A DNA stretch of 55,317 nt. Source: an uncultured Clostridia bacterium. GTDB lineage: Bacteria > Bacillota > Clostridia > Oscillospirales > Ruminococcaceae. Below, piece by piece: positions 1 to 55,317 of the stretch. The first letter of the stretch is position 1. Each line of letters begins with the position of its first letter. The translations under genes and the position numbers were made by a program. The DNA lies in contig CANQFZ010000008.1 of NCBI GenBank assembly GCA_947600065.1, positions 1 to 55,317 of the forward strand. Direction: 5' to 3'. The notes beneath the pieces were generated by a model. The model saw nothing but the letters and a program-made list of their open reading frames with translations. It did not search any database and was not told the origin of the DNA.

Positions 1-105
1 CTGACGTCTGTTTTCAAACCGCTGACGTCTGTTTTCAAACCGCTGACGTCTGTTTTCAAAACACTGACGTCTGTTTTCAAAACACTGACGTCTGTTTTCA
101 TATCC
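1..105. repeat. 21-bp tandem repeat, five units, in frame
   Basis: Units begin at 1, 22, 43, 64 and 85, each starting CTGACGTCTGTTTTCA. The first two end in AACCG, the next two in AAACA, and the last diverges. The period is a multiple of three and lies inside the leftward coding region, so copy-number change would add or remove whole heptads without a frameshift. Confidence 0.9.
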
Positions 106-212
106 GTAATTTGTTCTTCGATATTATAAAGTCGATTGTTGATCGGTTGAAGTTTTTCGTCTATGATCTCGCTCATCATTTCTCTGAACTGCTGTAAATC
201 TTCTTTAGTCAT
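1..212 (-). CDS. Coiled-coil protein with heptad repeats, N-terminal part only
   Basis: The gene starts with ATG at 212 and reads leftward off the window, so only its first 70 codons are visible. AAGGAG lies about ten bases upstream of the ATG. After an acidic helical start (MTKEDLQQFREMMSEI) the protein enters a run of the seven-residue unit TDVSVLK/TDVSGLK, five units nearly identical at the DNA level (21-bp period, positions 1-105). Hydrophobic residues every three or four positions predict a coiled coil. No catalytic motif is visible. Similar repeats occur in phage tail or structural proteins and in small bacterial coiled-coil proteins, and no particular function can be assigned. The ORF stays open to the window edge. 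Confidence 0.75.
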   Translation of the reverse strand, partial: MTKEDLQQFREMMSEIIDEKLQPINNRLYNIEEQITDMKTDVSVLKTDVSVLKTDVSGLKTDVSGLKTDV

Positions 213-244
213 TTTTAAAAAACTCCTTTACTATTATTGAGTTT

Positions 245-273
245 ATTATATCATTTTTATAAACTGTTGTCAA
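245..273 (-). promoter_or_regulatory. Promoter of the leftward coiled-coil gene
   Basis: On the minus strand TTGACA (268-273) and TATAAT (245-250) are separated by exactly 17 bases, a consensus housekeeping promoter about 35 bases upstream of the start codon. Confidence 0.8.
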
Positions 274-300
274 TAGTTTTTACCGACATTTTTATTTATA

Positions 301-350
301 AGAGCGTAAACCCTTTTAGAGGTAAGAGGTTAGAAGTAAGATGTAAGAAT
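301..350. repeat. Family B purine-rich repeat fragment
   Basis: The sequence holds TTAGAGG/TAAGAGG/TAAGATG-type heptamers followed by TAAGAAT, the same low-complexity motif found near 11660, 22881, 38624, 53067, 53300 and 55150. It lies downstream of the serpin gene. Confidence 0.6.
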
Positions 351-353
351 TAC

Positions 354-378
354 AGGGGAAAAGATTTACTTTTCCCCT
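354..378 (-). terminator. Possible terminator hairpin after the serpin gene
   Basis: AGGGGAAAAG (354-363) pairs perfectly with CTTTTCCCCT (369-378) around a 5-base loop. It lies about 55 bases after the serpin stop codon. The following bases on the minus strand are not a clean T run, so the assignment is tentative. Confidence 0.4.
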
Positions 379-431
379 AATATTTTGCTATCCTGTCAGA
401 CTTTTGTTTCTTACATTTTTTCCCTGCAAAA

Positions 432-1664
432 TTATTTTACTTCCGTCACCGTTCCGATAAACAACGGCAAATTCGCGTTTGTGTCGATTATCATATAAAC
501 AAACGGTCTGTCGAGTATCACTTCTTTTACTTCATCGGGAAACGGCATCCCTTCAGCATTCATTTCGACAACAGTTGCCGCGCCGGCGCGAGTTCCCTTT
601 TCGCCGACCTCGATGAACGTTTTGTGAATGACGCGGTTTATATAAATATTTCCGTCAGTTGATGAACCAAGCTTTGAAAAATCGGCTTTTTCGGCTCTGA
701 AAGCATCCGTCATTCCCATTTGCTCCAGTATTTCGTTCATCTCATAGCTGCACTCGCATTTGAATTTCGGAAGCCCCGTGTCAACAGGACAGCTCTGTTT
801 TCCGTCAAGCAACGCTTTGAGCTTCTCACCCGTCAGCGACTGCACATAATCCGAAACGGAAATTCCCTCATTGGGGAGCAATGCCGCAAAAGCATATCCC
901 CCGTCCTCATAGTATTTCAGAAATCCCTTTGCGTTTTCATCTTCAAGATAAGTGTGTTCATCTCCGTACATCATTTCAATATTCTGCGTTGTTTTGTCGG
1001 CTTTTGTAAACGTTGTTGTTCTTACATCATTTTTGTAGTAAACGCTTCCCCACTCCGCCTCAAACGCCAGCGCGTTTACAAGGCACATAACTGCGTCGGA
1101 CGAAAGGTCTTTCAACATTTCCTTTATCATTCCGTCGGTCTTTTGGTTTACCCATGTGTTTATATCGCGAACAGTCGAGTTGTCAAATTTCGCTCTGTAT
1201 ACGCTCGCGCCGTAATAGTCGGCATTTAATTGCAAGAAATCTGCGTTCGGCGTAAAGCCTTTTCCCTCTGCAAACCATATTGAATTTGCGGGGCTTAGTT
1301 TGACTTTTTCGCTCTGCGGGAGAGTTTCCGCGTATTTACGGATATATGCGTTCAGTTTCCCCGCGGACATTCCGAGCGTTTCTTCCATTTGCGAAAGCGT
1401 TTCGCCGTCCGCGCCGTTTGCCGTCATAGCCAGCGCGCACATTACAGAAAAAGGTGAAACAAGCGTGTTTTTGCCGTTTTCGGAGTTTTTAAACAGTTCT
1501 ACCGCAAAGTCCATGATCCCCGTGTTGTCGCTTAGGTCTATGTCTGTTTTAACTTCATTTGCCGTTATGCCGCTCATCAGGTCTTCGGCGCTTACGCTCA
1601 TAGCGCAGCCCGTCATTGATAATGCCAAAATGGTGCTTAAGATAATTGCAGAGAATTTTTTCAT
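432..1664 (-). CDS. Serpin (serine/cysteine protease inhibitor), predicted lipoprotein
   Basis: The protein has 410 residues, a full-length serpin with an N-terminal export signal. Serpins trap target proteases by cleavage of an exposed reactive-centre loop followed by a large conformational change. The N-terminus (MKKFSAIILSTIL...SMTGC) ends in a lipobox-like cysteine near residue 20, which suggests anchoring on the outer face of the membrane. The hinge is recognisable near residue 360 (GEKGTRAGAATVVEMN), with the small residues needed for loop insertion, followed by the conserved RPFVYMIID and PLFIGTV strands. The loop suggests P1 near the Glu-Gly-Met of NAEGM, but this cannot be fixed by eye. 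AAGGAGG precedes the ATG. It is transcribed alone. Gut Oscillospiraceae serpins called siropins are known to inhibit neutrophil proteases; whether this is one is inference. Confidence 0.9.
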   Translation of the reverse strand: MKKFSAIILSTILALSMTGCAMSVSAEDLMSGITANEVKTDIDLSDNTGIMDFAVELFKNSENGKNTLVSPFSVMCALAMTANGADGETLSQMEETLGMSAGKLNAYIRKYAETLPQSEKVKLSPANSIWFAEGKGFTPNADFLQLNADYYGASVYRAKFDNSTVRDINTWVNQKTDGMIKEMLKDLSSDAVMCLVNALAFEAEWGSVYYKNDVRTTTFTKADKTTQNIEMMYGDEHTYLEDENAKGFLKYYEDGGYAFAALLPNEGISVSDYVQSLTGEKLKALLDGKQSCPVDTGLPKFKCECSYEMNEILEQMGMTDAFRAEKADFSKLGSSTDGNIYINRVIHKTFIEVGEKGTRAGAATVVEMNAEGMPFPDEVKEVILDRPFVYMIIDTNANLPLFIGTVTEVK

Positions 1665-1807
1665 GATTTATTCCTCCTTTTTATTATAGATTATTAAAAG
1701 CACACTTTGAGTTTTATTATTATGCTTTCATAAACCATACTTCGTAATTCTGTAAAAAGTTTCAAAAATTTTGCTCTATTTTAAATATTTTTATTTAAAA
1801 AAAGGTA

Positions 1808-1836
1808 GTGACAAATACTATTACTTATGGTATAAT
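1808..1836 (+). promoter_or_regulatory. Promoter of the adhE operon
   Basis: GTGACA (1808-1813) and TATAAT (1831-1836) are separated by 17 bases. The leader to adhE is roughly 90 bases and ends in AGGAGG. No clear Rex palindrome was seen. Confidence 0.7.
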
Positions 1837-1931
1837 AACAATAATGAATTATCACTGCGCATAAGTTTAAAGGGCAAACAATTTTTGCGCCATGTGATGA
1901 TTTGAATTTTTTTAAAAACAGGAGGCAGTAA

Positions 1932-4526
1932 ATGAAAGAATACGGTATCGTTGACAGCGTCGAAAAGCTCGAAGAAACGATCGCAAGCGTGAGAGAAGCT
2001 CAGAAAAAGTTTGCCGAGTATACTCAGGAGCAGGTAGACAAGATCTTTCTCGCCGCGGCGACCGCGGCAGACAGGGCGCGTATTCCGCTCGCAAAGCTTG
2101 CTTATGAGGAAACGGGCATGGGCGTTGTCGAAGACAAGGTAATCAAAAACCACTATGCGGCGGAGTATATCTACAATGCATACAAAGATGTAAAAACCTG
2201 CGGAGTAATAGAGGAGGACAAGGCATACGGCATAAAGAAAGTCGCGGAGTCAATAGGCGTTGTCGCGGCGATAATCCCTACCACAAACCCCACCTCGACC
2301 GCAATATTCAAAACCCTCATCTGCCTTAAAACACGAAACGGCATTATCATAAGCCCCCACCCCCGCGCAAAGAAGTCTACCATTGAGGCGGCAAAGGTCG
2401 TTCTCGAGGCGGCTGTTGAGGCGGGAGCTCCCGAGGGAATAATAGCATGGATAGATGTTCCGTCGCTCGATATGACAAATCTTCTTATGAAAGAATCGGA
2501 CATCATACTTGCGACAGGCGGTCCCGGAATGGTAACGGCGGCTTATTCGAGCGGAAAGCCCGCTCTCGGCGTCGGCGCGGGAAATACCCCCGCAATTATC
2601 GACGACACGGCGGATATCCTGCTTGCGGTAAACTCAATTATCCACTCAAAAACTTTCGACAACGGAATGATCTGCGCTTCGGAGCAGTCGGTAATTGTCC
2701 ACAAGAATGTCTATGAGGAAGTAAAGAAAGAGTTTATAAACCGCGGCTGTTATTTCCTTAAAAAGAACGAGATAAACAAAGTCCGCAAGACCATAATCAT
2801 AAACGGCGCGGTAAATGCAAAGATAGTCGGTCAGTCCGCATATAAGATAGCGAAACTTTCGGGAGTTGACGTTCCTGCGGGAACAAAGATACTGATTGGA
2901 GAAGTAGAGAGCGTAGATATCTCTGAAGAATTTGCACACGAAAAGCTCTCACCTGTTCTCGCTATGTACAAGGCAAAGGACATTCAAGACGCTTTTGAAA
3001 AGGCGGAGCATCTTATTGCCGACGGCGGCTATGGTCATACTTCGTCTATCTATCTCAACGCGCAAACGGAAAACGAAAAGCTCCTCGAATTTGCGGAGCG
3101 CATGAAAACCTGCCGCATACTTGTAAATACGCCGTCTTCTCACGGAGGAATAGGCGACCTTTACAACTTCAAGCTCGCTCCCTCGCTTACGCTGGGCTGC
3201 GGCTCGTGGGGAGGAAACTCCGTTTCAGAAAACGTAGGTATAAAGCACCTGCTAAATATCAAAACCGTTGCCGAGAGGAGAGAGAATATGCTGTGGTTTA
3301 GAACTCCGCAGAAGATCTTTATCAAAAAGGGCTGTCTGCCCGTGGCTCTTGAAGAGCTTAAAGGGCACAAAAAGGCTTTTGTCGTTACAGACAGCTTCTT
3401 ATACAAAAACGGAAATGCCGACCCCATTTTCAATAAGCTCGATGAAATGGGAATACAGCGTGCGGCGTTCTTCGATGTAGAACCCGACCCGACGCTTTCC
3501 TGCGCGATAAAAGGCGCGGAGCAGATGAGAGCGTTTGAGCCCGACGTTATTATTGCTCTGGGCGGCGGCTCGGCAATGGACGCGGCGAAGATAATGTGGG
3601 TGCTATATGAACACCCCGAAGTTGATTTTGCAGATATGGCTATGCGCTTTATGGATATAAGAAAGCGCGTGTACACGTTCCCGAAAATGGGCGAAAAGGC
3701 GTATTTCGTAGCTGTTCCGACTTCTGCGGGAACAGGCTCGGAGGTAACTCCTTTTGCCGTTATAACCGACGAGAAAACGGGCGTTAAATATCCGCTCGCG
3801 GACTATGAGCTTCTGCCGAATATGGCGATAATTGACACCGACTTCCATATGACGGCGCCGAAGGGACTTACAGCCGCTTCGGGCATTGACGCAGTTACTC
3901 ACGCGCTCGAGGCTTATGCGTCGGTTATGGCTACGGATTATACCGACGGTCTTGCTCTTCAGGCTCTTAAAGTTATATTTGAGTATCTGCCCATAGCATA
4001 TAACGAACCCGACAACGTAAAGGCGCGCGAGAAGATGGCTAATGCCGCGACAATGGCGGGTATGGCGTTTGCAAACGCATTTTTGGGAGTATGCCACTCT
4101 ATGGCTCACAAGCTCGGCGCTTATCACCACTTGGCTCACGGCGTAGCAAACGCGCTTCTTATCGAAGAAGTTATGCGCTTTAACGCCGAAGAAGTTCCCG
4201 CGAAAATGGGAACGTTCTCACAGTATGCATATCCGCATACCCTTTCGCGCTATGCAGAGATAGCCGATTATCTCGGAGTAAAGGGAAAGACAAACGCAGA
4301 TAAGCTCGAGGGTCTTATAAAGCTCATAAACGACCTCAAAGACAAGATAGAAATTAAAAAGACCATAAAGGACTATGGAATAGACGAAAAGGTATTTCTC
4401 GATACTCTCGACGAGATGACCGAAAATGCCTTCGACGACCAGTGCACAGGCGCAAACCCGCGCTATCCGCTTATGAGCGAGATAAAGCAGATGTATCTTA
4501 ACGCATACTATGGAAAGAGAAAGTGA
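1932..4526 (+). CDS. adhE: Bifunctional acetaldehyde-CoA/alcohol dehydrogenase AdhE
   Basis: This 864-residue enzyme converts acetyl-CoA to acetaldehyde and then ethanol with two NADH, the main electron sink of mixed-acid and ethanol fermenters. The N-terminal half is a CoA-acylating aldehyde dehydrogenase with the catalytic cysteine in NGMICASEQS near residue 248. The C-terminal half, from about residue 450, is an iron-dependent alcohol dehydrogenase with the nucleotide motif GGGSAMDAAK near 543 and metal-binding histidines in HSMAHKLGAYHHLAHG near 722. The length matches the family, and related enzymes form spirosome filaments. AGGAGG precedes the ATG. It is the first gene of a probable operon with a hydrogen-sensor-like hydrogenase, and the next gene starts 10 bases after its stop codon. 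Confidence 0.97.
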   Translation: MKEYGIVDSVEKLEETIASVREAQKKFAEYTQEQVDKIFLAAATAADRARIPLAKLAYEETGMGVVEDKVIKNHYAAEYIYNAYKDVKTCGVIEEDKAYGIKKVAESIGVVAAIIPTTNPTSTAIFKTLICLKTRNGIIISPHPRAKKSTIEAAKVVLEAAVEAGAPEGIIAWIDVPSLDMTNLLMKESDIILATGGPGMVTAAYSSGKPALGVGAGNTPAIIDDTADILLAVNSIIHSKTFDNGMICASEQSVIVHKNVYEEVKKEFINRGCYFLKKNEINKVRKTIIINGAVNAKIVGQSAYKIAKLSGVDVPAGTKILIGEVESVDISEEFAHEKLSPVLAMYKAKDIQDAFEKAEHLIADGGYGHTSSIYLNAQTENEKLLEFAERMKTCRILVNTPSSHGGIGDLYNFKLAPSLTLGCGSWGGNSVSENVGIKHLLNIKTVAERRENMLWFRTPQKIFIKKGCLPVALEELKGHKKAFVVTDSFLYKNGNADPIFNKLDEMGIQRAAFFDVEPDPTLSCAIKGAEQMRAFEPDVIIALGGGSAMDAAKIMWVLYEHPEVDFADMAMRFMDIRKRVYTFPKMGEKAYFVAVPTSAGTGSEVTPFAVITDEKTGVKYPLADYELLPNMAIIDTDFHMTAPKGLTAASGIDAVTHALEAYASVMATDYTDGLALQALKVIFEYLPIAYNEPDNVKAREKMANAATMAGMAFANAFLGVCHSMAHKLGAYHHLAHGVANALLIEEVMRFNAEEVPAKMGTFSQYAYPHTLSRYAEIADYLGVKGKTNADKLEGLIKLINDLKDKIEIKKTIKDYGIDEKVFLDTLDEMTENAFDDQCTGANPRYPLMSEIKQMYLNAYYGKRK

Positions 4527-4536
4527 GGGACGATAT

Positions 4537-5286
4537 ATGAATCTGGATAAGGTTATTGCCGTAAGAAACACAAAGACCGTTTACCGTGACGGCGACAAGT
4601 GCATAAAGCTCTTCAACGAGGATTACTCAAAAGATGACGTTTTAAACGAAGCGCTAAATCAAGCGCGTATTGAAAAAACAGGGCTGAATATCCCGAAGAT
4701 AATCGAAGTTTCGACCATCGACGGAAAATGGGCGATAGTGTCCGAATATATTGAGGGAAAAACGCTTTCTCAGCTTATGAAAGACGACCCCGCAAAAGCA
4801 GGAGAAGCTCTCGATATGCTCGTAAATTTACAGCTTGAAGTTCAGTCGAAAAAATCTCCGCTCCTCAACAAGCTGAAAGATAAAATGCACAGAAAGATAG
4901 ACGAAGCGGATATTGACGCGAACACACGCTATGACCTGCACACACGCCTTGAGGGCATGCCTAATCACAACAAGGTCTGCCACGGCGATTTCTGTCCGTC
5001 AAATATCATCATAAAGACCGACGGAACGCCTTTTATCATAGACTGGGCGCACGTTACACAAGGAAACGCTTCTGCGGACGCTGCGAGAACGTATCTCGTA
5101 ATGTGGCTTTCGTGGAACGAGGAGCTTGCTAACCGCTATCTTGACCTGTTCTGCGAAAAAAGCAGGACAGACAAGCGCTATGTCCAAAAGTGGATGCCTA
5201 TTGTCGCGGCTTCTCAATCCGTAAAGGGAAAGCCCGAAGAGCGCGATTTCCTGCTTTCGTGGGCAAATGTCGTAGAATACGAGTAA
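4537..5286 (+). CDS. APH/choline kinase-family phosphotransferase
   Basis: The protein is 249 residues from the ATG at 4537, which is chosen because GAGGGA lies six bases upstream; an ATG at 4510 would overlap adhE. The fold is the aminoglycoside phosphotransferase/choline kinase type. The catalytic loop HGDFCPSNIII is near residue 149 and the metal-binding IDWAH is near 168, with a short N-lobe before them (VSEYIEGKTL as hinge). Substrates in this family include small hydroxyl or amine metabolites, sugars and antibiotics, and the sequence does not say which. Position between adhE and a sensory hydrogenase makes a metabolic role more likely than antibiotic resistance. The gap to the next gene is 15 bases, consistent with one transcript. 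Confidence 0.85.
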   Translation: MNLDKVIAVRNTKTVYRDGDKCIKLFNEDYSKDDVLNEALNQARIEKTGLNIPKIIEVSTIDGKWAIVSEYIEGKTLSQLMKDDPAKAGEALDMLVNLQLEVQSKKSPLLNKLKDKMHRKIDEADIDANTRYDLHTRLEGMPNHNKVCHGDFCPSNIIIKTDGTPFIIDWAHVTQGNASADAARTYLVMWLSWNEELANRYLDLFCEKSRTDKRYVQKWMPIVAASQSVKGKPEERDFLLSWANVVEYE

Positions 5287-5301
5287 TAAGGACGGTATAG
5301 T

Positions 5302-5559
5302 ATGTTAGTGCAGATTTGCGTAGGAAGTTCCTGTCACCTCAAAGGCTCGCAGGATATTGTAGAGCTTATGAGAAGCGCCGTCGAAAAGCACAAGCTCGAC
5401 GGCTATGTAACGCTTGCGGGGAGCTTCTGTACAGGAAAATGCAACCGCGAGGGAGTTTCCGTTACTATAGACGATGAAGTTTATACGGGCATAACCCGCG
5501 AAAACTTCAACGAGTTTTTTAGCGAAAAGATCCTTAGCAGCTTTGAAAGAGGAATTTAA
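5302..5559 (+). CDS. Thioredoxin-like [2Fe-2S] ferredoxin (NuoE/HydC type)
   Basis: The product is 85 residues, the size of a single thioredoxin-fold [2Fe-2S] domain. Cysteines at 6 and 11 (CVGSSC) and at 43 and 47 (CTGKC) match the C-x4-C...C-x3-C cluster ligands of NuoE-like proteins. Free-standing versions are commonly coded next to [FeFe]-hydrogenases, where they carry electrons. The gene ends three bases before the hydrogenase gene, so the two are surely co-transcribed. It is probably the redox partner of the hydrogenase-like sensor that follows. The fold is well supported and the partnership is inferred from position. Confidence 0.88.
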   Translation: MLVQICVGSSCHLKGSQDIVELMRSAVEKHKLDGYVTLAGSFCTGKCNREGVSVTIDDEVYTGITRENFNEFFSEKILSSFERGI

Positions 5560-5562
5560 TTT

Positions 5563-7233
5563 ATGCAGAATTGTCTGACACTGAAAAAATCAAATTGCAA
5601 AAACTGTTATAAATGTATACGCCACTGCCCCGTTAAATCCATCAGATTTTCGGGGAACCAGGCGCATATAATCAACAACGAATGTATACTCTGCGGACAG
5701 TGCGTTGTGGTCTGTCCGCAGAATGCAAAGGAAATAGTGAGCGAAGTCGAAAAAGTAAAGGTGCTTTTGCAGAGCGGAGTTCCCGTTATAGCGAGCCTTG
5801 CGCCGTCATTTATCGCAAATTACGGCGGCGCGGGCATTGAGGCGCTTTCCGATGCGCTGAAGAAACTGGGCTTTACAGACGTGGAAGAAACAGCTATAGG
5901 CGCTACTATAGTTAAAAAAGAATACGAAAGACTTCTAAAGGAAGAAAAGCGCGATATTGTTATTTCTTCTTGCTGTCACTCGGTAAATCTGCTGATACAG
6001 AAATATTTCCATGCGGAGCTTAAATATTTAGCGGACGTTCTTTCCCCCATGCAGGCGCATTGTATGGACATAAAAAAGCGCGTTCCCAATGCAAAGACTG
6101 TTTTCATAGGTCCTTGTGTCTCCAAAAAAGACGAGGCGCAGTATTATGACGGTATGGTAGATGCGGCGCTTACGTTCGACGAGCTTTCGGACTGGCTGCG
6201 CGCGGAGAACATAACGCTTGAACAGAAAACCGACGCAAACGAAAAGAGCCGCGCGCGCTTTTTCCCGACGACGGGCGGCATACTAAAAACAATGGACTTA
6301 GACGCGGAGGGTTATACCTATCTCGCGATAGACGGCGTGAACAGTTGTATAGCGGCGCTAAAGGACATTGAAAGCGGAAAGATACATAAGTGCTTTATAG
6401 AAATGTCAGCCTGCAAGGGGAGCTGTATAGGCGGCCCTGCTATGGAGGTGCGCTCGGCGGTCGGAGGTACGCTTGCCGTTGCGACTTATGCGGGCAAGGA
6501 AGATTTTGATATAGCCGAACAGGACACTAATGATTTAAGAAAGCTGTTTACGCCTATCGAACTTAAAACACAGCAGCCCACCGAGACCGAGATAGCTTCT
6601 ATTCTCCGTCAGATGGGAAAGTTCAAGCCTGCGGACGAGCTGAACTGCGGCTCTTGCGGATACAACACCTGCCGCGAAAAAGCCGTTGCGATATACAACG
6701 GAAAGTCGGAAATTTCGATGTGCCTGCCGTTTCTCAAGGACAAGGCGGAGAGCTTTTCGGACAATATCGTAAACAACACCCCGAACGGTCTTATTGTCGT
6801 AAATGAAAATCTCGAAGTCCAGCAGATAAACAATGCCGCGCGGAAGATTATGAATATCCGCTCTGCGTCCGATGTGCTCGGAGATCAGGTAATAAGGATA
6901 ATGGATCCTAAGCCGTTTATTGAAGTAATGAATTCGGGAAAAGACCTGCGCGATGTGAGGACTTATCTCGCGGAATACAAGAAGTTTGTAAAATTCACCA
7001 TTGTTCACGACCACGAATATCACATTCTTATCTGCATTATGCGCGACGAAACAATGGAACAGACCGAGCGCCAGAAGAAAGAGAACATAAGCCGCCAGAC
7101 CGTTGAAATAGCGGACAAGGTAGTTGACAAGCAGATGAGGATAGTTCAAGAAATAGCGTCTTTGCTGGGCGAAACTGCCGCGGAAACGAAGATCGCGCTT
7201 ACAAAGTTGAAGGAGTCGATAACCGATGAATAA
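5563..7233 (+). CDS. hydS: Sensory [FeFe]-hydrogenase with PAS domain (HydS-like)
   Basis: The protein has 556 residues. Two [4Fe-4S] motifs open it (C12/C15/C18/C22 and C41/C44/C47/C51). An H-cluster domain follows with all three cysteine motifs: SSCC (137-138), GPCVSKKDE (C185) and EMSACKGSCIGG (C284, C288). A further cluster domain follows (C362, C365, C370, C387), and a PAS domain covers about 400-510, ending in a helical tail. This order is that of group C hydrogenases, which are regarded as hydrogen or redox sensors rather than bulk catalysts, as proposed in Ruminococcus albus. No kinase domain is attached. The output is probably the SpoIIE-type phosphatase whose start overlaps this stop by eight bases. 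Confidence 0.9.
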   Translation: MQNCLTLKKSNCKNCYKCIRHCPVKSIRFSGNQAHIINNECILCGQCVVVCPQNAKEIVSEVEKVKVLLQSGVPVIASLAPSFIANYGGAGIEALSDALKKLGFTDVEETAIGATIVKKEYERLLKEEKRDIVISSCCHSVNLLIQKYFHAELKYLADVLSPMQAHCMDIKKRVPNAKTVFIGPCVSKKDEAQYYDGMVDAALTFDELSDWLRAENITLEQKTDANEKSRARFFPTTGGILKTMDLDAEGYTYLAIDGVNSCIAALKDIESGKIHKCFIEMSACKGSCIGGPAMEVRSAVGGTLAVATYAGKEDFDIAEQDTNDLRKLFTPIELKTQQPTETEIASILRQMGKFKPADELNCGSCGYNTCREKAVAIYNGKSEISMCLPFLKDKAESFSDNIVNNTPNGLIVVNENLEVQQINNAARKIMNIRSASDVLGDQVIRIMDPKPFIEVMNSGKDLRDVRTYLAEYKKFVKFTIVHDHEYHILICIMRDETMEQTERQKKENISRQTVEIADKVVDKQMRIVQEIASLLGETAAETKIALTKLKESITDE

Positions 7234-8398
7234 TCTGTGCTGTGAAGTCGGATATAAAAGCATAAACCATTTCGGCGAGCAGCTTTGCGGCGACCATGTG
7301 GACGTTGTCGAACAGGGGGAAAATTCCTCGGTCATTGTCCTTGCGGACGGCTTGGGGAGCGGCGTTAAAGCGAGTATTCTCTCTACCCTCACCGCAAAGA
7401 TAATTTCAACGATGATGGCTGAAGGGCTTTCGCTCGAAGACTGCGTTGAAACGATAGCGGCGACGCTCCCTATTGACGCGCAGCGCGGAGTTGCATATTC
7501 GACATTTACCATTATCCACCTTATCGAAAACCAAGTTGCGGAGCTTATTCAATATGACAACCCCTTGATAATCCTTCTGCGCGACGGGAAAAATCTTGAT
7601 TATCCGCGCACGGAAACCACTATCGGCGGAAAGAAAATATACAGCTCCACCGTAAAGCTGCGCGAGAACGACGTTTTTATTGCAATGAGCGACGGCTGCC
7701 CGCACGCGGGCATAGGCAGGGCGTATAATTTCGGCTGGAAGCGCGAGGATATTATCGACTATATGGAAGCGATAACGGCGGGAGGTTATACGGCAAAGAC
7801 GCTTTCGACAATGCTCGTTGACGAATGTGACAAGATCTACGGTCACGAGCCTGGCGACGACGCGACGGCATGCGTTGTCAAAGTGAGAAAGCGCGAGCCT
7901 ATGAACATTCTGTTCGGTCCTCCGTCAAACCGCGCGGACGGTGACAGAATGATGTCGCTGTTCTTCTCGAAAGAGGGAAAGCATATCATCTGCGGAGGAA
8001 CGACTTCTACTGTTGCGGCGAAGTATTTAGGAAAACCGCTGCGCCCGACGCTCAACTTTGAGAGCTCGGACATTCCGCCGACAGCGGAGCTTGAGGGCGT
8101 TGACCTTGTGACAGAGGGCGTTATAACCGTAAACCGCGTGCTTGAATACGCGAAGGACTATCTCGAAAAGAACGAGAGCTATGAGGTCTGGGGCTTTAAG
8201 CGCGACGGAGCGTCGCTTATATCGAGACTTCTGTTTGAAGAAGCGACGGACATTAACTTTTATGTCGGCAGGGCGATAAATCCCGCCCACCAGAATCCCG
8301 AACTGCCGATAAACTTCAACATCAAAATGCAGCTGGTCGAGGAACTTTCCGATTGCCTAAAGCGTATGGGCAAGAGGATAAAGGTAAGCTATTTTTAG
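7226..8398 (+). CDS. SpoIIE-family protein phosphatase
   Basis: The protein has 390 residues; the ATG at 7226 overlaps the hydrogenase gene and is preceded by AAGGAG. The N-terminal 220 residues are a PP2C/SpoIIE phosphatase with acidic metal ligands in LADGLGSG, MSDGCPHAG and GDDATACVV. SpoIIE phosphatases remove phosphate from anti-anti-sigma or other signalling proteins. The C-terminal 170 residues form a second domain of unknown function (IICGGTTSTVAAKYLG...), typical of the versions coded beside PAS-hydrogenases. The link suggests that the hydrogenase senses hydrogen or redox state and this enzyme carries the signal. Its substrate is not coded nearby. The operon ends here and is followed by a palindromic repeat. 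Confidence 0.87.
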   Translation: MNNLCCEVGYKSINHFGEQLCGDHVDVVEQGENSSVIVLADGLGSGVKASILSTLTAKIISTMMAEGLSLEDCVETIAATLPIDAQRGVAYSTFTIIHLIENQVAELIQYDNPLIILLRDGKNLDYPRTETTIGGKKIYSSTVKLRENDVFIAMSDGCPHAGIGRAYNFGWKREDIIDYMEAITAGGYTAKTLSTMLVDECDKIYGHEPGDDATACVVKVRKREPMNILFGPPSNRADGDRMMSLFFSKEGKHIICGGTTSTVAAKYLGKPLRPTLNFESSDIPPTAELEGVDLVTEGVITVNRVLEYAKDYLEKNESYEVWGFKRDGASLISRLLFEEATDINFYVGRAINPAHQNPELPINFNIKMQLVEELSDCLKRMGKRIKVSYF

Positions 8399-8424
8399 GG
8401 AAACAGTACATGAGAGGGTTTCAG

Positions 8425-8672
8425 TATACATTTTACAGTTTACAGTGTACAGTGGACAGTGTACAGTTTAGGTATCCGCCTTGCGGCGGATATTATTTAG
8501 ATTGTTTTAAGTCAATATGCACACGAGCAACTTTTTACAGTTTTATCCAAAACGTTTCAGTCCGATAACAATCTAAATAATGCCCGCGCCGGCGGGCACC
8601 ATAACTGAATACAGCGTTTTGCCCGAAGGGCATAATGCGTCCACTGTACACTGTCAACTGCCAACAGCGTGC
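8425..8672. repeat. Family A palindromic repeat, copy 1
   Basis: The outer arms are TACAGTGTACAGT-type on the left and ACTGTACACTGTCAACTG on the right. Inside are a GC-rich hairpin (TCCGCCTTGCGGCGGA) and the core inverted repeat ATTATTTAGATTGTT (8492-8506) with AACAATCTAAATAAT (8567-8581). The arms pair in nested fashion. It fills the gap between the convergent hydrogenase operon and the Rrf2 gene and contains no coding potential. Confidence 0.8.
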
Positions 8673-8674
8673 GG

Positions 8675-9097
8675 TCACATTTTTTCTTTTGCTTCTTCAA
8701 GAAGCATGCTCAGGGTTATATCCTTCATTTCGTTTTCCATTGCGGATTGTATTGTTTCGATCTTACCGTCCATGACCGAATGAATGGTTCTTCCTATCGG
8801 ACATTCGGGGTTAGGGTTCTCGTGAAAATGGAAAAGCGACTCTTCTTTTTCTACCGCTTTGAATATATCAAGGAGCGTTATTTCCTTTGCAGGCTTTAAA
8901 AGATACGCGCCGCCTATTCCCTGTTTTATACCGACCATTCCCGCAGACGAAAGCGATCCGAGAATATTCCGTATAATAACGGGATTTACATTTATACTTC
9001 CCGAAAGGAAATTTGAAGTCACCTTAGTTTCTTTTTCAAACATAGCAATACACAGCAAAATGTGCGTTGCTATGGTAAATCTTGAAGAAAACTGCAC
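8675..9097 (-). CDS. Rrf2-family transcriptional regulator
   Basis: The protein has 140 residues, normal for Rrf2 winged-helix regulators. The N-terminal helix-turn-helix is recognisable (MQFSSRFTIATHILLCIAMF, then VNPVIIRNILGSLSSAGMV and the wing GIGGAYLLKPA). Rrf2 proteins such as IscR and NsrR bind an iron-sulfur cluster through three cysteines in the 90-106 region. Here only C99 (PECPIGRTI) is in that region, plus C16, so this is closer to the YwnA-like type without a classical cluster and may sense small molecules or thiol state. It is divergent from a cupin gene and probably controls both itself and the cupin through three shared palindromes. Confidence 0.92.
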   Translation of the reverse strand: MQFSSRFTIATHILLCIAMFEKETKVTSNFLSGSINVNPVIIRNILGSLSSAGMVGIKQGIGGAYLLKPAKEITLLDIFKAVEKEESLFHFHENPNPECPIGRTIHSVMDGKIETIQSAMENEMKDITLSMLLEEAKEKM

Positions 9098-9123
9098 AAA
9101 AACACCCCCTGCCCTTTTAATTC

Positions 9124-9152
9124 ATTATAACACTTCTTTGTTGTAATGTCAA
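9124..9152 (-). promoter_or_regulatory. Promoter of the Rrf2 gene
   Basis: On the minus strand TTGACA (9147-9152) and TATAAT (9124-9129) are 17 bases apart. The -35 box lies within the palindrome at 9141-9161, so binding there would block polymerase. Confidence 0.85.
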
Positions 9153-9161
9153 TAGTTACAA
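9141..9161. promoter_or_regulatory. Predicted Rrf2 operator 1
   Basis: TTGTAA-N9-TTACAA, a perfect 21-bp dyad, overlaps the -35 box of the Rrf2 promoter. The same dyad occurs twice more in this intergenic region. Confidence 0.8.
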
Positions 9162-9200
9162 TGAAACAGTAAAAAATTTGTGCAAGCGTACAAATATGCG

Positions 9201-9221
9201 TTGTAAGTATTGACATTACAA
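9201..9221. promoter_or_regulatory. Predicted Rrf2 operator 2
   Basis: TTGTAA-N9-TTACAA overlaps the -35 box of the cupin promoter. Its spacer carries the TTGACA hexamer, so it should repress the cupin gene when bound. Confidence 0.8.
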
Positions 9222-9238
9222 CTTAATTTTGCTATAAT
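9210..9238 (+). promoter_or_regulatory. Promoter of the cupin gene
   Basis: TTGACA (9210-9215) and TATAAT (9233-9238) are separated by 17 bases, between operators 2 and 3. Confidence 0.85.
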
Positions 9239-9242
9239 ATGG

Positions 9243-9263
9243 TTGTAACAACAAAGGTTACAA
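9243..9263. promoter_or_regulatory. Predicted Rrf2 operator 3
   Basis: TTGTAA-N9-TTACAA covers the expected transcription start of the cupin gene, a third perfect copy of the dyad. Its centre lies 42 bases from operator 2, which is 60 bases from operator 1. Confidence 0.78.
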
Positions 9264-9288
9264 CTATTTTTATTCGGAGGTCATTATT

Positions 9289-9642
9289 ATGAGCAATTTC
9301 ACAAAAGTAAACGTAGGACAAGAAGCAAGGACTGAGCTTCATGACAAGCTTTCTCTCACGGGCGCGGAGATCAGCATAAACAATCTTCCCGCAGGCGCAA
9401 GCGTTCCGTTTGTCCATTCCCACAAGAAAAACGAAGAGATCTATGCTATACTTTCGGGAAGCGGAAAAGCTGTCATTGACGGAGAGAGCGTAGAGCTTAA
9501 AGCAGGCGACTGGCTGAGAATTTCCCCCGCGGCTAAAAGGCAGTTCTTTGCGGCAGACAATTCCCCGATAAGCTATATCTGTATTCAGGTAAAAGCAGGC
9601 TCTCTCGAAGAATATACGGCGAGCGACGCTGTAGTCGGTTGA
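9289..9642 (+). CDS. Small cupin-domain protein
   Basis: The protein has 117 residues forming one cupin barrel. Cupin motif 1 is visible as HSHKKNEEIYAILSGSG, near residue 43, and the second as GDWLRISPAAKRQFFA, near 74. The two histidines and the glutamate of motif 1 are the usual metal ligands. Single-domain cupins include dioxygenases, isomerases and small-molecule sensors, so the substrate is unknown. It starts with a strong ribosome site (CGGAGG) and is divergent from the Rrf2 regulator, with three operator copies between them. This suggests induction by the signal that releases the regulator, possibly oxidative or electrophile stress. Confidence 0.88.
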   Translation: MSNFTKVNVGQEARTELHDKLSLTGAEISINNLPAGASVPFVHSHKKNEEIYAILSGSGKAVIDGESVELKAGDWLRISPAAKRQFFAADNSPISYICIQVKAGSLEEYTASDAVVG

Positions 9643-9765
9643 CAGTGTACGCATTGAACGCTTCGCGTGCAACGCTGTAGTCAGTTATGGTGTCCTCTTC
9701 GCGGACGTTATTTAGATTGTTCTATAATTATAAAGAGCGTAAGCCTGCGATAGGTTTACGCTCTT
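9643..9765. repeat. Family A repeat, copy 2, with 14-bp-arm hairpin
   Basis: It contains TTGACAGTGTAC, GGTGTCC...GCGGAC and TTATTTAGATTGTT. It ends in a hairpin with arms AAGAGCGTAAGCCT (9733-9746) and AGGTTTACGCTCTT (9752-9765). The same hairpin recurs near 33760, 33994 and 52906. It may terminate the convergent cupin and membrane-protein transcripts, although no T run follows. Confidence 0.65.
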
Positions 9766-9770
9766 ACCTC

Positions 9771-10409
9771 TTACTTCTTACCTCTTATTTCTAAAAGCCC
9801 TCTTATCAGCATATAGACCGACATTGACAAAATAAGTAAAAACACCGCCGCTCCGAGGCAATTTCCCATAATTATCCTGAATTCTTCCGAATTGCCAAAT
9901 GCCGAGATAAGCGCGGACTGGAGCGAATACATGGAAATAGCCGCAGTCGCGAGCGAAAGCGCTTTGCTCGCAGAAAGAACGGGGTCATGATAAGCTCTGT
10001 ATACAACTATGTTTCTTACAGCCGCAATTGCCGAATAAAAAGTGTATGCGGCTATAGCATAGATCATATATCCCGGATAAACTATTGTATGCCCCATATA
10101 CAGCGTTATGCAATGTATACCGAATAAGGCAAATACCAAAAGCAGCATAACAGCGCCGCAAGCGACATATCTTTTCCATTTTTTCAAAAGCGTCATTTTC
10201 CCGCGACCTATAAGCAAAGAAAAACGAATGACGCTTAAAGTGAGATAATAAAACGCAAGCGTTCCCGACCATATAGAGCGTGCGGCTATCCCGTTTATGC
10301 CCTGCAACAGCGCGTAAATGAGATTTATTGCAAGGCTGAAATACAAGAGCACTTCGGCTCTGAACAGCTTGTCGTTTTTAAATTTTAATATACTGCTCTT
10401 TTCTTTCAT
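9771..10409 (-). CDS. Polytopic membrane protein, TetR-linked
   Basis: The protein has 212 residues with about six hydrophobic segments separated by short basic loops, starting MKEKSSILKFKND and ending in RGLLEIRGKK. No transporter or enzyme motif was recognised. Its start overlaps the TetR stop codon in an ATGA arrangement, so the two are translated together and the protein is probably a target of, or functional partner to, that regulator. Comparable pairs sometimes act in drug or lipid export, but nothing in the sequence shows this. It is convergent with the cupin gene across a family A repeat. Confidence 0.8.
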   Translation of the reverse strand: MKEKSSILKFKNDKLFRAEVLLYFSLAINLIYALLQGINGIAARSIWSGTLAFYYLTLSVIRFSLLIGRGKMTLLKKWKRYVACGAVMLLLVFALFGIHCITLYMGHTIVYPGYMIYAIAAYTFYSAIAAVRNIVVYRAYHDPVLSASKALSLATAAISMYSLQSALISAFGNSEEFRIIMGNCLGAAVFLLILSMSVYMLIRGLLEIRGKK

Positions 10410-11029
10410 TTCAGATCTCTCCGACGGTTTTCAAGTCCGCCTTCAATACCGCTTGGCGCAATGCAGAACATACATATTTCCGTTATATCCTCGATAGTGT
10501 CCGCGCAGTTATTTTTTATCCACTCTTTTACGACCGATATTATCCCGCCGAGATAGAAATGTATTACATAGGGCTTTTGCTGTTTTTCAATTTTAAACTT
10601 ATCCATTGCGGGAGAAAATACCTCGTCGAACAGTTTTATAAAAGTCTTTTCGGAGTCAAAAACCGAAGGGTTTAAAAGCACGACCTTGAACAATCGTTTA
10701 TTTTCGCGTACAAACTCAAAAAAGGGTTTAAGGTATTCGGGAGAGATAAAGATATAGTCCTTTATATTTTCCGAGCTTAATCTCGTTTTCACGTCCGAAA
10801 GCTCGGGCGAAAATTTTTTAAAGCACTTTTTATTTGTGTATTCAACGCACTCGTTCAGAAGGTCCGCGATAGTTTCATAATGAAGATAAAAGGTAGAACG
10901 GTTGACGCCTGCTTTTTCGCATATTTCCTTTACCGTAATGTACTCAAGATCCTTTTTTTCCAGACATTCAATAAGTGCCTCGTCCATTCGTGCGGCTGTA
11001 CTGAAATATTTGCTTTCCGCTTTGTTCAA
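10406..11029 (-). CDS. TetR/AcrR-family transcriptional regulator
   Basis: The protein has 207 residues. The N-terminal helix-turn-helix is clear (ITVKEICEKAGVNRSTFYLHYETIADLL, about residues 30-57), with the typical RSTFYLHY recognition helix. The C-terminal two thirds is helical and would bind the effector, which is unknown. The segment FIKLFDEVFSP...YVIHFYLGGIISVVKEWI resembles the C-terminal domain of the DhaS-like TetR group. The downstream membrane protein overlaps by four bases. No obvious palindrome was identified by eye near its start. Confidence 0.9.
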   Translation of the reverse strand: MNKAESKYFSTAARMDEALIECLEKKDLEYITVKEICEKAGVNRSTFYLHYETIADLLNECVEYTNKKCFKKFSPELSDVKTRLSSENIKDYIFISPEYLKPFFEFVRENKRLFKVVLLNPSVFDSEKTFIKLFDEVFSPAMDKFKIEKQQKPYVIHFYLGGIISVVKEWIKNNCADTIEDITEICMFCIAPSGIEGGLENRRRDLK

Positions 11030-11082
11030 CCGTTTTACCTTCTTTCTTATTTTTTATTATCAGCGCTCGGATATGATATACT

Positions 11083-11442
11083 TTATTCCTCGCTGTCGGC
11101 TATTTCCCTTGCAAGACGTATTATATCGCCCGCATATTTATCCTTGCTTTTCTGAAGAATGCTCTTATAGATAGGATAATTGACGGCAGTTCCGATAAAA
11201 CCTATAATTCCTATGACAATTCCCATTATCATATAAACTGTCGTTCCTTCGCCTATAACGCCCATACAAAGGCACATTCCCGTGCCCGCGATAAGCGCGC
11301 AGATAATGCCGAATGTATAGGTAAATATCTGAGCGGGCAATTTTGCCGCCCTGTCCAGCTTTTTAAGCTGCACGACCTTTGTCGCGCTCTTTTTTGAATA
11401 CTCGTTTACGATAGCCTCTGCATAAATTTTGTCCGTGTTCAT
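11083..11442 (-). CDS. Two-helix membrane protein of unknown function
   Basis: The protein has 119 residues. A charged N-terminal helix (MNTDKIYAEAIVNEYSKK) is followed by two transmembrane segments, about residues 35-60 and 66-88, and a charged C-terminal tail (SKDKYAGDIIRLAREI). The arrangement recalls small helical membrane proteins common in Clostridia, some of which are mislabelled as dihydropteridine reductase. CGGAGG precedes the ATG. A plausible promoter lies at 11521-11548. The gene is followed by the TetR gene after 53 bases and could be in the same transcript. I do not recognise the family. Confidence 0.75.
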   Translation of the reverse strand: MNTDKIYAEAIVNEYSKKSATKVVQLKKLDRAAKLPAQIFTYTFGIICALIAGTGMCLCMGVIGEGTTVYMIMGIVIGIIGFIGTAVNYPIYKSILQKSKDKYAGDIIRLAREIADSEE

Positions 11443-11520
11443 AATAAGATACCTCCGTTTTAATGTTTTGATTTTTTAATGCCGTGCATTTATCTGCGCC
11501 GCATTTCTTTTTGTATCTTT

Positions 11521-11548
11521 ATTATAACACCCGACATTCCGATATCAA
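11521..11548 (-). promoter_or_regulatory. Probable promoter of the two-helix membrane gene
   Basis: On the minus strand TTGATA (11543-11548) and TATAAT (11521-11526) are separated by 16 bases, about 80 bases upstream of the start codon. Confidence 0.5.
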
Positions 11549-11599
11549 ACAACACGTTCGTGCTTTTCTGTTGATTTAATCAAACATCTAATGAATTAC

Positions 11600-12075
11600 A
11601 TATAAAACCTATTTGTGGTTCTTTTCAAACGTTATCTCGCCCCAACCCCCTAACCCCTTCTAGAGGTTAGAAGTTAGAGGTAAGAGGTAAGAAATTCGGG
11701 GAGCTTTCGGGAGGAAAAGTTGTTTTGTTTTCAGAGAAAGAGGCTAGATGCTAGAATACTTATGAAAATCGAATAACCTCTCCTCTAAAATTCTAACCTC
11801 TTACCTCTAACCTCTAACATCTAGATGGGGAAGGGGGAAAGTCGCGGGGGACGAAGTCCCCGCGACCCCTGTTGGCAGTTTACAGGGTAGAGTGTACAGT
11901 ATGCAGTAGTAGGAACCCGCCTTACGGCGGGTAATATTAGATTGTTATCAGACTGGAACGTTTTGAAATGTACCCCTAAAGGTAGGCTCATGTACCTATT
12001 GTCTTAAAACAATCTAAATATTGTCCGCGAAGCGGACACCTTAACTGACTACTGTACACTGTACCCTGTATACTG
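11600..12075. repeat. Composite repeat block (families D, B, E and A)
   Basis: This 475-base non-coding stretch contains four modules in order. D (TTTGTGGTTCTTTTCA) is at about 11600-11640. B (purine-rich TTAGAGG runs answered by CCTCTTACCTCTAACC) is at 11661-11824. E, a GC-rich hairpin (GTCGCGGGG...CCCCGCGAC), is at 11825-11872. A (TAGATTGTT...AACAATCTA core with TGTACAGT arms) is at 11876-12075. The same modules recur in the same or reversed order near 38550 and 53010. No gene was found here. Confidence 0.75.
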
Positions 12076-12080
12076 CCAAA

Positions 12081-12108
12081 AAGGCGGCTGAATTTCTCCA
12101 ACCGCCTT
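12081..12108 (-). terminator. Terminator of nifJ
   Basis: AAGGCGG and CCGCCTT form a hairpin, and on the minus strand the 3' arm is followed by TTT. It lies about 45 bases after the nifJ stop codon. Confidence 0.75.
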
Positions 12109-12150
12109 TCTAGTGTTATATTGTGCCGAATTATTTAACTCGTTTGAGCA

Positions 12151-15100
12151 TTACGCCTTCTCAAACTCTTCCTTATAAGCCTTCTGCAATTCAACAAGGT
12201 GATCGTACTTAGCCTTGGAGTTTGCAACTGCCTTGTCGAACAGAACGGTAGCTCTGTCGGGATTAGCACGCATAAGAGAGTTATAACGAACTTCTCTCAT
12301 CATAAATGCCTTGTAGTCGCCCGTAGGAGCCTTGCTGTCGAGAGTGAACGGAGACTTGCCCTCGTCAGCGAGCGCGGGATTGAAGCGGAACAGATGCCAG
12401 TAACCTGCCTCTACCGCCTCTTTCTCTACCTGCTGAGCTATTGTAAGTCCGCCCTTGATACCGTGGTTGATACAAGGAGCATAAGCGATTATCAGCGAAG
12501 GTCCGTCATAAGCTTCAGCCTCTGCAATTGCCTTTAAGCACTGGTTTCTGTCTGCGCCCATTGCTATCTGTGCAACATATACATAACCATAGTTCATAGC
12601 TATGCCTGCGAGGTCTTTCTTCTTTACGTCCTTACCGCCCGCAGCAAACTGTGCTACTGCGCCGACGTTTGTAGCCTTAGAAGCCTGACCGCCCGTGTTG
12701 GAGTAAACCTCGGTATCGAATACGAGGATATTTACGTTCTTGCCCGAAGCAATTACGTGGTCAAGTCCGCCGTAGCCGATATCATAAGCCCAGCCGTCGC
12801 CGCCTAAGATCCACTGGCTCTTCTTTGAGAGGTACTGCTTGAGCGAGAGAACATCTGTTGCTTCCTTGCTTCCGCAGTTGCAAGCCTCGATCTTTGCTAC
12901 AAGAGTCTTTGTAGCTTCAGCATTTGCCTTGCCGTCGTTCTTTGTTTCAAAATACTTGTCGATAAGTCCGACCATTTCGGCGTTGCCCTTGCCCTCAGCC
13001 TTTTCGCGGAGAACTTTCAAGCAATTCTGCGCTCTGTTTCTGAGAGTATCCTGAGCGAGGAACATACCGAGACCGAACTCTGCGTTGTCCTCAAACAGCG
13101 AGTTGCCCCACGCAGGACCGTGACCTTCCTTGTTTGTGGTGTAAGGAGTTGAAGGCTCAGAGCCTGCCCAAATTGACGAACAGCCCGTAGCGTTTGCAAT
13201 GTACATTCTGTCGCCGAAGAGCTGTGTTACGAGCTTAGCATAAGGAGTTTCTCCGCAGCCCGCGCAAGCGCCCGAGAATTCGAGCAGCGGCTGCTTGAAC
13301 TGAGCGCCCTTGATGGTGCTCTCTTTGAACTTCTCAACTGCCGCGTCATTCGAGTTGTCGTTAGCAACAGCATAATCGAAGAACTTCTGCTGTTCCATAA
13401 CCGTCTCGATAGGCGACATAACGAGCGCGTTCTTTGCCTTGTCCTTTGCGCCCGCAGGGCAGATATTAGCGCATACGCCGCAGCCCGTGCAGTCGAGAGT
13501 AGAAATTGCCATGGTATACTTCATGCCGGGCATTGCCATAGCGTCCTTTGTAACTACGCCCTCGGGAAGCTTTGCAGCCTGCTCCTCGGTGTAAACGAAC
13601 GGACGGATAACAGCGTGCGGGCATACCATTGCACAGTTGTTACACTGGATACAATTTTCGGGGATCCACTTTGGAACGTCTACAGCGATACCGCGCTTTT
13701 CAAACGCAGCAGAGCCCTGCGGGAACGTACCGTCTGCAATGTCAACGAACGTCGAAACAGGGAGCTGGTCGCCGCGCTGTGCATTTACGGGAACCTGAAT
13801 CTTGTTTACAAAGTCAATAAGGAACTTGTTGTCGCCCTCGAAGTGCGGGTGAACGAGCTCGCCCTCTGCGTTAGCCCAAGAAGCGGGAACGTCAACCTTT
13901 ATAACTTCGCCTGCGCCTCTTTCGATAGCGGCGTAGTTCATGTTGACGATATCCTCGCCCTTCTTTGCGAACGACTTATAAGCTGCCTTCTTCATATACT
14001 CGATAGCCTGGTCGGCGGGGATTATGTTTGCGATCGAGAAGAACGCCGACTGAAGAACGGTGTTGGTCTTATTGCCGAGACCTATCTCCTTAGCTACCTT
14101 GATAGCATTGATTATGTAGAAGTTGATGTTGTTCTTTGCGATGTATGCCTTTACGGGAGCAGGGAGCTTTTCGTCGAGCTCGTCTACCGACCACTGGCAG
14201 TTGAGCAGGAACGAACCGCCGGGAACAACGTCCTGAACCATATCATACTTGTCGATATACGACGGGTTATGACAAGCGACAAAGTTCGCCTTGTTTATGA
14301 AGTAGGTGGACTTTATCGGGGTCTTACCAAATCTCAGGTGAGAAATGGTTACGCCGCCCGACTTCTTCGAGTCGTATGCGAAATATGCCTGAGCATACAT
14401 GTCGGTATGGTCGCCGATGATCTTGATAGAGTTCTTGTTTGCGCCAACAGTACCGTCCGAGCCGAGACCCCAGAACTTGCAGCAGGTCGTGCCCTCGGGA
14501 GTGGTGTTCGGGTTTTCGGTAACCTTGAGCGAGAGGTTTGTAACATCGTCCTCGATGCCGACAGTGAATACGGGCTTATCCGTATTGTTGTAAACGGCGA
14601 TGATGTGGGACGGGTTGCAGTCCTTTGAACCAAGTCCGTAACGACCCGTAAAGATCGGAACGTTCTGGAACTTGCCTTCTCTGTTGAGAGCGGCAACAAC
14701 ATCAAGATAAAGAGGCTCGCCCATAGAGCCGGGCTCTTTCGTTCTGTCGAGAACGGTTATCTTCTTTACTGTTTCGGGAATAGCCTCAACGAGAGCCTTT
14801 GAAACGAACGGTCTGTAAAGTCTTACTTTTACAAGTCCGACCTTCTTGCCCTGTGAAAGCATATAGTCGATAGTTTCCTCGATAGTATCGCAAACGGAAC
14901 CCATAGCGACTATTACCTGTTCTGCATCGGGAGCGCCGTAGTAGTTGAACAGTTTGTAGTTCGTGCCGATCTTGGCATTTACCTTGTCCATGTACTCCGT
15001 AACGATAGCGGGGATATTATTGTAATAAGTGTTGCAAGCTTCTCTGCCCTGGAAGAAGATATCGGGGTTCTGAGCAGTACCGTGAAGAACAGGGTGCTCG

Positions 15101-15729
15101 GGGTTGAGAGCTCTGTTGCGGAATGCCTGAACAGCGTCCATATCTACCATTTCCGCAAGATCGTTATAATCCCATACCTCGATCTTCTGGATCTCGTGAG
15201 AGGTACGGAAACCGTCAAAGAAGTGCAGGAAAGGAACTCTGCCCTTTATCGTAGAAAGGTGAGCGACAGCTCCGAGGTCCATAACTTCCTGGGGGTTGGT
15301 CGAGCAGAGCATAGCGTAGCCCGTCTGACGGCAAGCGTAAATATCGCTGTGGTCGCCGAAGATCGAAAGAGCGTTTGAAGCAACAGCTCTTGCCGAAACA
15401 TGAATAACCGACGGAAGCAGTTCGCCCGCGATCTTGTACATATTCGGGATCATAAGGAGCAGACCCTGCGAAGCGGTATATGTAGTTGTAAGTGCTCCGG
15501 CGGAAAGCGAGCCGTGAACAGCGCCAGCAGCGCCGGCTTCCGACTGCATTTCAACGACCTTTACGGTTTCGCCGAAAATGTTCTTTCTTCCTGCGGTTGC
15601 CCAGGAATCTGTAACTTCCGCCATAACGGAAGAAGGGGTGATGGGGTAAATAGCAGCCAGATCGGTAAACGCATAAGAAACGTGACCCGCGGCGTTATTG
15701 CCGTCCATCGTTAGCTTTTCTCTAGCCAT
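12151..15729 (-). CDS. nifJ: Pyruvate:ferredoxin (flavodoxin) oxidoreductase
   Basis: This 1192-residue single-chain enzyme oxidises pyruvate and CoA to acetyl-CoA and CO2 and reduces ferredoxin, the central step of clostridial fermentation. The domain order is complete: N-terminal pyruvate-binding domain (YPITPSSVMAE), CoA-binding domain II, and a 2[4Fe-4S] ferredoxin domain with CIQCNNCAMVCP near residue 693 and CTGCGVCANICP near 750. A C-terminal thiamine diphosphate domain contains GACAGCGETPY near 820, GDGWAYDIGYGG near 976 and EVYSNTGGQASKAT. The length is typical. AGGAGG precedes the ATG. It is monocistronic, with its own promoter and terminator, and supplies acetyl-CoA for AdhE and reduced ferredoxin for hydrogenases. 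Confidence 0.98.
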   Translation of the reverse strand: MAREKLTMDGNNAAGHVSYAFTDLAAIYPITPSSVMAEVTDSWATAGRKNIFGETVKVVEMQSEAGAAGAVHGSLSAGALTTTYTASQGLLLMIPNMYKIAGELLPSVIHVSARAVASNALSIFGDHSDIYACRQTGYAMLCSTNPQEVMDLGAVAHLSTIKGRVPFLHFFDGFRTSHEIQKIEVWDYNDLAEMVDMDAVQAFRNRALNPEHPVLHGTAQNPDIFFQGREACNTYYNNIPAIVTEYMDKVNAKIGTNYKLFNYYGAPDAEQVIVAMGSVCDTIEETIDYMLSQGKKVGLVKVRLYRPFVSKALVEAIPETVKKITVLDRTKEPGSMGEPLYLDVVAALNREGKFQNVPIFTGRYGLGSKDCNPSHIIAVYNNTDKPVFTVGIEDDVTNLSLKVTENPNTTPEGTTCCKFWGLGSDGTVGANKNSIKIIGDHTDMYAQAYFAYDSKKSGGVTISHLRFGKTPIKSTYFINKANFVACHNPSYIDKYDMVQDVVPGGSFLLNCQWSVDELDEKLPAPVKAYIAKNNINFYIINAIKVAKEIGLGNKTNTVLQSAFFSIANIIPADQAIEYMKKAAYKSFAKKGEDIVNMNYAAIERGAGEVIKVDVPASWANAEGELVHPHFEGDNKFLIDFVNKIQVPVNAQRGDQLPVSTFVDIADGTFPQGSAAFEKRGIAVDVPKWIPENCIQCNNCAMVCPHAVIRPFVYTEEQAAKLPEGVVTKDAMAMPGMKYTMAISTLDCTGCGVCANICPAGAKDKAKNALVMSPIETVMEQQKFFDYAVANDNSNDAAVEKFKESTIKGAQFKQPLLEFSGACAGCGETPYAKLVTQLFGDRMYIANATGCSSIWAGSEPSTPYTTNKEGHGPAWGNSLFEDNAEFGLGMFLAQDTLRNRAQNCLKVLREKAEGKGNAEMVGLIDKYFETKNDGKANAEATKTLVAKIEACNCGSKEATDVLSLKQYLSKKSQWILGGDGWAYDIGYGGLDHVIASGKNVNILVFDTEVYSNTGGQASKATNVGAVAQFAAGGKDVKKKDLAGIAMNYGYVYVAQIAMGADRNQCLKAIAEAEAYDGPSLIIAYAPCINHGIKGGLTIAQQVEKEAVEAGYWHLFRFNPALADEGKSPFTLDSKAPTGDYKAFMMREVRYNSLMRANPDRATVLFDKAVANSKAKYDHLVELQKAYKEEFEKA

Positions 15730-15791
15730 TGGTTTATTCCTCCTAAGTTTTATTCGGTATCCGAAAAATCGGACACTTATCTACAACTTAC

Positions 15792-15820
15792 ATTTTAACA
15801 CATTTATTTGTAAATTGCAA
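15792..15820 (-). promoter_or_regulatory. Promoter of nifJ
   Basis: On the minus strand TTGCAA (15815-15820) and TAAAAT (15792-15797) are 17 bases apart. The leader contains a short inverted repeat (TCCGA...TCGGA) before the ribosome site. Confidence 0.65.
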
Positions 15821-15985
15821 TAGAATTTCTGAAATTTTTTATAAACTTTCTGTTAAAAGTCACAAATCAAGGATTTAAAGCGGTTTTTGAAATAATAGTT
15901 GAACAAAGCAACACTTTGTATACTTTTATTGTACTTGCTTCTAACACGTCCGATATTCGCATAAAATCCGTTAGGGGTGATATTT

Positions 15986-16363
15986 ATGCGAAAAAAGAAG
16001 AAGAATCCTCGGCTCGTTCCATATGCTATAGGAATAGCGGCGGGATATGCCGCTTTGCTTCTGATATCGGGGATAGCCGCGCTTATAGTGCTTATAACCG
16101 ACGTTACGGCTTTAGCGGGCGCGGCGGCAATATTTGCAATCGCCGCAGGGAGTTTTATAAACGGGCGGCTTGTCGGTAAAATTAAAAGAAAAACGGGTCT
16201 TAAAACAGGAGCGTTATGCGGGGCGGCATTTATCGTGCCGATAATTCTGCTTTCGATAATATTCGGAAAAGCGGGGAGCTTTATGCTTTTTGTAAAGATA
16301 ATACTAAGCGTTATTTTCGGCGCGGCGGGAGGAGTAGCGGGGGTAAATGCTAAGGAATCTTAA
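15986..16363 (+). CDS. YrzE/TIGR04086-like membrane protein
   Basis: The protein has 125 residues from ATG 15986. That start is preceded by TAGGGGTGA; a GTG at 15977 is also possible but has no ribosome site. A basic N-terminus (MRKKKKNPR) is followed by four hydrophobic segments rich in Gly and Ala. Size, segment number and the GR-x2-GKIKRKTGLKTGAL loop resemble TIGR04086-family proteins found next to preprotein-translocase or spore genes. No function is known. The next gene starts inside its end, so the two are translationally coupled. Confidence 0.7.
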   Translation: MRKKKKNPRLVPYAIGIAAGYAALLLISGIAALIVLITDVTALAGAAAIFAIAAGSFINGRLVGKIKRKTGLKTGALCGAAFIVPIILLSIIFGKAGSFMLFVKIILSVIFGAAGGVAGVNAKES

Positions 16364-17405
16364 AAACATAAGGATAATAGCCCTTTCCGCGGCGGCTCTC
16401 TTTGCGGCGGGATTTTTGCTGATATTTTCGGACAAGGCGCGCGCTTCTGTTTCAAACGCCGTTTCTGACTGCCTTGAAATAATTATCCCGTCGCTGTTCG
16501 CATTTTCGGCTCTGGCAATGTATCTTCAAAAAAGCGGGCTGTATAAGACCGCTTTAAAGCCGTTTACGTTCGTTCTGTCGAAAATACTGAGAACAGACGA
16601 GGAGATCTGCGGGCTTATATTGCTTTCAAATATCGGGGGATATCCTGTCGGAGCAAGTCTGCTTTCCTCTCTCGTAAGTGAAAACAGGCTCGAAAAAAAC
16701 GACGCGGCAAGGCTTATGTGCTGTTGTTTCGGGAGCGGTCCTTCATTTATAATAGGTATGGTGGGAAAAGTCGTATTCAACAGCGCCATTGCGGGAACAT
16801 TTCTGTTTTTATCGTGCTTTCTATCGTCGCTTGTTATGGCGGCAGTAGTTTTATCAAAAGAAAAGATAACTCTGAAAAAAGCATGCGGCGGGTATGACCT
16901 AAGCGCGGGCTGTTTTATAAATTCTGTTTCCGCCGCGGCAAAGGCGATGTTTTCCGTCTGCACGATGATAGTTATTTTTTCGGTCATTTCTGCGGCACTG
17001 AAAGAAACAGGGGCTTTTTTGCCGCTCGGCGAAAACGCTGTTATATTCTCGTCAATTTTAGAAGTCACGAGGATAAAGGAAATGACTGCGGGAGCAAACT
17101 CAATACCGATATGCGCGGCGCTTCTGAGCTTCGGGGGAGTGTGCGTTGCGCTTCAGATAACGGCGATAGTCGGGGGAAGGATACCTCTCGGAAAATTTCT
17201 GCTGTCGAGGATACCTGCCGCCGCTCTCAGCGCGTTATTTTCGGCACTGTTTTCGCTTTTTCTTCCGAGCATAAGCGAAGAAACCATTGCGGGAAACGCC
17301 TATACAAGCGCTTTTTCGGGGAACGCGGCGCTGTCGGTTTGTCTTATAGCAATGTGCGCGATACTGCTGTTGGGGGAAAATGCGGGGAAACAAAGAGGGG
17401 GATAG
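16347..17405 (+). CDS. YlbJ-like sporulation integral membrane protein
   Basis: The protein has 352 residues and about eight transmembrane segments. NIGGYPVGASLLSSLV and CCCFGSGPSFIIGMVG are characteristic of the nucleoside-recognition (GATE) fold seen in YlbJ and in the spore proteins SpoIIIAF/SpmA-like group. In Bacillus, ylbJ belongs to the mother-cell sporulation regulon and affects heat resistance. The start overlaps the preceding gene by 17 bases, with GGAG 10-15 bases upstream. The 3' end overlaps the oppositely oriented secreted-protein gene by 62 bases, which is unusual. The family assignment is good, and the exact role in this organism is inferred. Confidence 0.8.
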   Translation: MLRNLKNIRIIALSAAALFAAGFLLIFSDKARASVSNAVSDCLEIIIPSLFAFSALAMYLQKSGLYKTALKPFTFVLSKILRTDEEICGLILLSNIGGYPVGASLLSSLVSENRLEKNDAARLMCCCFGSGPSFIIGMVGKVVFNSAIAGTFLFLSCFLSSLVMAAVVLSKEKITLKKACGGYDLSAGCFINSVSAAAKAMFSVCTMIVIFSVISAALKETGAFLPLGENAVIFSSILEVTRIKEMTAGANSIPICAALLSFGGVCVALQITAIVGGRIPLGKFLLSRIPAAALSALFSALFSLFLPSISEETIAGNAYTSAFSGNAALSVCLIAMCAILLLGENAGKQRGG

Positions 17406-18510
17406 CGTTATTCCGAATGCAAGCCGCGACGGGTGTTCCGTATGCGGTGCTTGGCGTGAATTGTTTGGTGGAGCTTGTGCCTAAGTCGAATGTTGATGTT
17501 TTAAGTGCGGTCTGGACGTCGCTGCTGTTGTAGAGGTGGTAGTAGACTTTGATAGATGTTGGCGGTGGGGTGGTTGGTGTGTTTGACGATTTATAGATAT
17601 GAATACCAAATCCCCAGTTTCCTATAGTGCTTGGTGTTTTATAATTACCGGAACTAACTTTTTTACCTGCGGCTGATTTTAATCCTAAAATGTCTTCATC
17701 TAAATACATTGCATTACCGGTCGCCGTTGAAACAGGACCCATAAATGAATGGCTACCATCATACTTTGTAAGTATCTCTAAACTTTCAAACCATGTACCA
17801 TAAAAGGTTATGCCTGCCCAAGGGCAATAATATGTTACTTTTGTTTTATCTTCCTTTTCTACCGTATAAGACTCATATCTTCCCGAAGAGGGCTTTGTTG
17901 TCGTTCGAGTTTTGAATACAGGAATCACATATACAGGTTCTATGATAAAATCGGCTTTTCCTTCCTGTACCATTGTGAAAGCCTCAGCGCCTAAATATTT
18001 CTTTATTATCATATCTACATTATGACCGCCGCTGTATCCGGATACGGTGCAATCTTGCATCATCCAGTCATGCAGTGTAGAACCGTTTCCATGCCAGCTA
18101 CCGCCGCTATAATATATCGCAAGAGGCATACCGCTTGGCATTGTATCTGAGTCAATATATGTTATTGCTGCATCTTGATCTGTACGCGGTCTATAGCCAC
18201 CATAATATGTCATTGCATCGCCTGTGGCAAATTCATAATCAAAATTATTTGACATAATATCCATTATGATGTAACCATTACTGTCTTTCTTTACTTCTCC
18301 GGTTGAACTATCTGCTAAATAGATGCGATATCCAAGTTGGCTGCCATCAAGAGTAAAACCTATTGTTGCATTTGAGCCACCCCATGTATGACCACCGCCC
18401 TCTCCGACGTAACCTGCAAAAGATGTAACTGCTAAAGATACACACATAAGCAATGTCGTGAGAGTAACAAATATACTTTGCCATACATGAGTGCTTTGTT
18501 TTATTTGCAT
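17344..18510 (-). CDS. Secreted protein, probably truncated at the C-terminus
   Basis: The product is 388 residues from ATG 18510, preceded by AAAGGAG; an in-frame start 33 bases earlier lacks a ribosome site. It has a signal peptide (...TTLLMCVSLAVTSFAGYVGEGGG) and an aromatic, Gly- and Ser-rich exported domain. A Pro/Thr linker lies near residue 325 (NTPTTPPPTSIKV). After the linker a new domain begins (YYHLYNSSDVQTAL) but stops after about 60 residues, and the last 20 codons lie on the antisense of the YlbJ-like gene. The coding region is visibly AT-richer than its neighbour. The simplest reading is a longer surface protein cut by deletion or insertion at about 17405-17530. No family was recognised. 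Confidence 0.65.
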   Translation of the reverse strand: MQIKQSTHVWQSIFVTLTTLLMCVSLAVTSFAGYVGEGGGHTWGGSNATIGFTLDGSQLGYRIYLADSSTGEVKKDSNGYIIMDIMSNNFDYEFATGDAMTYYGGYRPRTDQDAAITYIDSDTMPSGMPLAIYYSGGSWHGNGSTLHDWMMQDCTVSGYSGGHNVDMIIKKYLGAEAFTMVQEGKADFIIEPVYVIPVFKTRTTTKPSSGRYESYTVEKEDKTKVTYYCPWAGITFYGTWFESLEILTKYDGSHSFMGPVSTATGNAMYLDEDILGLKSAAGKKVSSGNYKTPSTIGNWGFGIHIYKSSNTPTTPPPTSIKVYYHLYNSSDVQTALKTSTFDLGTSSTKQFTPSTAYGTPVAACIRNNAIPLFVSPHFPPTAVSRTLL

Positions 18511-18546
18511 ATTAAAATCTCCTTTTCTAAAGTATTTTAGCAAATA

Positions 18547-18696
18547 TTAATATGGCACTATTACGCCTGTAAAAGAACCGTACAGGACTACAGTAATTAG
18601 TGCCACAATAAATGTAAAGCAGACTATATCATATAAAAAACTTAAAGTTGAAAGTAATAAACTTTGCCATACATGTACACTTTGTTTTAAATTCAT
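18547..18696 (-). CDS. Small membrane peptide (49 residues)
   Basis: The ATG at 18696 is preceded by GAAAGGAG and reads 49 codons to TAA at 18547. The peptide starts MNLKQSVHVWQS, sharing 9 of 12 residues with the start of the secreted protein downstream (MQIKQSTHVWQS), and continues as one hydrophobic helix (CFTFIVALITVVLYGSF). The DNA is also similar around the start. It may be a remnant of a duplicated secretion leader or a genuine small membrane protein. It lies 36 bases before the next gene, consistent with co-transcription. No family was recognised. Confidence 0.6.
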   Translation of the reverse strand: MNLKQSVHVWQSLLLSTLSFLYDIVCFTFIVALITVVLYGSFTGVIVPY

Positions 18697-18726
18697 TTTG
18701 TTTACTCCTTTCATAGAAATAGTAAA

Positions 18727-18748
18727 CCCTCGGTTATTTCACCGAGGG
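18727..18748 (-). terminator. Hairpin between lipoprotein and small peptide genes
   Basis: CCCTCGGT (18727-18734) pairs with ACCGAGGG (18741-18748). On the minus strand it is followed by TTTACTATTT. It could terminate or attenuate transcription between the lipoprotein and the 49-residue peptide. Confidence 0.5.
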
Positions 18749-18775
18749 CTAAAAAACATTCTATGTAAACTTAAT

Positions 18776-19420
18776 TTAATCCCAGTCAATTGGAGGTAAA
18801 TCTTGCATATCAGGGTAAACTATATTGTTATCAAGAGGTGGTTTACCGGCATTATAGTCTTCTTCGCTATACCAGAATCTTCTACCAACATTCCAAAAAC
18901 GTCCGCCTGGCTTATCTACCCATTTACCTTCAGGCGTTTGACCTATATGTCCCCAGCCGCCACCATTTCCATCACTGTGCCAAACTGCACTGCTGTTGCT
19001 CTGTACGGGTGTTGACTGCGCCGGCGTGCTTGATGAGCTTTGAGCGGGCTTTGATGATGATGCAGGCTTGCTCGAAGAGCTGCTAGATGGGGTTGATGAG
19101 GATTGAGTGGGAGTTGAGCTTGAAGAGCTTGACAAACTTGACGAATTTTCCGCGCTTTGACTGCTTAACTCGCTCGATGATCCGGAATCGGGCTTAAAAT
19201 TATTATTATTACTACTATAATTATTATTATTTAAATAAGACGAACTTGAACTAAAATCATTGGTTAAATTCGAGTTTGAATTTTCGCTGTTTTCTGATGA
19301 AAAAGTGCTGTTTTCGGACGAATTTTGCACCTGCGAATTTTCGCCAGCTTCGTTTGCCCTCGGAGAACACCCCGCGAGCAGGATAACTGCGATTGCCGCT
19401 ATAACCGTAAATTTTTTCAT
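18776..19420 (-). CDS. Ser/Asn-rich lipoprotein
   Basis: The protein has 214 residues. MKKFTVIAAIAVILLAGC is a lipoprotein signal with the lipobox LAGC. Residues 20-145 are a low-complexity Ser, Asn, Pro and Thr linker with glutamine, probably crossing the cell wall. The last 70 residues form a compact acidic, aromatic domain (VWHSDGNGGGWGHIGQTPEG...FWNVGRRFWYSEEDY...PPIDWD) that is not recognised. Its start overlaps the thioesterase stop codon by four bases (ATGA), yet a hairpin separates it from the next gene. The linker is repetitive at DNA level, which favours slippage. Confidence 0.75.
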   Translation of the reverse strand: MKKFTVIAAIAVILLAGCSPRANEAGENSQVQNSSENSTFSSENSENSNSNLTNDFSSSSSYLNNNNYSSNNNNFKPDSGSSSELSSQSAENSSSLSSSSSSTPTQSSSTPSSSSSSKPASSSKPAQSSSSTPAQSTPVQSNSSAVWHSDGNGGGWGHIGQTPEGKWVDKPGGRFWNVGRRFWYSEEDYNAGKPPLDNNIVYPDMQDLPPIDWD

Positions 19421-19854
19421 GTCGTTTCCTCCTCGTCAATTTTCGCATATCTTTCCAGCACCGTGAAAAATTCGGGACATTGCTTTTTGAAATTTATCGG
19501 CTTGAAAGTCTTTGCGTCAACAAAGCCGTGGGAGCTTGTTCCCTCGGCAAGAATACCGCTCTCGCCCTTTTTTTCCACGGTATACGAAAACTCTATCTTC
19601 GCGGCGTTCAGGCGAGTTATCCTCGCGGTTATAACAAGCTCGTCGTCGTATTTCGCGGGCAGTCTGTATTTACAGGTTATCCCCGCAACGGGGAGCATTA
19701 TCCCCGATTTTTCTATCTCCGCATAGCTCATTCCCGCGGCTTTTATATAATCCGTCCGCGCTATCTCGAACCATACGGGATATACTGCATGGTGTACAAC
19801 GCCCATACAGTCGGTTTCCGCATATCGCACGGTAATATAGGTCTTGTTTGGCAT
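19417..19854 (-). CDS. Acyl-CoA thioesterase, YbgC/4HBT hotdog family
   Basis: The protein has 145 residues, the normal size of a single hotdog-fold thioesterase. The family signature is clear near the N-terminus: VRYAETDCMGVVHHAVYPVW, with the catalytic Asp in ETD and the following V-V-H-H loop, then FEIARTDYIKAAGMSY. These enzymes hydrolyse short- or medium-chain acyl-CoA or acyl-ACP. The stop codon overlaps the lipoprotein start, so the two share a transcript, although no functional link is apparent. A family C repeat lies upstream, between it and trkH. Confidence 0.9.
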   Translation of the reverse strand: MPNKTYITVRYAETDCMGVVHHAVYPVWFEIARTDYIKAAGMSYAEIEKSGIMLPVAGITCKYRLPAKYDDELVITARITRLNAAKIEFSYTVEKKGESGILAEGTSSHGFVDAKTFKPINFKKQCPEFFTVLERYAKIDEEETT

Positions 19855-19872
19855 TTTATCCTCCTTTTTTAT

Positions 19873-20027
19873 CAGACTGTATATAAATCCCCATCTGCGT
19901 TGTCAACGCCACAGCGTTTTGCGCGTAGCGCATAATGCGAACAGCCACAAAGGCTAGTTGCAGTGGCGTTTCAGCGTTGCACGCAAAGCGTTCAACGCGT
20001 GCATACTGGGGCTTTCTATACAGTCTG
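19873..20027. repeat. Family C MITE-like element, copy 1 (155 bp)
   Basis: Terminal inverted repeats are CAGACTGTATATAAA at the left and CTTTCTATACAGTCTG at the right, with CCCCATCTGCGTTGTCA and ACTGGGG inside them. The interior contains AGCCACAAAGGCTAGTTGCAG, which is shared with the other three copies. It carries no coding potential and could fold into one long hairpin. It sits between trkH and the thioesterase gene. Confidence 0.85.
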
Positions 20028-20054
20028 AAATTTGACTATTTATTCAAGCTGTTT

Positions 20055-21491
20055 TTATTTTTTCCATGTCGCAGGCGTAAACAACAGTAACATCGGGAAT
20101 AGTTCGAGCCTTCCCGCGAGCATATCGAATATAAGCACGATCTTGCTCAACACCGAGAAGAAGCCGAAATTCGCCGTAGGTCCTACCAGCTCAAGACCCG
20201 GACCTATGTTGTTGACGGTCGCCGCGACAGCCGTAAAGTTTGTTATCAAGTCATGCTCGTCAAACGATATAAGTACCATAGACGCCACAAACAGCAGCAG
20301 ATATGCCACTATAAACACGCTCACCGAGCGCACCGTTTCATGGTCGACGGGTCTTCCGCCGAGCTTTACTTTTTTCACTTGATTAGGATGTATCATAACG
20401 AGCAGTTCTTTTCCGAGACTTTTAAACAGAATAATTATTCTCGAAACCTTTATTCCTCCGCCCGTACTTCCCGCGCAAGCGCCTATAAACATAAGCAGGA
20501 CAAGTATCGTTCTTGAAAGTTCGGGCCATGGGTTAAAATCAACTGTCGAAAAGCCCGTTGTTGAGATAATGGACGAGACCGCAAACGAGGAATCAAGAAA
20601 AGCTTCTCCCAGATTTCCGACCATGCTTCTTATGTTAAATGCAATAATGGTTATCGAAACGGCGACTATTGCAAAGAATATGCAGACCTCGGAGGTCAGC
20701 GCGTCTTTTATCTTGCCTTTTATTAAAAAGAAGTAGCTGTTGAAATTGACCGAAAACAAAAGCATAAACACTATAACTACTATCTGTATATATGCCGAAA
20801 AGCCGCCTATGCTCGTGTTGTAAATTCCAAAACCGCCCGTGCCCGCAGTAGCAAACGAAGTATTAAGCGCCTCAAACGGCGTCATTCCTCCCGCTATAAG
20901 CAGAATAAACTCCGCCAGCGTAAGCACGAAATATATAGCGTACAGCAAAAGCGCGGTAGTTTTTACTCGCGGCACGAGCTTGCTTACAGACGGACCCGGC
21001 GACTCGGCTTTCATTATGTGCATATTCTGCGCGCCCGATAGCCTTACAAACGCCATTATAAACACAAGCACGCCCATTCCGCCGACCCAGTGGGTAAAGC
21101 TTCTCCAGATGAGCATGGATCTTGAGAGCTTTTCAACGTCGCTCAGTATGCTCGCGCCCGTCGTTGTAAATCCCGAAACCGTTTCAAAAAGCGCGTCGAT
21201 ATAGGACGGTATCTCCCCCGAAAGGAAAAACGGAAGCGCCCCGAACACCGACAATACTATCCAGCTTAGCGATACTATAACATAACCGTCGCGGGAATAG
21301 AGCTTTTTGTCCTGCGGCTTTTTTATTTTTGTCAGCAATAATCCAATCGCCAGGCATATCGCCGCAGTAACGGCGAACCACAATATGGCGCTTTCTCCGT
21401 AACAAACGGCGGTTATCGCGGGGACTGTCATAAATATGGCTTCAAATATCAATATCCAGCCAAGGATATAAGTTATCATTCTGTAATTCAT
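20055..21491 (-). CDS. trkH: Potassium uptake protein TrkH
   Basis: The protein has 478 residues and about ten membrane segments. Each of the four pore loops of a K+ channel-like transporter is recognisable: TVSGFTTTGASIL, TAGTGGFGIYN, SSIISTTGFSTVDF and GACAGSTGGGIKVSR. TrkH forms the membrane channel of a K+ uptake system gated by the NAD- and nucleotide-binding TrkA ring. The gene lies 12 bases downstream of trkA. There is no strong ribosome site (GGGTAAAG upstream), so translation may depend on coupling. The length is normal. Confidence 0.95.
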   Translation of the reverse strand: MNYRMITYILGWILIFEAIFMTVPAITAVCYGESAILWFAVTAAICLAIGLLLTKIKKPQDKKLYSRDGYVIVSLSWIVLSVFGALPFFLSGEIPSYIDALFETVSGFTTTGASILSDVEKLSRSMLIWRSFTHWVGGMGVLVFIMAFVRLSGAQNMHIMKAESPGPSVSKLVPRVKTTALLLYAIYFVLTLAEFILLIAGGMTPFEALNTSFATAGTGGFGIYNTSIGGFSAYIQIVVIVFMLLFSVNFNSYFFLIKGKIKDALTSEVCIFFAIVAVSITIIAFNIRSMVGNLGEAFLDSSFAVSSIISTTGFSTVDFNPWPELSRTILVLLMFIGACAGSTGGGIKVSRIIILFKSLGKELLVMIHPNQVKKVKLGGRPVDHETVRSVSVFIVAYLLLFVASMVLISFDEHDLITNFTAVAATVNNIGPGLELVGPTANFGFFSVLSKIVLIFDMLAGRLELFPMLLLFTPATWKK

Positions 21492-21503
21492 AAACTTTAC
21501 CCG

Positions 21504-22862
21504 TTATCTGAGAATATCCGTAATATCGTGAAGCTCGGAATCCGCCGAAACAATAACCACGGTATCTCCCTTTTTAATAGTATCGGAGCCGCGCGGGATA
21601 ACGACTTTTTTATCGCGCAGTATCGCCGCGACAAGTATCCCGTCTTTAAGTTTCAGCTTCATAAGCGGTTCTTCGGTCACCGCGCTGGAATCGCGAATGA
21701 TAAACTCCGCCGCTTCTATCTTGCCTTTAATGACCTGGTGGAGCTGCTCGACGTTGCTTCCCTGCGCATTTTTGAGCGAACGTACATAGCGCACTATCGT
21801 ATCTGAAGTTATGCTCTTGGGATAAATTATAGTGTCAAGGTCAAGATGTTTTATTACGTCCTCAAAATCAATTCTGTTTATCTTCGTCACAAGCTTTGCG
21901 TTGCCTTCGCTTCGCGCAAACAACGACAGGAGAATGTTTTCCTCGTCAAGGTTTGTAAGAGCAACAAACGCTCCCGCCTGCTGCAAGCCTTCTTCGAGAA
22001 GAACTTCCTGGTCCGAAGCGTCGCCGTTTATGACCATAACGGCGTTTCCCCACTGTGCGCAAAGCTCGTCGCTGCGCTCGGCGTCTTTTTCTATTATCTT
22101 TACGGACACCCCGTCGTTTACAAGTATATCGCAAAGATAATGTCCTATCTCGCCGCCGCCTACTATCATCGCGTCTTTTACGGATTTTGACTTGTAGTTT
22201 ATCTTTCTGAAAAAGTCGTTTGCTTTTTTGGGAGAGGCGATTATGGAAATAACGTCGCGCTCCTCAAATACGGTGTTTCCGTTTGCTATATAAGCGTCGT
22301 CGCCGCGCTCTATCGTGCATACAAGAACATCACAGCCGAGCTTTGAAGAAAGCTCTTTTACGGCAAGTCCGACGAGCGGGCAGTTTTCGGGCAATCTGAG
22401 CTTTATAAGCTCAACTCTCCCCCTGCAGAATGTATCTATCTTCATAGCCGAGGGGAAGCGCAGAACTCTTGCTATTTCAGCAGCAGCAGCCTGTTCGGGA
22501 TTTATGACCATAGCAAGACCCAACTCGTCCTTTAAAAACGGCGCTTCACTGCTGTACTGCGGGCTTCTTACTCTGGCAATGGTCTTGCAGTTGCCCGCTT
22601 TCTTTGCAATAAGGCAGCACAGAAGATTGAGCTCGTCCGAGCCCGTAACGGCGATCATAAGGTCGGCGTGTTCTATGCCCGCTTCCTGCTGGACAAGGTG
22701 CGTCGCGCCGTTTCCCGTAACTCCCATAACGTCGCATTTTGACGATACTTCGCTTAGCTTTTTCGCGTCCGTATCTATAACGGTTATGTTGTTTCCCTGT
22801 TCATTCAGCTGCTCCGCAAGAGCCTCTCCTACTTTTCCGCAGCCTATTATAATAATGTCCAA
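21504..22862 (-). CDS. trkA: Potassium uptake regulatory protein TrkA
   Basis: The protein has 452 residues with the duplicated architecture of Gram-negative-type TrkA: RCK_N (Rossmann GCGKVGEALAEQL near residue 8), RCK_C, a second RCK_N (IVGGGEIGHYLCDIL near 232) and a second RCK_C. Each Rossmann fold binds NAD(H) or ATP and gates TrkH. It starts with TTG at 22862, with AAGGAG eleven bases upstream. The leader is unusual: a consensus promoter at 23098-23126 is followed by three tandem 64-bp repeats before the start codon. Potassium uptake of this kind is often controlled by c-di-AMP, but no known riboswitch was recognised. Confidence 0.95.
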   Translation of the reverse strand: MDIIIIGCGKVGEALAEQLNEQGNNITVIDTDAKKLSEVSSKCDVMGVTGNGATHLVQQEAGIEHADLMIAVTGSDELNLLCCLIAKKAGNCKTIARVRSPQYSSEAPFLKDELGLAMVINPEQAAAAEIARVLRFPSAMKIDTFCRGRVELIKLRLPENCPLVGLAVKELSSKLGCDVLVCTIERGDDAYIANGNTVFEERDVISIIASPKKANDFFRKINYKSKSVKDAMIVGGGEIGHYLCDILVNDGVSVKIIEKDAERSDELCAQWGNAVMVINGDASDQEVLLEEGLQQAGAFVALTNLDEENILLSLFARSEGNAKLVTKINRIDFEDVIKHLDLDTIIYPKSITSDTIVRYVRSLKNAQGSNVEQLHQVIKGKIEAAEFIIRDSSAVTEEPLMKLKLKDGILVAAILRDKKVVIPRGSDTIKKGDTVVIVSADSELHDITDILR

Positions 22863-22880
22863 AGGCTAATTATCTCCTTT

Positions 22881-23071
22881 TTAGATGTAAGAAATAAGAG
22901 GTAAGAGGTAAGAATTGGGGTCAATACGTTTTTCTCTTACCCTTTTAGATGTAAGAAATTAGAGGTAAGAGGTAAGAATTGAGGTCAATACGTTTTTCTC
23001 TTACCCTTTTAGATGTAAGAAATTAGAGGTAAGAGGTAAGAATTGGAGGCAATACGTTTTTCTCTTACCTA
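22881..23071 (-). repeat. Three tandem 64-bp repeats in the trkA leader
   Basis: Units begin with TTAGATGTAAGAAAT at 22881, 22945 and 23009, with a 64-base period and very few differences. On the minus strand each unit reads GGTAAGAG, a spacer with ACGTATTGACC, then CTTACCTCTTACC, so each can form a hairpin. The array lies between the trkA promoter and the start codon. The repeat shares the TAAGAGG motif with family B. Confidence 0.85.
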
Positions 23072-23097
23072 TTGTATTTAAGATTGAATACTCATAT

Positions 23098-23126
23098 ATT
23101 ATATACCTTTTAAATCCAAATGTCAA
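23098..23126 (-). promoter_or_regulatory. Promoter of trkA-trkH
   Basis: On the minus strand TTGACA (23121-23126) and TATAAT (23098-23103) are 17 bases apart. This gives a leader of about 230 bases that includes all three 64-bp repeats. Confidence 0.8.
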
Positions 23127-23156
23127 TAAATTTCCGAAAAGAGGTTTTAATAATAT

Positions 23157-23235
23157 AAAACATATTTGTGGTTCTTTTCAGATGTTGTTTCTTCAAATAA
23201 CGTTTGAAAAGAAACACAAATAGGTTACTATACGA
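23157..23235. repeat. Family D imperfect palindrome
   Basis: ATTTGTGGTTCTTTTCA is answered by TGAAAAGAAACACAAAT across about 25 bases. Copies or half copies occur near 11600, 38573 and 53470, usually beside family B. It lies between the trkA and thiS promoters. Confidence 0.65.
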
Positions 23236-23292
23236 TCCGAACAGCGTATAGCTGTTTTTGTCAACATTTTGAGCATTAACCTTTTTAAACTA

Positions 23293-23321
23293 TTGACTTT
23301 ATAAAAAAACAATGCTATAAT
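23293..23321 (+). promoter_or_regulatory. Promoter of the thi operon
   Basis: TTGACT (23293-23298) and TATAAT (23316-23321) are 17 bases apart. The leader to thiS is only about 40 bases, too short for a TPP riboswitch. Confidence 0.8.
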
Positions 23322-23368
23322 AATGACGGGTCATACCACCTATAGAAAGTCCGAAAGGAAAAGTAATT

Positions 23369-23563
23369 ATGGCAAGAATTAACGGAGAAGAAATAAACGC
23401 CGAAAACGCGCTGATTTCCGAATATCTCGAAAATACGGGATATTCGCCCGAGCGCGTGGCGGTCATGGTAAACGGCGAGATACTGCCGAAAACGGAATAC
23501 GCGAAAACAAGGATTTCCGACAACGACGAAATTGAAGTTGTAGGATTTGTAGGCGGGGGATAA
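23369..23563 (+). CDS. thiS: Sulfur carrier protein ThiS
   Basis: The protein has 64 residues with the beta-grasp ubiquitin-like fold (INGEEINAENALISEYLENTG...ERVAVMVNGEILPK) and the C-terminal diglycine needed for adenylation and thiocarboxylate formation (EVVGFVGGG). It carries sulfur to the thiazole moiety of thiamine. The gene is first in the operon and five bases precede the thiF start. GAAAGGAA is the ribosome site. The family assignment is firm. Confidence 0.9.
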   Translation: MARINGEEINAENALISEYLENTGYSPERVAVMVNGEILPKTEYAKTRISDNDEIEVVGFVGGG

Positions 23564-23568
23564 TTTAA

Positions 23569-24207
23569 GTGGAAATTACCGAAGAAGAATTTTCAAGAGC
23601 GGTAAATTCGCGCTCAAAGTTCCCGATATATGAAAAGATGAAAAAAGCCGTAATAGGCGTTGCGGGGCTTGGGGGCTTAGGGTCGAATATTGCCTGCGCG
23701 CTTGCGAGGAGCGGCGCGGGAACAATTATCGCCGCAGATTTTGACACAGTTGAACTCTCCAACATAAACCGACAGATGTATACCTTAAAGCACCTCGGAA
23801 TGAAAAAAACTTTGGCGATAAAAGAGATAATAAGCGAAATAAACCCATTCTGCAATGTTATAACATATGATATGTTCATTGACGAAAAGAACTGCACGGA
23901 AATTTTCGGAGGCTGTCAGATAGTCTGCGAGGCGTTCGACAATGCGCAAAGCAAAGCCGTTCTTGTAAACACATTGCTTTCAAGCAACAAGAAAGTAAAG
24001 GTCATCTCGGGCTCGGGTATGGCGGGCTTTGGCAGAGCGAACGACATTACTACCCGGACAATTTCGGACAGGTTTTTTATCTGCGGGGATATGAAAACAG
24101 ACGTTGCAGACGGAGAGGGGCTTACCGCTTCGAGAGTTATGATTTGCGCAGGGCATCAGGCAAGCAAGGCTGTGGAGATAATTTTGAAAAATCATGATAA
24201 ATATTAG
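23569..24207 (+). CDS. thiF: ThiS adenylyltransferase ThiF (family 2)
   Basis: The protein has 212 residues starting at GTG 23569, with GGCGGGGG upstream. The ATP-binding loop GVAGLGGLGSNIACALARSG and the following ADFDTVELSNINRQ are those of the E1-like ThiF/MoeB family. It activates the ThiS C-terminus as an acyl-adenylate. At 212 residues it is shorter than E. coli ThiF and matches the short family 2 found in Clostridia, which lacks the usual zinc tetracysteine. Its last 14 bases overlap the GNAT gene. Confidence 0.9.
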   Translation: MEITEEEFSRAVNSRSKFPIYEKMKKAVIGVAGLGGLGSNIACALARSGAGTIIAADFDTVELSNINRQMYTLKHLGMKKTLAIKEIISEINPFCNVITYDMFIDEKNCTEIFGGCQIVCEAFDNAQSKAVLVNTLLSSNKKVKVISGSGMAGFGRANDITTRTISDRFFICGDMKTDVADGEGLTASRVMICAGHQASKAVEIILKNHDKY

Positions 24208-24637
24208 GATAATGACAGTTGAGGATTTTGACGGCATATACGATTTGTGGATAAACACAAAGGGCATGGGGCTTAATTCCTCAGACGACACCAAGGACGG
24301 CATAACAAGATTTCTTAAGCGCAATCCCACGACAAACTTTGTAGCCTGTGACAACGGCAAAATTGTCGGCACAATACTTTCAGGGCACGACGGGCGCAGG
24401 GGCTATATCTATCACACTGCGGTACTTGAAGCGTACAGAAACAGGGGTATAGCGCGTAAGCTTGTCGACTGCGTGATTGACGCTCTTGATAAAGAGGGCA
24501 TAAACAAAGCGGCGCTTGTTGTTTTTGAGAGGAATAATCTCGGAAATGAATTTTGGGAAAAAATGGGGTTTACTGTAAGAACAGACATAGTATACCGCAA
24601 TAAAAATATACATGAGTTTAAAAGGATTGACACATAA
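24194..24637 (+). CDS. GNAT-family N-acetyltransferase
   Basis: The protein has 147 residues. The acetyl-CoA binding segment is AVLEAYRNRGIARKLVDCVID near residue 75, and the C-terminal ALVVFERNNLGNEFWEKMGF is typical of the fold. The substrate is not predictable. It overlaps thiF by 14 bases, and thiH follows 64 bases later. A GNAT gene here, where thiG would be expected in many thi operons, is unusual. It could be a passenger or act on a thiazole intermediate, but that is speculation. Confidence 0.88.
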   Translation: MINIRIMTVEDFDGIYDLWINTKGMGLNSSDDTKDGITRFLKRNPTTNFVACDNGKIVGTILSGHDGRRGYIYHTAVLEAYRNRGIARKLVDCVIDALDKEGINKAALVVFERNNLGNEFWEKMGFTVRTDIVYRNKNIHEFKRIDT

Positions 24638-24701
24638 CTGCTTTTGAAAAAACCGCCCATTATAGGTGGATAAAATATAACAGAATAAAGGAAGGCAAAA
24701 A

Positions 24702-25862
24702 ATGGAACAGAAAAAAATCGACCATATGACTTATCTTCCCGATATGGAAGTTTTAGACTCCGATATCGGCAATCAGGTCATAGCAAAAATGAAAGCGTAT
24801 GATTATACAAAATACACGGCTGCGGACGTAAAGCGCGCGCTGTCGGCCGAGTATCCGTCAATTGAGGATTTCGCGGCGCTGCTGTCGCCTGCCGCAGAGC
24901 CGTTTCTTGAAGAAATGGCGAGAAAGGCGACAATTGAAACGCGAAAGCATTTCGGAAACAGCGTATACCTTTTCACGCCGCTGTACATCTCGAATTACTG
25001 CGAGAATTACTGCGTATACTGCGGGTTTAACTGTCACAACAAGATCCGCCGCGCAAAGCTGGATACGGACGGAATAAGGCGTGAAATGGAAGCGATTGCC
25101 AAAACGGGAATGGAAGAAATTCTCATTCTCACGGGCGAAAGCCGCAAGATGTCGGACGTTGAATATATAGGGAACGCCTGCTCGATAGCTCACGAGTATT
25201 TTAAGAACGTGGGAATTGAGGTTTACCCGATGAACACCGATGAATACAAGTATGTCCACGAGTGCGGAGCGGACTATGTAACGGTATTCCAGGAAACCTA
25301 CAACTCCGATAAATACGAAACGCTTCACCTCGGCGGTCACAAGCGCATTTTCCCCTACCGTCTGAACGCGCAGGAGCGCGCAATTCGCGGAGGAATGAGG
25401 GGCGTTGCGTTCGCGGCGCTTCTGGGGCTTGACGATTTCAGAACGGACGCTTTTGCGGCGGGAGTGCACGCTTATCTTATCCAGCGCAAATATCCCCATG
25501 CGGAAATTTCGTTCTCTTGCCCTCGTCTGCGCCCGATAATAAACAACGACAAGATAAACCCGCGCGACGTTCACGAAAAGCAATTATTGCAGGTAATGAC
25601 CGCGTTCCGCATTTTTATGCCGTTTGCGGGACTTACTATCTCAACGCGCGAAAGAGCGGGGTTCAGAGATAACGTTGTGGGAATGTGCGCGACGAAAATT
25701 TCCGCAGGCGTAAGCACGGGAATAGGCTCGCATACCGACGAAGAATCCCTCGGCGACGACCAGTTTGAAATAAGCGACGGAAGAACGCTTACGGAGGTTT
25801 GCGACGCTATCCGCTCGCGCGGACTTCAGCCTGTTATGAACGATTATGTTTATGTTAAGTAA
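24702..25862 (+). CDS. thiH: 2-iminoacetate synthase ThiH (radical SAM)
   Basis: The protein has 386 residues. The radical SAM cluster motif is CENYCVYCGF (C-x3-C-x2-C) near residue 103. It cleaves tyrosine to dehydroglycine (2-iminoacetate) for thiazole formation, the anaerobic route. ILTGESRKMS and CPRLRPI are family motifs. The ribosome site AAGGAAGG precedes ATG 24702. The gene overlaps the start of the downstream tenI-like gene by 17 bases. It requires ThiG to use its product, but thiG is not in this window. Confidence 0.95.
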   Translation: MEQKKIDHMTYLPDMEVLDSDIGNQVIAKMKAYDYTKYTAADVKRALSAEYPSIEDFAALLSPAAEPFLEEMARKATIETRKHFGNSVYLFTPLYISNYCENYCVYCGFNCHNKIRRAKLDTDGIRREMEAIAKTGMEEILILTGESRKMSDVEYIGNACSIAHEYFKNVGIEVYPMNTDEYKYVHECGADYVTVFQETYNSDKYETLHLGGHKRIFPYRLNAQERAIRGGMRGVAFAALLGLDDFRTDAFAAGVHAYLIQRKYPHAEISFSCPRLRPIINNDKINPRDVHEKQLLQVMTAFRIFMPFAGLTISTRERAGFRDNVVGMCATKISAGVSTGIGSHTDEESLGDDQFEISDGRTLTEVCDAIRSRGLQPVMNDYVYVK

Positions 25863-26442
25863 TAGCGAGCGCGACAGGATAATCTGCGTTACAAACAGAA
25901 AGTTGTGTGCAATTCCGCTTGAACAGAGAATTGAACAGCTCGCGAAAATCGGAATAAAAAAAGTTATCCTGCGCGAAAAGGATTTAAGCGAAGATGAATA
26001 TACCGCTCTTGCGGAAAAGCTCTTAGGAATTTCGGGGATAGAACTTTATATCCATAATTTTCCAAATGTTGCAAGAAAGCTTTCAATAAAACGGCTTCAT
26101 CTTCCGCTAAGCCTTTTGAATGAGGAAATATGCTCTAAATTTGAAACTGTAGGCGCTTCGGTCCACAGCGTTGAGGAAGCGAAAACGGCCGAAAAGCTTG
26201 GAGCTTCTTATATAACGGCGGGGCATATTTTCGCTACAGACTGCAAGAGGGGCTTAGCTCCGCGCGGACTTGAATTTCTGAAAGCCGTTTGCGAGAGCGT
26301 TAAACTTCCCGTTTACGCAATAGGCGGGATAACCTCGGACAATATGCAAAGTTGTTTAGACGCGGGAGCGGCGGGAGTTTGCGTTATGTCGGGACTTATG
26401 GCGAGGGGAGCGTTTTTTAGTGACGGAAAAGATGATTTGTAA
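25846..26442 (+). CDS. tenI: TenI-like thiazole tautomerase/thiamine phosphate synthase-like protein
   Basis: The protein has 198 residues forming a TIM barrel of the ThiE/TenI family. TAGHIFATDCKRGLAPRG closely resembles the Bacillus subtilis TenI signature GHVFETDCKKGLEGRG, including the catalytic-site histidine of TenI. It lacks the canonical ThiE segments for pyrimidine diphosphate binding. TenI converts the thiazole carboxylate tautomer into the form used by ThiE. VYAIGGITSDNM and CVMSGLM are the phosphate-binding end of the barrel. It may be annotated as thiE by automatic tools. The start overlaps thiH; there is no strong ribosome site, so coupling is likely. Confidence 0.8.
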   Translation: MFMLSNSERDRIICVTNRKLCAIPLEQRIEQLAKIGIKKVILREKDLSEDEYTALAEKLLGISGIELYIHNFPNVARKLSIKRLHLPLSLLNEEICSKFETVGASVHSVEEAKTAEKLGASYITAGHIFATDCKRGLAPRGLEFLKAVCESVKLPVYAIGGITSDNMQSCLDAGAAGVCVMSGLMARGAFFSDGKDDL

Positions 26443-26470
26443 AAAATAGATGAAAATTTAAAAATTCCGC

Positions 26471-26499
26471 TTGACAAAAAAGAAGTGTTGTGGTAAAAT
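26471..26499 (+). promoter_or_regulatory. Promoter of the trp operon
   Basis: TTGACA (26471-26476) and TAAAAT (26494-26499) are 17 bases apart, immediately after the thi operon. Confidence 0.8.
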
Positions 26500-26650
26500 A
26501 ACTTTGTTGAATTGAATATGCCTTAAAAACCGATGAAGCAGAGATAAAGGCGCTTATGTACTCACAGAGAGCGGTCGTTGCTGAGAATACCGCAGAAAAC
26601 AGAGCGTTTGAACCCGTATTGTAATGATCTGTCTGTATATTGTCAAGCTC

Positions 26651-26800
26651 CGGACTGTAGCCCCAGATGCTCGTATTGAGCGCCTGCGGCGCACAACACT
26701 GAAGCGTTGCTGCAACTAGCCTTTGTGGCTGTTCGCATTATGCGCTACGCGCAAAACGCTGTAACGCTGACAACGCAGATGGGGCTTTATATACAGTCCG
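26651..26800. repeat. Family C MITE-like element, copy 2 (150 bp), inside the T-box
   Basis: The ends are CGGACTGTAGCCCCAG and CTTTATATACAGTCCG, with TGC and GCAGATGGGG inside. The core contains AACTAGCCTTTGTGGCTG, as in the other copies. Flanking GAACCCG (26610-26616) and CGGGTTC (26799-26805) are complementary, so the whole element can project as one extra hairpin from stem I. Confidence 0.85.
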
Positions 26801-26964
26801 GGTTCTTAAATGGACTGCCGAGGGCGCTAAAGGAAAACCGCTAACTGCAAATGTGCGGCGAGTATTTTGCGACGTGCGCGAGCGTTAATCGCAGGGGTAT
26901 GTCAGTACCCGCAGAGAGCGCGGAGTTTTCCGCGAATTAAGGTGGTATCGCGGCGATTATTTTC

Positions 26965-27013
26965 ACCGTCCTTATGACAGAGAAATACTGTCACAGGGGC
27001 GGTTTTGTTTTTT
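26965..27013 (+). terminator. T-box terminator
   Basis: ACCGTCC...GACAG pairs with CTGTC...GGGGCGGT, followed by TTTTGTTTTTTT ending about 45 bases before trpE. Confidence 0.8.
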
Positions 27014-27057
27014 TACCGCAAGAATACCGCTTCGCTTAGTTTTGAAAGGAGCATGAT

Positions 27058-28524
27058 ATGTTAGTCCCAAGCAAAGAAGAAGCAAAACAATATGCGGATT
27101 ACAGCAGGATACCTATTAAAAAAGAGATCCTCTCGGACATCAGAACACCTATAGAAGTTCTGAAAATCCTAAAGTCGGTGAGCCGCCATGTCTATATTCT
27201 CGAAAGCGTTGAAAACCAGGAGAAATGGGGACGGTATACGTTTTTGGGGTACGACCCGACGCTTGAAATTTCCTGCATAAACGGAAAGCTCACCGCCAAA
27301 AACGTGCTTTCGGGAGAAGCCGAAACGCTCGAAGTAAAAAGCCCCGCCGAGTATATAAGAAAACTTATGAGCGGGTTCAAGTCGCCTGTTATAGCGGGAT
27401 TTCCGAGCTTTACGGGAGGACTGGTGGGATATTTCAGCTATGATTATATAAAGTACAGCGAGCCGAGGCTGACGCTCGACGCGCTTGACGAGGAGCATTT
27501 CAAGGACGTTGACCTTATGCTCTTTAACAACGTTATAGCCTTCGACAATATCCGACAGAAAATAATCCTCATAACAAACATTTCGGGGAGCAATATTGAC
27601 GAGGAATATGCGCTTGCCGAAAAAGAGCTTGACAAAATGGCAAAGCTGATAACCGAGGGAAAGCCCGAGCAAGAACACGAAGCGCGCCTTATGAGCGAGT
27701 TTCACCCGCTGTTCAGCAAAGAGCAGTATTGCGCAATGGTCGAAAGGGCGAAGAAGTATATCTACGAGGGCGATATTTTCCAGGTCGTTCTTTCAAACAG
27801 GCTCGAAGCGGACTTTGAGGGAAGCCTTCTTAACACCTACAGAATGTTAAGAACTTTAAATCCCTCGCCGTATATGTTCTATTTTTCGAGCGACGATATG
27901 GAAGTTGCGGGGTCAAGTCCCGAAACGCTCGTAAAGCTCGAAAACGGCGTTCTGCATACATTCCCGCTCGCAGGAACACGCCCTCGCGGAAAGACCGACG
28001 AAGAGGACAAGGAGCTCGAACGCGGACTTTTGAAAGACGAAAAAGAGCTTTCCGAGCATAATATGCTCGTCGATCTCGGCAGGAACGATATAGGAAAAAT
28101 TTCGGAGTTCGGCTCGGTCGAAGTAGAAAAGTATATGTCCATAGAGCGCTATTCACACGTTATGCACATAGGCTCGACGGTGCGCGGACAGATAAGAAAA
28201 GAGTTCTGCGCCTTGGACGCGGTAGACGCGGTATTGCCTGCGGGAACGCTTTCGGGTGCGCCGAAGATACGCGCCTGTGAGATAATAAACGAGCTCGAAA
28301 ACAACAAGCGCGGTATCTACGGCGGCGCGATAGGCTACATTGATTTCAGAGGAAACCTCGACACCTGTATAGCTATCCGCCTTTGCTTTAAGAAAAACGG
28401 AAAGGTTTTTGTGAGAAGCGGCGCGGGAATAGTAGCGGACAGCGTCCCCGAAAACGAATTTACCGAATGTATAAACAAGGCGAAGGCAGTCGTAAAGGCT
28501 CTCGAAGCCTCACAGGAGGTATGA
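27058..28524 (+). CDS. trpE: Anthranilate synthase component I
   Basis: The protein has 488 residues and catalyses chorismate plus glutamine-derived ammonia to anthranilate, together with TrpG. The feedback-binding segment YILESVEN is present near residue 48, implying tryptophan inhibition. The chorismate-binding domain includes SPSPYMFYF-type LNPSPYMFYF, GTRPRGKT and DLGRNDIG, plus AVLPAGTLSGAPKIRA and IGYIDFRGNLDTCIAIR. The length is normal. GAAAGGAG precedes ATG 27058. The stop overlaps the trpG ribosome site. Confidence 0.97.
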   Translation: MLVPSKEEAKQYADYSRIPIKKEILSDIRTPIEVLKILKSVSRHVYILESVENQEKWGRYTFLGYDPTLEISCINGKLTAKNVLSGEAETLEVKSPAEYIRKLMSGFKSPVIAGFPSFTGGLVGYFSYDYIKYSEPRLTLDALDEEHFKDVDLMLFNNVIAFDNIRQKIILITNISGSNIDEEYALAEKELDKMAKLITEGKPEQEHEARLMSEFHPLFSKEQYCAMVERAKKYIYEGDIFQVVLSNRLEADFEGSLLNTYRMLRTLNPSPYMFYFSSDDMEVAGSSPETLVKLENGVLHTFPLAGTRPRGKTDEEDKELERGLLKDEKELSEHNMLVDLGRNDIGKISEFGSVEVEKYMSIERYSHVMHIGSTVRGQIRKEFCALDAVDAVLPAGTLSGAPKIRACEIINELENNKRGIYGGAIGYIDFRGNLDTCIAIRLCFKKNGKVFVRSGAGIVADSVPENEFTECINKAKAVVKALEASQEV

Positions 28525-28526
28525 AT

Positions 28527-29099
28527 ATGATATTGCTTATAGATAATTACGACAGCTTTTCATATAACCTTTATCAGCTTATCGGCGCAATAGATCCCGA
28601 TATAAAGGTGATAAGAAACGACGAGCTTTCTTGTGAAGAAGTCCTTGCGTTAAGTCCCTCGCATATAATAATAAGCCCTGGTCCGGGGAGACCCTCTGAT
28701 GCGGGAATTTGCGAGGAGCTTGTGATAAAAGCGGAGGGAAAAGTCCCGATACTCGGAGTATGCCTCGGTCATCAGGCGATCTGCGAGGCTTTCGGAGCAA
28801 AGATAACCTATGCGAAAAAACTTATGCACGGGAAAAAGTCAACTATCGAATACGATACTTCTTCCCCGATATTCGCGGGGATAAGCGGAGAGCTCGAAGT
28901 CGCGCGTTATCATTCTCTTGCCGCAGACGAAAGCACAATGCCCGAGGTGCTTAAGATAACGGCAAAGACGGACGACGGCGAAGTAATGGCAGTCCAGCAC
29001 AAAGAATTTCCCGTGTTCGGACTTCAGTTCCACCCCGAAAGTATACTGACAACAAAAGGAAAGGCGTTTGCCGAAAACTTTTTGAAAATAAGAACTTAA
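28527..29099 (+). CDS. trpG: Anthranilate synthase component II (glutamine amidotransferase)
   Basis: The protein has 190 residues from ATG 28527, chosen because AGGAGG lies seven bases upstream; the ATG at 28521 is too close to it. The class I amidotransferase triad is visible: the nucleophile Cys in GVCLGHQAI, His and Glu in FHPESIL, with SPGPGRPSDAG as oxyanion strand. It supplies ammonia to TrpE. It is separate from trpD, in contrast to the fused TrpGD of enterobacteria. Confidence 0.96.
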   Translation: MILLIDNYDSFSYNLYQLIGAIDPDIKVIRNDELSCEEVLALSPSHIIISPGPGRPSDAGICEELVIKAEGKVPILGVCLGHQAICEAFGAKITYAKKLMHGKKSTIEYDTSSPIFAGISGELEVARYHSLAADESTMPEVLKITAKTDDGEVMAVQHKEFPVFGLQFHPESILTTKGKAFAENFLKIRT

Positions 29100-29124
29100 T
29101 TTAAACCGAAAAGGAGAATTTATT

Positions 29125-30135
29125 ATGATCAGAGAAGCAATCATCAAAACCGCAAAGGGCGAAAACCTCACATTTGACGAAGCGTCGGAAGTAATGCGCG
29201 AAATAATGACGGGAAACACAACTCCCGCACAGACCGCCGCTTATCTCACCGCGCTTCACCTAAAGGGCGAAACGGTCGAGGAGACCTCGGCGAGCGCCTA
29301 TGTAATGCGCGACTGCGCAACGCGCGTAAGCTATAACGGCGACGTTATGGAAATAGTCGGAACGGGAGGTGACGGCGCACAGTCTATAAATATCTCGACA
29401 ATTTCGGGAATTATATGCGCGTCGGCGGGCGTTAAAATAGCAAAGCACGGAAACCGCGCGGCTTCTTCAAAATGCGGAGCGGCAGACGTTTTAGAAGCCC
29501 TCGGCATAAACATTTCGGTATCTCCCGAGGGCTGTGTAAAGCTTCTGGACGAGGTGGGAATGTGCTTTATGTTCGCGCAGAAATACCATACGGCTATGAA
29601 GTATGTCGGACCCGTACGCAAGGAAATAGGCATTCCTACCGTGTTCAACCTCCTCGGCCCGCTTACAAACCCCGCTCATGCTTCTTATCAGCTTTTGGGA
29701 GTTTATGACGAGAGCCTTTTGGAGCCTATGTCGAAAACTCTCGTAAAGCTCGGAGTAAAGCGCGGAATGGCGGTTTACGGTCAGGATAAGCTCGACGAGA
29801 TATCCGTAAGCGCTCCGACTTCCGTAATTGAATTTGAGGGCGATAAGTTTACAAAATACGAGATAACCCCCGAGCAGTTTGGTCTTTCGCGCCACGATAT
29901 GTCCGAGATCCGCGGCGGCGACCCTGCGGAAAACGCTAAAATCGCAAGGGAAATTCTCGGCGGAAAGAAGTGCGCGGGTCGCGACGCGGTTTTGCTTAAC
30001 GCAGGCTCGGCGCTCCACATCTACAAGGGCGTTTCTATCGAGGACGGCGTAAAGCAGGCGGCAGAGATGATAGACAGCGGCGCGGCAATGAAAACTCTCG
30101 AAAAGTATATCGAAGTTTCAAACAAGGTAGAATGA
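29125..30135 (+). CDS. trpD: Anthranilate phosphoribosyltransferase
   Basis: The protein has 336 residues and transfers phosphoribose from PRPP to anthranilate. The PRPP-binding signature GTGGDGAQSINIST is near residue 78. KHGNRAASSKCGAADVLEALG and GPLTNPAHASYQLLGVY are further family motifs. AAAGGAG precedes ATG 29125. The length is normal. The stop codon overlaps the possible first ATG of trpC. Confidence 0.96.
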   Translation: MIREAIIKTAKGENLTFDEASEVMREIMTGNTTPAQTAAYLTALHLKGETVEETSASAYVMRDCATRVSYNGDVMEIVGTGGDGAQSINISTISGIICASAGVKIAKHGNRAASSKCGAADVLEALGINISVSPEGCVKLLDEVGMCFMFAQKYHTAMKYVGPVRKEIGIPTVFNLLGPLTNPAHASYQLLGVYDESLLEPMSKTLVKLGVKRGMAVYGQDKLDEISVSAPTSVIEFEGDKFTKYEITPEQFGLSRHDMSEIRGGDPAENAKIAREILGGKKCAGRDAVLLNAGSALHIYKGVSIEDGVKQAAEMIDSGAAMKTLEKYIEVSNKVE

Positions 30136-30140
30136 CATCT

Positions 30141-30926
30141 ATGAACATTCTCGATGAAATAGCGGAAAAGACCCGCGAAAGAATTGCCGAAAAGATGCGG
30201 GAAATACCGCTTTCGGAGATACGCGAAAAAGCCGAAGCGCTCCCCGTCTACAATGGCTTTCCGTTTTATAAAGCGCTTTGCGGCGATGACATCTCTTTTA
30301 TCTGCGAGGTAAAGAAAGCTTCTCCGTCAAAGGGCGTTATTGCAGAGGATTTTCCTTATCTGCAAATTGCAAAGGATTATGAAAAAGCGGGCGCGGCGGC
30401 AATTTCCTGCCTTACCGAACCTTTCTGGTTCAAGGGCAGTGATGAAATACTGAAAGAAATAACAAGCGCGGTAAATATCCCCGTTCTGCGAAAGGATTTT
30501 ACAATAAGCGAGTATATGATATACGAAGCGAAAATTCTCGGAGCGGGCGCGGTCTTGCTTATATGTTCAATTCTTAGCGAACAGCAATTGAAAGAATATT
30601 TAAAGCTTGCTCATTCTCTGGGATTGTCGGCGCTTGTCGAAACTCATAACGAAGAAGAAATAAAATGCGCCGTAAATATCGGAGCGAAGATAATCGGCGT
30701 AAATAACCGCGACCTCAGGTCATTTACGGTAGACGTGGGAAATTCCGCTCGGTTGCGCGAGCTTATTCCCCGCGACAGGGTCTTTGTTTCGGAAAGCGGG
30801 ATAGCGACTGCGGCTGACGTTGAAAAACTTCGTGATATCGGAGCAAACGCGGCTCTCGTCGGAGAGGCTCTTATGAGAGCAGAGGACAAGACGGCAAAGC
30901 TTAGAGAATTGCGCGGAGAAAAGTGA
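30141..30926 (+). CDS. trpC: Indole-3-glycerol phosphate synthase
   Basis: The protein has 261 residues from ATG 30141, with AAGGTAGA nine bases upstream; ATG 30132 (overlapping the trpD stop) is an alternative giving 264. It is a TIM barrel with EVKKASPSKGVI, RKDFTISEYMIYEA, GVNNRDLRSFTVD and VSESGIATAADVEKL motifs, all typical of TrpC. It closes the indole ring. TrpC and TrpF are separate genes, spaced by one base. Confidence 0.96.
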   Translation: MNILDEIAEKTRERIAEKMREIPLSEIREKAEALPVYNGFPFYKALCGDDISFICEVKKASPSKGVIAEDFPYLQIAKDYEKAGAAAISCLTEPFWFKGSDEILKEITSAVNIPVLRKDFTISEYMIYEAKILGAGAVLLICSILSEQQLKEYLKLAHSLGLSALVETHNEEEIKCAVNIGAKIIGVNNRDLRSFTVDVGNSARLRELIPRDRVFVSESGIATAADVEKLRDIGANAALVGEALMRAEDKTAKLRELRGEK

Positions 30927-30927
30927 A

Positions 30928-31554
30928 ATGGCGGTCAGAATAAAATTATGCGGAATGTTCCGCGAAGAAGATATTGAATACGCAAACGAGGCAATGCCCG
31001 ACTATATCGGTTTTATAGTTATGTTTCCGAAAAGCCATAGGAACATTGACATTGATACTGCCGAAAAGCTGAAGTCGCGGCTTTCTCCGAAGATAAAGTC
31101 GGTCGCCGTTTCGGTAAATGCCGACATAAATAAGTTTGCGGAATTTGCAAAGCGCGGAATAGCGGATATGCTCCAGTGTCACGGAGATGAAAGCGCGGAA
31201 TATATCAAAAGATTAAAAGAGCTTACGGGCGTTCCGATAATCAAAGCCGTAAGGGTAGAAAGCGCGGACGACATAAAAAGGGCGGACGATATGGGAGCTG
31301 ATTTTCTCCTGCTCGACAGCGGCACGGGCAGCGGGATAAGCTTCGATCATTCGCTCATTGACCCCGAAAAGATCAAAACGCCGTTTTTTCTTGCGGGCGG
31401 GCTTACTCCCGATAATTTAGCCGAAGCCGCCGCGAAATTAAAGCCGTTCGCGGTAGACCTCAGCAGCGGCACTGAGACCGACAAAATAAAAGACCGCGAA
31501 AAAATGATAGCTGCCGTAAAGGCGATTAGAAATCAATCACAATACAGACTGTAG
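30928..31554 (+). CDS. trpF: Phosphoribosylanthranilate isomerase
   Basis: The protein has 208 residues. KLCGMFREEDIEYA carries the catalytic cysteine, DYIGFIVMFPKSHRNI follows, and LLLDSGTGSGISFDHS and FLAGGLTPDNLAEA complete the TIM barrel. The last codons (ACAGACTGTAG) and the stop codon lie within the left terminus of a family C element. The insertion has therefore rewritten the C-terminus; the essential barrel is intact. Confidence 0.95.
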   Translation: MAVRIKLCGMFREEDIEYANEAMPDYIGFIVMFPKSHRNIDIDTAEKLKSRLSPKIKSVAVSVNADINKFAEFAKRGIADMLQCHGDESAEYIKRLKELTGVPIIKAVRVESADDIKRADDMGADFLLLDSGTGSGISFDHSLIDPEKIKTPFFLAGGLTPDNLAEAAAKLKPFAVDLSSGTETDKIKDREKMIAAVKAIRNQSQYRL

Positions 31555-31649
31555 AGAAAGCCCCAGATGCTAGGAAGCGCTGTTGCAACTAGCCTTTGTG
31601 GCTGTTGCAGCAGCGCTGACAACGCAGATGGGGCTTTATATACAGTCTG
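31545..31649. repeat. Family C MITE-like element, copy 3 (105 bp)
   Basis: Inverted termini CAGACTGTAGAGAAAG and CTTTATATACAGTCTG flank GCCCCAGATGC and GCAGATGGGG. The interior AGCGCTGTTGCAAC and GTTGCAGCAGCGCT also pairs. The element overlaps the trpF stop codon and precedes trpB. Confidence 0.88.
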
Positions 31650-31682
31650 TTTAATACGAAATGAAAGGAAGCTAAGTTACTT

Positions 31683-32867
31683 ATGTCAAATGGACGTTAC
31701 GGCGATTTCGGAGGACAGTATATCCCCGAAACGCTGATGAACGAAATTCACAAGCTGGAAGAGGCTTATGAACATTACAAGAACGACCCCGAATTTGTCG
31801 CGGAGCTTGACAGGCTGAACCGCGAATATGCGGGCAGACCGTCCCTGCTCTATTATGCGGAGAAGATGACGCGCGACCTTGGCGGCGCAAAGATCTATTT
31901 CAAGCGCGAAGACTTAAACCACACGGGTTCTCACAAAATAAACAATGTTTTGGGGCAGTGCCTGCTTGCCAAAAAAATGGGCAAAACGCGCATAATTGCC
32001 GAAACGGGCGCAGGACAGCATGGAGTTGCCGCGGCAACGGCGGCGGCGCTTATGGACCTTGAATGTGAAATTTTTATGGGAAAAGAAGATACCGTAAGAC
32101 AGGCGCTCAATGTCTACAGAATGGAGCTTTTGGGCGCAAAGGTACACCCCGTAACGTCTGGCACGATGACCCTCAAAGACGCTGTAAACGAGGCTATGCG
32201 CGACTGGACGAACAGAGTTGACGACACGCTTTATGTTTTAGGCTCGGTTATGGGTCCTCACCCGTTCCCGATGATAGTGCGCGATTTTCAGAGCGTTATC
32301 TCTAAAGAAGCCAGAGAGCAGATACTTGAAAAAGAAGGCAAGCTCCCTACCGCCGTTATGGCTTGCGTAGGCGGCGGCTCAAACGCTATGGGAATGTTCT
32401 ATAACTTCATAAACGACAAGGAAGTTCGCCTTATCGGCTGTGAAGCGGCGGGGCGCGGCGTTGATACGGGAGAGACCGCGGCAACAATTGCAACGGGAAC
32501 GCTCGGAATTTTCCACGGAATGAAGAGCCTTTTCTGCCAGAACGAATACGGGCAGATCGCGCCTGTTTATTCAATATCTGCGGGACTTGACTATCCCGGG
32601 ATAGGTCCCGAACACGCTTATCTTCACTCAATAGGCAGAGCGGAGTATGTTCCCGTTACAGATGACGAAGCAGTAAACGCGTTTGAGTATATCGCGCGTA
32701 CAGAGGGCATTATATGCGCAATAGAAAGCGCTCATGCTGTCGCTCATCTTATGAAGATAGCGCCGACCATGAAAAAGGACGACATCATTATTTGCTGTCT
32801 TTCGGGTCGCGGAGATAAAGATGTCGCGGCAATTGCCCGCTATCGCGGAATTGATCTGCACGAATAA
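31683..32867 (+). CDS. trpB: Tryptophan synthase beta chain
   Basis: The protein has 394 residues, normal for TrpB. It condenses indole and serine with pyridoxal phosphate bound at the lysine of [31 protein letters not shown] and [13 protein letters not shown] (phosphate loop) are unambiguous. It starts about 130 bases after trpF, the only sizeable gap in the operon, occupied by the family C element. GAAAGGAAG precedes the start. Twelve bases separate it from trpA. Confidence 0.98.
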
Positions 32868-32879
32868 GGAGAACAAAAG

Positions 32880-33647
32880 ATGAACAGAATTGAAAACGCA
32901 TTCAAAAACAAAAAAGCCTTTATAGGCTTTCTGACGGCGGGCGACCCGAGCTATGAGGCTTCTTATGAAAATATAATGGCGCTTATAAAGGCGGGCGCGG
33001 ATATGGTAGAAATAGGTATTCCGTTTTCCGACCCTATCGCCGAAGGTCCCGTAATTCAAGGCGCTGACGTAAGGGCATTAAAGGCGGGAATGACAACGGA
33101 CAAAGCCTTTGAGCTTGCCGCAAAAGTTCGCTCTCAGACGGACATTCCGCTTGTGTTTATGACATATGTAAATCCCGTTTATAAATACGGCTACGACAGG
33201 TTTTTCGCAAAATGCGCAGAGATAGGCGTAGACGGTCTTATCTGCCCCGATTTGCCGTTTGAGGAAAAGAACGAAGCAGACGGCGCGGCAAAGGCTCACG
33301 GCGTTGCGCTTATTTCAATGATAGCTCCCACCAGCGAACAGCGCATAAAGTCCATAGCTGAAAGCGCAAACGGATTTTTGTACATAGTAAGCTCTATGGG
33401 CGTTACGGGCGTAAGGAGCGAGATAAAGACCGACCTCAAGTCAATTATGGCGAGCGTTCGGAAATACGCCAAAGTTCCCGCGGCAATAGGCTTCGGAATT
33501 TCAAATCCCGAACAGGCGAAAAAAATGTCTGAGCTTTCGGACGGCGTAATCGTCGGCTCGGCAATAGTAAGGCTGGTAGAAAAATACGGCGAGGCTGCGC
33601 CCGATGAAATCTATAAGCTTGTAAAATCACTAAAGGATGTTATTTGA
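32880..33647 (+). CDS. trpA: Tryptophan synthase alpha chain
   Basis: The protein has 255 residues, a TIM barrel that cleaves indole glycerol phosphate and feeds indole through a tunnel to TrpB. The catalytic Glu is in MVEIGIPFSDPIAEGPVIQ, the catalytic Asp in LICPDLPFEEK, and YIVSSMGVTGVR and AIGFGISNPEQA are phosphate-binding parts. It is last in the trp operon, with AAGGAG upstream, and is followed by hairpin-rich family A repeats. Confidence 0.98.
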   Translation: MNRIENAFKNKKAFIGFLTAGDPSYEASYENIMALIKAGADMVEIGIPFSDPIAEGPVIQGADVRALKAGMTTDKAFELAAKVRSQTDIPLVFMTYVNPVYKYGYDRFFAKCAEIGVDGLICPDLPFEEKNEADGAAKAHGVALISMIAPTSEQRIKSIAESANGFLYIVSSMGVTGVRSEIKTDLKSIMASVRKYAKVPAAIGFGISNPEQAKKMSELSDGVIVGSAIVRLVEKYGEAAPDEIYKLVKSLKDVI

Positions 33648-33659
33648 TTTATAGGTTGT

Positions 33660-34107
33660 AGAATAAATTATGGCGGGCGCAGTATACAGTGTACAGGGTA
33701 CAGTATGCAGTAGTAGGTGTCCGCCTTTCGGCGGACGTATTTAGATCGTTTTTAAAGGAAAGAGCGTAACCCTATCGCCGGCTTACGCTCTTTTAATTAT
33801 AGAACAATCTAAATAATATCCGCGAAGCGGATACCTTTGCTGTACACTGTAAACTGTATACTGTCAACTGACTACAGGGCGGGGTGCGGGGCGCGCCAGC
33901 GCCCCGCGACTTTCCCCCTTCCCCCTCGGGGAAGGGGGTTAGGGGGATAGGGCGGAAGTGCGTAGTTGAAAGAAATAAAGTTATAGAAAAAAGAGCGTAA
34001 CCCTATCGCCGGCTTACGCTCTTTTAATTATAGAACAATCTAAATAATATCCGCGAAGCGGATAGCTTTACTGAATACTGTCGACTGTACACTGTCAACT
34101 GTCAACG
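33660..34107. repeat. Family A repeats, copies 4 and 5, with connector E
   Basis: A full family A element (33675-33886) has TGTACAG arms, a TCCGCCTTTCGGCGGA hairpin and the core TTTAGATCGTT...AACAATCTAAATAAT. It is followed by a GC-rich connector (33886-33955, GGGGCGCGCCAGCGCCCC) and a second right half (33985-34107). The AAGAGCGTAA...TTACGCTCTTTT hairpin and its flank (about 74 bases) are duplicated at 33758 and 33992. No gene is present. Confidence 0.8.
33760..33793 (+). terminator. Probable terminator of the trp operon
   Basis: AAGAGCGTAA and TTACGCTCTT form a hairpin with a GC-rich loop, followed by TTAATT. It is the first strong hairpin after trpA and lies within the family A repeat. 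Confidence 0.55.
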
Positions 34108-34123
34108 TGCCAAGATGTCAATC

Positions 34124-35446
34124 TTATGCAAGCTCATTTAATCGTTTCTCCAGGTAAGCAACGCGCTCTCTTATATAGCCCGCGAAGCCGTAGTGATAGG
34201 TGTGGTTAAACTCACTGTTAAATAGGCTGTATTTACCGCGCGGATCGTTTTTAACGCTCTCGCCGATAAGTTCATAAAGCTCGTCCGCTCCGCTTTCGTC
34301 ATACTCTTTGAGCCATTCGAGAGCTTTTTTGCAATATTCAAGATACGTTTCATAATACTCGTCTACCGCCAGAATCTTTTGAATAAGCGGACGCTCTTTT
34401 ATATTCTCCGCTCCCGTAAGCCCGTCGGCAATATCCATCTGCGCTCCAGCGCTCGGCAAAAATCCCCAGCCCGTCTGGTAAAAACATAAGTCCATATCCC
34501 ACGGCACCACGTAGAATACTCCGTCATTAAAATACAAACAATAGTTGTGAGCCGAATAACCGCCGTAGCCGTCGCAATGATGAATTACCGCGCCCACCGC
34601 CATATAAACGAGCGCCGAGTCTACATCAAGCACGCTTTCTATTTCTCCCTTTTCTCCGAGCGGCGTTTCATCAAGCACCTTTATCAGATTTTTAAGGTCA
34701 GCTTTAGAAGTGTCGCTCCCCTTTTTCTGCTTTATCGACCAGGAGGGCATATCGGGCGCAAGCGTCGCAAGCTCGTCCGCTTTGTAAAGATTGTGCTTGT
34801 GACTTCCGAAAACGCGTTCGAGATAGCTGTCGTCTATTTCTTCTACGCCCGTATACAGCCCCAGAAGCTCTCCGTTTACATATACATTGAAAAATGCGGA
34901 TAACGGGGCGTCTTTTCCTATCGCCCTGAACGCCTCATACCCCGCATATTGCCGCGCATAAGAAGAGTCTATATAATTGTTGCACAAAACAAGCTCGTCA
35001 AGACCCATAAAGGTGTTTTCGGTGTATTTGTCAAATTTTATCTTAAACGGAAAGCAAACATCTCCGTAGGTCACCGCCTGATTGAGCGTAGAATTTCCGT
35101 GAGTTTTAAAACCGCAGGTTTCTATTGTATTACCGTCTATCGTTATATCCGCGCTCTTGTATTCCTTCTTTTGCGGCGCAGCACAAATCGCGCTCCAGTC
35201 GCTGAGCGCTATAGTTATGTCAAGCCTGTGCACTTTCTTTTCCTCAAAGAACTTTACATACTCGGGCTTTTCATTATCAACATATTCGTCAATATAAGAG
35301 CCGCTTTGCTGTATGTTGTTCTCGTCGGTATAGCTGTTACTCTCGGCGTCGATTATTTCTATCTGCAGTGAGCTTTTGTCGCTCTTGTCGCACCCCGAAA
35401 GCATAAGCAAAGACGCTATAGTAAATGCCGCAAGTATTTTTTTCAT
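34124..35446 (-). CDS. CotH-kinase lipoprotein, paralog 1
   Basis: The protein has 440 residues from ATG 35446; an upstream TTG in frame is less likely. It has a lipoprotein signal (MKKILAAFTIASLLMLSGC). The CotH domain occupies the rest: GFKTHGNSTLNQA, HKHNLYKADELATL, HHCDGYGGYSAHNYCLYFND and VVPWDMDLCFYQTGWGF near residue 316. CotH proteins are atypical kinases; Bacillus CotH phosphorylates spore-coat proteins. A lipoprotein form acts outside the membrane. This copy keeps the DxD-like PWDMD motif expected to bind metal. Two tandem paralogs lie directly upstream. Confidence 0.9.
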   Translation of the reverse strand: MKKILAAFTIASLLMLSGCDKSDKSSLQIEIIDAESNSYTDENNIQQSGSYIDEYVDNEKPEYVKFFEEKKVHRLDITIALSDWSAICAAPQKKEYKSADITIDGNTIETCGFKTHGNSTLNQAVTYGDVCFPFKIKFDKYTENTFMGLDELVLCNNYIDSSYARQYAGYEAFRAIGKDAPLSAFFNVYVNGELLGLYTGVEEIDDSYLERVFGSHKHNLYKADELATLAPDMPSWSIKQKKGSDTSKADLKNLIKVLDETPLGEKGEIESVLDVDSALVYMAVGAVIHHCDGYGGYSAHNYCLYFNDGVFYVVPWDMDLCFYQTGWGFLPSAGAQMDIADGLTGAENIKERPLIQKILAVDEYYETYLEYCKKALEWLKEYDESGADELYELIGESVKNDPRGKYSLFNSEFNHTYHYGFAGYIRERVAYLEKRLNELA

Positions 35447-35568
35447 ATTTTTCCCCAATTCCCCAACTTTAAATCACTTAAACAATATCGAATTATCCTT
35501 TCTGTAATAAATACTTTAAAAAAGTCGAAAAGGTTGCAATTATTTTATAATTCTCATTTAATATGCTT

Positions 35569-36960
35569 TTAATTATTAGCAATAAGTTCCGCGCCTGTTA
35601 TGGGATTTTTGTTTGCCAGGCGAATCTGCTCCAGACGTTTTGTAAGATAGACCCAACGGTCGTGGATAAAGTATGAAAGACCGTTGCGAATGGCTTTGTT
35701 GAACTGATAGGTAAATGACGAATAATCGTAAAATTTGGTAGGGTCGTTTTTTACATATTCGTCCAGCATATCTCGCATATCAATAAGCCAACCGCTTTCG
35801 TCAATGCCCTTTAGCCATTCATTAAGCTGTTCGCAATAATTTAGATACTTATTATAGTATTCATTTACCGCAAGCAATTTGTTAACCAACGGGCGCTGTG
35901 AAACCGAAATATCTCCCGTTATGGGCGAAGCAATGTCCTGCCGCGAGCCGTCGCTCGGGTCATAATGCCTTTGCCACTGTAGACATACCTCGTTCATATC
36001 CCACGGGATAAAATAAAACTTTCCGTCGTTTACATACATATAGAAATTATGGGCATAGTATCCCGCATAATCGTCCCAGTTATGCAGCACGGCATTTACT
36101 GCGAGATATTTAAGAACAGAGTCCACGTCTAAAATATCCTCGATATTTTCCTTTTCGCCGAGCTTCATTTTATCAAGCGTTTTTATAAGGTAATTCAAAT
36201 CGGCTCTGCTTTCGTCGCTTCCCTTTTGCTGGGTAATTGCGCTTTTGCTCATTGTCGGCAGAAGTGTTGTCTGCGTTTCGCTCTTATAAAGATTGTGCTT
36301 GTGGCTGTTGAAAACGCGCTCTAAAAAGCTGCTGTCAACGGATTCAACTCCGACATACAGACCGTGGAGCTTGCCGTTTACCGTAATATTGAAAAACGTC
36401 ACATAAGGAGCAAAACTGTCTATTGCCCTAAATGCTTCATATCCGATGTATTCGCGCAAAAAAGCTCTGTCGTCCACAACATTCAAAAGACTGAGCTCGT
36501 CAAGCCCCATAAACGTCCTGTCTTTAATATACTTGTCAAATTTAATTTCAAACGGCGGGCGCATTTTCGTATAATCAATATAGGCAAAAAGAGAGGTATT
36601 CCCTCTTGTGCGTATACCCGCGTTTTCGTACATTTCTCCGTCAATAACAACATCAACAGTTCTATATGTCTTTGCCAGAGGGTGGTTTATAAAGTAGTCC
36701 CAATCGGAAGCGGGCATTTGAAAGTCAATGGTATGAACGGCTGTCTCCTTGAAAAAGTTTACATATTCGGGCTCCTTTTCTTCCTTGGAAAAGTCGTAGC
36801 CCGAATTTGGTTCATCATCATTATTGTCAATTATTTCGGTATCGGAGCCTTCCGCCTGACTGCTTATAACAATTTCAAGCGGAGCAGCTTTGTTATTGCC
36901 GCGGCATCCCGACATCAAAAGCACTGTTATTGTCAAAGCTGCTGCAAGGAATTTTTTCAT
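35569..36960 (-). CDS. CotH-kinase lipoprotein, paralog 2
   Basis: The protein has 463 residues with a lipobox (LLMSGC) and AAAGGAG upstream. The CotH motifs are GIRTRGNTSLFAYIDYTKMR, HKHNLYKSETQTTL, HNWDDYAGYYAHNFYMYVND and FIPWDMNEVCLQW near residue 319. The second acidic residue of the PWDMD motif is replaced by Asn, as in paralog 3, which may lower or alter catalysis. An acidic Asp/Glu-rich linker follows the signal. It is much closer to paralog 3 than to paralog 1. Spacing to paralog 1 is about 120 bases. Confidence 0.9.
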   Translation of the reverse strand: MKKFLAAALTITVLLMSGCRGNNKAAPLEIVISSQAEGSDTEIIDNNDDEPNSGYDFSKEEKEPEYVNFFKETAVHTIDFQMPASDWDYFINHPLAKTYRTVDVVIDGEMYENAGIRTRGNTSLFAYIDYTKMRPPFEIKFDKYIKDRTFMGLDELSLLNVVDDRAFLREYIGYEAFRAIDSFAPYVTFFNITVNGKLHGLYVGVESVDSSFLERVFNSHKHNLYKSETQTTLLPTMSKSAITQQKGSDESRADLNYLIKTLDKMKLGEKENIEDILDVDSVLKYLAVNAVLHNWDDYAGYYAHNFYMYVNDGKFYFIPWDMNEVCLQWQRHYDPSDGSRQDIASPITGDISVSQRPLVNKLLAVNEYYNKYLNYCEQLNEWLKGIDESGWLIDMRDMLDEYVKNDPTKFYDYSSFTYQFNKAIRNGLSYFIHDRWVYLTKRLEQIRLANKNPITGAELIANN

Positions 36961-37017
36961 AGCGCTCCTTTATAACTGAAGGTCTTATACGAATAATAGT
37001 GCAATAAATGCTTTTAA

Positions 37018-38412
37018 TTATGACGCGACAAGCTCTAAGCCCGTTATGGGATTTTTATTTGCCGTGCGTATCTGCTCTATACGCTTTGTAAGATAAGCCG
37101 TGCGGTCGTGAATAAAATAGGCAATGCCGTAGTAATAGGCTTTATTGAACTGCATGCCGAACTCATAATAGCTGTAAAACTTGGTAGGGTCGTTTTTTAC
37201 ATATTCGTCGAGCATATCATGCAGAGCATTGAGCCTGCCGCTTTCATCAATATCCCTTAGCCAGACATTAAGCTGCTCGCAATAATCCAGATACCTAAGA
37301 TAATATTCATTTACCGCAAGCAGCTTTTTTACCAGCGGACGCATTTCGGCAGGCGCCGCCGCCCAAGTAAGAGGCGTTATTATATCGTGCTTTGAGCCTG
37401 CGCTTTGGCTATAGCTTGATTCCCACTGTAAAAAGCTTTCGTTCATATCCCACGGGAGAAGGTAAAATTTCCCGTCGTTCAGATACAGATAGTAGTTGTG
37501 GGCGTGCTTTCCCGCATAGTCGTCCCAGTTATGAATAACGGCATTTACCGCGAAATTTTTGAGCACCGAATCCACGTCCAATATATCCTCGATATTTCCC
37601 TTCTCGCCAAGCGGCATTTCGTCCAGAGCCTTTGTCAGATATTTTAGGTCGGTCTTGCTTTCATCATTTCCCTTTTTCTGGTCAAGAGTGCTGTAGTTCA
37701 TATTCGGCAGAAGCGTTGCCTGCGGCTCTGCCTTATAAAGATTGTGCTTGTGGCTGTTAAAATACCTGTCAAGATAACTGCTGTCAACGGATTCAACTCC
37801 GACATAAAGACCCTGAAGCTTGCCGTTTACTGTTATATTAAAAAACGTCACGCAGCCTGCAAAGCTGTCAAGAGCTCTGAATGCCTCATAACCAAAATAT
37901 TCCCTCAGAAAAGAGCGATCATCGGCAGCGTTCAGAAGACTAAGCTCGTCAAGCCCCATAAACGTTCTGTCTTCAATATACTTGTCAAACTTTATCTCAA
38001 ACGGCGGGCGCATTTTGGAATAATCAACATACCATGTCAGAGAGGTATTTCCTCTTGTGCGTATTCCCGCGTTTTCATACATTTCACCGTCTATAACGAC
38101 ATCAACGCTTGTATATGTCTTAGCCAGAGGATGATTTATAAAGTAGTCCCAATCGGAAGCGGGCATTTGAAGGTCAATGGTATGAACGGCAGCCTCACTG
38201 AAAAAGCCGACATATTCGGGCTCCTCGGGTTTTATTTCGGGCTCGGGAAAGGAACCACTGTTGCTGTTATCTTCGCTGTTGTCATTACTGTTATCTGTCG
38301 AGCCGCTTTCCTCGGCAACGAATATAGTAAGCTCGCTTATATCACGCTGTTGTGCGCAGCCCGAAAACATAAATACAGCTAATAGTAAAATGGCGATAAT
38401 TCTGAGTTTCAT
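37018..38412 (-). CDS. CotH-kinase lipoprotein, paralog 3
   Basis: The protein has 464 residues from ATG 38412, preceded by AAAGGGGAG; an in-frame start 33 bases earlier is less likely. The lipobox is FMFSGC, then a Ser/Asn/Asp linker. GIRTRGNTSLTWYVDYSKMR, HKHNLYKAEPQATL, HNWDDYAGKHAHNYYLYLND and LLPWDMNESFLQW are the CotH motifs, again with Asn in place of the second Asp. It is the promoter-proximal member of the cluster. Near identity with paralog 2 over long stretches points to recent duplication. The substrate could be envelope or spore-surface proteins. Confidence 0.9.
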   Translation of the reverse strand: MKLRIIAILLLAVFMFSGCAQQRDISELTIFVAEESGSTDNSNDNSEDNSNSGSFPEPEIKPEEPEYVGFFSEAAVHTIDLQMPASDWDYFINHPLAKTYTSVDVVIDGEMYENAGIRTRGNTSLTWYVDYSKMRPPFEIKFDKYIEDRTFMGLDELSLLNAADDRSFLREYFGYEAFRALDSFAGCVTFFNITVNGKLQGLYVGVESVDSSYLDRYFNSHKHNLYKAEPQATLLPNMNYSTLDQKKGNDESKTDLKYLTKALDEMPLGEKGNIEDILDVDSVLKNFAVNAVIHNWDDYAGKHAHNYYLYLNDGKFYLLPWDMNESFLQWESSYSQSAGSKHDIITPLTWAAAPAEMRPLVKKLLAVNEYYLRYLDYCEQLNVWLRDIDESGRLNALHDMLDEYVKNDPTKFYSYYEFGMQFNKAYYYGIAYFIHDRTAYLTKRIEQIRTANKNPITGLELVAS

Positions 38413-38435
38413 ATTTAAATGCTCCCCTTTCTCAT

Positions 38436-38464
38436 ATTGTATCATAACTTGTGCTTATATTCAA
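38436..38464 (-). promoter_or_regulatory. Promoter of the CotH cluster
   Basis: On the minus strand TTGAAT (38459-38464) and TACAAT (38436-38441) are 17 bases apart, about 25 bases upstream of the paralog 3 start. Confidence 0.65.
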
Positions 38465-38515
38465 CTATTTTTTTACAAAATATATTAAAAAGTTTTCAAC
38501 AATGCCATATTTCTC

Positions 38516-38544
38516 TTGACGAAAAGCATTAAATGTGGTATAAT
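38516..38544 (+). promoter_or_regulatory. Promoter of the vWA/PP2C operon
   Basis: TTGACG (38516-38521) and TATAAT (38539-38544) are 17 bases apart. The first coding start is at 38932, giving a leader of about 380 bases made of repeats. Confidence 0.7.
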
Positions 38545-38546
38545 GA

Positions 38547-38862
38547 CAATGTATAGTATGCAGTATTCAGCAGTGGTTTCTTTCAAATGTTGTTTCTCTC
38601 AATAACGTTTTCTTGCCCTAACCTTTTAGAGGTTAGAGATTAGAGGTAAGAGGTAAGAAATTCGGGGAACTTTTGGGAGAGAAAGTTTTTTGGTTTTCAT
38701 AGAAAGAGGCTAGAGGCTAGAAATAACCTCTCCTCTAAAACTCTAGCCTCCGGACGGTGGCGCTCCAAAACGTATCAATCCGATAACAATCTAATATTAC
38801 ACGCCGCAAGGCGGGTACCGTAACTGACTACTGTACACTGTCCACTGTATGCTGTGTATACC
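38547..38862. repeat. Family A repeat interrupted by families D and B
   Basis: A left arm (GTATAGTATGCAGTATTCAG) stops at about 38572. D (38573-38623) and B (38624-38752, TTAGAGG runs with CCTCTCCTCTAAAACTC) follow, then the right half of A resumes at about 38762 (AACAATCTAATATT, GCCGCAAGGCGGG, ACTGTACACTGTCC). The order suggests that D and B inserted into an A element. No gene is present. Confidence 0.7.
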
Positions 38863-38931
38863 CTGCCAACAAGCCCACAAGGGAAAACAAGTGTTAATAA
38901 CGATACATCTTTTAAGGGAGGAAGAACAACC

Positions 38932-39660
38932 ATGCCCATAAATCCGTTTGACGATGCAGAAGAGATCGCCAAAAAATCAATGGTGCTTTTCCTGCTTATA
39001 GACTGCTCGGGAAGTATGAGCGGCTCTAAGATAGGAACAGTAAACGCCGTTATGGAAGAGCTTATTTCGGAAATACGCGGAATAGGCGGAGCAGACGCGG
39101 ATATAAAAATAGCGGTATTAAAATTTTCCGGCGGGAGCGAGTGGATGTATCCCGAGCCTATATCTGTCGAAAATTTTGAATGGAAACCGCTCGACGCCGA
39201 AAATGTTACAGACCTCGGAAGAGCGTTTTCCGAGCTTAACTCAAAGCTGTCGAGAAACTCGTTTATGAACAGCCCGTCGCTGTCTTTTGCACCCGTTATG
39301 ATACTTATGTCTGACGGATATCCTACGGACAACTTTGAAAAAGGTCTTGAAGAACTTCGCCGCAACCGCTGGTATTCTGCGGGAATAAAAGCCGCAGTAG
39401 CAATAGGCGAAGACGCAGACCCGGACATTTTAGCCCGCTTTACCGAAAACCCCGACAGCGTTGTCGCGGCGCATAACGGCGAAGCGCTTGCAAAGCTCGT
39501 AAAGTTTGTTGCAATAACGTCGTCTCAAATAGGCAGCAGGAGCATTCGCCTTGCGGAAACAGAAGAAGATTTCCGCACAAAACAGCAGACTGCCGCAGAG
39601 CAGATACGCGAGTATGCGGAAAGCTCCGAAATAAGCGAGGATATAGAAGAGGGCTGGTAA
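38932..39660 (+). CDS. TerY-like von Willebrand factor A domain protein
   Basis: The protein has 242 residues from ATG 38932, preceded by GGGAGG; a longer in-frame ORF lacks a ribosome site. The metal-ion-dependent adhesion motif is DCSGSMSG at residue 24, with TDLGRAF and MSDGYPTD as the further MIDAS parts. It resembles TerY, usually coded with a PP2C phosphatase and often a kinase in a signalling triad. It is cytoplasmic, without a signal peptide. The PP2C gene follows after 19 bases. No kinase gene is nearby. Confidence 0.9.
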   Translation: MPINPFDDAEEIAKKSMVLFLLIDCSGSMSGSKIGTVNAVMEELISEIRGIGGADADIKIAVLKFSGGSEWMYPEPISVENFEWKPLDAENVTDLGRAFSELNSKLSRNSFMNSPSLSFAPVMILMSDGYPTDNFEKGLEELRRNRWYSAGIKAAVAIGEDADPDILARFTENPDSVVAAHNGEALAKLVKFVAITSSQIGSRSIRLAETEEDFRTKQQTAAEQIREYAESSEISEDIEEGW

Positions 39661-39679
39661 TTGCTCTATAGGGTAAATT

Positions 39680-40489
39680 ATGCTTGAAAACACAAAATTC
39701 AAGGGATATGCTCTGTCCGTTCGCGGCGCTTCTCATGAGTGCGAGGGTCTGCCGTGTCAGGACAGCGCAAAGGTTTGTTTGTCGGAAAGTCTCGCATTAG
39801 CCATACTTTCCGACGGTCACGGAAGCGAACGGCATTTTCGCAGCGCTTTCGGAAGCGAAATGGCTGTAAATGTCGCTATACGTTCTGTCAGTGATTTTGC
39901 CGCGCAGAACGGCGGCATTGACAGGATATTTCAAAACGACCGCATTATCGCCGCAAGAAGAATTGCCGCAAACATAATCTGCGGCTGGAACAGCGAAATT
40001 GCCAAGCACATTCGCGAAAATCCGCTTTGTGAAAAAGAAAAGGCTGTCTGCGATAAATACGGCGGAATAGCGAACGAAGTAATGTACGGAGCGACGCTCA
40101 TTGTCGCAGGCATAACCGAAAGGGGCTGTTTCGGACTTCAGATAGGCGACGGGAACTTTCTTGTTCAAAAGGACGGAGAGATATTCTGCCCTATGCCCGA
40201 CGACGCGGAGCTTGTCGGAAACCTTACGACTTCGCTTTGCGACAACAACGCCATTGAGAGCTTCCGTTCATTTTACAGCGAGGGGAATTTTTCGGGCGTT
40301 TCGCTCTCAAGCGACGGGCTGATAAATTCGTTTTTAAATGTCGGGGATTTTATGAAATTCGGGAAAAGGATCTTCTCTGCAATTGAAACCGACACCGCAG
40401 ACGCTCTTGAAGAACACCTCAGAACGCGCTCCCGCAGCGGCAGCAGAGACGATATTTCCATTGCGGCGATATACAAAGAAAATAATTGA
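39680..40489 (+). CDS. PP2C-family protein phosphatase
   Basis: The protein has 269 residues. Acidic metal-binding motifs are ILSDGHGSERHF near residue 37, IGDGNF, SSDGLI and SRDDISIAAI near 258, the standard PP2C set. It lacks a signal and any membrane segment. Next to a TerY-like vWA gene, it probably belongs to a TerY-P-type module that dephosphorylates Ser/Thr proteins. The corresponding kinase is missing from the surrounding 10 kb. The ribosome site is weak (TAGGGTAA), so coupling with the vWA gene is possible. Confidence 0.9.
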   Translation: MLENTKFKGYALSVRGASHECEGLPCQDSAKVCLSESLALAILSDGHGSERHFRSAFGSEMAVNVAIRSVSDFAAQNGGIDRIFQNDRIIAARRIAANIICGWNSEIAKHIRENPLCEKEKAVCDKYGGIANEVMYGATLIVAGITERGCFGLQIGDGNFLVQKDGEIFCPMPDDAELVGNLTTSLCDNNAIESFRSFYSEGNFSGVSLSSDGLINSFLNVGDFMKFGKRIFSAIETDTADALEEHLRTRSRSGSRDDISIAAIYKENN

Positions 40490-40550
40490 GAGCGTTTTTA
40501 ATAATGCCGCATTTTATGACAGGCAAATATCTTTTAACACGGAGGTCAAA

Positions 40551-41354
40551 ATGCCAAATAAATACAGAATAAATGAGAAACTCGAATCACAGGAGCTCCA
40601 TAAGCTTTTAACAACCAGACGCGCAACAGCCGAAGACGACACTGCATCGCAAAACAAGCTCATGGACGCCATAGCTACGGAAATAGTAATGAAGGCAAAT
40701 TTTGTTTGCGCAGTGAAAATTTCGCCTGAGCCGATAAAGGAAAACAATGGAACGTATAAGCTCGATGACAATGCGAAGGTATCATTTATGTTACTTGAAA
40801 ATGAAAAATTCGGAAAGATCTTCCCTGTCTTTACGGACGACAGCGAGCTTGAAAAATGCGATGCATTCGGCGAGCATTATACGATAATAACCGACTTTGA
40901 CTATATTTCGGGAGTGATAGCGGACGGCGGCGCTTGCGAAGGAATGATGATAAATCCTTTCGACGACAATTTGTTTATAAGCAGAAATGCCGTTTCCAAA
41001 TGGCGCGAAAAGAAGCAGGTGCTCCGCACAGGCAGAGCAAATCACATTATTACGGGGAATACGCCAGTCGATGTGTATACTCCTAATCCTTATCCTCTCA
41101 AGCTTTCAAACAAGCTCTGCGAGATAGCGAAAAAACTCCCCGAAGTTAATGCTCTCTGGCTGCGCGGCATAACCTTAAACGGCGACCAAGGCTATCTCCT
41201 AGTTATAAACGCTCAGCAGCCCGAACGCTTTTACGACATTTTCGGCATAGCGGGAAAGGAATTTATCGGAAAATTCCCGCTGCATATAGTTCCGCTGAAC
41301 GGAGACCTCGGAAGAAAAGCGACGCTTAATGTTCTCCCGATATATTCGAAATGA
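40551..41354 (+). CDS. SseB-domain protein
   Basis: The protein has 267 residues from ATG 40551, preceded by GGAGG. The central part matches the SseB N-terminal domain: FGKIFPVFTDDSELEKC and GMMINPFDDNLFISRNAVSKW. The C-terminal third (NALWLRGITLNGDQGYLLVIN) matches the usual second SseB segment. Enhanced-serine-sensitivity proteins are of unknown mechanism, and relatives also occur near secretion or signalling genes. It follows the PP2C gene by 61 bases and may be in the same operon. The N-terminal 60 residues are charged and helical. Confidence 0.8.
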   Translation: MPNKYRINEKLESQELHKLLTTRRATAEDDTASQNKLMDAIATEIVMKANFVCAVKISPEPIKENNGTYKLDDNAKVSFMLLENEKFGKIFPVFTDDSELEKCDAFGEHYTIITDFDYISGVIADGGACEGMMINPFDDNLFISRNAVSKWREKKQVLRTGRANHIITGNTPVDVYTPNPYPLKLSNKLCEIAKKLPEVNALWLRGITLNGDQGYLLVINAQQPERFYDIFGIAGKEFIGKFPLHIVPLNGDLGRKATLNVLPIYSK

Positions 41355-41417
41355 GGTTTATTGTTAAAATAACTAAAAATAATTCCATTATTTTTACGTT
41401 TTAAAAGAAAATACCTG

Positions 41418-41446
41418 TGGACATTTTAAAAAAAGCGTGATATAAT
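41418..41446 (+). promoter_or_regulatory. Promoter of the small Cys-rich gene
   Basis: TGGACA (41418-41423) and TATAAT (41441-41446) are 17 bases apart, about 37 bases upstream of the ATG. Confidence 0.75.
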
Positions 41447-41483
41447 GTAAATAGGTAGAATGTTTTTTTGGAGGTATTTTATT

Positions 41484-41699
41484 ATGGCAAGAAAAGCTTT
41501 GTTCGGAAATAATATAAAGCCCGCGTGCAAATATTGCGCTCTCGGTACGGCTGCTTCGGGCGATACAATAACCTGCTCGAAATTCGGCGATGTAAAGTCC
41601 TATGATTCGTGCAAGAAGTATGTTTACAACCCGCTGAAGAGAATACCGAAGAAAGAGCTTCAGCTCGCGAACTCTGCTGTTAATGACATTGATTTCTAA
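41484..41699 (+). CDS. Small four-cysteine protein, unknown function
   Basis: The protein has 71 residues from ATG 41484, preceded by GGAGG. Cysteines sit in a C-x2-C...C...C pattern (CKYCALGTAASGDTITC, then YDSCKKY), enough to bind zinc or an iron-sulfur cluster. The C-terminal part is basic. It has its own promoter and terminator, so it is a stand-alone, probably highly expressed gene. Comparable small proteins are common in Oscillospiraceae, but I know of no function. Confidence 0.8.
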   Translation: MARKALFGNNIKPACKYCALGTAASGDTITCSKFGDVKSYDSCKKYVYNPLKRIPKKELQLANSAVNDIDF

Positions 41700-41783
41700 G
41701 GATAAGAAAACCTACATAAACAATTGCCGCGCGGAATACTGTCCGTGCGGCGTTGTTAGTTGATAGTATAAAATATACAAAAA

Positions 41784-41807
41784 CCGCCGAAAAATCGGCG
41801 GTTTTTT
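41784..41807 (+). terminator. Rho-independent terminator after the small Cys-rich gene
   Basis: CCGCCGA pairs with TCGGCGG around AAAA, followed by TTTTTT (41802-41807). Confidence 0.9.
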
Positions 41808-41821
41808 GTGCTTTAAGTATA

Positions 41822-41850
41822 TTGTAATATATAGTACCTTGTGATATAAT
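41822..41850 (+). promoter_or_regulatory. Orphan promoter
   Basis: TTGTAA (41822-41827) and TATAAT (41845-41850) are 17 bases apart. No coding region starts downstream; transcription would meet the hairpin at 41930-41952 and then run antisense to the 954-residue gene. Confidence 0.5.
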
Positions 41851-41929
41851 AAACAAAAAGAAAAACACGACAGTTCTGTTCTTCTTGACTAAAACCAATC
41901 GAATATGATTATTGCCGTATAAAGCAATT

Positions 41930-41952
41930 CACCTCGGAAAAATCCCGAGGTG
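41930..41952 (-). terminator. Terminator hairpin of the zinc-ribbon gene
   Basis: CACCTCGG pairs with CCGAGGTG (8 bp). It lies about 25 bases beyond the stop codon at 41978. The following minus-strand bases are AATTGCTTT, a weak T tract. Confidence 0.55.
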
Positions 41953-41977
41953 AAGTTTGGTCATTATATTCGTGCAA

Positions 41978-44842
41978 TCACGCTGCCGCCATTTCTCCCG
42001 CCTGTATCTTTGCTTTTTTATCAAGGTCGTCTTTCCTTGCATTAAGGGCATTCAGGCGGTCAAGATATCCGCTGTATTCCGAATAAGTTACGGTATCCTT
42101 TGATGAATACAAAACTTCGGTTATGTCATAGTAAAGCTCGCCATAGTCGGAATAAAGCTCGTAGGCTTCGTTGTAGAAATCCTCGGAATCGGTAAAGTAG
42201 GTGTAATATTCCGAATAAATGTCATTTACATCGCTTTTGCCGCTTGAAGTCTCAGTGCTCAGGATATAAAGAACATTTATGTCCGTCTCGTCCTCGGGAG
42301 CGGAAACATATCCCTCGGCATCGGCAATAACGGCTTTCTTCCTGTCTGAAAGCTCTTTAAGCTTCGACTGATATTCCTTGTATTCCTCGGAAGAAATATT
42401 GCCGCTATAGCTGTAATAGCATTTGTCTTCTATCTCATCATAAAGGTCGTCATAATCGTCTATCAGCTGTGAAAGCTCCTCATATTTATCCGAGTTTTCT
42501 TCGCTGTAGAAATAGAAGCCGTATTTTACGTAATTTTCCGTGAGTTCGTTTTCGTCATCTGCGATATCATCAAGAAGCTCTGCGAGAACATCGGTGCTTA
42601 CTGTGTCAACCTGTCCTATAATATCATCTATCCTGTCTACTGCCGCGTTGCCGAGATCTCCACCGTCCTGCTTTGTTATAGCGTCGCGCACCGTATTGAG
42701 ATAGTCTATAAGCTCGTTTTTGAAATCATCGTCGGGATAAGTTCCGTCCATATAAGGCGTAAAGTCAAGAACAGACGAGGGCTTTTCAAGCGCCGAACTG
42801 TCGTCCTTTACTGTCAGAACAAGGTCTAACGAAACGCTTCCGTAGGTCTTGTTTTTAATTTCAAGTTTAGTCGAGCTTGAATTTCCTTCTACAGAGTTAG
42901 TTATGGCAAAGGTCGTATCGTCCAGAAGCGCTGCCGCCTCGGCGTTGTAATCAGCAAATTCATCGGGCAGGTCAATGCTCAGCTCATACTTTCCGACACT
43001 CATATCTTTGCCGCAGAACTTTTCGGTCTTTGCGTCGGAGTATTTAAGCTTTATAGAAGCCGTCTGCTTTTCATCGCCGTTTACAACGGTCATTTTTATA
43101 GTGACAAGACCATTTTCGTTGTTTTCGGGTTCGTTCTTTACCGATAAGGTATACTGTCCCTTTGACTTTACTTCATATGCGCTTTCCTTTGTTCCGCCCG
43201 AGATATAAGATAATACTATGCCGTTGTTTTTTCCTGCGGATAATTCGCAGCTTTTTCCGAGAACGTCTCCCCTGTTGTTTATAACAGTCGTGATTTTAAG
43301 CGACAGAGAGCTGTCTATTCTTATATTGTCTATATGATCTTCGAGGTCATCTTTAAGATCGCTTTCGGTATATTCAATGCCGATATTGTTTATATATTCA
43401 ACTATCTTGCCTACAAAGTAATCGTCAGACGCGAATTTGTCCGCAATGTCGGTTATAAGCTTTTCGATCTTATCGCTGTCAAACTCGGCAGTAAGCACCT
43501 TTCCCGAAACCGAAACGCCCGCCGCGCTTATCTCGCCGTTTTCCATTTCTATTTCGGAATCCTTGTAGTTTTCGATGTAGATTTCAACTACCTCGTTTAT
43601 AAAGCGCTCTAATTCCTTTTCGTCAAATTCAAGAGAAACCGCCTCTTCGGGTTCGGAAATTTCAACGTCCGTTCCGTTTACATTTTCGAGCTTTACCTTT
43701 AGTCCTTTTTCCGAAGCAAACGGCAGGACAAGATAAACTTCTCCCTCGTCGTTTACAAGTACCCTTGCGTCAACTTTAAATCCGCTTGCGTCTGCGGCAA
43801 CGTTATAGGCTAAAGAGCTTTCGCTCGAAGCAACACCCAACGTCATCTTGGATCTATTCATAAACTCAACTATCTCGTCGAGCTCGTCTTCGGTCATAGC
43901 GGTGTTTTTCAAAATCTCGCTTTTCGCTTCGTCAGTAAGCTGTGCGTTCACTCCCATAGAAACTTCCACAGAATTTACGCCAAAACGGTTCTTCATTGAC
44001 TCATTAAATGCCGCAAACGCCGAAGAAAGATCAACGCTCTGACCGTCATCAGACGTTACCGTATCCGACATAGGAACGGACATTCCGCCATACATTCCGC
44101 CATAGCCGCCCATATTTGATACATTTCCGAGAGAAGCATAATACTCGGAATAGGATTTAATGCTGCTAGCTAAAGAAGCCTTGTCGAAAGACTGTGCCAT
44201 CTGCTTTATCGAGTTGCCCTCGACCATAGCAGCATAGTTTGCTTTTCCCATAAAGGTACTTAAAACTGTTGCAGAATTAAAATAGCACAAAAACCCTCCG
44301 CCGATAAGCGCCGCAACCAGAACCGCCACTATCGTGATAATAATAGGCTTCTTCGCGCTCTTCTGTTTTACTGCCGCCGCAGCGGGAGCATTTGAAACGA
44401 TAACGGGCGACTGAGCCGTGTTCTCCGAGGGATCAAAAGGCGGTATGTAGCCTGTTGTTCCCGAGGTAATTCCCGAGGTCGTTCCCGAATAAGTGACCTG
44501 CTGATTTGCTCCGACATAAGAGGGCTCGCTCATCTGCGGAATTGCGGACGGCTGAACGCTCGGCTTTGTGAGGTTTACGGGAGCAGCGGGTTCGACAGGA
44601 GCAACGGGTTCGGCGGGTGCAAAATTACCAGTCAGACGAATTGTATCCTCTGCCGCCGTATTAACGGCGGGTTCGTCTGCAGAAGCTCCGCAAAAGGCGC
44701 AGAACTTTGCATTTCCGGCGAGGGGTTTTTTACATTTCGGACATACGCTTATTGTCTCCACAGAAGTGGGAACAGGCTCTCCGCAGTTTGTGCAGAACTT
44801 AGAGCCTTCGGGTATTTCCGAATTACATTTTTTACAAAACAT
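41978..44842 (-). CDS. Large zinc-ribbon membrane-anchored protein
   Basis: The protein has 954 residues from ATG 44842, preceded by AAAGGAAA; a longer frame exists but has no ribosome site. Two zinc ribbons open it: FCKKCNSEIPEGSKFCTNCG and CPKCKKPLAGNAKFCAFCG. A Pro/Ala/Thr/Ser-rich linker, one transmembrane helix (PIIITIVAVLVAALIGGGFL, near residue 175) and a large extracellular part follow. The exterior is acidic, with YYSYSGNISSEEYKEYQSKL-type coiled regions near the C-terminus. Zinc-ribbon plus single-helix plus external domain is a common Firmicute layout of unknown function. It is monocistronic. Confidence 0.8.
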   Translation of the reverse strand: MFCKKCNSEIPEGSKFCTNCGEPVPTSVETISVCPKCKKPLAGNAKFCAFCGASADEPAVNTAAEDTIRLTGNFAPAEPVAPVEPAAPVNLTKPSVQPSAIPQMSEPSYVGANQQVTYSGTTSGITSGTTGYIPPFDPSENTAQSPVIVSNAPAAAAVKQKSAKKPIIITIVAVLVAALIGGGFLCYFNSATVLSTFMGKANYAAMVEGNSIKQMAQSFDKASLASSIKSYSEYYASLGNVSNMGGYGGMYGGMSVPMSDTVTSDDGQSVDLSSAFAAFNESMKNRFGVNSVEVSMGVNAQLTDEAKSEILKNTAMTEDELDEIVEFMNRSKMTLGVASSESSLAYNVAADASGFKVDARVLVNDEGEVYLVLPFASEKGLKVKLENVNGTDVEISEPEEAVSLEFDEKELERFINEVVEIYIENYKDSEIEMENGEISAAGVSVSGKVLTAEFDSDKIEKLITDIADKFASDDYFVGKIVEYINNIGIEYTESDLKDDLEDHIDNIRIDSSLSLKITTVINNRGDVLGKSCELSAGKNNGIVLSYISGGTKESAYEVKSKGQYTLSVKNEPENNENGLVTIKMTVVNGDEKQTASIKLKYSDAKTEKFCGKDMSVGKYELSIDLPDEFADYNAEAAALLDDTTFAITNSVEGNSSSTKLEIKNKTYGSVSLDLVLTVKDDSSALEKPSSVLDFTPYMDGTYPDDDFKNELIDYLNTVRDAITKQDGGDLGNAAVDRIDDIIGQVDTVSTDVLAELLDDIADDENELTENYVKYGFYFYSEENSDKYEELSQLIDDYDDLYDEIEDKCYYSYSGNISSEEYKEYQSKLKELSDRKKAVIADAEGYVSAPEDETDINVLYILSTETSSGKSDVNDIYSEYYTYFTDSEDFYNEAYELYSDYGELYYDITEVLYSSKDTVTYSEYSGYLDRLNALNARKDDLDKKAKIQAGEMAAA

Positions 44843-44896
44843 ATTATTTCCTTTCTTGATAACACGCGGCAATGCCGCATTTAAAGCCATAATGTT

Positions 44897-44926
44897 ATTA
44901 TATCTTATTTTGTATTTTCTCGTCAA
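44897..44926 (-). promoter_or_regulatory. Promoter of the zinc-ribbon gene
   Basis: On the minus strand TTGACG (44921-44926) and TATAAT (44897-44902) are separated by 18 bases. Confidence 0.7.
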
Positions 44927-45079
44927 TGTATGAACAACCAAAATTTAAAACCAAATTGCTCCGTTTTTTGTAGACTTATACCAAACCCCGCCTTCTGCGG
45001 CATATCTGCATAACACGGCGTTATATAAAAGCAAGAGGGCTTTAATGTTCACTAAAAGACAGATCGTCACAAAACTATA

Positions 45080-45108
45080 TTGCAATTTACATTTATTAGT
45101 GATATAAT
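45080..45108 (+). promoter_or_regulatory. Promoter of the ECF sigma gene
   Basis: TTGCAA (45080-45085) and TATAAT (45103-45108) are 17 bases apart, about 35 bases upstream of the sigma factor start. Confidence 0.7.
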
Positions 45109-45143
45109 GGAAAAAACACAGTGAAAAACAAGGATAGGTAAAA

Positions 45144-45710
45144 ATGATATCTGCCGCTTTAGCTGTTCTGGAAAATGAAGAACAAAGAAATGAATTTGCG
45201 GAGTTTTACGAAAGATACAAAGCCCGCTTTTACAATATAGCCCTTAAAATTCTTGATAATCCCGAAGACGCCGAGGACGCTGTACAAGAGGCGTTTTTGG
45301 AGATTGCAAATAAGCCCGATACTTTTTTCTCACTAAGCGATAAAAAAAGGTTTCATTATTTTTGTGCTGTTATAAGGAATGTGGCTATTGATATGCTCAA
45401 TAAAAACAAAAGGATTCAAACAGAAGAGCTTTCTGATGATGTAATTTATCGAAATAACGATAACCCGCTTGAAAATGCATTATTTGATAACATATCCCAC
45501 AATGAAATACTTTTGTTTATTGAACATCTTCCTGACTTACAGCGAGAGGTTCTGATACTTGTCTGCTTGTTAGAATTGCCAATATCTAAAGCGTCAGAAG
45601 CTCTCAGGGTTTCTGAAAATGTGGTTTATCAAAGACTTTACTTAGCAAAAAAAGCCATAAGACATTTTATTGATGAAAGGAATGAGAATGATGACGGAAA
45701 ATGTATTTAA
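45144..45710 (+). CDS. ECF-type RNA polymerase sigma factor
   Basis: The protein has 188 residues. Region 2 is YKARFYNIALKILDNPEDAE followed by DAVQEAFLEIANK, and region 4 is HLPDLQREVLILVCLLELPI then SKASEALRVSENVVYQRLYL. The size and the absence of region 3 are typical of extracytoplasmic-function sigma factors. The overlapping downstream gene codes for a membrane protein with the plan of an anti-sigma factor. Target promoters probably include the secreted-protein genes that follow. Confidence 0.93.
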   Translation: MISAALAVLENEEQRNEFAEFYERYKARFYNIALKILDNPEDAEDAVQEAFLEIANKPDTFFSLSDKKRFHYFCAVIRNVAIDMLNKNKRIQTEELSDDVIYRNNDNPLENALFDNISHNEILLFIEHLPDLQREVLILVCLLELPISKASEALRVSENVVYQRLYLAKKAIRHFIDERNENDDGKCI

Positions 45711-46392
45711 ATCAATTCTTGAAGAATACGCCGAGCGCGAATGGGCGAAATATGCGGATGTACCCGAACACGTTTTTTCGCGCAAACACAATCGCTCAAT
45801 GAAACGCATTTTCAGTTTATACGAGAAGAACACGAGAAAATTTAAAAATTATTATGCTCCCGCTCCCACGCCAACAATAAAATTTACACGAAAAAATATA
45901 ATGCTGATAATTTTAATAGCCTTTTTAGCTGTTTTGGCAGGATGTTCTGCGACTTATTTCATATCACAGAGCTTTCGAGGTGAAGTTTATAGTGACAACA
46001 CCGAGCTGTTTTTTATAAACACTGAAAATTGTCCGACTACTATTGAGAAGAAATACTATTTGCCAAATATCCCCGAAGAATATGAAGTCTTGGATAAAAC
46101 TTCATCTCCGTTTTATGAATTCATAAGTTACATAGATAACAAAACAGGTAAAACTATTTCGTTCAGCCAATATGTTAAAGATGAGTTTACTTCGTTTCAT
46201 CTTAATACTGAAAAAGGTAAATTGGTCGAATTAGATAAAAATGAGCATAACGGAATTTTTCTCGATTTGAGCAGTGAAGTTATAAATTCAAATTGTTTTA
46301 TATGGGATAACGGAGATTATATTTTAGAAATTGGCAGCAATTTGTCCAAAGAAGAACTTTTAAATTTGGCAAAAAGTGCTGAATTTTATTAA
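45688..46392 (+). CDS. Membrane anti-sigma factor with DUF4367-like domain
   Basis: The protein has 234 residues from ATG 45688, with AAGGA six bases upstream, overlapping the sigma gene by 23 bases. The cytoplasmic N-terminal 75 residues are helical and basic (SRKHNRSMKRIFSLYEKNTRK) and should bind the sigma factor. One transmembrane helix follows (IMLIILIAFLAVLAGCSATY). The external domain resembles DUF4367 (YLPNIPEEYEVLDKT...NGIFLDL...GDYILEIGSNLSKEELLNLA), common in clostridial anti-sigma factors. Loss of this inhibition on a surface signal would release the sigma factor. Confidence 0.85.
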   Translation: MMTENVFKSILEEYAEREWAKYADVPEHVFSRKHNRSMKRIFSLYEKNTRKFKNYYAPAPTPTIKFTRKNIMLIILIAFLAVLAGCSATYFISQSFRGEVYSDNTELFFINTENCPTTIEKKYYLPNIPEEYEVLDKTSSPFYEFISYIDNKTGKTISFSQYVKDEFTSFHLNTEKGKLVELDKNEHNGIFLDLSSEVINSNCFIWDNGDYILEIGSNLSKEELLNLAKSAEFY

Positions 46393-46393
46393 A

Positions 46394-46420
46394 ATAAGAA
46401 ATAACAGCATAAGAAATAAC
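46394..46420. promoter_or_regulatory. 12-bp direct repeat before the first secreted-protein gene
   Basis: ATAAGAAATAAC occurs at 46394-46405 and 46409-46420, spaced by AGC. It precedes a TATTAT element (about 46437-46442) by 16 bases. It could be the ECF promoter -35 region or a regulator site. Confidence 0.45.
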
Positions 46421-46486
46421 CCCTAAAAAAGACTTATATTATAGAGAGGTAAAAACTCTCAATAAATATGAGAGGGGGTGTTTCCG

Positions 46487-46930
46487 ATGGTTCTAAGGAA
46501 AATAATGGTAATATTATTTTCTACGATTGTTTTATGTACAAGTCTTATGGCGACAACAAGCGCAGAAACAATGTATTTGAATGCTGATGAAGGTATAGCT
46601 CCGGCTTATGAGATTGCGAGTGACCCAAAAAGCATAATAAAAATAATTGACAACTGCGCATATTGTACAAGTGAAACCCGTGGTGCCGATGCAGTAAGCA
46701 TAAACGTCGAGCAGACTTTGGAAAAGTACAGCGGTTGGTTTTGGATATGGAATAGTGTTGATGGCGCTCACTGGATAAAATCCATAAATGCCAATACCAT
46801 TTCGGTTGTTAATACCAAAAACGGGCTGTCAAGCGGTACATATCGTCTTAAATCAGTTTTCACGCTGACAAACACAAAAGGCAAGACTGAAACAATCACT
46901 ATCTACAGTAGCGAAGTAAAAGTTTCTTAA
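46487..46930 (+). CDS. Small secreted protein
   Basis: The protein has 147 residues from ATG 46487, preceded by GAGGGGGTG. A signal peptide is clear (VLRKIMVILFSTIVLCTSLM then ATTSAE). The mature part ends in a short beta-rich stretch (YRLKSVFTLTNTKGKTETIT, then YSSEVKVS), typical of small Ruminococcus secreted proteins. A degenerate copy of this C-terminus lies just downstream. No family is recognised with certainty. It is likely to be under the adjacent ECF sigma factor. Confidence 0.8.
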   Translation: MVLRKIMVILFSTIVLCTSLMATTSAETMYLNADEGIAPAYEIASDPKSIIKIIDNCAYCTSETRGADAVSINVEQTLEKYSGWFWIWNSVDGAHWIKSINANTISVVNTKNGLSSGTYRLKSVFTLTNTKGKTETITIYSSEVKVS

Positions 46931-46994
46931 AGAAACAAAACTCAGTTTGTTATGCAGAACGGGGGTGCAATAAAATCAAAATTTTCCGGAATTT

Positions 46995-47069
46995 GTTTTT
47001 ACGCTTACAAACAGCGCAGGCAAAACCGAAACTGTCACTGCTTACAGTGACGAAGTAAAAGTGGCATAA
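46995..47069 (+). pseudogene. Remnant of a paralog of the small secreted protein
   Basis: In one frame the DNA reads VFTLTNSAGKTETVTAYSDE then VKVA and a stop codon, closely matching the last 24 residues of the upstream gene (VFTLTNTKGKTETITIYSSE, VKVS). No start or signal sequence precedes it, and an in-frame TAA lies at 46971. A GGGGGTG-like ribosome site remains at 46961-46967. This is a tandem duplicate that has lost its N-terminal part. Confidence 0.8.
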
Positions 47070-47108
47070 TATGCCGAAGATTTTTATTCTAAAGGAGGAG
47101 GTTTCTAT

Positions 47109-47552
47109 ATGAAATCACTTAAAAAAATCATAGCGGGAGCTATGGCAGTTGTTATGACTGCAACAATCGGAGCTTTAAACATTACTGCAAGTGCAGCTTC
47201 TGTACCCGTAAGATCTTATTCATGGAAAACAACTTATCGTGATCAGGCTAACACAGGTACATATACAGGTACAAAAGACTTTTGCTACATGATGTATTCA
47301 CCAGATGGGTATAAAGTCTCCCTTATGTCTATGTCATGCAAGCTTGCGGGAACATACGGCACTGTTACCGCTGTTACTACCAGCACTGAAGTAGAAAAAG
47401 TTTCCACAAAGTTGACAAGAGTCGGAGAGACAAATACAATAAAGGTAAATCCTATTAAGCCGTTATATGGCGTTCAGTTTGAGATATACTCTACTATAAG
47501 CCCTGCTGGGAATTATGTAGAGGCAAGCGGCGAAATAGTGTGCGTTGAATAA
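47109..47552 (+). CDS. Small secreted protein
   Basis: The protein has 147 residues with a signal peptide (MKSLKKIIAGAMAVVMTATI, cleaved near ASAAS). The mature part is beta-rich and Thr/Ser/Tyr-rich (SYSWKTTYRDQANTGTYTGT). AAAGGAGGAGG precedes the start. It resembles in size and placement the preceding secreted protein but not in sequence. It ends at a strong terminator, so it probably closes a first transcript of the ECF region. Function unknown. Confidence 0.82.
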   Translation: MKSLKKIIAGAMAVVMTATIGALNITASAASVPVRSYSWKTTYRDQANTGTYTGTKDFCYMMYSPDGYKVSLMSMSCKLAGTYGTVTAVTTSTEVEKVSTKLTRVGETNTIKVNPIKPLYGVQFEIYSTISPAGNYVEASGEIVCVE

Positions 47553-47559
47553 TTAGTTT

Positions 47560-47596
47560 TTGCCGCCCTTTTGTGGGCGAAAGGGCGGCAATTTTT
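47560..47596 (+). terminator. Rho-independent terminator
   Basis: TTGCCGCCCTT pairs with AAGGGCGGCAA (11 bp), followed by TTTTT. It lies between the secreted protein gene and the first paired lipoprotein. Confidence 0.92.
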
Positions 47597-47611
47597 AAGG
47601 AGGTGTTTCCC

Positions 47612-48910
47612 ATGAAAAAACTAGCGGCACTATTCTTATCGATCGCCGTACTTACATTATGTTCAGCCTGTGAAAATAATGACAACAATTCGTCAAACCC
47701 CGACCTCAATTTTGGCGATCCTATAGAAAAACATGAAAATCCTATAACCTATTATACAAATGAAGAAGTAAAAGAAATGATAGAACAAAACAGCAACCTT
47801 AAAGTAAGCGATGATTTCTTTTATACTTTAGTTCCTAAAACCATAGACCATGTGAGCGAATTTGTCACAGGCACTTCTTATCAGCTCCAGCCGAAAGAAG
47901 AACTTGAAGAATTTAAAACCGTTTTTAAATACCTTTTCCCCAACCATGAACTAGATGAAAATTGCCTTTATTATTTTAACAATTATGAAGATGTTGATAA
48001 AACCTTGGCTGTAGATGATGGTTATTTCCCACTCAGCAACAAAGAGGTATACGACACCTATATGGCGGGCGGATATGTCCACGACGGTTTGACGTTTATG
48101 GTTTATAAAGAGGATTATGCCGAACGCGAGGAAAGCGTTTCTTTGTACTATCGAAGCCCGTTCGGAAACGATTATTGCACCTTCAACAAAGGCGTTCTTG
48201 AAAAATATTCTGCACAAAAGAACGGCGAAACAACTTATTCTGCATCAAGTAATATTTGCGCGTTCATAACGAACCATGCGACCGAATTTGTAGGGAGCTT
48301 TCCTCCCGACAGCGAAGAAAAATTTAAAATGCTTGACGACAAAGAAATATCAATAAAAGAAGCGGTAAAGTTTTTTGAAGATTATATCGTATCTATCCCG
48401 ACCGCCGCAGAACATTCGGGGTTTGGTATCCATGTAAATGAAGTTTATGTCTATCAAATTTCGGAAACCGACGATCATTGTGTATTTCAGTTTACAACTT
48501 CAAGATCGTTTGACAATATCCCGTTTAGTTATGTCTATGACGGCACTGATGTTGACGGTATGGACAGAGATATGTCTATGGGGTGTATGGTCGTTACGGA
48601 CGACGTTGAGGGAGCATATGCGACTTATAATGCATATAAGGCGTTCGACGAAACAAAGCACACGGATTTTATACCGTTTAATGAAGCAGTAAAGACCATC
48701 TCCGAAAAACTGACGGACTATGTAGACTTTGAAGTGACAAGGGCTGAACTTTTGTACAGAGATAACAAAAAAATATATTGGGGGCAGATCGGCGAAAACT
48801 TTACACAAGCACACCCCGCGTGGAAGCTGACCTTAGAAAACACCAACGACGGCGTTAGATATGTAGCCTATTTAAACGCTCTTACGGGAGAATTTGACGG
48901 AGGGAGATGA
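47612..48910 (+). CDS. Lipoprotein of unknown family, paralog 1
   Basis: The protein has 432 residues from ATG 47612, preceded by AAGGAGG. The lipoprotein signal is MKKLAALFLSIAVLTLCSAC. The body is acidic with alternating helix and strand; FKYLFPNHELDE, IKEAVKFFEDYI, FNEAVKTISEKL and HPAWKLTLENTNDGVRYVAY are shared in order with the next gene. The relation to paralog 2 is evident throughout. No known domain was recognised. It starts about 15 bases after a terminator, so either read-through or a promoter inside the upstream region drives it. Confidence 0.8.
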   Translation: MKKLAALFLSIAVLTLCSACENNDNNSSNPDLNFGDPIEKHENPITYYTNEEVKEMIEQNSNLKVSDDFFYTLVPKTIDHVSEFVTGTSYQLQPKEELEEFKTVFKYLFPNHELDENCLYYFNNYEDVDKTLAVDDGYFPLSNKEVYDTYMAGGYVHDGLTFMVYKEDYAEREESVSLYYRSPFGNDYCTFNKGVLEKYSAQKNGETTYSASSNICAFITNHATEFVGSFPPDSEEKFKMLDDKEISIKEAVKFFEDYIVSIPTAAEHSGFGIHVNEVYVYQISETDDHCVFQFTTSRSFDNIPFSYVYDGTDVDGMDRDMSMGCMVVTDDVEGAYATYNAYKAFDETKHTDFIPFNEAVKTISEKLTDYVDFEVTRAELLYRDNKKIYWGQIGENFTQAHPAWKLTLENTNDGVRYVAYLNALTGEFDGGR

Positions 48911-49004
48911 GAAAGTTATTGCTATAACGGGCGACGTCGTTTAATTTTACACTATGTAAACTACAACTCTATCTACAATTTTAAACACGAAAGGAAAAAT
49001 CATT

Positions 49005-50333
49005 ATGAAAACAAAAACAACAATTTTAGCGGTATTAGCTTGCGCAGTGCTTATGTCTGGGTGCGACCAATCTACGCCGATAGGCGAACTTAAAAACATA
49101 TCTCTGGAAGAAATGGGCGGAAAGGAAATCGAAATATCAAGCGCTTCTAAAGACGAGATAAAAAGCGCAATAGACGCATGCGATAATTTCAAGGCTTCGG
49201 AAGACTTTTATTTAAACGTCCCCGAAAAAGCAAAGGTCTATGAATTCAGGTCGTTTTCCGACAACGATTATGTCGGACGAGAATATACGCCGCAAATGGC
49301 TATAGAAGATTTCAGAAAGGCATACTCCTATTTCTTCCCCGACAGCGAACTTAACGAGGACTATTTTTCCTATACATGGACAGAGCCCTTGGAAAACCTG
49401 AACAGTTATAAAGACCTTCCCGAAAACCCCGAAGTAGAAAGCGGACTTGTAAAAGACTTTGAGCAGACGGAAGGGATCATCAGTTTGAGATACAGCGAGG
49501 GCGATGACGAGGAGATCCCCGTCAATATGTCCTCTACGCCGAATATTTCGAGCTTTAGCGTATGCCACGGAAAAATCTTTGAATATGCATATGAAAACAA
49601 GCTGGTTTATGAGCGTATGTCGACTGCCGCTTCTTTAGACCAATATTTCAGCGTAGAAGGCACTTACAGCCCCACAAGCGAAAAATCCTTCAAGCTGCTT
49701 GACAAGGAAACAAGGATTTGCGACGCAGTGCGTTTCTTTGAAGAATATATCAACAACGCGCCTATAGGAAAAAGCGTAGAGAAAAATATGACCACAAAGG
49801 TTTACTCCGTAAAGGTTTTGGAGATAGGCGATATATACGGATTTTATTTCGATCTGCAAAAGCAACTGACAGACGTCAATTTCGAGCATTGTCCTATAGG
49901 AAATACGGTTTCCGAGAACAATATGAAAAATCACTATCTCGGCGAGGGCGCAACCGCGCTGATGATAGAAAGCGACAATGTAGACATGTTTTCGTCAATG
50001 CCGTTACATATGGGAATTTCAGATGTAAAAAGCGTTGAAAAAGTTATCTCGGCAGACGAGGCTGTAAAAAAGTTCTCCGAAGGCTTAACAAAGGAAGTCG
50101 AGTTTGTAATAAATGATTTAGAGTTTGTTTACTATTCGTCTTATGTTCCGATAGAGCTCGGCAGCTTAAATCCGCTGACGCACGAAGCCAAGGTCGTTCC
50201 CGTCTGGAAGCTCACCGCTTATAACCCGAACGACCATCTGACATATTTCGTCTATATCGACGCCAAAGACGGCGGGAATATAAGACAATATGCCGTTTCA
50301 AATAACGTTGGAGTTATTACAGACTGTAGATAA
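49005..50333 (+). CDS. Lipoprotein of unknown family, paralog 2
   Basis: The protein has 442 residues with lipobox VLMSGC after MKTKTTILAVLACA. Matching segments with paralog 1 are YSYFFPDSELNE, ICDAVRFFEEYI, ADEAVKKFSEGL and VPVWKLTAYNPNDHLTYFVY. The last codons and the stop codon lie in the left end of a family C element (position 50320), which has rewritten the C-terminus (GVITDCR). Both paralogs should be displayed on the outer face of the membrane beside the ABC transporter coded next. Confidence 0.8.
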   Translation: MKTKTTILAVLACAVLMSGCDQSTPIGELKNISLEEMGGKEIEISSASKDEIKSAIDACDNFKASEDFYLNVPEKAKVYEFRSFSDNDYVGREYTPQMAIEDFRKAYSYFFPDSELNEDYFSYTWTEPLENLNSYKDLPENPEVESGLVKDFEQTEGIISLRYSEGDDEEIPVNMSSTPNISSFSVCHGKIFEYAYENKLVYERMSTAASLDQYFSVEGTYSPTSEKSFKLLDKETRICDAVRFFEEYINNAPIGKSVEKNMTTKVYSVKVLEIGDIYGFYFDLQKQLTDVNFEHCPIGNTVSENNMKNHYLGEGATALMIESDNVDMFSSMPLHMGISDVKSVEKVISADEAVKKFSEGLTKEVEFVINDLEFVYYSSYVPIELGSLNPLTHEAKVVPVWKLTAYNPNDHLTYFVYIDAKDGGNIRQYAVSNNVGVITDCR

Positions 50334-50424
50334 AGCCCCATCTGCGTTGTCAGCGTCACTGCAACAGCCACAAAGGCTAGTTGCAGTAACGCTTCCTAGC
50401 ATCTGGGACTTTCTCTACAGTCTG
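50320..50424. repeat. Family C MITE-like element, copy 4 (105 bp)
   Basis: Inverted termini CAGACTGTAGATAAAG and CTTTCTCTACAGTCTG surround CCCCATCTGCGTTGTCAGCG and GCATCTGGG. It is close to copy 3, with the central hairpin CAACAGCCACAAAGGCTAGTTG. It contains the stop codon of the lipoprotein paralog 2. Confidence 0.88.
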
Positions 50425-50528
50425 AAGCAAGACTTTTTATAAAGGCTGAAATAACCTTGGGGTTATTATAAAATAAAGCCGTTTATTAAATTCAAACATC
50501 AGAAAGGAGATAAGAAGCAAAAAACATT

Positions 50529-51365
50529 ATGCGTGAAACAGCAATATCGTTTAGAAAAACAGTTACCTCTTGGAATTTTTGGCTCTGCGTGGGCGCAACG
50601 GCGGCGCTGTTGTTCTTTTCCGTGATATATGATGACACCCTAACGGGAAACAGATATTCAGTGATAAATGCGCTCTTTAGTTTTTCTGCCGATGAATTGA
50701 AAGGTCATTTTGAGTTCTGCAATATATACGTATGCTATGGCGCGCGGGGCTCGTGGTTTTCGCTTTTCGTTCCGATCATAGCGGCGTTTTGCTTTGTTCC
50801 CGAAATGTGTGCCGAGAGAGAAGAAAACGCTCTGCGGTTTCAGGTGGTGCGCTCCTCAAAAACAAAGTGGCAGCTGTCAAGGTTTTTCTCGGGGATCATT
50901 TCGGGCGGCACGGCGGTTACTTTGGGGTATGTCATATTCTCGGGGATTGTAATGCTCCTTTTCCCGAGCGTTTCCGAAATGGAGCCTTTTGCGGCGGAAA
51001 CGGCGAAAATGATGTCGGGGGAGTTTTACATTCTGGTCTTGGATATGTGGGTATTTGCAATATTCCAGAGCATTCCGTCTATGCTTCTTACAAGCGTTTT
51101 GCAAAGCAAATATCTGATAATATGCATACCGTTTTTCCTCAAATACGCTCTGTCACAGCTTTTCAGCAAGCTCACTATGGACACCTGGAACAACGATTAT
51201 GGCGAAGGCTTTATTGAAATGCTGAAGTTTTTAAATCCCGACGGACTTATGGACATAAGCATGACGAAATACTATGAGACATTTATAATGTACGGAATAC
51301 TTCTCGCGGTTTCATTGGCGGCGTTTATGATAATTGAAAGAAAGCGGGGCGATTTCGGTGGATAA
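50529..51365 (+). CDS. ABC transporter permease 1
   Basis: The protein has 278 residues and about six transmembrane helices of the ABC-2 type. Helix starts include NFWLCVGATAALLFFSVIYD and SLFVPIIAAFCFVPEMCAER, and the last helix ends in the basic tail IERKRGDFGG. AAGGAG precedes the start. It is followed with overlap by a second permease, then the ATPase, an exporter layout without a binding protein. Substrate unknown; such ABC-2 exporters handle peptides, lipids or drugs. Confidence 0.85.
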   Translation: MRETAISFRKTVTSWNFWLCVGATAALLFFSVIYDDTLTGNRYSVINALFSFSADELKGHFEFCNIYVCYGARGSWFSLFVPIIAAFCFVPEMCAEREENALRFQVVRSSKTKWQLSRFFSGIISGGTAVTLGYVIFSGIVMLLFPSVSEMEPFAAETAKMMSGEFYILVLDMWVFAIFQSIPSMLLTSVLQSKYLIICIPFFLKYALSQLFSKLTMDTWNNDYGEGFIEMLKFLNPDGLMDISMTKYYETFIMYGILLAVSLAAFMIIERKRGDFGG

Positions 51366-52206
51366 GCTGCGGAAGATCTGGGGCGTCGCAAGGACGGAAT
51401 ATGTAAACTGGATAACCGACCCTCGAATAATAATCCTCGGCATTCTGATGATATTCATAAAAACTCTCGTAATAGACCCTCTTGCGGCACGCGCGGACAA
51501 GTTCGGCGACACAATGATAATATTCGAGCCGTATATTGCAGTAGGAAATTCCTCGGCGCTTTTGCTGTTTATGCCGCTGGTCTTTCTGATATTGCTGGCG
51601 GATTATCCGAGGCTCGGCGGAAATTCTATGTTCTTTATATCAAGGACGGGAAAAAAGAGCTGGCTTTGCGGGCAGATATTGTTTTTGATAATGGCGATAA
51701 CGACGTTTATTGCCGCGATATTTTTAGCAAGTATCCTGTTTTCGGGGGGACATTTCGGAACGGAATGGAGCGAGGCTGTAAAGAAATATGCGGCGCGGTT
51801 TCCCGACGAGGCATACAGCTTTGACAGTCTGCTTCTTCCGCCAAATCTTTACAACCAGATACCGATGATAACGGCTGTTTGGCAGACAAGCGTTCTGCTG
51901 GGAGCTTATCTGCTGGCGTTGTCGCTTATTATTTATCTGGTGAAAATTCTCTTCGGCGGTCCCGCGGGACTTGCGGCGGCAGTTGTAATAATGGCTCTCG
52001 GAACAGTAACGGCAAATCTTTCAAGCGGAATAAGGTGGGCTTTTCCCACGTCAAACACTATACTCTGGTATCACTATACTAATATATTCAGCGAACCTAT
52101 CTATCCCTTATGGGCTTCTTTCCTATATTTTGGGGCATTTATAGCGGTTCTTATTACAGGTTGTTTTATAGCTTTGAAAAAATTAAAATTTACGGAGAAT
52201 TACTGA
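51358..52206 (+). CDS. ABC transporter permease 2
   Basis: The protein has 282 residues from GTG 51358, overlapping permease 1 by eight bases. About six hydrophobic helices follow a short amphipathic start (VDKLRKIWGVARTEYVNWIT). It is a partner permease to the preceding one and only distantly similar to it. The gene ends one base before the ATPase gene. Localization is the cytoplasmic membrane. Confidence 0.83.
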   Translation: MDKLRKIWGVARTEYVNWITDPRIIILGILMIFIKTLVIDPLAARADKFGDTMIIFEPYIAVGNSSALLLFMPLVFLILLADYPRLGGNSMFFISRTGKKSWLCGQILFLIMAITTFIAAIFLASILFSGGHFGTEWSEAVKKYAARFPDEAYSFDSLLLPPNLYNQIPMITAVWQTSVLLGAYLLALSLIIYLVKILFGGPAGLAAAVVIMALGTVTANLSSGIRWAFPTSNTILWYHYTNIFSEPIYPLWASFLYFGAFIAVLITGCFIALKKLKFTENY

Positions 52207-52207
52207 C

Positions 52208-52843
52208 ATGATAGATATTAAAAATGTAAACCTTACACTACAGAAAAACCCAATCTTAAAGAACATCAACGTACACTTTGAGCGCGGACAGATACACGGA
52301 CTTATCGGCAGAAACGGCAGCGGAAAAACCATGCTTCTGAAATGCATATGCGGATTTGTAAAACCGAATACGGGTGAGATAATTGTCGACAACAAGCGCA
52401 TCGGAAAAGACTGCGACTTTCCGAAAAACGTCGGAATAATCATAGAAACGCCTGGATTTATACCGTATTATTCGGGGTATAAAAATCTGAAGCTCTTAGC
52501 AGACCTGCGCGGGAATATTTCAAGAGACGACATACGAAGGACAATGGAACAAGTCGGCTTAGACCCCGACCTTAAACGCCACGTCCGCAAATACTCTCTC
52601 GGTATGCGCCAGCGTTTGGGCTTGGCTCAGGCGATAATGGAAAACCCCGACCTTCTTATCCTCGACGAGCCTATGAACGGTCTGGACAAAGACGGCGTAA
52701 AGGATATGCGGCAATATCTGCTTGATCTGAAAGCCCGGGGCAAGACTATACTTATCGCCTCACATTCCGCCGAAGATATCGACGTGCTTTGCGACACGGT
52801 ATGCGAGATGGACAAGGGCGTTTTGTCAGTATACAGGATATAG
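52208..52843 (+). CDS. ABC transporter ATP-binding protein
   Basis: The protein has 211 residues. Walker A is GRNGSGKTMLL, the signature is YSLGMRQRLGLAQAI, and Walker B is DLLILDEPMNGLDKDGV, followed by the switch histidine in LIASHSAED. It powers the two preceding permeases. The sequence groups with the ABC-2/CcmA-like drug and peptide exporters. The gene ends right at a family A repeat, whose first arm overlaps the coding end. Confidence 0.95.
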   Translation: MIDIKNVNLTLQKNPILKNINVHFERGQIHGLIGRNGSGKTMLLKCICGFVKPNTGEIIVDNKRIGKDCDFPKNVGIIIETPGFIPYYSGYKNLKLLADLRGNISRDDIRRTMEQVGLDPDLKRHVRKYSLGMRQRLGLAQAIMENPDLLILDEPMNGLDKDGVKDMRQYLLDLKARGKTILIASHSAEDIDVLCDTVCEMDKGVLSVYRI

Positions 52844-53560
52844 TGTACAGTATGCAGTAAAGGTGTCCGCTTCGCGGATAATATTTAGATTGTTCTATAA
52901 TTAAAAGAGCGTAAGCCTGCGATAGATTTACGCCCTTTCCTTTAAAAACAATTTAAATCCTACCCGCCGTAAGGCGGGTACCTTTGCTGTACACTGTACA
53001 CTGTATATTGTCAACTGCCAACAGGGCGGGGTGCGCCAGCGCCCCGCGACTTTCCCCCTTCCCCTTCTAGAGGTTAGAGATAAGATGTAAGAGGTAAGAA
53101 TTTCGGGGAGCTTTTGAAAGTTAAAGTTTATTGATGTTTATAGAAAGAGGCTAGAGGCTAGAGTTTAAATCCCAGCCTCTTTTTATATTTTATTTTCATC
53201 GGACAACCTTTCTGCTTTTACTGCATACTGTACATTGTACACTGTCAATTGTCTGCGGGGTGCAGGGCGCGCAGCGCCCTGCAATTTTCCCCCTTCCCCA
53301 TCTAGAGGCTAGAAATTTAGATGCTAGAGACTAGAGTTTGAGAGGAGAGGTTATTCGATTTTCGTAAGTATTCTAGTCTCCAGCCTATTTCTCTGAAAAC
53401 CAAAAAACTTTATTTCCAAAAAGTTCCTCAAATTTCTTACCTCTTACCTCTAACCTCTAATCTCTAGAAGGATGGGGCGAATAAACGTTTTTAGAGAAAT
53501 AGCGTTTGAAAAAAAACTCTCCCGAATGCTGTACACTGTATATTGTCAACTGCCAACACG
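52844..53560. repeat. Large composite repeat block (A, E, B, A fragment, E, inverted B, D, A fragment)
   Basis: This non-coding stretch of over 700 bases starts with a full A element (about 52825-53027, core TATTTAGATTGTT...AACAATTTAAATC). Then come E (GGGGTGCGCCAGCGCCCCGC, 53023-53064), B (53067-53180), an A right end (53214-53256), E again (53255-53299), B inverted (53300-53468), D (53470-53525) and an A right end (53526-53560). The order mirrors that near 11600-12075. No gene was found. Confidence 0.75.
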
Positions 53561-53589
53561 GTCTATTTTCTTGTCCATATGCATATAAA
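53561..53589 (+). promoter_or_regulatory. Possible sporulation (SigE-like) promoter of yqfC
   Basis: GTCTATT (53561-53567), a 14-base spacer and CATATAAA (53582-53589) approximate the SigE pattern, and yqfC/yqfD are SigE-dependent in Bacillus. GTCTATTT also pairs with AAATAGAC (53587-53594). Confidence 0.35.
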
Positions 53590-53617
53590 TAGACAAGTAT
53601 TTTAAAGGGGTGTTTAT

Positions 53618-53911
53618 ATGGGAATATTATATGACAAGCTTATAGCGCTCGACGAGCTTTCTATGCGCGAATGTGTGATAACTATACGGATAAATTCAAG
53701 CTCGGATATATCGGAGATATACGTTGAAAATTGTCGGAAGGTCTTGTCCTGCGACGAGGAATTTATAACGCTCGGCGTATGCAGAACCGATATACGCATT
53801 TCGGGAACACCGCTCGTGCTCGAAAATTTCGGCGTAGGGGGAGTAAAAATAACGGGGAAAATTTCCTCCGTGGATCTGGACAAATGTTCTGGAAGAAGGT
53901 CTGACAAATGA
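53618..53911 (+). CDS. yqfC: Sporulation protein YqfC (YabP family)
   Basis: The protein has 97 residues, the length of YqfC/YabP proteins. It has the short beta-rich signature (ECVITIRINSSSDISEIYVE...FITLGVCRTDIRISG...PLVLENFGVGGVKITGKISS). It acts in the mother cell in a compartment- or coat-related step. AAGGGGTG precedes the ATG. The stop overlaps the yqfD start by four bases. Confidence 0.88.
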   Translation: MGILYDKLIALDELSMRECVITIRINSSSDISEIYVENCRKVLSCDEEFITLGVCRTDIRISGTPLVLENFGVGGVKITGKISSVDLDKCSGRRSDK

Positions 53912-55071
53912 AAAAGGAAAAGCGTTCAGATTTATTTTTCGGAACGGTCGGTTTTTCGGGCATAGGCGGGTTTCAGGAAAATCTTGTGACGGCGCTTCTT
54001 GAAAGCGATATTCCAATAAGAAAACTTAAAGCTTCGGGATCGGAGATAAGCGGCGAGGTGTCGCCGTTCGATTATTACAAGACCGCTTCTCTTGCGCGCA
54101 AAAACGGCGTAAGAATACGCGCGAGAGAGCGGAAAGGATTATATTTTACATTGTCTAAATACCGCACAAGAGCGGGGCTTTATGTGGGACTTCTTGTATT
54201 TATAATGATAATATCAATTTTCGGAACAAAGGTAATTGACATACAATATGACGGCGAGGCAGTGCCTTCCGAAATTAACCCCATTCTTGAAGAATGTGGG
54301 ATAGGGATAGGCACGAGCGTTTCAAAAATAAACTTTTCCGATGCCGAACAGCGCATAATGCTCGAAGTTCCCGACTGTGCATGGGCGGACGTTTCGTGCG
54401 AAGGGTTCAGGCTGAAGGTTGAGGTGCATAAAGGAACACCCGCTCCCGAAATAGAAGGCACAAATCCAAGAAATATCGTTGCTTCACATTCTGCGGTCAT
54501 CATTTCACAGACCATAAGAAAAGGCGGCTCGGTCGTTACAGTAGGAAGCGGCGTGAACGAGGGCGATTTGCTCGTTTCGGGAACGGTATTTGACGGTGAG
54601 ACCAAGACAATGTTTATACATTCGGACGCGGAAATTATCGGAGAATTTTCCGAAACGAAAGAGTTTTTTGTTCCGTACAGTGAAACTGTAATGCGCGCAG
54701 AGGGCGAACAAAAGCGCTTTAGCTATCTTATTTTCGGCGACGACGAATATCCGCTTTTCTTCGGCAGAGCGTTTGCCGAAAACTCGCTTTATTCCGAGGA
54801 AACAAAACTGATACTAAACGGAAATGTAAAAATAAGAACGGAGATATTTACACAGTATGTTCCGAAGGAAATAAAAAGAAGTCCCGAAAACGCCGTTTCG
54901 GAGCTTAAAAAACAGATAGCGCTCTATGAGGAGAATTTTTATAAAGATTTTGAAATAGTAACTTCAAACGAAAGATACTATCCCGAAGAAGACGGCATAA
55001 GGGTTCAGGTTGATTATACCCTTCGCGGGGATATAGCGAAACCTGTTGATATAGAAATGGATATTGGCTGA
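53908..55071 (+). CDS. yqfD: Stage IV sporulation protein YqfD
   Basis: The protein has 387 residues with one transmembrane helix near residues 90-110 (AGLYVGLLVFIMIISIFGTK) and a large external part. It corresponds to Bacillus YqfD (SpoIV-like), coded downstream of yqfC in a mother-cell operon. Family segments include SGEVSPFDYYKTASLARKNG, FSDAEQRIMLEVPDCAWADV, LKVEVHKGTPAPEI and ILNGNVKIRTEIF-like strands. PhoH and YbeY usually follow in Firmicutes but lie beyond this window. Confidence 0.9.
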   Translation: MKKEKRSDLFFGTVGFSGIGGFQENLVTALLESDIPIRKLKASGSEISGEVSPFDYYKTASLARKNGVRIRARERKGLYFTLSKYRTRAGLYVGLLVFIMIISIFGTKVIDIQYDGEAVPSEINPILEECGIGIGTSVSKINFSDAEQRIMLEVPDCAWADVSCEGFRLKVEVHKGTPAPEIEGTNPRNIVASHSAVIISQTIRKGGSVVTVGSGVNEGDLLVSGTVFDGETKTMFIHSDAEIIGEFSETKEFFVPYSETVMRAEGEQKRFSYLIFGDDEYPLFFGRAFAENSLYSEETKLILNGNVKIRTEIFTQYVPKEIKRSPENAVSELKKQIALYEENFYKDFEIVTSNERYYPEEDGIRVQVDYTLRGDIAKPVDIEMDIG

Positions 55072-55317
55072 TGAAAAAGCTCATTATTTAAAGCAAAAAA
55101 CAATTGAATTTCGTGTTGCATAGTTGTTAATAATAATTATTTTTCAGATAACAAAACCCTTTTAGAAGTAAGAGGTAAGAATTTGGACTAAAAGTTATTT
55201 ATTGCGTTTAAAAAAGTTTGTTATAAAAGAAATAAGAGGTATGAAATGCACCCCTTTTATTAGACAATGTGATATAATAGAGATATAGCAAATTAAAATT
55301 TAACGAAAGGGGTCATT
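55072..55317 (+). other. Intergenic end of window with repeat fragments and a promoter
   Basis: Family B motifs lie at about 55150-55180 (TTTTAGAAGTAAGAGGTAAG) and 55228-55245. An extended -10 (TGATATAAT, 55271-55278) is followed near the window end by GAAAGGGG, a ribosome site for a gene starting beyond the edge. No complete gene is present. Confidence 0.6.

Follow-up and report, generated by a model that had tools for sequence, protein, structure and literature searches.

A probable extra junction arm containing a MITE-like palindrome in the trp T-box riboswitch of an uncultured Clostridia bacterium

Introduction

Mobile DNA has been described previously beside tryptophan-sensing T-boxes. 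In Streptococcus pneumoniae, a MITE-like BOX element lies between two trp T-boxes and is cotranscribed, and the leader is apparently still regulatory; both T-boxes are complete, and each part is presumed to fold on its own (PMC3049150). This is the closest precedent found for the arrangement reported here. In a review of T-boxes, the section on insertions states that they occur in every domain, with structure and function unknown, and that their origin and role are open (PMC7583486). Mobile DNA also feeds into 5' regulatory RNA through the mobile attenuators, in which insertion-sequence terminators have been exapted upstream of genes, as summarized in PMC2965389. Finally, bacterial MITEs, as characterized in the relevant parts of PMC10969869, are short, multi-copy elements with terminal inverted repeats and strong RNA hairpins, features shared by the element described below; flanking duplications occur at part of their copies.

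The locus lies in a 55,317-nt stretch of DNA (the window) from an uncultured Clostridia bacterium, on contig C8 of genome G000 (2.22 Mb in 80 contigs). By trpE, its nearest named relatives belong to assemblies of uncultured Clostridia/Oscillospiraceae, and the isolate names of several start with Lapin. The window probably encodes a trp T-box with an extra three-way-junction arm, inside which a palindrome of a MITE-like family (family 1) sits in the lineage of G000 and its relative G002, and in which tRNA reading and switching could persist. Features are on the plus strand unless stated otherwise.

Anatomy of the trp Leader

The trp-type T-box model RF00230 matches the leader at 26524-26976 (cmscan, 52.2 bits, E=1.5e-10). 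Model positions 1-219 of 219 are aligned, with 210 nt left unaligned in stem I, and this match over the whole model bears out the original prediction that an element lies inside a trp T-box. Because 52.2 bits falls under the curators' gathering score of 93 bits, a default scan gives no T-box entry at this leader. No second T-box (tandem or T-box/BOX composite) was found, there being a single RF00230 match in 26450-27060 and a single one here in the genome scan. Upstream, a promoter-like TTGACA-17-TAAAAT occupies 26471-26499 (11/12 matches, by consensus scan only).

The basal helix of stem I is formed by GCAG (26538-26541) and CTGC (26815-26818). Its 5' strand is followed by the 5' strand of the specifier loop, AGATAAA (26542-26548; placed by sequence and comparison with relatives), and then by the upper helix, in which GGCGCT (26549-26554) pairs with AGCGTT (26603-26608). 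The apical hairpin lies between the strands of the upper helix and ahead of the insert in reading order. The extra arm extends over 26610-26805, as delimited by homologous arms in relatives, covariation, and folds, and the same kinds of evidence place its basal helix, GAACCCG (26610-26616) with CGGGTTC (26799-26805). Next, as read from the sequence, comes the 3' strand of the specifier loop, TTAAATGGA (26806-26814), with the UGG codon for tryptophan (DNA TGG) at 26811-26813, a specifier that fits the trp operon downstream. The insert thus starts directly 3' of the upper helix and ends directly 5' of the loop's 3' strand, and this position therefore makes a three-way junction with all of the named parts of stem I kept in place. 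An insertion within the stem I region ahead of UGG had been foreseen; its exact point is the boundary between the upper helix and the specifier loop's 3' strand.

Further downstream are the T-box motif of the antiterminator, GGTGGTATCGCG (26941-26952; cmscan and sequence), and a terminator hairpin with a T run (26964-27014), the fold of which includes a terminator-like stem at 26987-27003 with a T tail. The genes trpE, trpG, trpD, trpC, trpF, trpB, and trpA follow at 27058-33647, assigned from open reading frames and NCBIfam models; six of the seven proteins reach or exceed the curated NCBIfam cut-off, and the TrpF match is below it. The retained specifier and intact trp operon were likewise part of the prediction, and both are found. 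On its model match, fitting specifier, T-box motif, and terminator, the leader is classed as a T-box riboswitch.

Mechanistically, the insert would fold on itself in the RNA without displacing the apical loop, the basal stem, or the loop strand UUAAAUGGA. Such a structure could still recognize tRNA-Trp and could still switch between antiterminator and terminator. We infer that the RNA adopts this fold in the cell and that its control of the operon persists.

The Family-1 Element

An element with inverted ends had been predicted at 26651-26800, and the inner ends of the T-box copy, CGGACTGTA at 26651-26659 and TATACAGTCCG at 26790-26800, give exactly this interval. It is bounded, however, by the inner terminal inverted repeats, and the probable full extent of the element is 26629-26800, with an outer left end, CTGTCTGTATA from 26629, that was placed by eye; at 6 mismatches, this end is too diverged for the end-finding script. 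The element is multi-copy, with 44 matches to 26600-26820 in its own genome, and the family's terminal inverted repeats are CAGACTGTA..AGAAAG (left end) and GGGGCTTTATATACAGTCTG (right end). Patterns for these ends, at ≤1 mismatch, gave 130 matches on the left and 81 on the right (reversed controls, 0). Among the best 30 of the 44 copies, length ranges from 105 to 205 bp and the second, outer left end is present in 24; 7-bp exact flanking duplications were found at 5 of the 24, where shuffling gave a mean of 0.15. No target duplication was seen at the T-box copy, by script or by eye, and in this respect it differs from bacterial MITEs as they are characterized in PMC10969869. Across the genus, a family-1 match is present in 26 of 43 genomes.

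An empty site is seen between trpF and trpB, where a family-1 copy occupies 31545-31649 and the same orthologous site is empty in G002, G006, and G009. By its copy number, its terminal inverted repeats, and the empty orthologous site at this one copy, family 1 is a MITE-like palindrome of mobile type.

Several side observations concern the same family. The left repeat of the 31545-31649 copy supplies the TAG stop codon of TrpF (31552-31554), the protein ending in ...RNQSQYRL. Two more family-1 copies lie in the window, both on the minus strand (19873-20027 and 50320-50424). Additionally, an antisense promoter-like TTGACA-17-TACAAT at 26618-26646 (minus strand; 11/12, a consensus match only) is made largely by the outer left end of the element in the T-box and is directed back across the T-box's 5' half.

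Arms at the Same Junction in Relatives

The prediction held that relatives would differ at this site, and they do. G012, of the same clade, and many other leaders have no arm at the junction and read GCATCAAATGG. G006, G009, G022, and G056 have hairpins of 23-64 nt there, without a family-1 element, which open with TGARY and close with RYTCT ahead of TAAATGG or TAAGTGG. The junction of G002 has an arm containing the same family-1 element as the window.

An assembler that spliced a repeat into the leader, or a binning error, could in principle mimic such an insertion, since these are multi-contig assemblies in which repeats break contigs, and the leader of a further relative, G053, is itself split inside an element remnant. 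This explanation is, nonetheless, highly improbable: G000 and G002 are separate assemblies in which both junctions recur on contigs of 55 and 79 kb, and their inserts are identical at 180 of 194 aligned bases with 14 differences, which argues against a chimera.

The arm of G053, TGAACTTGC..GCGGGTTCT, is seen at a contig end. In its leader, 3' of the specifier, lies a family-1 right end of 35 nt that matches copy L022 at 88.6% (E=1.9e-8), with a left end recognized by eye only; this remnant lies in the stem II region, and it contains the contig split. The two contigs concerned (the end of L242 and the start of L186) overlap with small differences. Another T-box of G053 (L259, G053:C95:3793-4129) spans 337 nt and has extra sequence 3' of the specifier region relative to its counterparts in G000, G002, G006, and G009.

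The RF00230 score drops as the insert gets larger, from 86.4 bits in armless G012, to 61.4-66.6 bits with arms of 23-65 nt, to 52.2 and 46.8 bits with the element. The trp T-boxes of the 12 genomes compared score 46.8-91.1 bits, all below 93, and would therefore be missed by default annotation.

A Survey of 115 trp Leaders

Two half-leader profiles were trained on 36 armless leaders. One or other half-profile was matched by 176 loci and both by 157, with 19 dropped, including L067 and L186; loci L243-L246, though retrieved, were left out of the analysis; the 157 two-half loci represent 116 distinct segments, or 115 after merging, with G053 outside the count. A junction arm of 23-203 nt was found in 8 of the 115 distinct leaders (G000, G002, G006, G009, G022, G056, G048, and L109), the last two outside the window's clade, and no junction arm was found in the other 107. 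There is no excess in 105 leaders, and 2 have an excess of 85-93 nt after the specifier. The latter are L197 and L102, and the terminal-repeat scan gave no match in either. The UGG specifier is present in all eight armed leaders.

An insertion of this kind had been called rare. That description suits the family-1 element, found at the junction in 2 of the 115 leaders, better than junction arms as such, at 8 of 115. The suggestion of an adaptation in stem I length did not hold up: the aligned 5' half of stem I, apical loop included, changes by a net -2 to +3 nt in 114 leaders (+16 in L049), and the insert is a side arm. Elongation of stem I was likewise ruled out as a candidate explanation by this near-constant length and by the position of the insert at the junction. 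The region after the specifier varies by -19 to +70 nt, and within the 5' domain the junction is the one place of freely varying length. Given arms in 8 of 115 leaders, and an arm in G048 that comes from a second mobile family (see below), the junction can be read as one that accepts hairpins, with mobile palindromes as one source.

The arms also share a paired base. In the seven species compared, pairs 1-5 of the arm are standard throughout, with an A-U to G-C swap at position 3 and four pair types at position 5. At the three varying positions (3-5), the species' own strands pair in 21 of 21 cases, against 91 of 126 for cross-species pairings. GAACCCG and CGGGTTC had been proposed to pair as an extra hairpin, and they do pair and covary, but the arm of which they are part also exists in relatives where it lacks the element. 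A mere chance match between the insert flanks was considered and rejected as the main reading on these same grounds, i.e., homologous pairing arms in relatives and covarying pairs. The prediction had also named an ancestral extension without mobile signature as the outcome that would contradict it; the comparison agrees with this in the older arm of the relatives, whereas the element inside the arm has mobile signatures.

A base that is conserved and covaries across seven species, below a length that is free from 23 to about 200 nt, is what would be expected if the arm were a functional domain kept for its own sake, for example for tRNA contact or for fixing the junction, with the element as a tolerated passenger. 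This possibility is doubtful, as most leaders, same-clade G012 among them, do without any excess, no conserved arm sequence was found beyond the first pairs, and any self-folding arm that is simply harmless would be expected to pair at its base as well. An arm that is tolerated in a switch that still works is the most likely state, because no armed leader has a damaged sensor part, UGG is kept in all eight, and within the 5' domain the site alone varies freely in length.

A Second Mobile Family in G048

The arm of G048, GGCAACACCACACAAAG..CTTTGCGTGGTGTTGCC, is recognizable as a short copy of a second palindromic family that is unrelated to family 1. This family (TIR GGCAACACCGCACAAAG) is multi-copy, has inverted ends, favours TTAA, and occurs in G022, G048, and G056. 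Its ends are GGCAACACCRCRCAAAG-like, and the search pattern GGCAACACCACRCAAAG, at ≤2 mismatches, gave 17 end matches in G048, 29 in G022, 5 in G056, and 0 in G000 (controls, 0). Twelve stretches were read, and these have paired inward ends and span 46-220 bp. TTAA flanks the 11 non-T-box copies on the left in 8 cases, on the right in 6, and on both sides in 5, against a background of 11 in 1977 positions. The T-box copy in G048 is flanked by ATTA/TTGA rather than TTAA, which may be a decayed TTAA duplication around the arm. Among the genomes compared, the nearest to G048 by trpE is L195 (80.1%), whose site reads GAGCATTAAATGG, and that of G048 reads GAGCATTA-element-TTGAAATGG.

If the G048 arm is plainly a mobile palindrome, then all of the arms, including the hairpins of G006, G009, G022, G056, and G053, might be worn-down mobile palindromes, with never a non-mobile arm among them. 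The right flank of the clade's arms is indeed TTAA, the flank favoured by the second family. TTAA is, however, also plain normal specifier loop, standing before the specifier in 36 of the 115 leaders (TCAA in 54), and the short arms were found to have no long sequence in common with either mobile family. Further, a search for TTAAGARC..GYTCTTAA palindromes in eight clade genomes gave one (in G022), with reversed-control matches in G006, G009, G053, and G056, such that a TTAA-flanked palindrome family as the origin of the clade's own arms was left without support. A mobile origin for every arm is therefore unlikely.

A related and tentative proposal, which we hold to be possible but would not expect to be correct, is that mobile palindromes have landed repeatedly at the specifier-loop junction of trp T-boxes, where they fold as arms that leave the sensor intact and become new T-box domains. 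It is suggested by the conserved strand UUAAAUGG, which contains TTAA, a sequence that at least one MITE family prefers as its target. Should it be true, part of the unexplained lineage-specific insertions in T-boxes would be explained.

Folding of Armed Leaders

All nine arms fold better than single-base shuffles (z -3.2 to -7.7). Left unconstrained, stem I has the three-way junction as its minimum-energy fold in four of eight armed leaders (G009, G022, G056, and L109). With the basal stem enforced and the specifier free, G006 attains the same fold for 1.2 kcal/mol over its minimum, and G048 for 0.7 kcal/mol. In G000, the unconstrained minimum is another fold, and enforcing the basal and upper helices costs 4.4 kcal/mol; the GAACCCG/CGGGTTC arm then forms unasked, with a pair probability of 0.43-0.51. 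In G002, adopting the T-box stem I takes 1.2 kcal/mol, and the outer arm has a probability of 0.02-0.03 because its 3' strand prefers pairing inside the element, which in this model would form its own fold at the junction with the outer arm unpaired. The predicted closing of the flanks over the element thus has a probability of about 0.5 in G000 and about 0.03 in G002, and the G002 fold is the main result against its being general. Taken by itself, G002 gave a weak result in the shuffle test (basal run of 5, P=0.054).

These energies also bear on whether the insert broke the switch, leaving a decaying T-box and a trp operon constitutively on or off. The unconstrained fold of the whole window leader differs from the T-box fold, the T-box fold of G000 has the cost given above, and the element-bearing leaders have the lowest T-box scores. 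The folding cost and the low model scores lend this alternative some weight. Against it, both element-bearing species retain an intact specifier, apical hairpin, T-box motif, and terminator, G000 and G002 have diverged since, with an A-U to G-C swap at the base of the arm, and the downstream leader is nearly unchanged relative to sister species. A broken switch is accordingly quite unlikely, and a working switch with a tolerated arm stays the preferred reading.

History of the Arm and the Element

We infer that the arm is older than the element. Trees of trpE and of about 4.5 kb did not resolve the four sister species, and the alleles conflict: the arm groups G000 with G002 and G006 with G009, whereas stem II (window 26820-26860; L037-L039) groups G000 with G006 and G002 with G009. 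This conflict suggests recombination within the leader. The pattern is compatible with such recombination and also with an element that G006 and G009 once had and then lost. A simple order of gain then loss on the tree was tried and set aside, because the sister species lack resolution and the arm and stem II alleles conflict.

Comparison with Known Systems

Junction arms bear on the question of how tRNA sensors gain domains, and the leaders described here form a natural series, from no arm (G012), to a short arm (G006 and G009), to an arm with the element (G000 and G002), to an arm from another element (G048). The case also shows why the trp T-boxes of such species score under annotation thresholds, and a position beside the codon-reading loop where large hairpins seem to be tolerated would be useful for T-box engineering.

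Relative to T-boxes of the trp type (RF00230), the window leader is alike in its stem I with a UGG specifier, apical hairpin, T-box motif, terminator, and downstream trp operon, and it differs in its junction arm of about 196 nt, the RF00230 consensus being without an arm there. A search of the open-access literature turned up no earlier description of mobile DNA within the stem of a T-box; insertions in T-boxes and a BOX between trp T-boxes are what appears to be known. Like the mobile attenuators, as these are summarized in PMC2965389, the window leader has mobile DNA feeding into a 5' regulatory RNA, but what its element contributes is an arm, and no terminator, on a tRNA sensor that was already there. 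Like the pneumococcal BOX leader of PMC3049150, in the section concerned, it combines a MITE-like repeat with a T-box-controlled trp leader; unlike BOX, the element lies inside stem I of a single T-box, three bases before the UGG context of the specifier loop. Finally, whereas the insertions in T-box domains are of unknown origin in the review section that describes them (PMC7583486), the insertion in the window can be traced to mobile elements, at a site that recurs.
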